This document shows positions 1 through 14,351 of a stretch of DNA of 14,351 nt, piece by piece. Numbering within the stretch: position 1 is the stretch's first letter; the number at the start of each line of letters is the position of its first letter. Origin of the DNA: Acetobacteraceae bacterium (lineage in GTDB: Bacteria; Pseudomonadota; Alphaproteobacteria; Acetobacterales; Acetobacteraceae). The notes beneath the pieces were generated by a model. The model made no database searches. It saw only the letters and a list, made by a program, of their open reading frames with translations, and was not told the origin of the DNA. The translations under genes and the position numbers were made by a program. The DNA lies in NCBI GenBank assembly GCA_027340195.1, contig DAHWNE010000108.1, positions 1-14,351 of the forward strand, read 5' to 3'.

Positions 1-25
1 CGGCCGAACCGGCGGTCGATGTCAC
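1..25 (-). CDS. Possible start of a further gene of the molybdenum operon (truncated by window edge)
   Basis: A GTG at 25-23 overlaps the TGA stop (24-22) of the ATP-grasp-like gene in a GTGA arrangement and opens a frame beginning V-T-S-T-A-G-S-A that runs off the left edge. Neighbouring genes in this operon use the same kind of 4-base overlap, which is the only support. Eight codons are too few to recognise a family. Confidence 0.25.
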
Positions 26-942
26 CGCGCCGCCCGCCGCGACACCCCCATCGCCTCCGCCAGATGCGCCCGCGCCGCCTGCCCCGCCGCCAAGGTCCGC
101 GCGTTCACGATCGCCAGCCGGAACCCTCCCGGCGGCATCGCGTGCCGCGCCGGATCGCGGTCGGCGTGGAAGGTGATCTGCACGCTGGACACGCCCGGCA
201 TCGCCCGCGCCGCCGCCACCGCCGCCTCCGGGGGATGGCGGTAGCGCGGGCCGTGCGGGGCGAACAGCACGACGCTGAAACCATCCTCCCGCGCGGTGTC
301 GGAGAACGCCCATGCGCCCTCGGCGTAGAGCCGCACCAGGGCTTCCACCCAGCCGGAGCCGTAGAGGTCCGGCCATTGGTCGGCGAAGCGCAGATGCGCC
401 TCGATGATCCGCCCGCCGATGGTTTCGAAATTTGCCATCCCGGTATAGCCGCGCAGGTGGCGCGCGGCCCAGGCGCCGCACCAGGTCTCCACCTCCGGCA
501 TCGGTTCGGCGTGGATGTGCCAATGGTCGAAGACCCCGCCCGGTCCCGCCGCCCCGGTCGCGTGGCGCCACCAGCGCGGCACGCCCTCCACCAGCGCGAC
601 ATCGGAACTCACATGCCGCCCGGTCAGCAGCCGGCACCAGAAATGCCCGGGGGTCAGCGCCGCCGCATAGTCCTCGGCCGAGGCGATCACCCGGCTGCCG
701 GTGCCCATGCCGCGCAGGTTGATGATCGGCTTGGAGAACACCGGGAAGGACGGCGGCATCACCCCGTGCGGCGCCGCCTCCAGCCCCTGCGACAGCGCCA
801 CCGCCAACTTGTCGTAGATCCATCGATGCGCCGGATACCATTCCCAGGAATCCGCGTCCTCGGTGGAGATCCGAACGTGCTCCGGGCACGGTACGTCGGC
901 GAAATACTGCAACCGCCAGGGATCGGCCTCGCAGACCGGCAC
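22..942 (-). CDS. ATP-grasp-like protein of unknown function, in the molybdenum-cofactor operon
   Basis: This 306-residue protein starts with GTG, two bases after the TGA of the upstream molybdopterin-binding/MocA fusion gene, so it is probably co-translated as the last visible gene of the operon. I do not recognise a named family. Residues 166-195 resemble the C-terminal part of an ATP-grasp fold: NFETIGGRIIEAHLRF (171-186) fits the Glu-x-(Asn/His)-x-Arg metal/ATP strand. The segment PVFSKPIINLRGMGTGSR (67-84) could be the central-domain Lys strand and phosphate-binding loop. FDHWHIHAEP (138-147) is another His/Glu-rich candidate. There is no signal peptide or membrane segment, so it is probably cytosolic. 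If the fold is right, it would activate a carboxylate with ATP, but the substrate is unknown. The link to molybdenum cofactor rests on gene position only. Confidence 0.6.
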   Translation of the reverse strand: MPVCEADPWRLQYFADVPCPEHVRISTEDADSWEWYPAHRWIYDKLAVALSQGLEAAPHGVMPPSFPVFSKPIINLRGMGTGSRVIASAEDYAAALTPGHFWCRLLTGRHVSSDVALVEGVPRWWRHATGAAGPGGVFDHWHIHAEPMPEVETWCGAWAARHLRGYTGMANFETIGGRIIEAHLRFADQWPDLYGSGWVEALVRLYAEGAWAFSDTAREDGFSVVLFAPHGPRYRHPPEAAVAAARAMPGVSSVQITFHADRDPARHAMPPGGFRLAIVNARTLAAGQAARAHLAEAMGVSRRAAR

Positions 943-944
943 GC

Positions 945-2588
945 TCAGCCCGCCGGACGCAGCCGCGGCGGCAGGGTGGCGAGCGATTCTGCGGTGTCGA
1001 AATCGCGCAGCACCGCGTCATCGGACATTTCCACCTCCGCCACGTTCTCGAGGTGCTGGCCGAGCAGGAAGCGGGCGCCGGAATCGCCGGTGATGCGCAG
1101 GATCTCGGGGAAGAACCTTCGGTCCCACAGCATCGGGTTGCCTTGCTTGCCGCGGAAGGTGGGCAGCACGATCAGCCGGCCCTCGTCGGGGTCGTAGGCG
1201 TCCAGCAGCTGGTCGATCATGCGCCCGGTCACCAGCGGCATGTCGCCCAGGCAGACGATGGCCGCCGCCGCTTCCGGCGGCACCGCGGCGATGCCGGCGC
1301 GGAGCGAGGCGGACAGCCCATCGGCATAATCCGGCGCATGGACCCCCCGCACCGGCCGACCGCCCAGCGCGTGCATCACCTGTTCGGCCTGGTGGCCGGT
1401 CACCACCACCACCGGACGGGCCTTGGAGGACAGCACGTTGTCCACCACCCGCGCGATCATCGGCTTGCCGGACCGGTCCACCACCAGCAGCTTGTTGAGC
1501 GGCGCCATGCGCCGGGATCGTCCCGCGCCCAGCACCACGCCGGCGATCAGCGGCGCACTGCGCGGCGCCGGGCCCACCCGCGCCTCGGCGGTGGCCTTCT
1601 CTCGCGGCAACGGGCGGGCATCGGTCTCCTTCAGCAGCCCGCCGACACCGAAGCGCTCCACCGCCACCGGCAGGCCGGCGAACAGGCGCGGCAATACCAT
1701 GTCGATTCCGTTCTGTTTCGGACTGCGCGCGCAGCCGGGCAGCACCAGTGCCGGCCGCGCGCCGATCCGGCCGAGGCAGATCAGGTTGCCGGGATCGACC
1801 GGCATACCGAAATGAACAATCTCCCCACCCGCGCGCACGATCCCCTCCGGACCGACATCGCGCCGGTCCACCACCGCCGAGGCGCCGGCCACCAGCAGCA
1901 GCTCGGCCCCCTGCGCCAGCAACCCCTCCAGCGCGGCGGCGATGGACTGGGTGTCGTGGCGCACCCGCCTTGCCGGCAGCATCCGCCCGCCCAGCGCCAC
2001 CACCCTTGCCTCGGTGACGGCGATGGTCTTGTCGGTGGCGTTCTCCTTGATGCCGGGCAGTTCGGTGACCACCAGCCCGACCGTCAGCGGCCGGAACGGA
2101 AACAGCCGCAGCGCCGGGGCGCCATGCGCGGCGACCGTCTCGGCCACCTGGACCAGGGTGCCGGGAACCGCGAAGGGGATCACCTTCACGGTCGCCACCA
2201 GATCGCGCTTCGCCACCACCGCGCCGTCGGGCAGGGTGCCGATCGTCAGCGCCTCGTCCACCCCGTTCAGCCGGTCGATCTTGGCGGCCTCCACCAGGAG
2301 CACGCCGGCGGTCTCGGCGGCGAGGTTGACCCGTCCGGTGGCGGCGCGGGTGCGGGTGATCCCGGGGGAGAGCAGCTTGGCGGCGAGCCGGTCGGCGGCG
2401 ATGTCCTCCGGCACGTCGCCGGGCTCCAGCCGGGCCGCGATCACTTCGGTGAGGCCGGCGGCGCGCAGCGCCTCCAGCGCCGCCTCGTCCAGCACCGCGC
2501 CTTTGCGCAGCATCCGCCCGTCCAGCCGGTGCGAATGGGCCAGGATGGCGCCGCGCGCCTCGGAGAGCGTGACCGGGCCGAACTTCAT
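945..2588 (-). CDS. Fused molybdopterin-binding / MocA-type molybdenum cofactor nucleotidyltransferase
   Basis: This 547-residue cytosolic two-domain protein has an N-terminal half (about 1-320) of the MoeA/MogA-like molybdopterin-binding type, with VAGASAVVDRRDVGPEGIV (233-251), a GMPVDPGNL loop (261-269) and LVLPGCARSPKQNGID (281-296). The C-terminal half (about 347-540) is a MobA/MocA-like nucleotidyltransferase with LGAGRSRRMAPLNKLL (353-368), CLGDMP (446-451) and RGKQGNP (479-485) plus GDSGARFLL (501-509). The P-loop reads GAG, like the Ala-containing loop of CTP-using MocA, rather than GGG/AGG of GTP-using MobA. CTP use, giving molybdopterin cytosine dinucleotide, is therefore the likelier activity. 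The ATG overlaps the stop of the upstream XdhC-C gene (ATGA, 2588-2585). The fusion probably channels cofactor from binding to nucleotide attachment, for a CO dehydrogenase/xanthine dehydrogenase-family enzyme not present here. Confidence 0.88.
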   Translation of the reverse strand: MKFGPVTLSEARGAILAHSHRLDGRMLRKGAVLDEAALEALRAAGLTEVIAARLEPGDVPEDIAADRLAAKLLSPGITRTRAATGRVNLAAETAGVLLVEAAKIDRLNGVDEALTIGTLPDGAVVAKRDLVATVKVIPFAVPGTLVQVAETVAAHGAPALRLFPFRPLTVGLVVTELPGIKENATDKTIAVTEARVVALGGRMLPARRVRHDTQSIAAALEGLLAQGAELLLVAGASAVVDRRDVGPEGIVRAGGEIVHFGMPVDPGNLICLGRIGARPALVLPGCARSPKQNGIDMVLPRLFAGLPVAVERFGVGGLLKETDARPLPREKATAEARVGPAPRSAPLIAGVVLGAGRSRRMAPLNKLLVVDRSGKPMIARVVDNVLSSKARPVVVVTGHQAEQVMHALGGRPVRGVHAPDYADGLSASLRAGIAAVPPEAAAAIVCLGDMPLVTGRMIDQLLDAYDPDEGRLIVLPTFRGKQGNPMLWDRRFFPEILRITGDSGARFLLGQHLENVAEVEMSDDAVLRDFDTAESLATLPPRLRPAG

Positions 2589-3295
2589 GCCGCCTGTGCG
2601 ACCGGTCGCGCCGGGGCGAGCGGGGAGCCGCGCCGGGCGGCCACCAGCTCGGCGGCGATGGAGAGTCCGATCTCGGGCGCGGTGACGGCTTCCAGGTTCA
2701 GGCCGACCGGCCCCTTGATGCGCGCCAGCGCGGCTTCGGAATGGCCGAGTGCGGCGAGCCGGCCGAGGCGCGCGGCATGGGTGCGGCGCGAGCCGAGCGC
2801 GCCGATGTAGAACGCATCGGATCGCAGCGCCTGGTCCAGCGCCGGATCGTCCAGCTTCGGATCATGGGTGAGGGTGACGACGGCGGTGCGATGATCGGGA
2901 GCGAGGGCCGCCATCGCCTCGTCCGGCCAGTCGGTGCGGATGGTGACGTTGGGGAAACGCTCGTCGGAGGCGAAGCCGCGGCGGGGATCGACCACGGTGA
3001 CGGCGAAGCCCACTTCGCTGGCGAACGGGACCAGCGCCTGGGCGATGTGCACCGCGCCGACCACGATCAGCCGCAGCGGCGGGTTGTAGGCGTGCAGGAA
3101 CCAATCGGCCCCGTCGATCCGCTGCGTGCCCGAGCGGTCCTCGGCCAGGGCGGCGGCGGCGGCCTGGTTGAGCGCGGCGCCGGCGGCGGGATCGGGAAGC
3201 AGGTATTGCACGCCGTCCGGCAGGCGGGTGGCCAGCACCACCGGGCGCTTGGCGGCGCGGGCCTCGGCGAGAGCGGCCAGCAGGGCGGGAGTCAT
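2585..3295 (-). CDS. XdhC family protein, Rossmann (C-terminal) domain
   Basis: This 236-residue protein corresponds to the C-terminal XdhC_C domain of XdhC/CoxI molybdoenzyme maturation factors, which bind molybdenum cofactor and help insert its sulfurated form. It shows a Rossmann strand-loop RLIVVGAVHIAQAL (75-88) followed by VTVVDPR (99-105), then LTHDPKLDDPAL (142-153), YIGALGSRRTHAAR (163-176) and a C-terminal EAVTAPEIGLSIAAEL (202-217). The first Rossmann glycine pattern is GAVHIA instead of the commoner GaGHIA. In many bacteria this domain is fused behind the N-terminal XdhC domain; here the two are separate genes joined by an ATGA overlap (3295-3292). The start is fixed by that overlap. 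The next gene overlaps its stop in the same way. Confidence 0.9.
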   Translation of the reverse strand: MTPALLAALAEARAAKRPVVLATRLPDGVQYLLPDPAAGAALNQAAAAALAEDRSGTQRIDGADWFLHAYNPPLRLIVVGAVHIAQALVPFASEVGFAVTVVDPRRGFASDERFPNVTIRTDWPDEAMAALAPDHRTAVVTLTHDPKLDDPALDQALRSDAFYIGALGSRRTHAARLGRLAALGHSEAALARIKGPVGLNLEAVTAPEIGLSIAAELVAARRGSPLAPARPVAQAA

Positions 3296-3615
3296 GCCAG
3301 CGGCTCCACGAAGACTTTGACCTTACCGCCGCAGGCGAGGCCGACTTCCCAGGCGCGTTCGTTGCTGACCCCGAAATCCAACAGCTGCGGGGCGCCGGTC
3401 TGCATGGTCTGGCGGGCGGCGTCGGCCACCGCGCCCTCGATACAGCCGCCGGAGACCGAGCCCGCCATGCGGCCGGACGCGGTCACGGCCATCTGGCTGC
3501 CGGCGGGGCGGGGCGAGCTGCCCCAGGTTTCGGTGACGGTGGCGATGGCGACCTGCTCGCCGGCGGCGCGCCATTGCGCGGCCAGGGTGAGGACGTCTTC
3601 GAAGTCTTGGGACAT
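3292..3615 (-). CDS. XdhC/CoxI family protein, N-terminal domain
   Basis: This 107-residue protein is the N-terminal XdhC_CoxI domain alone. Signature stretches are TWGSSPRPAGSQMAV (30-44), GSVSGGCIEG (52-61, Cys58) and GLACGG (92-97, Cys95). The two cysteines are the positions usually conserved in XdhC proteins and linked to handling of sulfurated molybdenum cofactor. It is the first gene of the minus-strand operon. GGGAGA (3628-3623) lies seven bases before the ATG and is a good ribosome-binding site. Its stop overlaps the start of the Rossmann-domain partner, so both halves are probably made in equal amounts and act together. No membrane or export signal is seen. Confidence 0.9.
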   Translation of the reverse strand: MSQDFEDVLTLAAQWRAAGEQVAIATVTETWGSSPRPAGSQMAVTASGRMAGSVSGGCIEGAVADAARQTMQTGAPQLLDFGVSNERAWEVGLACGGKVKVFVEPLA

Positions 3616-3700
3616 GGGAGCGTCTCCCGTTGGGGTCGGGCGGGAATATGGGCTGGAATCGGGGCGGGCGCCACCCGAGGGAGGGGCTTTCGGCGGGCGC

Positions 3701-4324
3701 CTAATGCACCGGCGGGTGCGCCACGCCGTTGCTGTGCCCCGGCTTCGGCGCCGAGCTGTAGCGATCGACGAAGGCGATGCCGATCGCCGAGAGAATGAAG
3801 ATCGAGTGGATGATGGTCTGCCACATCACCCCGCTCGGGGTGATGGTGATGCCCGGCATCCCCATCGAGCGCACCTCGACGAACGTGCGCAGCAGCGAGA
3901 TCGAGGAGATGCCGATGATCGCCATCGCCAGCTTCACCTTGAGCAGCCCGGAATCGACATGCGACAGCCATTCCGGCTTGTCCGGGTGACGCTCGAGGCG
4001 CATCCGCGAGACGAAGGTCTCGTAGCCGCCCACGATCACCATCACCAGCAGGTTGGAGATCATCACCACGTCGATCAGCCCCAGCACGATCAGCATGATC
4101 TGCTGTTCGTTGAAATCCAGCGCGTGGCGGATCAGCTCGACCAGTTCCTTGATGAACAGGAAGACATAGACCACTTGCGCGACGATCAGCCCGAGATAGA
4201 GCGGCACCTGCAACCAGCGCGAGGCGAACATCAGTTTCGGCACCGGCGGCAGGCCGGTGGACACGGAAGCGCCCGGCGGGGGCGGCGGGGCGGCGGCGAC
4301 CGCGCTGGGATGCGGGATGTCCAT
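3701..4324 (-). CDS. UPF0114 (YqhA-type) integral membrane protein
   Basis: This 207-residue protein of the UPF0114/TIGR00645 family has unknown biochemical function. Four hydrophobic segments are visible at about 37-58, 74-98, 128-147 and 168-186. Family hallmarks are LMFASRWLQVPLYLGL (31-46) at the start of the first helix, NLLVMVIVGGYETFVS (91-106) and the polar loop before LLKVKLAMAIIGISS (127-141). A Pro/Ala-rich tail of about 30 residues precedes the first helix, so the family core starts near Met32; the start chosen here is the first in-frame ATG after the lipB stop. No Shine-Dalgarno sequence is visible before that ATG. The gene lies 8 bases downstream of lipB in the same direction, so they may be co-transcribed. 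Confidence 0.85.
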   Translation of the reverse strand: MDIPHPSAVAAAPPPPPGASVSTGLPPVPKLMFASRWLQVPLYLGLIVAQVVYVFLFIKELVELIRHALDFNEQQIMLIVLGLIDVVMISNLLVMVIVGGYETFVSRMRLERHPDKPEWLSHVDSGLLKVKLAMAIIGISSISLLRTFVEVRSMGMPGITITPSGVMWQTIIHSIFILSAIGIAFVDRYSSAPKPGHSNGVAHPPVH

Positions 4325-4331
4325 AAGGTGA

Positions 4332-4337
4332 ACTATA
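4332..4337 (-). promoter_or_regulatory. Possible -10 element for leaderless expression of the UPF0114 gene
   Basis: TATAGT on the minus strand lies exactly seven bases before the ATG at 4324, and there is no ribosome-binding site between them. This spacing fits a transcript starting at the A of the ATG. The hexamer overlaps the lipB stop codon. No convincing -35 box is seen 17 bases upstream, so support is weak. Confidence 0.22.
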
Positions 4338-5022
4338 CGAAATCCGCGCCCCTTGGGAAGCCGCCGAATACCTCCGGCCAAGCGGCGGCCAGGGCGGCAT
4401 CGGCCTCGGCGAGGGAGGCGGGCAGGCCCAGCGCGGCCAGGCTGGTGACGCCGTGGCCGCTGATGCCGCAGGGCACGATGGCGGCGAAATGCGACAGGTC
4501 GGGGGCCACGTTCAGCGCCACCCCGTGCCAGCTGACCCAGCGGGTGATGCGCACGCCGATGGCGCCGATCTTGGCCTCCGCGCCGGTGGCGGGATCGGCG
4601 ATCCAGATGCCGGTCCGGCCCTCCCGCCGCTCGCCCGTGGCGCCGAGGCGGGCAATCGCGCGGATCAGCCACTCTTCAAGGGCGCGCACATAGGCGCGCA
4701 CGTCGCGCGCCGGCACCGCCCCGTGGGGTTGGGCCAGATCCAGCATCACATAGGCGACGCGCTGCCCGGGGCCGTGATAGGTCCATTGCCCGCCGCGCCC
4801 GGCCTGGAAGCTGGGGAAGCGCGTCGGGTCCAGCAGGTCCTCGGCGCGGGCGGAGGCGCCGGCGGTCACGAGCGGCGGGTGTTCGACCAGCCAGACCTGC
4901 TCGGCCATGCTGCCGGCGCGGATCGCATCGGCTCGCGCGCGCATCGCCGCCAGCGCCTCCGGATAGGGGGTGAGGCCGGGCGAAATCCGCCACTCCGGCC
5001 CGATTGCCCGGCCCTGGTCCAT
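4333..5022 (-). CDS. lipB: Lipoyl(octanoyl) transferase LipB
   Basis: LipB moves octanoate from acyl carrier protein to lipoyl domains of 2-oxoacid dehydrogenases and the glycine cleavage H protein, the first step of lipoate assembly in the cytosol. The 229-residue length is normal. Motifs include [11 protein letters not shown] (77-87), the KIGAIG stretch with catalytic Lys151, and HGVALNV (166-172). IVPCGI follows (182-187), with nucleophile Cys185. The ATG at 5022 is the only start that keeps the N-terminal strand of the fold. A tRNA gene begins only 24 bases away on the other strand, so the lipB promoter must overlap that tRNA gene or its promoter. No Shine-Dalgarno sequence is obvious. 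LipA is not in the window. Confidence 0.95.
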
Positions 5023-5032
5023 CGGCTATACG
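5004..5032 (+). promoter_or_regulatory. Candidate sigma70-type promoter of tRNA-Leu
   Basis: TTGCCC (5004-5009) and TATACG (5027-5032) are separated by exactly 17 bases. Each matches four of six consensus positions. A start near 5039-5040 would give a short 5' leader before the tRNA at 5047. The element overlaps the first codons of lipB on the other strand. The spacing and position support it, but hexamers alone are weak evidence. Confidence 0.38.
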
Positions 5033-5046
5033 GCCCCGCCCACGAT

Positions 5047-5129
5047 GCGGTCGTGGCGGAATGGTAGACGCGCAAGCTTGAGGGGCTTGTGGGGGAAACC
5101 CCGTGGAAGTTCGAGTCTTCTCGACCGCA
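5047..5129 (+). tRNA. tRNA-Leu (anticodon GAG)
   Basis: The sequence folds as a class II tRNA. The acceptor stem GCGGTCG (5047-5053) pairs with CGACCGC (5122-5128), and the discriminator base is A at 5129. Anticodon stem CAAGC (5073-5077) pairs with GCTTG (5085-5089), closing the seven-base loop TTGAGGG with anticodon GAG at 5080-5082, which reads CUC/CUU leucine codons. A long variable arm (TGGGGG-AAA-CCCC type) is present, as required for leucine tRNA. The T stem GGAAG/CTTCT with loop TTCGAGT is intact. CCA is not encoded (TGA follows) and must be added by the nucleotidyltransferase. Length is 83 bases. Confidence 0.95.
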
Positions 5130-5184
5130 TGATCCTCGCCCGCCGGTTGCGGCGCCAGCATAGCCCGTGCGAAAGGCCCCGGCG

Positions 5185-5634
5185 ATGCCGGCATTGCGCC
5201 CCGCCCGCCCTGAGGATGCGCCTTCAGTCACCGCGCTGGTGCGCGCGGCCTATGCGCGCTGGGTGCCGCGGCTGGGCCGCGAACCCGCGCCGATGACCGC
5301 GGATGACCCCGGTCTGATCGCCGCCGGCGCGGTCAGCCTGCTGGAGGAGGCAGGCCGGCTTCTGGGGGTGCTGGTGCTGATCCCGGAAGCGGACGCGCTG
5401 CTGATCGAGAACGTCGCCATCGCGCCGGACGCGCAGGGCCGTGGCCTGGGCGGGCTGCTGCTGGCCGAGGCCGAGCGGGTCGCGCGCGAGATCGGTCGGC
5501 GCCGGGTGCGGCTCTATACCAATGCGGCAATGACCGAGAACATCGGCTTCTATGCAAGGCGCGGCTTCGTCGAGACGCGGCGGGCGACCGAGCATGGGCT
5601 GCACCGGGTCTATATGGAAAAGCCGCTGGACTGA
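5185..5634 (+). CDS. GNAT family N-acetyltransferase
   Basis: This 149-residue single-domain acetyltransferase probably uses acetyl-CoA to acetylate a small molecule or a protein amine; the substrate cannot be told. Acetyl-CoA binding motif A is clear: IENVAIAPDAQGRGLGGLLL (74-93), containing the Q-x-x-G-x-G pyrophosphate loop. YTNAAMTENIGFYARRGF (111-128) is the typical motif B region with the Asn and Tyr near the thiol. The ATG at 5185 is preferred because AAAGG (5172-5176) sits eight bases before it; a GTG six codons upstream lacks this. The gene stands alone between the tRNA and the formate dehydrogenase operon, with 86 bases to fdsG. Confidence 0.88.
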   Translation: MPALRPARPEDAPSVTALVRAAYARWVPRLGREPAPMTADDPGLIAAGAVSLLEEAGRLLGVLVLIPEADALLIENVAIAPDAQGRGLGGLLLAEAERVAREIGRRRVRLYTNAAMTENIGFYARRGFVETRRATEHGLHRVYMEKPLD

Positions 5635-5663
5635 TCGGCGGCCCGCGGCGTGCCGCGCGCGGC

Positions 5664-5692
5664 TTGCAATCGGTCGGGCCCGGGCCAAGTAT
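5664..5692 (+). promoter_or_regulatory. Candidate promoter of the fds operon
   Basis: TTGCAA (5664-5669) and AAGTAT (5687-5692) are separated by 17 bases, upstream of the strong fdsG ribosome-binding site (GGAGG, 5707-5711). The -35 matches four of six and the -10 three of six consensus positions. It is the best-spaced pair in the 86-base gap after the GNAT gene. No fds regulator gene is present in the window. Confidence 0.25.
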
Positions 5693-5720
5693 CGGCGAAA
5701 TCCCTCGGAGGACGCCCGGC

Positions 5721-6187
5721 ATGGAACCCGCCGCTCCATGGAGCCCTGAGCGCGCTGCATCGATCATTTCCGCGCATGTTGGGGAGGAAGGGGCGTTGTT
5801 GCCGATTCTGCACGCGCTGCAGGAGGCGTTCGGTCACATCCCGCGGGCTGCGGTTCCGCTGGTGGCGGAGGCGCTGAATCTGACGCGCGCGGAAGTGCAC
5901 GGCGTGGTTTCGTTCTACCATGAGTTTCGTGCCACCCCGCCGGGGCGGCATGTGCTGCGCCTGTGCCGGGCCGAGGCGTGTCAGGCGATGGGGGCGGAGG
6001 CGGTGCACGACGCGGTGCATCGCCGGCTGGGGGTGGGCTGGCACGAGACCACCGCCGACGGGGCGGTGACGGTGGAGCCGGTGTTCTGCCTCGGCCTCTG
6101 TGCGGTCGCGCCGTCGGGGATGCTGGACGGGGCGCCACTCGGGCGGCTTGACGCGGCGGGGCTGGCCGCGACGCTGGACCTGGCCCG

Positions 6188-6191
<4 letters not shown>
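5721..6191 (+). CDS. fdsG: NAD-dependent formate dehydrogenase, gamma subunit FdsG (NuoE-like, 2Fe-2S)
   Basis: This is the small diaphorase-side subunit of soluble NAD+-dependent formate dehydrogenase, homologous to complex I NuoE. It is 156 residues with a thioredoxin-like [2Fe-2S] domain. The four cluster ligands are visible: Cys82 and Cys87 in LCRAEACQAMG (81-91), and Cys123 and Cys127 in VFCLGLCAVAP (121-131). The N-terminal helical part with LPILHALQEAFGHIP (27-41) and VHGVVSFYHEF (59-69) is typical of the family. The ATG at 5721 is chosen because GGAGG (5707-5711) stands nine bases before it; a TTG farther upstream has no such site. The stop overlaps the fdsB start by ATGA (6188-6191), consistent with one operon and fixed stoichiometry. 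Confidence 0.94.
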
Positions 6192-7717
<1,526 letters not shown>

Positions 7718-7727
7718 GGAGCGTCCG

Positions 7728-10562
7728 ATGCTGCACGTGGAACCCGATTTCGGCACGCCGGCGAGCGCGGCCACCGCGAGCGTCACGCTGACCATCGACG
7801 GGACGCGCGTCACGGTGCCGGAAGGCACCTCGGTGATGCGCGCCGCCGCCGAGGCGGGCATCACCATCCCCAAGCTCTGCGCCACCGACAGCCTCGCCGC
7901 CTTCGGCTCCTGCCGGCTCTGCCTGGTGGAGATCGAGGGGCGAGGCGGCACGCCGGCCTCCTGCACCACCCCGGTCGGTGCCGGAATGGTGGTGCATACC
8001 GGCACCGACCGGCTGCGCAAACTGCGCCGCGGGGTGATGGAACTCTATCTCTCCGACCATCCGGCCGATGGGATGACCTCGCCGATCGCCGGGGTGGGCG
8101 AGATGCAGGTGATGGCCGGGATCGTCGGGCTGCGGGAGGTGCGCTACGGCGCCGGCGCCAACCATCTGGCGGCGGCGATCGACGGCTCCAACCCGTATTT
8201 CCAGTTCGATCCGGCGCGCTGCATCGTCTGCTCGCGCTGCGTACGCGCCTGCGAGGAGACCCAGGGCACCTTCGCGCTCACCGTGCAGGGGCGCGGGTTC
8301 GCCTCGAAGATCGTCGCCGGGATGGACGAGCCGTTCCTGCATTCGGAATGCGTCTCCTGCGGCGCCTGCGTGCAGGCCTGCCCGACCGGGGCGCTGATCG
8401 AAAAATCCGTCGTTTCCCTCGGCCAGCCGGAGCGGGCGGTGGAGACCACCTGCGCCTATTGCGGCGTCGGATGCAGCTTCCGCGCGGAGATGCAGGGCGA
8501 GACGGTGGTACGCATGGTGCCAACCAAGTCGGGCAAGGCCAATCACGGCCATTCCTGCGTCAAGGGCCGCTTCGCCTGGGGGTACGCCCAGCACCGGGAC
8601 CGTATCCTCAAGCCCATGCTGCGCGCGAAGATCACCGATCCCTGGCGCGAAGTGTCCTGGGACGAAGCCATCGCCCATGTCGCCGCCGAGTTCCGCCGCC
8701 TGCAAGCGCGCCTGGGCAAGGACAGCATCGGCGTCATCACCTCCTCGCGCTGCACCAACGAGGAGACCTATCTGGTGCAGAAGCTGGCCCGCGCCGGCTT
8801 CGGCAACAACAACACCGATACCTGCGCCCGGGTCTGCCATTCGCCCACCGGCTACGGGCTGGCGACCACCTTCGGCACCTCGGCCGGGACCAATGATTTC
8901 GATTCGGTCGATCACGCCGACGTGGTGCTGGTGATGGGCGCCAACCCGACCGACGGACACCCGGTGTTCGCCTCCCACCTCAAGCGCCGGCTGCGGGAGG
9001 GAGCCAAGCTGATCGTGATCGATCCGCGCCGGATCGATCTGGTGCGCACGCCGCATATCGCCGCCACGCACCACCTGCCGCTGCGCCCCGGCACCAACGT
9101 GGCGATGCTGGACGCGCTGGCGCATGTGATCGTGACCGAGGGGCTGGTCGATCAGGACTATGTGCGCGCGCGCTGCGATGCCGAGGCCTTCGCCGAATGG
9201 GCCGCCTTCGTGGCCGAGCCGCGCAACAGCCCGGAGACGGTGGCGGCGCTGACCGGCGTGCCGGCGGAGACGATCCGCGGCGCCGCGCGTCTCTATGCCA
9301 CCGGCGGGCGGGCGGCGATCTATTACGGTCTCGGCGTCACCGAGCACAGCCAGGGCAGCACCGCGGTGATGGGGCTGGCGAATCTGGCGATGGCCACCGG
9401 CAACGTGGGCAAGCCCGGCACCGGGGTCAATCCGCTGCGCGGGCAGAACAATGTCCAGGGGTCCTGCGACATGGGCAGCTTCCCGCACGAACTGCCCGGC
9501 TATCGCCACATCTCGCGCCCCGAGGTGCGGGCGATCTACGAGCGGGAATGGGGTGTCGCGCTGAACCCGGAGCCGGGCCTGCGGATTCCCAACATGTTCG
9601 ACGCCGCCTTGGACGGCAGCTTCAAGGGCCTCTACGTCCAGGGCGAGGACATCGTGCAGTCCGACCCCAACACCCAGCACGTCGCCGCGGCGATGGCGGC
9701 GATGGAGTGCGTCGTCGTGCAGGACCTGTTCCTCAACGAGACCGCGACCTTCGCGCATGTCTTCCTGCCCGGCTCGACCTTCCTGGAGAAGGACGGCACC
9801 TTCGTCAACGCCGAACGGCGGATCGGGCGGGTGCGCCGGGCGATGGCGCCGCGCAACGGCTACGCCGACTGGGAGATCACCCAGATGATCGCCAACGCCA
9901 TGGGGTGCGGCTGGACCTACACCCATCCCAGCCAGATCATGGACGAGATCGCCCGCACCACGCCGACCTTCGCGGGCGTGAGCTACGCCAAGCTCGATCG
10001 GCTGGGCTCGGTGCAATGGCCGTGCAACGAGGCCGCGCCCGAAGGTACCCCCACCATGCACGAGACCGGCTTCGTGCGCGGCAAGGGGCTGTTCGTGGTG
10101 ACCGAATACATCCCCACCGACGAGCGCACCGGCCCGCGCTTCCCGCTGCTGCTGACCACCGGGCGCATCCTGAGCCAGTACAATGTCGGCGCGCAGACGC
10201 GCCGGACCGACAATACGCTGTGGCACGCCGAGGACGTGCTGGAGATCCACCCGCACGACGCCGAGGAGCGCGGCATCCGCGACGGCGATCTGGTGCGCCT
10301 CGCCTCCCGCGCCGGGGCCACCGCCCTGCGCGCGAAGGTGACCGACCGGGTGGCGCCGGGGGTGGTCTACACCACCTTCCACCATCCCGAGACCCAGGCC
10401 AACGTGGTCACCACCGAATATTCCGATTGGGCGACGAACTGCCCGGAATACAAGGTGACCGCGGTGCAGGTCTCGCCGGCCAATGGCCCGACCGACTGGC
10501 AGGAGAGCTACCGCGTCATGGCCGAACGCAGCCGGCGGATCGAGGCGGTGCCGGCCAAGTGA
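7728..10562 (+). CDS. fdsA: NAD-dependent formate dehydrogenase, alpha (catalytic, molybdenum) subunit FdsA
   Basis: This 944-residue catalytic subunit oxidises formate to CO2 at a bis-MGD molybdenum site. From the N-terminus: a [2Fe-2S] domain (Cys51, 62, 65, 79); a degenerate His-Cys3 site (His111 kept, Cys positions now Gly115, Ser118, Gly124); two ferredoxin-type [4Fe-4S] motifs (Cys165/168/171/175 and Cys208/211/214/218); and the [4Fe-4S] of the catalytic domain (Cys242/245/249/277). The metal ligand is Cys370 followed by His371 in TCARVCHSP, so it is a cysteine, not a selenocysteine enzyme. The conserved substrate Arg is Arg571 in NPLRGQNNVQG. Length is near the usual ~950. AAGGAG lies six bases before the ATG. 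Mo is assumed because FdhD and Mo-cofactor genes are near; W cannot be excluded from sequence. Confidence 0.95.
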   Translation: MLHVEPDFGTPASAATASVTLTIDGTRVTVPEGTSVMRAAAEAGITIPKLCATDSLAAFGSCRLCLVEIEGRGGTPASCTTPVGAGMVVHTGTDRLRKLRRGVMELYLSDHPADGMTSPIAGVGEMQVMAGIVGLREVRYGAGANHLAAAIDGSNPYFQFDPARCIVCSRCVRACEETQGTFALTVQGRGFASKIVAGMDEPFLHSECVSCGACVQACPTGALIEKSVVSLGQPERAVETTCAYCGVGCSFRAEMQGETVVRMVPTKSGKANHGHSCVKGRFAWGYAQHRDRILKPMLRAKITDPWREVSWDEAIAHVAAEFRRLQARLGKDSIGVITSSRCTNEETYLVQKLARAGFGNNNTDTCARVCHSPTGYGLATTFGTSAGTNDFDSVDHADVVLVMGANPTDGHPVFASHLKRRLREGAKLIVIDPRRIDLVRTPHIAATHHLPLRPGTNVAMLDALAHVIVTEGLVDQDYVRARCDAEAFAEWAAFVAEPRNSPETVAALTGVPAETIRGAARLYATGGRAAIYYGLGVTEHSQGSTAVMGLANLAMATGNVGKPGTGVNPLRGQNNVQGSCDMGSFPHELPGYRHISRPEVRAIYEREWGVALNPEPGLRIPNMFDAALDGSFKGLYVQGEDIVQSDPNTQHVAAAMAAMECVVVQDLFLNETATFAHVFLPGSTFLEKDGTFVNAERRIGRVRRAMAPRNGYADWEITQMIANAMGCGWTYTHPSQIMDEIARTTPTFAGVSYAKLDRLGSVQWPCNEAAPEGTPTMHETGFVRGKGLFVVTEYIPTDERTGPRFPLLLTTGRILSQYNVGAQTRRTDNTLWHAEDVLEIHPHDAEERGIRDGDLVRLASRAGATALRAKVTDRVAPGVVYTTFHHPETQANVVTTEYSDWATNCPEYKVTAVQVSPANGPTDWQESYRVMAERSRRIEAVPAK

Positions 10563-11395
10563 CCGACCCGCGCATCCCCGATCCGGCCCGCTCCCTGCCG
10601 CGCACGCTCTGGCGCGACGGCGCGCTGGCGTCGGGGCGGCGCGCGGTCGCCGAGGAAACCCCGATCGCCTTCACCTACAACCGCGCCACCCTGGCGGTGA
10701 TGATGGCGAGCCCCGCCGATCTGGAGGATTTCGCGGTGGGGTTCAGCCTCACCGAGGGGATTGTCACGGCGCCGGATCAGATCGGCGAATGCGCCATCGT
10801 CGCCGCCGAGGGCGGGATCGAACTGCGGATGTGGCTCCCGCCCGAGCGCGCCGCCGCCGCCGAGACCCGCCGGCGCCACCTCGCCGGACCGGGCGGCTGC
10901 GGGCTGTGCGGCATCGAGAGTCTCGCCGCCGCCGCGCGCCCGCCGCCGCGGGTGGCCGCCGAACCGCGCTTCGCGGCCGGCGAGATCGCCGCCGCCGCCG
11001 CCAGCCTCGGGCCGGCCCAGCGTCTGAACGCGGCGACGCGCGCCACCCATGCCGCCGGGTTCTGGACCCAAGCCGAGGGGCTGGTGGCGCTGCGGGAAGA
11101 TGTCGGGCGGCACAACGCGCTCGACAAGCTCGCCGGCCATCTCGCCCGCGCCGGGCGGGCGGCGGGGGACGGCATCGTGCTGCTGTCCTCCCGGCTTTCG
11201 GTCGAGCTGGTGCAGAAGGCGGCGATGATCGGCGCGCCGGTGCTGGTCGCCGTCTCCGCCCCCACCGCACTGGCCATCCGCGTCGCCGAGGCCGCCGGCA
11301 TCACCCTGATCGGCATCGCGCGCACCGACGGGTTCGAAATCTTCACCCATCCGCATCGCATCACCGCGCCGGAGAGTGCCCGCCATGTCGCCTGA
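10559..11395 (+). CDS. fdhD: Formate dehydrogenase accessory sulfurtransferase FdhD (FdsC)
   Basis: FdhD/FdsC binds bis-MGD and passes sulfur from a cysteine desulfurase to it, which makes formate dehydrogenase active. This copy has 278 residues. The persulfide-carrying pair is present as Cys114 and Cys117 in GGCGLCGIES (112-121). Other family stretches are EETPIAFTYNRATLAVMM (32-49), LEDFAVGFSLTEGI (55-68), and EDVGRHNALDKLAGHL farther on. The GTG start is set by a GTGA overlap with the fdsA stop (10559-10562) and places the N-terminus where family members begin. Its 3' end overlaps fdsD by 11 bases. It acts in the cytosol before FdsA folding is completed. Confidence 0.93.
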   Translation: MTDPRIPDPARSLPRTLWRDGALASGRRAVAEETPIAFTYNRATLAVMMASPADLEDFAVGFSLTEGIVTAPDQIGECAIVAAEGGIELRMWLPPERAAAAETRRRHLAGPGGCGLCGIESLAAAARPPPRVAAEPRFAAGEIAAAAASLGPAQRLNAATRATHAAGFWTQAEGLVALREDVGRHNALDKLAGHLARAGRAAGDGIVLLSSRLSVELVQKAAMIGAPVLVAVSAPTALAIRVAEAAGITLIGIARTDGFEIFTHPHRITAPESARHVA

Positions 11396-11603
11396 CCGCC
11401 TGGCCTATATGGCCAACCAGATCGGCAAGTTCTTCGCCCACCGCCCGCACGAGGCAGCAGTGGCCGGGGTGGAGGAGCATCTGCGCAAGTTCTGGGACCC
11501 CAGAATGCGCAACCAGATCGTGGCCGATCTGAAAAGCGGCGCCGCCGCGCTGGACCCCACCGTCCGCGAGGCAGTCGAGCGGCTGGGGGCGACATCGGGA
11601 TAG
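11385..11603 (+). CDS. fdsD: NAD-dependent formate dehydrogenase, delta subunit FdsD
   Basis: This 72-residue protein closes the fds operon. It carries the family pattern RLAYMANQIGKFFAHRP (5-21) and EEHLRKFWDPRMRNQI (30-45), with a conserved C-terminal VREAVERL. FdsD is a small subunit needed for assembly or cofactor handling of this enzyme class; it has no cluster ligands. GGAGAG (11371-11376) lies eight bases before the ATG at 11385, which makes this start better than a GTG three codons upstream. The start lies 11 bases inside the fdhD gene, so translation is probably coupled. Confidence 0.92.
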   Translation: MSPDRLAYMANQIGKFFAHRPHEAAVAGVEEHLRKFWDPRMRNQIVADLKSGAAALDPTVREAVERLGATSG

Positions 11604-11622
11604 GACCCGGCGGGGGCTGGCA

Positions 11623-11640
11623 ACCGCGGAGGGCCGCGGT
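11623..11640 (+). terminator. GC-rich hairpin after the fds operon (possible weak terminator)
   Basis: ACCGCGG (11623-11629) and CCGCGGT (11634-11640) form a perfect 7-bp stem with loop AGGG, 19 bases after the fdsD stop. No T-tract follows, so intrinsic termination is uncertain. It may slow transcription or stabilise the operon mRNA 3' end. Confidence 0.3.
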
Positions 11641-11674
11641 ATCCTGCCACGCGCGGCACAAGGGGGCGAACGCC

Positions 11675-12820
11675 ATGGATTTCGATCTTTCCGACGATCA
11701 GCGCCTGTTGCGCGACAGCGTCAGCCGGCTGATCGCCGACCGTTACGGGTTCGAGGCACGCCGCAAGCACCTGGCCGAACCGGACGGCTGGAGCCGGGCG
11801 GTATGGGCGCAATATGCCGAACTCGGCCTGCTGGGGGTGGCGTTCCCCGAGGCGCTGGGCGGCTATGGCGGCGGGGCGGTCGAGACGATGATCGTGATGG
11901 AGGCGTTCGGCCGCGGGCTGATCCTGGAACCCTATCTGGCGACGGTGGTGCTGGGCGGGGGCTTGCTGCGCCGTCTGGGCAGCGCGGACCAGCAGGCCGC
12001 GTTGCTGCCGCGGATCGCCGATGGCTCGCTGCTGCTGGCGTTCGCGCATCTGGAACGCCAGTCGCGCTGGAACCTGGCGGATGTGGCGGCGACAGCCCGG
12101 GCCGTAGGGGGCGGGTGGGTGATCTCCGGGACGAAAAGCGTGGTGCTGCATGGCGATGTCGCGCAGCACCTGCTGGTGAGCGCGCGGGTTTCCGGCGGGC
12201 GGACCGACCGTGACGGGGTGGGGCTGTTCCTGGTCGATGCCGCCGGGTCAGGGGTGAGCCGGCGCGGCTACCCGACGCAGGATGGGCTGCGGGCGGCTGA
12301 GATCCTGCTGGACGGCGCGGCGGGGGAGCCGGTGGGAACGCCGGGCGCGGCATTGGCGGGGATGGAGGCGGCGGTGGATGCGGCCATCGCGGCGCTCTGC
12401 GCCGAGGCGGTGGGGGCGATGTCGGCCTTGCAGGAGCTGACGCTGGAGTATCTGAAGACCCGCAAGCAGTTCGGCCGCCCGATCGGCAGCTTCCAGGCGT
12501 TGCAGCACCGGGCGGTGGATATGCTGACCGCGGTGGAGCAGGCGCGGGGAATGGCGCTCTATGCGACGATGATGGCCGAGGAGGCGGACCCGCTGGAGCG
12601 GCGGCGGGCGATCACCGCGGCGAAGGCGCAGATCGGGCGGGCGGCGCGCGCGGTGGGGCAGGAGGCGATCCAGCTGCATGGCGGGATCGGGATGACGATG
12701 GAATATGCCGGGGGGCATTATTTCAAGCGGCTGACCATGATCGACCAGATGTTCGGGGATGCGGACCGGCATCTGAGCGAACTGGCGGCGCTGGGAGGGG
12801 TGTTCGGGGCGGCGGCGTGA
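11675..12820 (+). CDS. Acyl-CoA dehydrogenase, pimeloyl-CoA dehydrogenase small-subunit type (PimD-like)
   Basis: This 381-residue flavoprotein of the acyl-CoA dehydrogenase family has an N-terminal helical domain beginning DFDLSDDQRLLRDSV (2-16), GLLGVAFPEALGGYGGG (51-67) and a VETMIVMEAFGRGL stretch (69-82). The FAD-binding C-terminal domain has KTRKQFGRPIGSFQALQH (261-278) and AIQLHGGIGMTMEYA (331-345). The overall pattern, including EPYLATVVLGGG (85-96), resembles the small subunit of pimeloyl-CoA dehydrogenase, which normally pairs with a larger subunit to oxidise dicarboxyl-CoA esters; that partner is not in the window. An ungapped comparison with medium-chain dehydrogenase puts Phe360 where the catalytic Glu normally sits. 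AGGGGG (11661-11666) lies eight bases before the ATG. The specific substrate is uncertain. Confidence 0.85.
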   Translation: MDFDLSDDQRLLRDSVSRLIADRYGFEARRKHLAEPDGWSRAVWAQYAELGLLGVAFPEALGGYGGGAVETMIVMEAFGRGLILEPYLATVVLGGGLLRRLGSADQQAALLPRIADGSLLLAFAHLERQSRWNLADVAATARAVGGGWVISGTKSVVLHGDVAQHLLVSARVSGGRTDRDGVGLFLVDAAGSGVSRRGYPTQDGLRAAEILLDGAAGEPVGTPGAALAGMEAAVDAAIAALCAEAVGAMSALQELTLEYLKTRKQFGRPIGSFQALQHRAVDMLTAVEQARGMALYATMMAEEADPLERRRAITAAKAQIGRAARAVGQEAIQLHGGIGMTMEYAGGHYFKRLTMIDQMFGDADRHLSELAALGGVFGAAA

Positions 12821-12921
12821 GCGGACGCCTGCCCGATCCCGCATTCTGGGCTGGCCGGCGGGTGTTTCTGACCGGCCAGAGATGTGCCGCGTACGTCCGT
12901 TGGGGAGGCGCCTTCGGCTGA
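12817..12921 (+). pseudogene. 5' stub of a CDP-glucose 4,6-dehydratase gene (rfbG-like), truncated
   Basis: A GTG overlapping the acyl-CoA dehydrogenase stop (GTGA, 12817-12820) opens a 34-codon frame. Its first 20 residues end in PDPAFWAGRRVFLTG, the typical N-terminus of CDP-glucose 4,6-dehydratase, an NAD(P)-binding sugar-nucleotide enzyme. In intact proteins this is followed by H-T-G-F-K-G, the Rossmann glycine loop. Here the sequence changes after codon bases ..ACCGGCCA (about 12878) to unrelated residues and stops at 12919-12921. The gene has therefore lost more than 90 percent of its length and cannot be functional. The identification rests on a short but characteristic stretch. Confidence 0.6.
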
Positions 12922-12945
12922 ACAGATATTTATTGCAATATCTGT
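12922..12945. repeat. Perfect 9-bp inverted repeat
   Basis: ACAGATATT (12922-12930) and AATATCTGT (12937-12945) are exact reverse complements around the loop TATTGC. The repeat is A+T-rich in a G+C-rich genome and abuts the stop codon (12947-12945) of the minus-strand remnant. It could be that gene's 3' hairpin, a protein-binding site, or an end of a lost element. Arm identity was checked base by base; the role is open. Confidence 0.6.
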
Positions 12946-13340
12946 CAGTTACGGATTGCGATCAAACGGTTATCATGGAGATGGACGCCTCGCCGTCGCA
13001 AGCTCACGAACTCGACATTGCGCCGCGCGGTTGCGAAATAGGACCGGAAACGGACCATCGCGCTTGGATCAACGTCCTCGATCACATAGGGAAGGTCTGA
13101 ATAAGTGCTGATCGGTCGAAAATCCGTGAGCCAGAACAAGGTGGTAGTTCTTCTAGGGCGGACTTAATCAGGCTTTCCCCAGATATGCTTATGGACTCTC
13201 CCGTATCATAGGTGAGCGTATTGTCATGACAGATGATCGCGACGACCCGGCCAGAGCTGGTTGTCTTTCCTCCCGGAATACACGGTTGACCGTGGTAAAA
13301 TGCCCGCATCCGCAACGCAGAATACCCGACTGGGCACCAA
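12945..13340 (-). pseudogene. Frameshifted remnant of an unidentified protein gene
   Basis: Two overlapping minus-strand frames look like one gene broken by a single-base loss. The upstream frame (open from 13450, stop at 13082) carries VVAIICHDNTLTYDTGESIS and then SLIKSALEELP. The next frame carries LFWLTDFRPISTYSDLPYVI, then EDVDPSAMVRFRSYFATARR, ending in DNRLIAIRN at 12945. Passing from one to the other needs a -1 shift near 13136-13150. Together they read like a continuous alpha/beta protein segment, which neither frame alone does. I do not recognise the family. The codon use and G+C are unlike the rest of the window. The true 5' end is unclear, and the part beyond about 13380 lies in G+C-rich DNA. 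Confidence 0.4.
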
Positions 13341-13493
13341 AAATTTGACAGAAAAGTGATATGAGTCGGCTGGCTTCTTGCGCCCCCCTGCCGGCACGCG
13401 GCCCTCGATGACAACGTCATGGCTCGCATCGCCGGCCGTGACACCTCCACGCCTTGTCCGGAATCAGATTGACCGCCGCGAAGGGCTACCAGG

Positions 13494-13949
13494 ATGTTCC
13501 TCGCGAAGCAGAACCCACGTCGTTTCCATGCGTCACGCCATTTCGCGCTTGATCGTAGCCAGCCGATGCGCCGCCCCGGCAGCCTGCTGCGCTATGTCGG
13601 CTTCGTCGAGATCATGTGCCCGCTGTTCTCGGCCCGCGCCCTGCGGCTGTGCCTGCCCAGCTTCCGCGATGCCTGGTCGGGCTACGGCCTGGATTTCCTC
13701 TGGCCGGCGCTGCTCGGCGGGCCGCAGGCGCGGATCGGCATCATCGACGCGGTCACCATGATCCATACCCGCCCGATCGGCGGCGGCTACGACGTCTCCC
13801 GCGCCGACGCCGAATGGCGGGCGACCCTGGCGGCCTATCATTTTCGTCAGGCGCAGGTCCCGGAGCTCACGGTGCCGTTGCCCGCCCCTCCCGCCGCGCC
13901 CACCACGCCCACACCACCGCCACCAGCCCCAGACCTGCCCATCCGGTGA
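13494..13949 (+). pseudogene. DUF707 family protein, C-terminal part only (5'-truncated)
   Basis: This 151-codon frame contains the C-terminal core of DUF707 proteins: LLRYVGFVEIMCPLFSARAL (31-50), WSGYGLDFLWPALL (61-74) and IGIIDAVTMIHTRPIGGGYD (81-100). Intact members are about twice as long and have an N-terminal glycosyltransferase-like part, absent here; the frame is closed by a TGA at 13470-13472. A start at the ATG 13494 has no good ribosome-binding site. After about residue 122 the frame runs into a Pro-rich tail, which is simply the antisense of the MFS gene, overlapping it by 83 bases. The original stop may thus be lost too. It could instead be expressed as a short protein, but a decayed gene is likelier. 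Confidence 0.65.
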
Positions 13950-14351
13950 CCTGCAACGCCACCGCGTCCCCCAGCGCCCGCCCCAACGCGCCCAGCAGCA
14001 GGTACCCAACCGGCCCCGCGCCGATGCACACGGTCAGCAGGCCCAGCACGCGGGACCGCACCGGGGGCGGGGTATGCGCCGTGATCAGCGCCGTCTGCAT
14101 CGCACTGAATCCGGCCGAGCCGAGGCCGCCCGGCACCATCACCAGGCAGGCCAGCCAGAACGAAGGCATCAGCGGCATCACCGCCACCGCAACCAGGAAC
14201 AGCGCCGCGCCGCCGGCCATTACGGTGCGCCCGCGCAGGGGCGGGCCGAAGCGGGCTAGGTAGCTGCCGGCCAGCAGCGCGCCCACCGGCTCGCCGGCCG
14301 CCAGCAGCCCCACCAGGGCCGGGGCGACGCCGAAGCCGCGCTCGGCCACTG
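13867..14351 (-). CDS. MFS transporter, C-terminal part (runs off the window)
   Basis: The visible 160-odd residues are the C-terminal half of a major facilitator superfamily permease and continue beyond the right edge. Hydrophobic segments are seen around VALVGLLAAGEPVGALLAG-like sequence near the edge, AGGAALFLVAVAVMPLMPSF, LACLVMVPGGLGSAGFSAMQ, VCIGAGPVGYLLLGALGRAL and LQVTGWAGLGLVAVVWAWWA, matching five transmembrane helices. The small-residue-rich GPVGYLLLG segment is typical of helix 11 in drug/siderophore exporter-like MFS proteins. The short RRE end after the last helix is cytoplasmic. Its 3' end overlaps the DUF707 remnant on the other strand. The substrate cannot be inferred. Confidence 0.82.
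   Translation of the reverse strand, partial: VAERGFGVAPALVGLLAAGEPVGALLAGSYLARFGPPLRGRTVMAGGAALFLVAVAVMPLMPSFWLACLVMVPGGLGSAGFSAMQTALITAHTPPPVRSRVLGLLTVCIGAGPVGYLLLGALGRALGDAVALQVTGWAGLGLVAVVWAWWARREGRATAP

Follow-up and report, generated by a model that had tools for sequence, protein, structure and literature searches.

In complex I, the electron chain passes through cluster N5 of the NuoG/Nqo3 subunit as one of its in-line steps, and the His-Cys3 [4Fe-4S] cluster A4 in the FdsA subunit of formate dehydrogenases is, presumably, the counterpart of N5. In the Rhodobacter capsulatus enzyme (RcFDH), A4 is, by contrast, a side branch: as described in the structural report, A4 is held by His117, Cys121, Cys124 and Cys130, and the electron path from bis-MGD to FMN consists of A1, A2, A3, A5 and B6, with A4 outside it (PMC7171172). 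The same report places A4 at the dimer interface, which is formed solely by the two FdsA subunits and where Leu119 and Leu122 intercalate; the resulting row A3-A4-A4'-A3' could pass electrons between protomers, for which the authors draw a parallel with [NiFe] hydrogenase recovering from oxygen attack, while leaving the function of A4 open (PMC7171172). The cluster need not be idle, since a difference map hints at redox activity of A4 upon reduction with NADH (PMC7171172). A personal review states that EPR never showed one of the RcFDH clusters, likely A4, in the reduced state (PMC10385643). Finally, MeFDH1 of Methylobacterium (Methylorubrum) extorquens (7VW6, 7E5Z) functions without a counterpart of A4, there named A5 (PMC10869683). 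Apart from MeFDH1, a search of the open-access literature, as far as its text was available, returned no FdsA that had lost A4, and the combination of FdsA and Acetobacteraceae returned nothing in that literature.

The DNA considered here (the window, that is, the whole analysed stretch of 14,351 nucleotides from an Acetobacteraceae bacterium) carries a formate dehydrogenase operon with the following features:

5664..6191, forward strand: fdsG, gamma subunit, [2Fe-2S]; exact start uncertain (NF004638, 224.8 bits, cut-off 198)
6188..7717, forward strand: fdsB, beta subunit, FMN and [4Fe-4S] (domain matches, list of Cys residues)
7728..10562, forward strand: fdsA, formate dehydrogenase alpha subunit, 944 aa (TIGR01591, 932.4 bits, cut-off 666.25)
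7878..7964, forward strand: ligands Cys51, 62, 65 and 79 of the [2Fe-2S] cluster (A5) of FdsA, present
8049..8051, forward strand: Leu108, where A4-bearing FdsA has Ile108
8058..8099, forward strand: degenerate A4 (His-Cys3 [4Fe-4S]) site of FdsA; His111 retained, Gly115, Ser118 and Gly124 at the Cys places
8217..8219, forward strand: Arg164, immediately preceding Cys165; Lys in A4-bearing FdsA
8220..8381, forward strand: eight Cys (165-218) for the ferredoxin-type [4Fe-4S] clusters A2 and A3 of FdsA, present
8388..8393, forward strand: Gly221-Ala222, immediately after Cys218; Ala-Thr in A4-bearing FdsA
10559..11395, forward strand: fdsC/fdhD sulfurtransferase, start approximate (TIGR00129, 194.5 bits, cut-off 140.9)
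11385..11603, forward strand: fdsD, delta subunit (PF11390, 89.3 bits, cut-off 27)

The gene order fdsG-fdsB-fdsA-fdsC-fdsD is complete, as expected of the FdsABGD type. FdsA retains Cys370 and His371 at the Mo site and the ligands of A1, A2, A3 and A5, its cysteines being 51/62/65/79, 165/168/171/175, 208/211/214/218, 242/245/249/277 and 370. The diaphorase module is also present by sequence, with the FMN/[4Fe-4S] domains of FdsB (C434-x2-C437-x2-C440 and C480) and the [2Fe-2S] domain of FdsG (C101, C106, C142, C146), so that the contention of an earlier note on this DNA that all other cluster ligands of the three subunits are in place is borne out. Near the operon, on the reverse strand, lie genes of molybdenum-cofactor maturation, namely an XdhC split over two overlapping ORFs (2585-3615; XdhC_CoxI at 3292-3615 and the XdhC Rossmann domain at 2585-3295) and, adjoining them, a 547-aa ORF for a MobA-like transferase (945-2588), downstream of which, on the same strand, follows a 306-aa ORF (22-942) with no Pfam match. 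Other neighbours encode an acyl-CoA dehydrogenase (11675-12820), a GNAT acetyltransferase (5167-5634), a LipB-like lipoyl transferase (4333-5022) and a UPF0114 protein (3701-4672).

What the sequence lacks of the FdsABGD type is the site of cluster A4, a feature that is not universal in the family. FdsA residues 111-124, translated in an unbroken frame from bases 8058-8099, read HPADGMTSPIAGVG, and an alignment to the nearest solved relatives, RcFDH (FdsABGD, 6TG9/6TGA; 1532 bits) and the R. aestuarii enzyme (9WXB; 1558 bits), which is ungapped here, equates H111/G115/S118/G124 with RcFDH His117/Cys121/Cys124/Cys130. Thus, as the earlier note had it, His111 is kept and all three cysteines are replaced, and the reference alignment does not place them elsewhere. 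PF10588, which we take to be the NuoG His-Cys3 domain, has no Pfam match in the window FdsA; it is listed for many homologues, including some that lack the cysteines. An AlphaFold model of FdsA, computed with a 38-row alignment, has a mean pLDDT of 54.6, with residues 106-124 and 135-232 below 50, too low for the model to be used. The two solved relatives share with the window the subunits, the Mo-site residues and the ligands of A1, A2, A3, A5 and of the FdsB and FdsG clusters; they differ in having the A4 cysteines and Ala-Thr after the last cysteine of the ferredoxin part, both of which the window lacks. We predict from these comparisons, with a probability of about 0.85, that the window encodes a working NAD+-dependent Mo formate dehydrogenase of the FdsABGD type in which FdsA has lost cluster A4.

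The absence of A4 is shared with the MeFDH1 (Fdh1AB) type, which likewise keeps the main relay and which reads CPTGA, as does the window. However, MeFDH1 belongs to a separate, distant lineage (612 bits) and is a two-subunit W enzyme whose beta subunit corresponds to FdsB plus FdsG and which has no FdsD (PMC10869683), whereas fdsG and fdsB are separate in the window and fdsD is present. Hence, of the earlier suggestion that the enzyme carries one cluster fewer than characterised soluble NAD-dependent formate dehydrogenases, the destruction of the site stands, while its uniqueness does not, MeFDH1 being such an enzyme (PMC10869683).

The earlier note had left it undecided whether a whole clade shares the loss; alignment of the homologues shows that it is common among relatives. 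Of 8000 homologues that were scored, the best 120 include 80 in which the ligand set is missing (no cysteine left in 65, only the third in 15) and 40 in which it is complete. Two close records, P0001 and P0002 (96% and 90% identical to the window FdsA), have lost A4 as well, the site of the former reading GMTSPIAGAGE. A match to the FdsA N-domain exists in 95 of the 299 genomes of the window's family; in the 94 that were read (G012, as well as a second match in G198, was left out), the A4 set is found in 82 and missing in 12, which belong to seven genera, including the window's own. The readable genus mates (G002-G004) have Thr, Ala and Cys at the Cys places; since they keep the third cysteine, the window has lost one more than they have. 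Across the window's class, 66 of 385 genomes match, and three of the 65 beyond the window's own, all of one genus, lack the A4 set. Among 80 loci from named records, the set is present in 75, missing in two, namely an alphaproteobacterial MAG (L094) and Aquamicrobium defluvii (L124), and shifted in three; the counts exclude L002-L006, which are other proteins, and L036-L065, which duplicate refetched genes in shorter form, and L032, L033 and L035 end before the motif. In distant formate dehydrogenase alpha subunits (36-43% identical, mostly of the MeFDH1 type), the cysteines are lacking in 20 out of 20, the reading being CP[TS]GA.

The three shifted rows come from Nitratireductor (L085, L097, L109), where one residue is deleted inside the A4 site (DHPADC-PACAEGDC in L097) and Gly-Ala, not Ala-Thr, occupies positions 221-222. 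As all three cysteines are retained, we did not class these rows as losses, scored them as retaining A4 when counting changes and excluded them from the pair tests described below; they may represent an A4 of altered shape or an intermediate in its loss.

The loss of A4 seems to recur among the relatives, in six forms of the site and with 4 to 13 changes depending on the tree. Form A, the window's, reads D, then Gly, Thr or Ala, and further on T[SA]PxAG, and also exists with a 7-residue deletion; form B reads WxSDPKxxxNELF; form C is that of L202, form D that of L203 (where His is also gone) and form E that of L124; form F, an 8-residue deletion, occurs in L094, L283, L271 and L258. The trees were built from rows longer than 750 residues (880 for those added later), with A4-bearing rows thinned at 86% identity and the others at 95.5%, which yields the row totals of 59, 111, 140 and 173 used here. 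With residues 100-145 removed, the FastTree of 173 rows requires 11 changes, 10 of them forced by starred branches; the C-domain tree of these rows requires 13 (12 forced) and the N-domain tree seven (two forced), and with 140 rows the fewest changes are four on the N-domain and 13 on the C-domain. In a 42-row set, both the C-domain (AU p 1e-72) and the N-domain (p 0.01) reject a tree in which all A4-less rows group together. Although change counts cannot separate loss from gain, loss appears likelier, given that A4 corresponds to complex I N5 and that A4-bearing rows adjoin most of the A4-less lineages. What is new is this recurrence, together with the linked change in the second shell described below; an A4-less NAD-dependent formate dehydrogenase as such was already known from MeFDH1.

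The loss is accompanied by changes elsewhere in FdsA. Among 360 distinct rows, which include near-duplicates and some genes twice (the named records and the G genomes overlap), Ile108 is found in 260 of 263 A4-bearing against 2 of 94 A4-less rows, Lys164 in 256 against 11, and Ala-Thr at 221-222 in 252 against 2, with none in the three shifted rows. The corresponding RcFDH residues in the alignment are Ile114, Lys181 and Ala237-Thr238. A4-bearing rows have 506 conserved columns, 26 of which lie within residues 105-135; among the other 480, columns 221 and 222 (altered in 8 of 8 loss groups) and 164 (in 6 of 8) are the only ones for which this number exceeds three. Cys165, directly after residue 164, and Cys218, shortly before 221-222, presumably hold A3, the neighbour of A4, as judged from ferredoxin topology and N4 of complex I. 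In tests on independent pairs separated on starred branches, whose outcome may be overstated if the N-domain is inherited as a linked block, positions 108, 221 and 222 behaved alike, with 9.0 of 10 pairs concordant and none opposite on the full tree (median p 0.004) and 10.5 of 12, again with none opposite, on the C-domain tree (median p 0.002); position 164 gave 7.4 of 10 (median p 0.016), and Gly131 showed no significant link (median p 0.125). Separate changes are favoured by the residues that replace Ala-Thr at 221-222, since these vary with the form of loss (Gly-Ser, Gly-Ala, Ser-Ala, Asp-Ala). A separate observation concerns Cys67, beside the [2Fe-2S] motif, which in the thinned set is present in 16 of 59 A4-less rows and in 1 of 111 A4-bearing ones.

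This coupling has exceptions, since 11 of the 263 A4-bearing rows lack Ala-Thr, while L271 (genome G575) and L258 (G652), where the A4 cysteines were removed by a clean deletion in an otherwise standard sequence, retain Ile108 and Ala-Thr. By comparison, G363, of the same genus, combines the deletion with Asp-Ala and Leu108, which suggests, at the level of sequence, that the A4 ligands were gone before the surroundings of A3 changed. Since complex I proteins usually have Gly-Ala at the equivalent of 221-222, Ala-Thr is no general mark of His-Cys3 clusters.

Several other explanations of the degenerate site have to be considered. An error of assembly or sequencing could be suspected because the window's assembly is 66% complete and comprises 450 contigs; however, P0001 and P0002 carry the same loss in separate records and the readable congeners G002-G004 lack the first two cysteines, so that this explanation is, in practice, ruled out, as the earlier note had concluded for other reasons and as the 80 ligand-less homologues among the best 120 of 8000 confirm. 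Decay of a relaxed, redundant or dispensable enzyme is highly improbable too. Residues 105-135 are, indeed, about twice as relaxed as the whole gene, with dN/dS of 0.37 (G003), 0.33 (G004), 0.31 (G002), 0.31 (G056) and 0.42 (G173), but in the same five comparisons the whole of FdsA yields only 0.17, 0.17, 0.16, 0.19 and 0.24, respectively, and such low values indicate that the enzyme is maintained by purifying selection. Furthermore, in the 59 A4-less FdsA of the thinned set, the other cluster cysteines and the Mo ligand are kept in every readable row, with the exception of position 171 (58 of 59), and all of the 13 A4-less loci inspected have fdsG and fdsB, while 11 have fdsD, a contig end cutting it off in L146 and L183. 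The dN/dS values and the retained ligands rule out a pseudogene. The exceptional row, L017 (G039), has Tyr at residue 171 (CIVCSRYVRAC), where the first CxxCxxC motif should end in its third Cys; this may be a sequencing error or a sign that another cluster is defective too. It is also quite unlikely that the site still holds a cluster or a metal via other ligands, for instance Asp, Ser or Glu alongside His111, or as a [2Fe-2S] cluster. Retention of the His in 56 of 59 A4-less rows and of the third Cys in 13 would fit such a site; yet there is no common replacement set, the residues at the Cys places varying between types (G/T/A/W/S/I at the first, S/A/D/E at the second, S/C/N/G/D/A at the third), seven or eight loop residues are deleted in two groups, and His is replaced by Tyr or Phe in three rows.

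A more serious possibility, which we rate as somewhat short of even odds, is that the scattered distribution of type A reflects a single ancient loss, carried between genes by swapping of the N-terminal domain of FdsA, rather than many losses. The N-domain allows the type A rows (12 of 42) to group as a single clade (AU p 0.71), a clade that the C-domain rejects (p 4e-69), and the change counts given above are lower on the N-domain with both 140 and 173 rows; in P0016, P0027 and L178 sliding identity switches at about residues 250-300, and in L178 the amino-acid sites of the N part differ from those of the C part for 5 of the 6 parent pairs (p under 0.05). On the other hand, single swaps on the short N-domain are not significant (AU p 0.09, 0.42, 0.49), and types B to F carry other sites, the N-domain itself rejecting a clade of all A4-less rows. 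Because the recombination test on synonymous sites of L178 was negative, with no switch for any of the 6 parent pairs (Fisher p 0.3-1.0), we hold exchange to be only suggestive; that it accounts for part of the pattern is plausible but unproven. P0016 is 88% identical to the window FdsA and has a full A4 site, with a canonical N part (70-76% identity to the window in residues 81-240, in 80-residue windows) joined to a window-like C part (86-98% beyond); it is either a recombinant or an assembly chimera, the latter weakening its value as evidence for exchange.

Returning to recurrent loss of A4 from a maintained enzyme, the consequences for electron flow can be envisaged as follows. Electrons would still run from bis-MGD via A1, A2, A3, A5 and the [4Fe-4S] cluster of FdsB to FMN and NAD+, and NAD+-dependent formate oxidation should persist, because A4 is off this path and because MeFDH1 also works without A4. 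The altered electron routing that the earlier note envisaged would thus be confined to the inter-protomer branch and spare the main path, since A4 of RcFDH is off the route from bis-MGD to FMN and sits at the dimer interface (PMC7171172). With the A3-A4-A4'-A3' bridge gone, each protomer would be an electronically separate unit, and the surroundings of A3 may have been re-fitted after A4 disappeared. RcFDH itself is a 360 kDa dimer of heterotetramers, joined through FdsA. In the window, the equivalent of RcFDH Leu122, the most buried interface residue, is the hydrophobic Met116, so that the dimer may persist without the bridge. Of the 59 A4-less rows, 51 carry one of the residues Leu, Met, Phe, Ile and Val at position 116, where six more have gaps, and 29 carry one of them at position 113, the equivalent of Leu119. 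This pattern suggests that the dimer is retained without the bridge in types that keep the loop, and that the dimer contact has been remodelled or lost in the deletion types.

Tentatively, and with a probability well short of even, A4 could be regarded as an on/off module of FdsA, discarded some six times in alphaproteobacteria in a repeatable order: the ligands or the entire loop would go first, followed by Ile108, Lys164 and Ala221-Thr222 around A3. In the window's clade, the A4-less N-domain would, in addition, have moved between FdsA genes by recombination. The A4-less enzymes would then be electrically isolated protomers or monomers, and inter-protomer electron exchange would become an optional trait under selection.

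Close relatives with and without A4 are natural knock-outs for testing the role of this cluster: G180 versus G106 and G264 in one genus, G271 versus G194 and G136 in another, and G575, G652 and G363 versus L101. Formate dehydrogenases of the FdsABGD type are wanted for CO2 reduction; fewer clusters may ease their assembly, and the second-shell changes show engineers which residues to alter together with the ligands.
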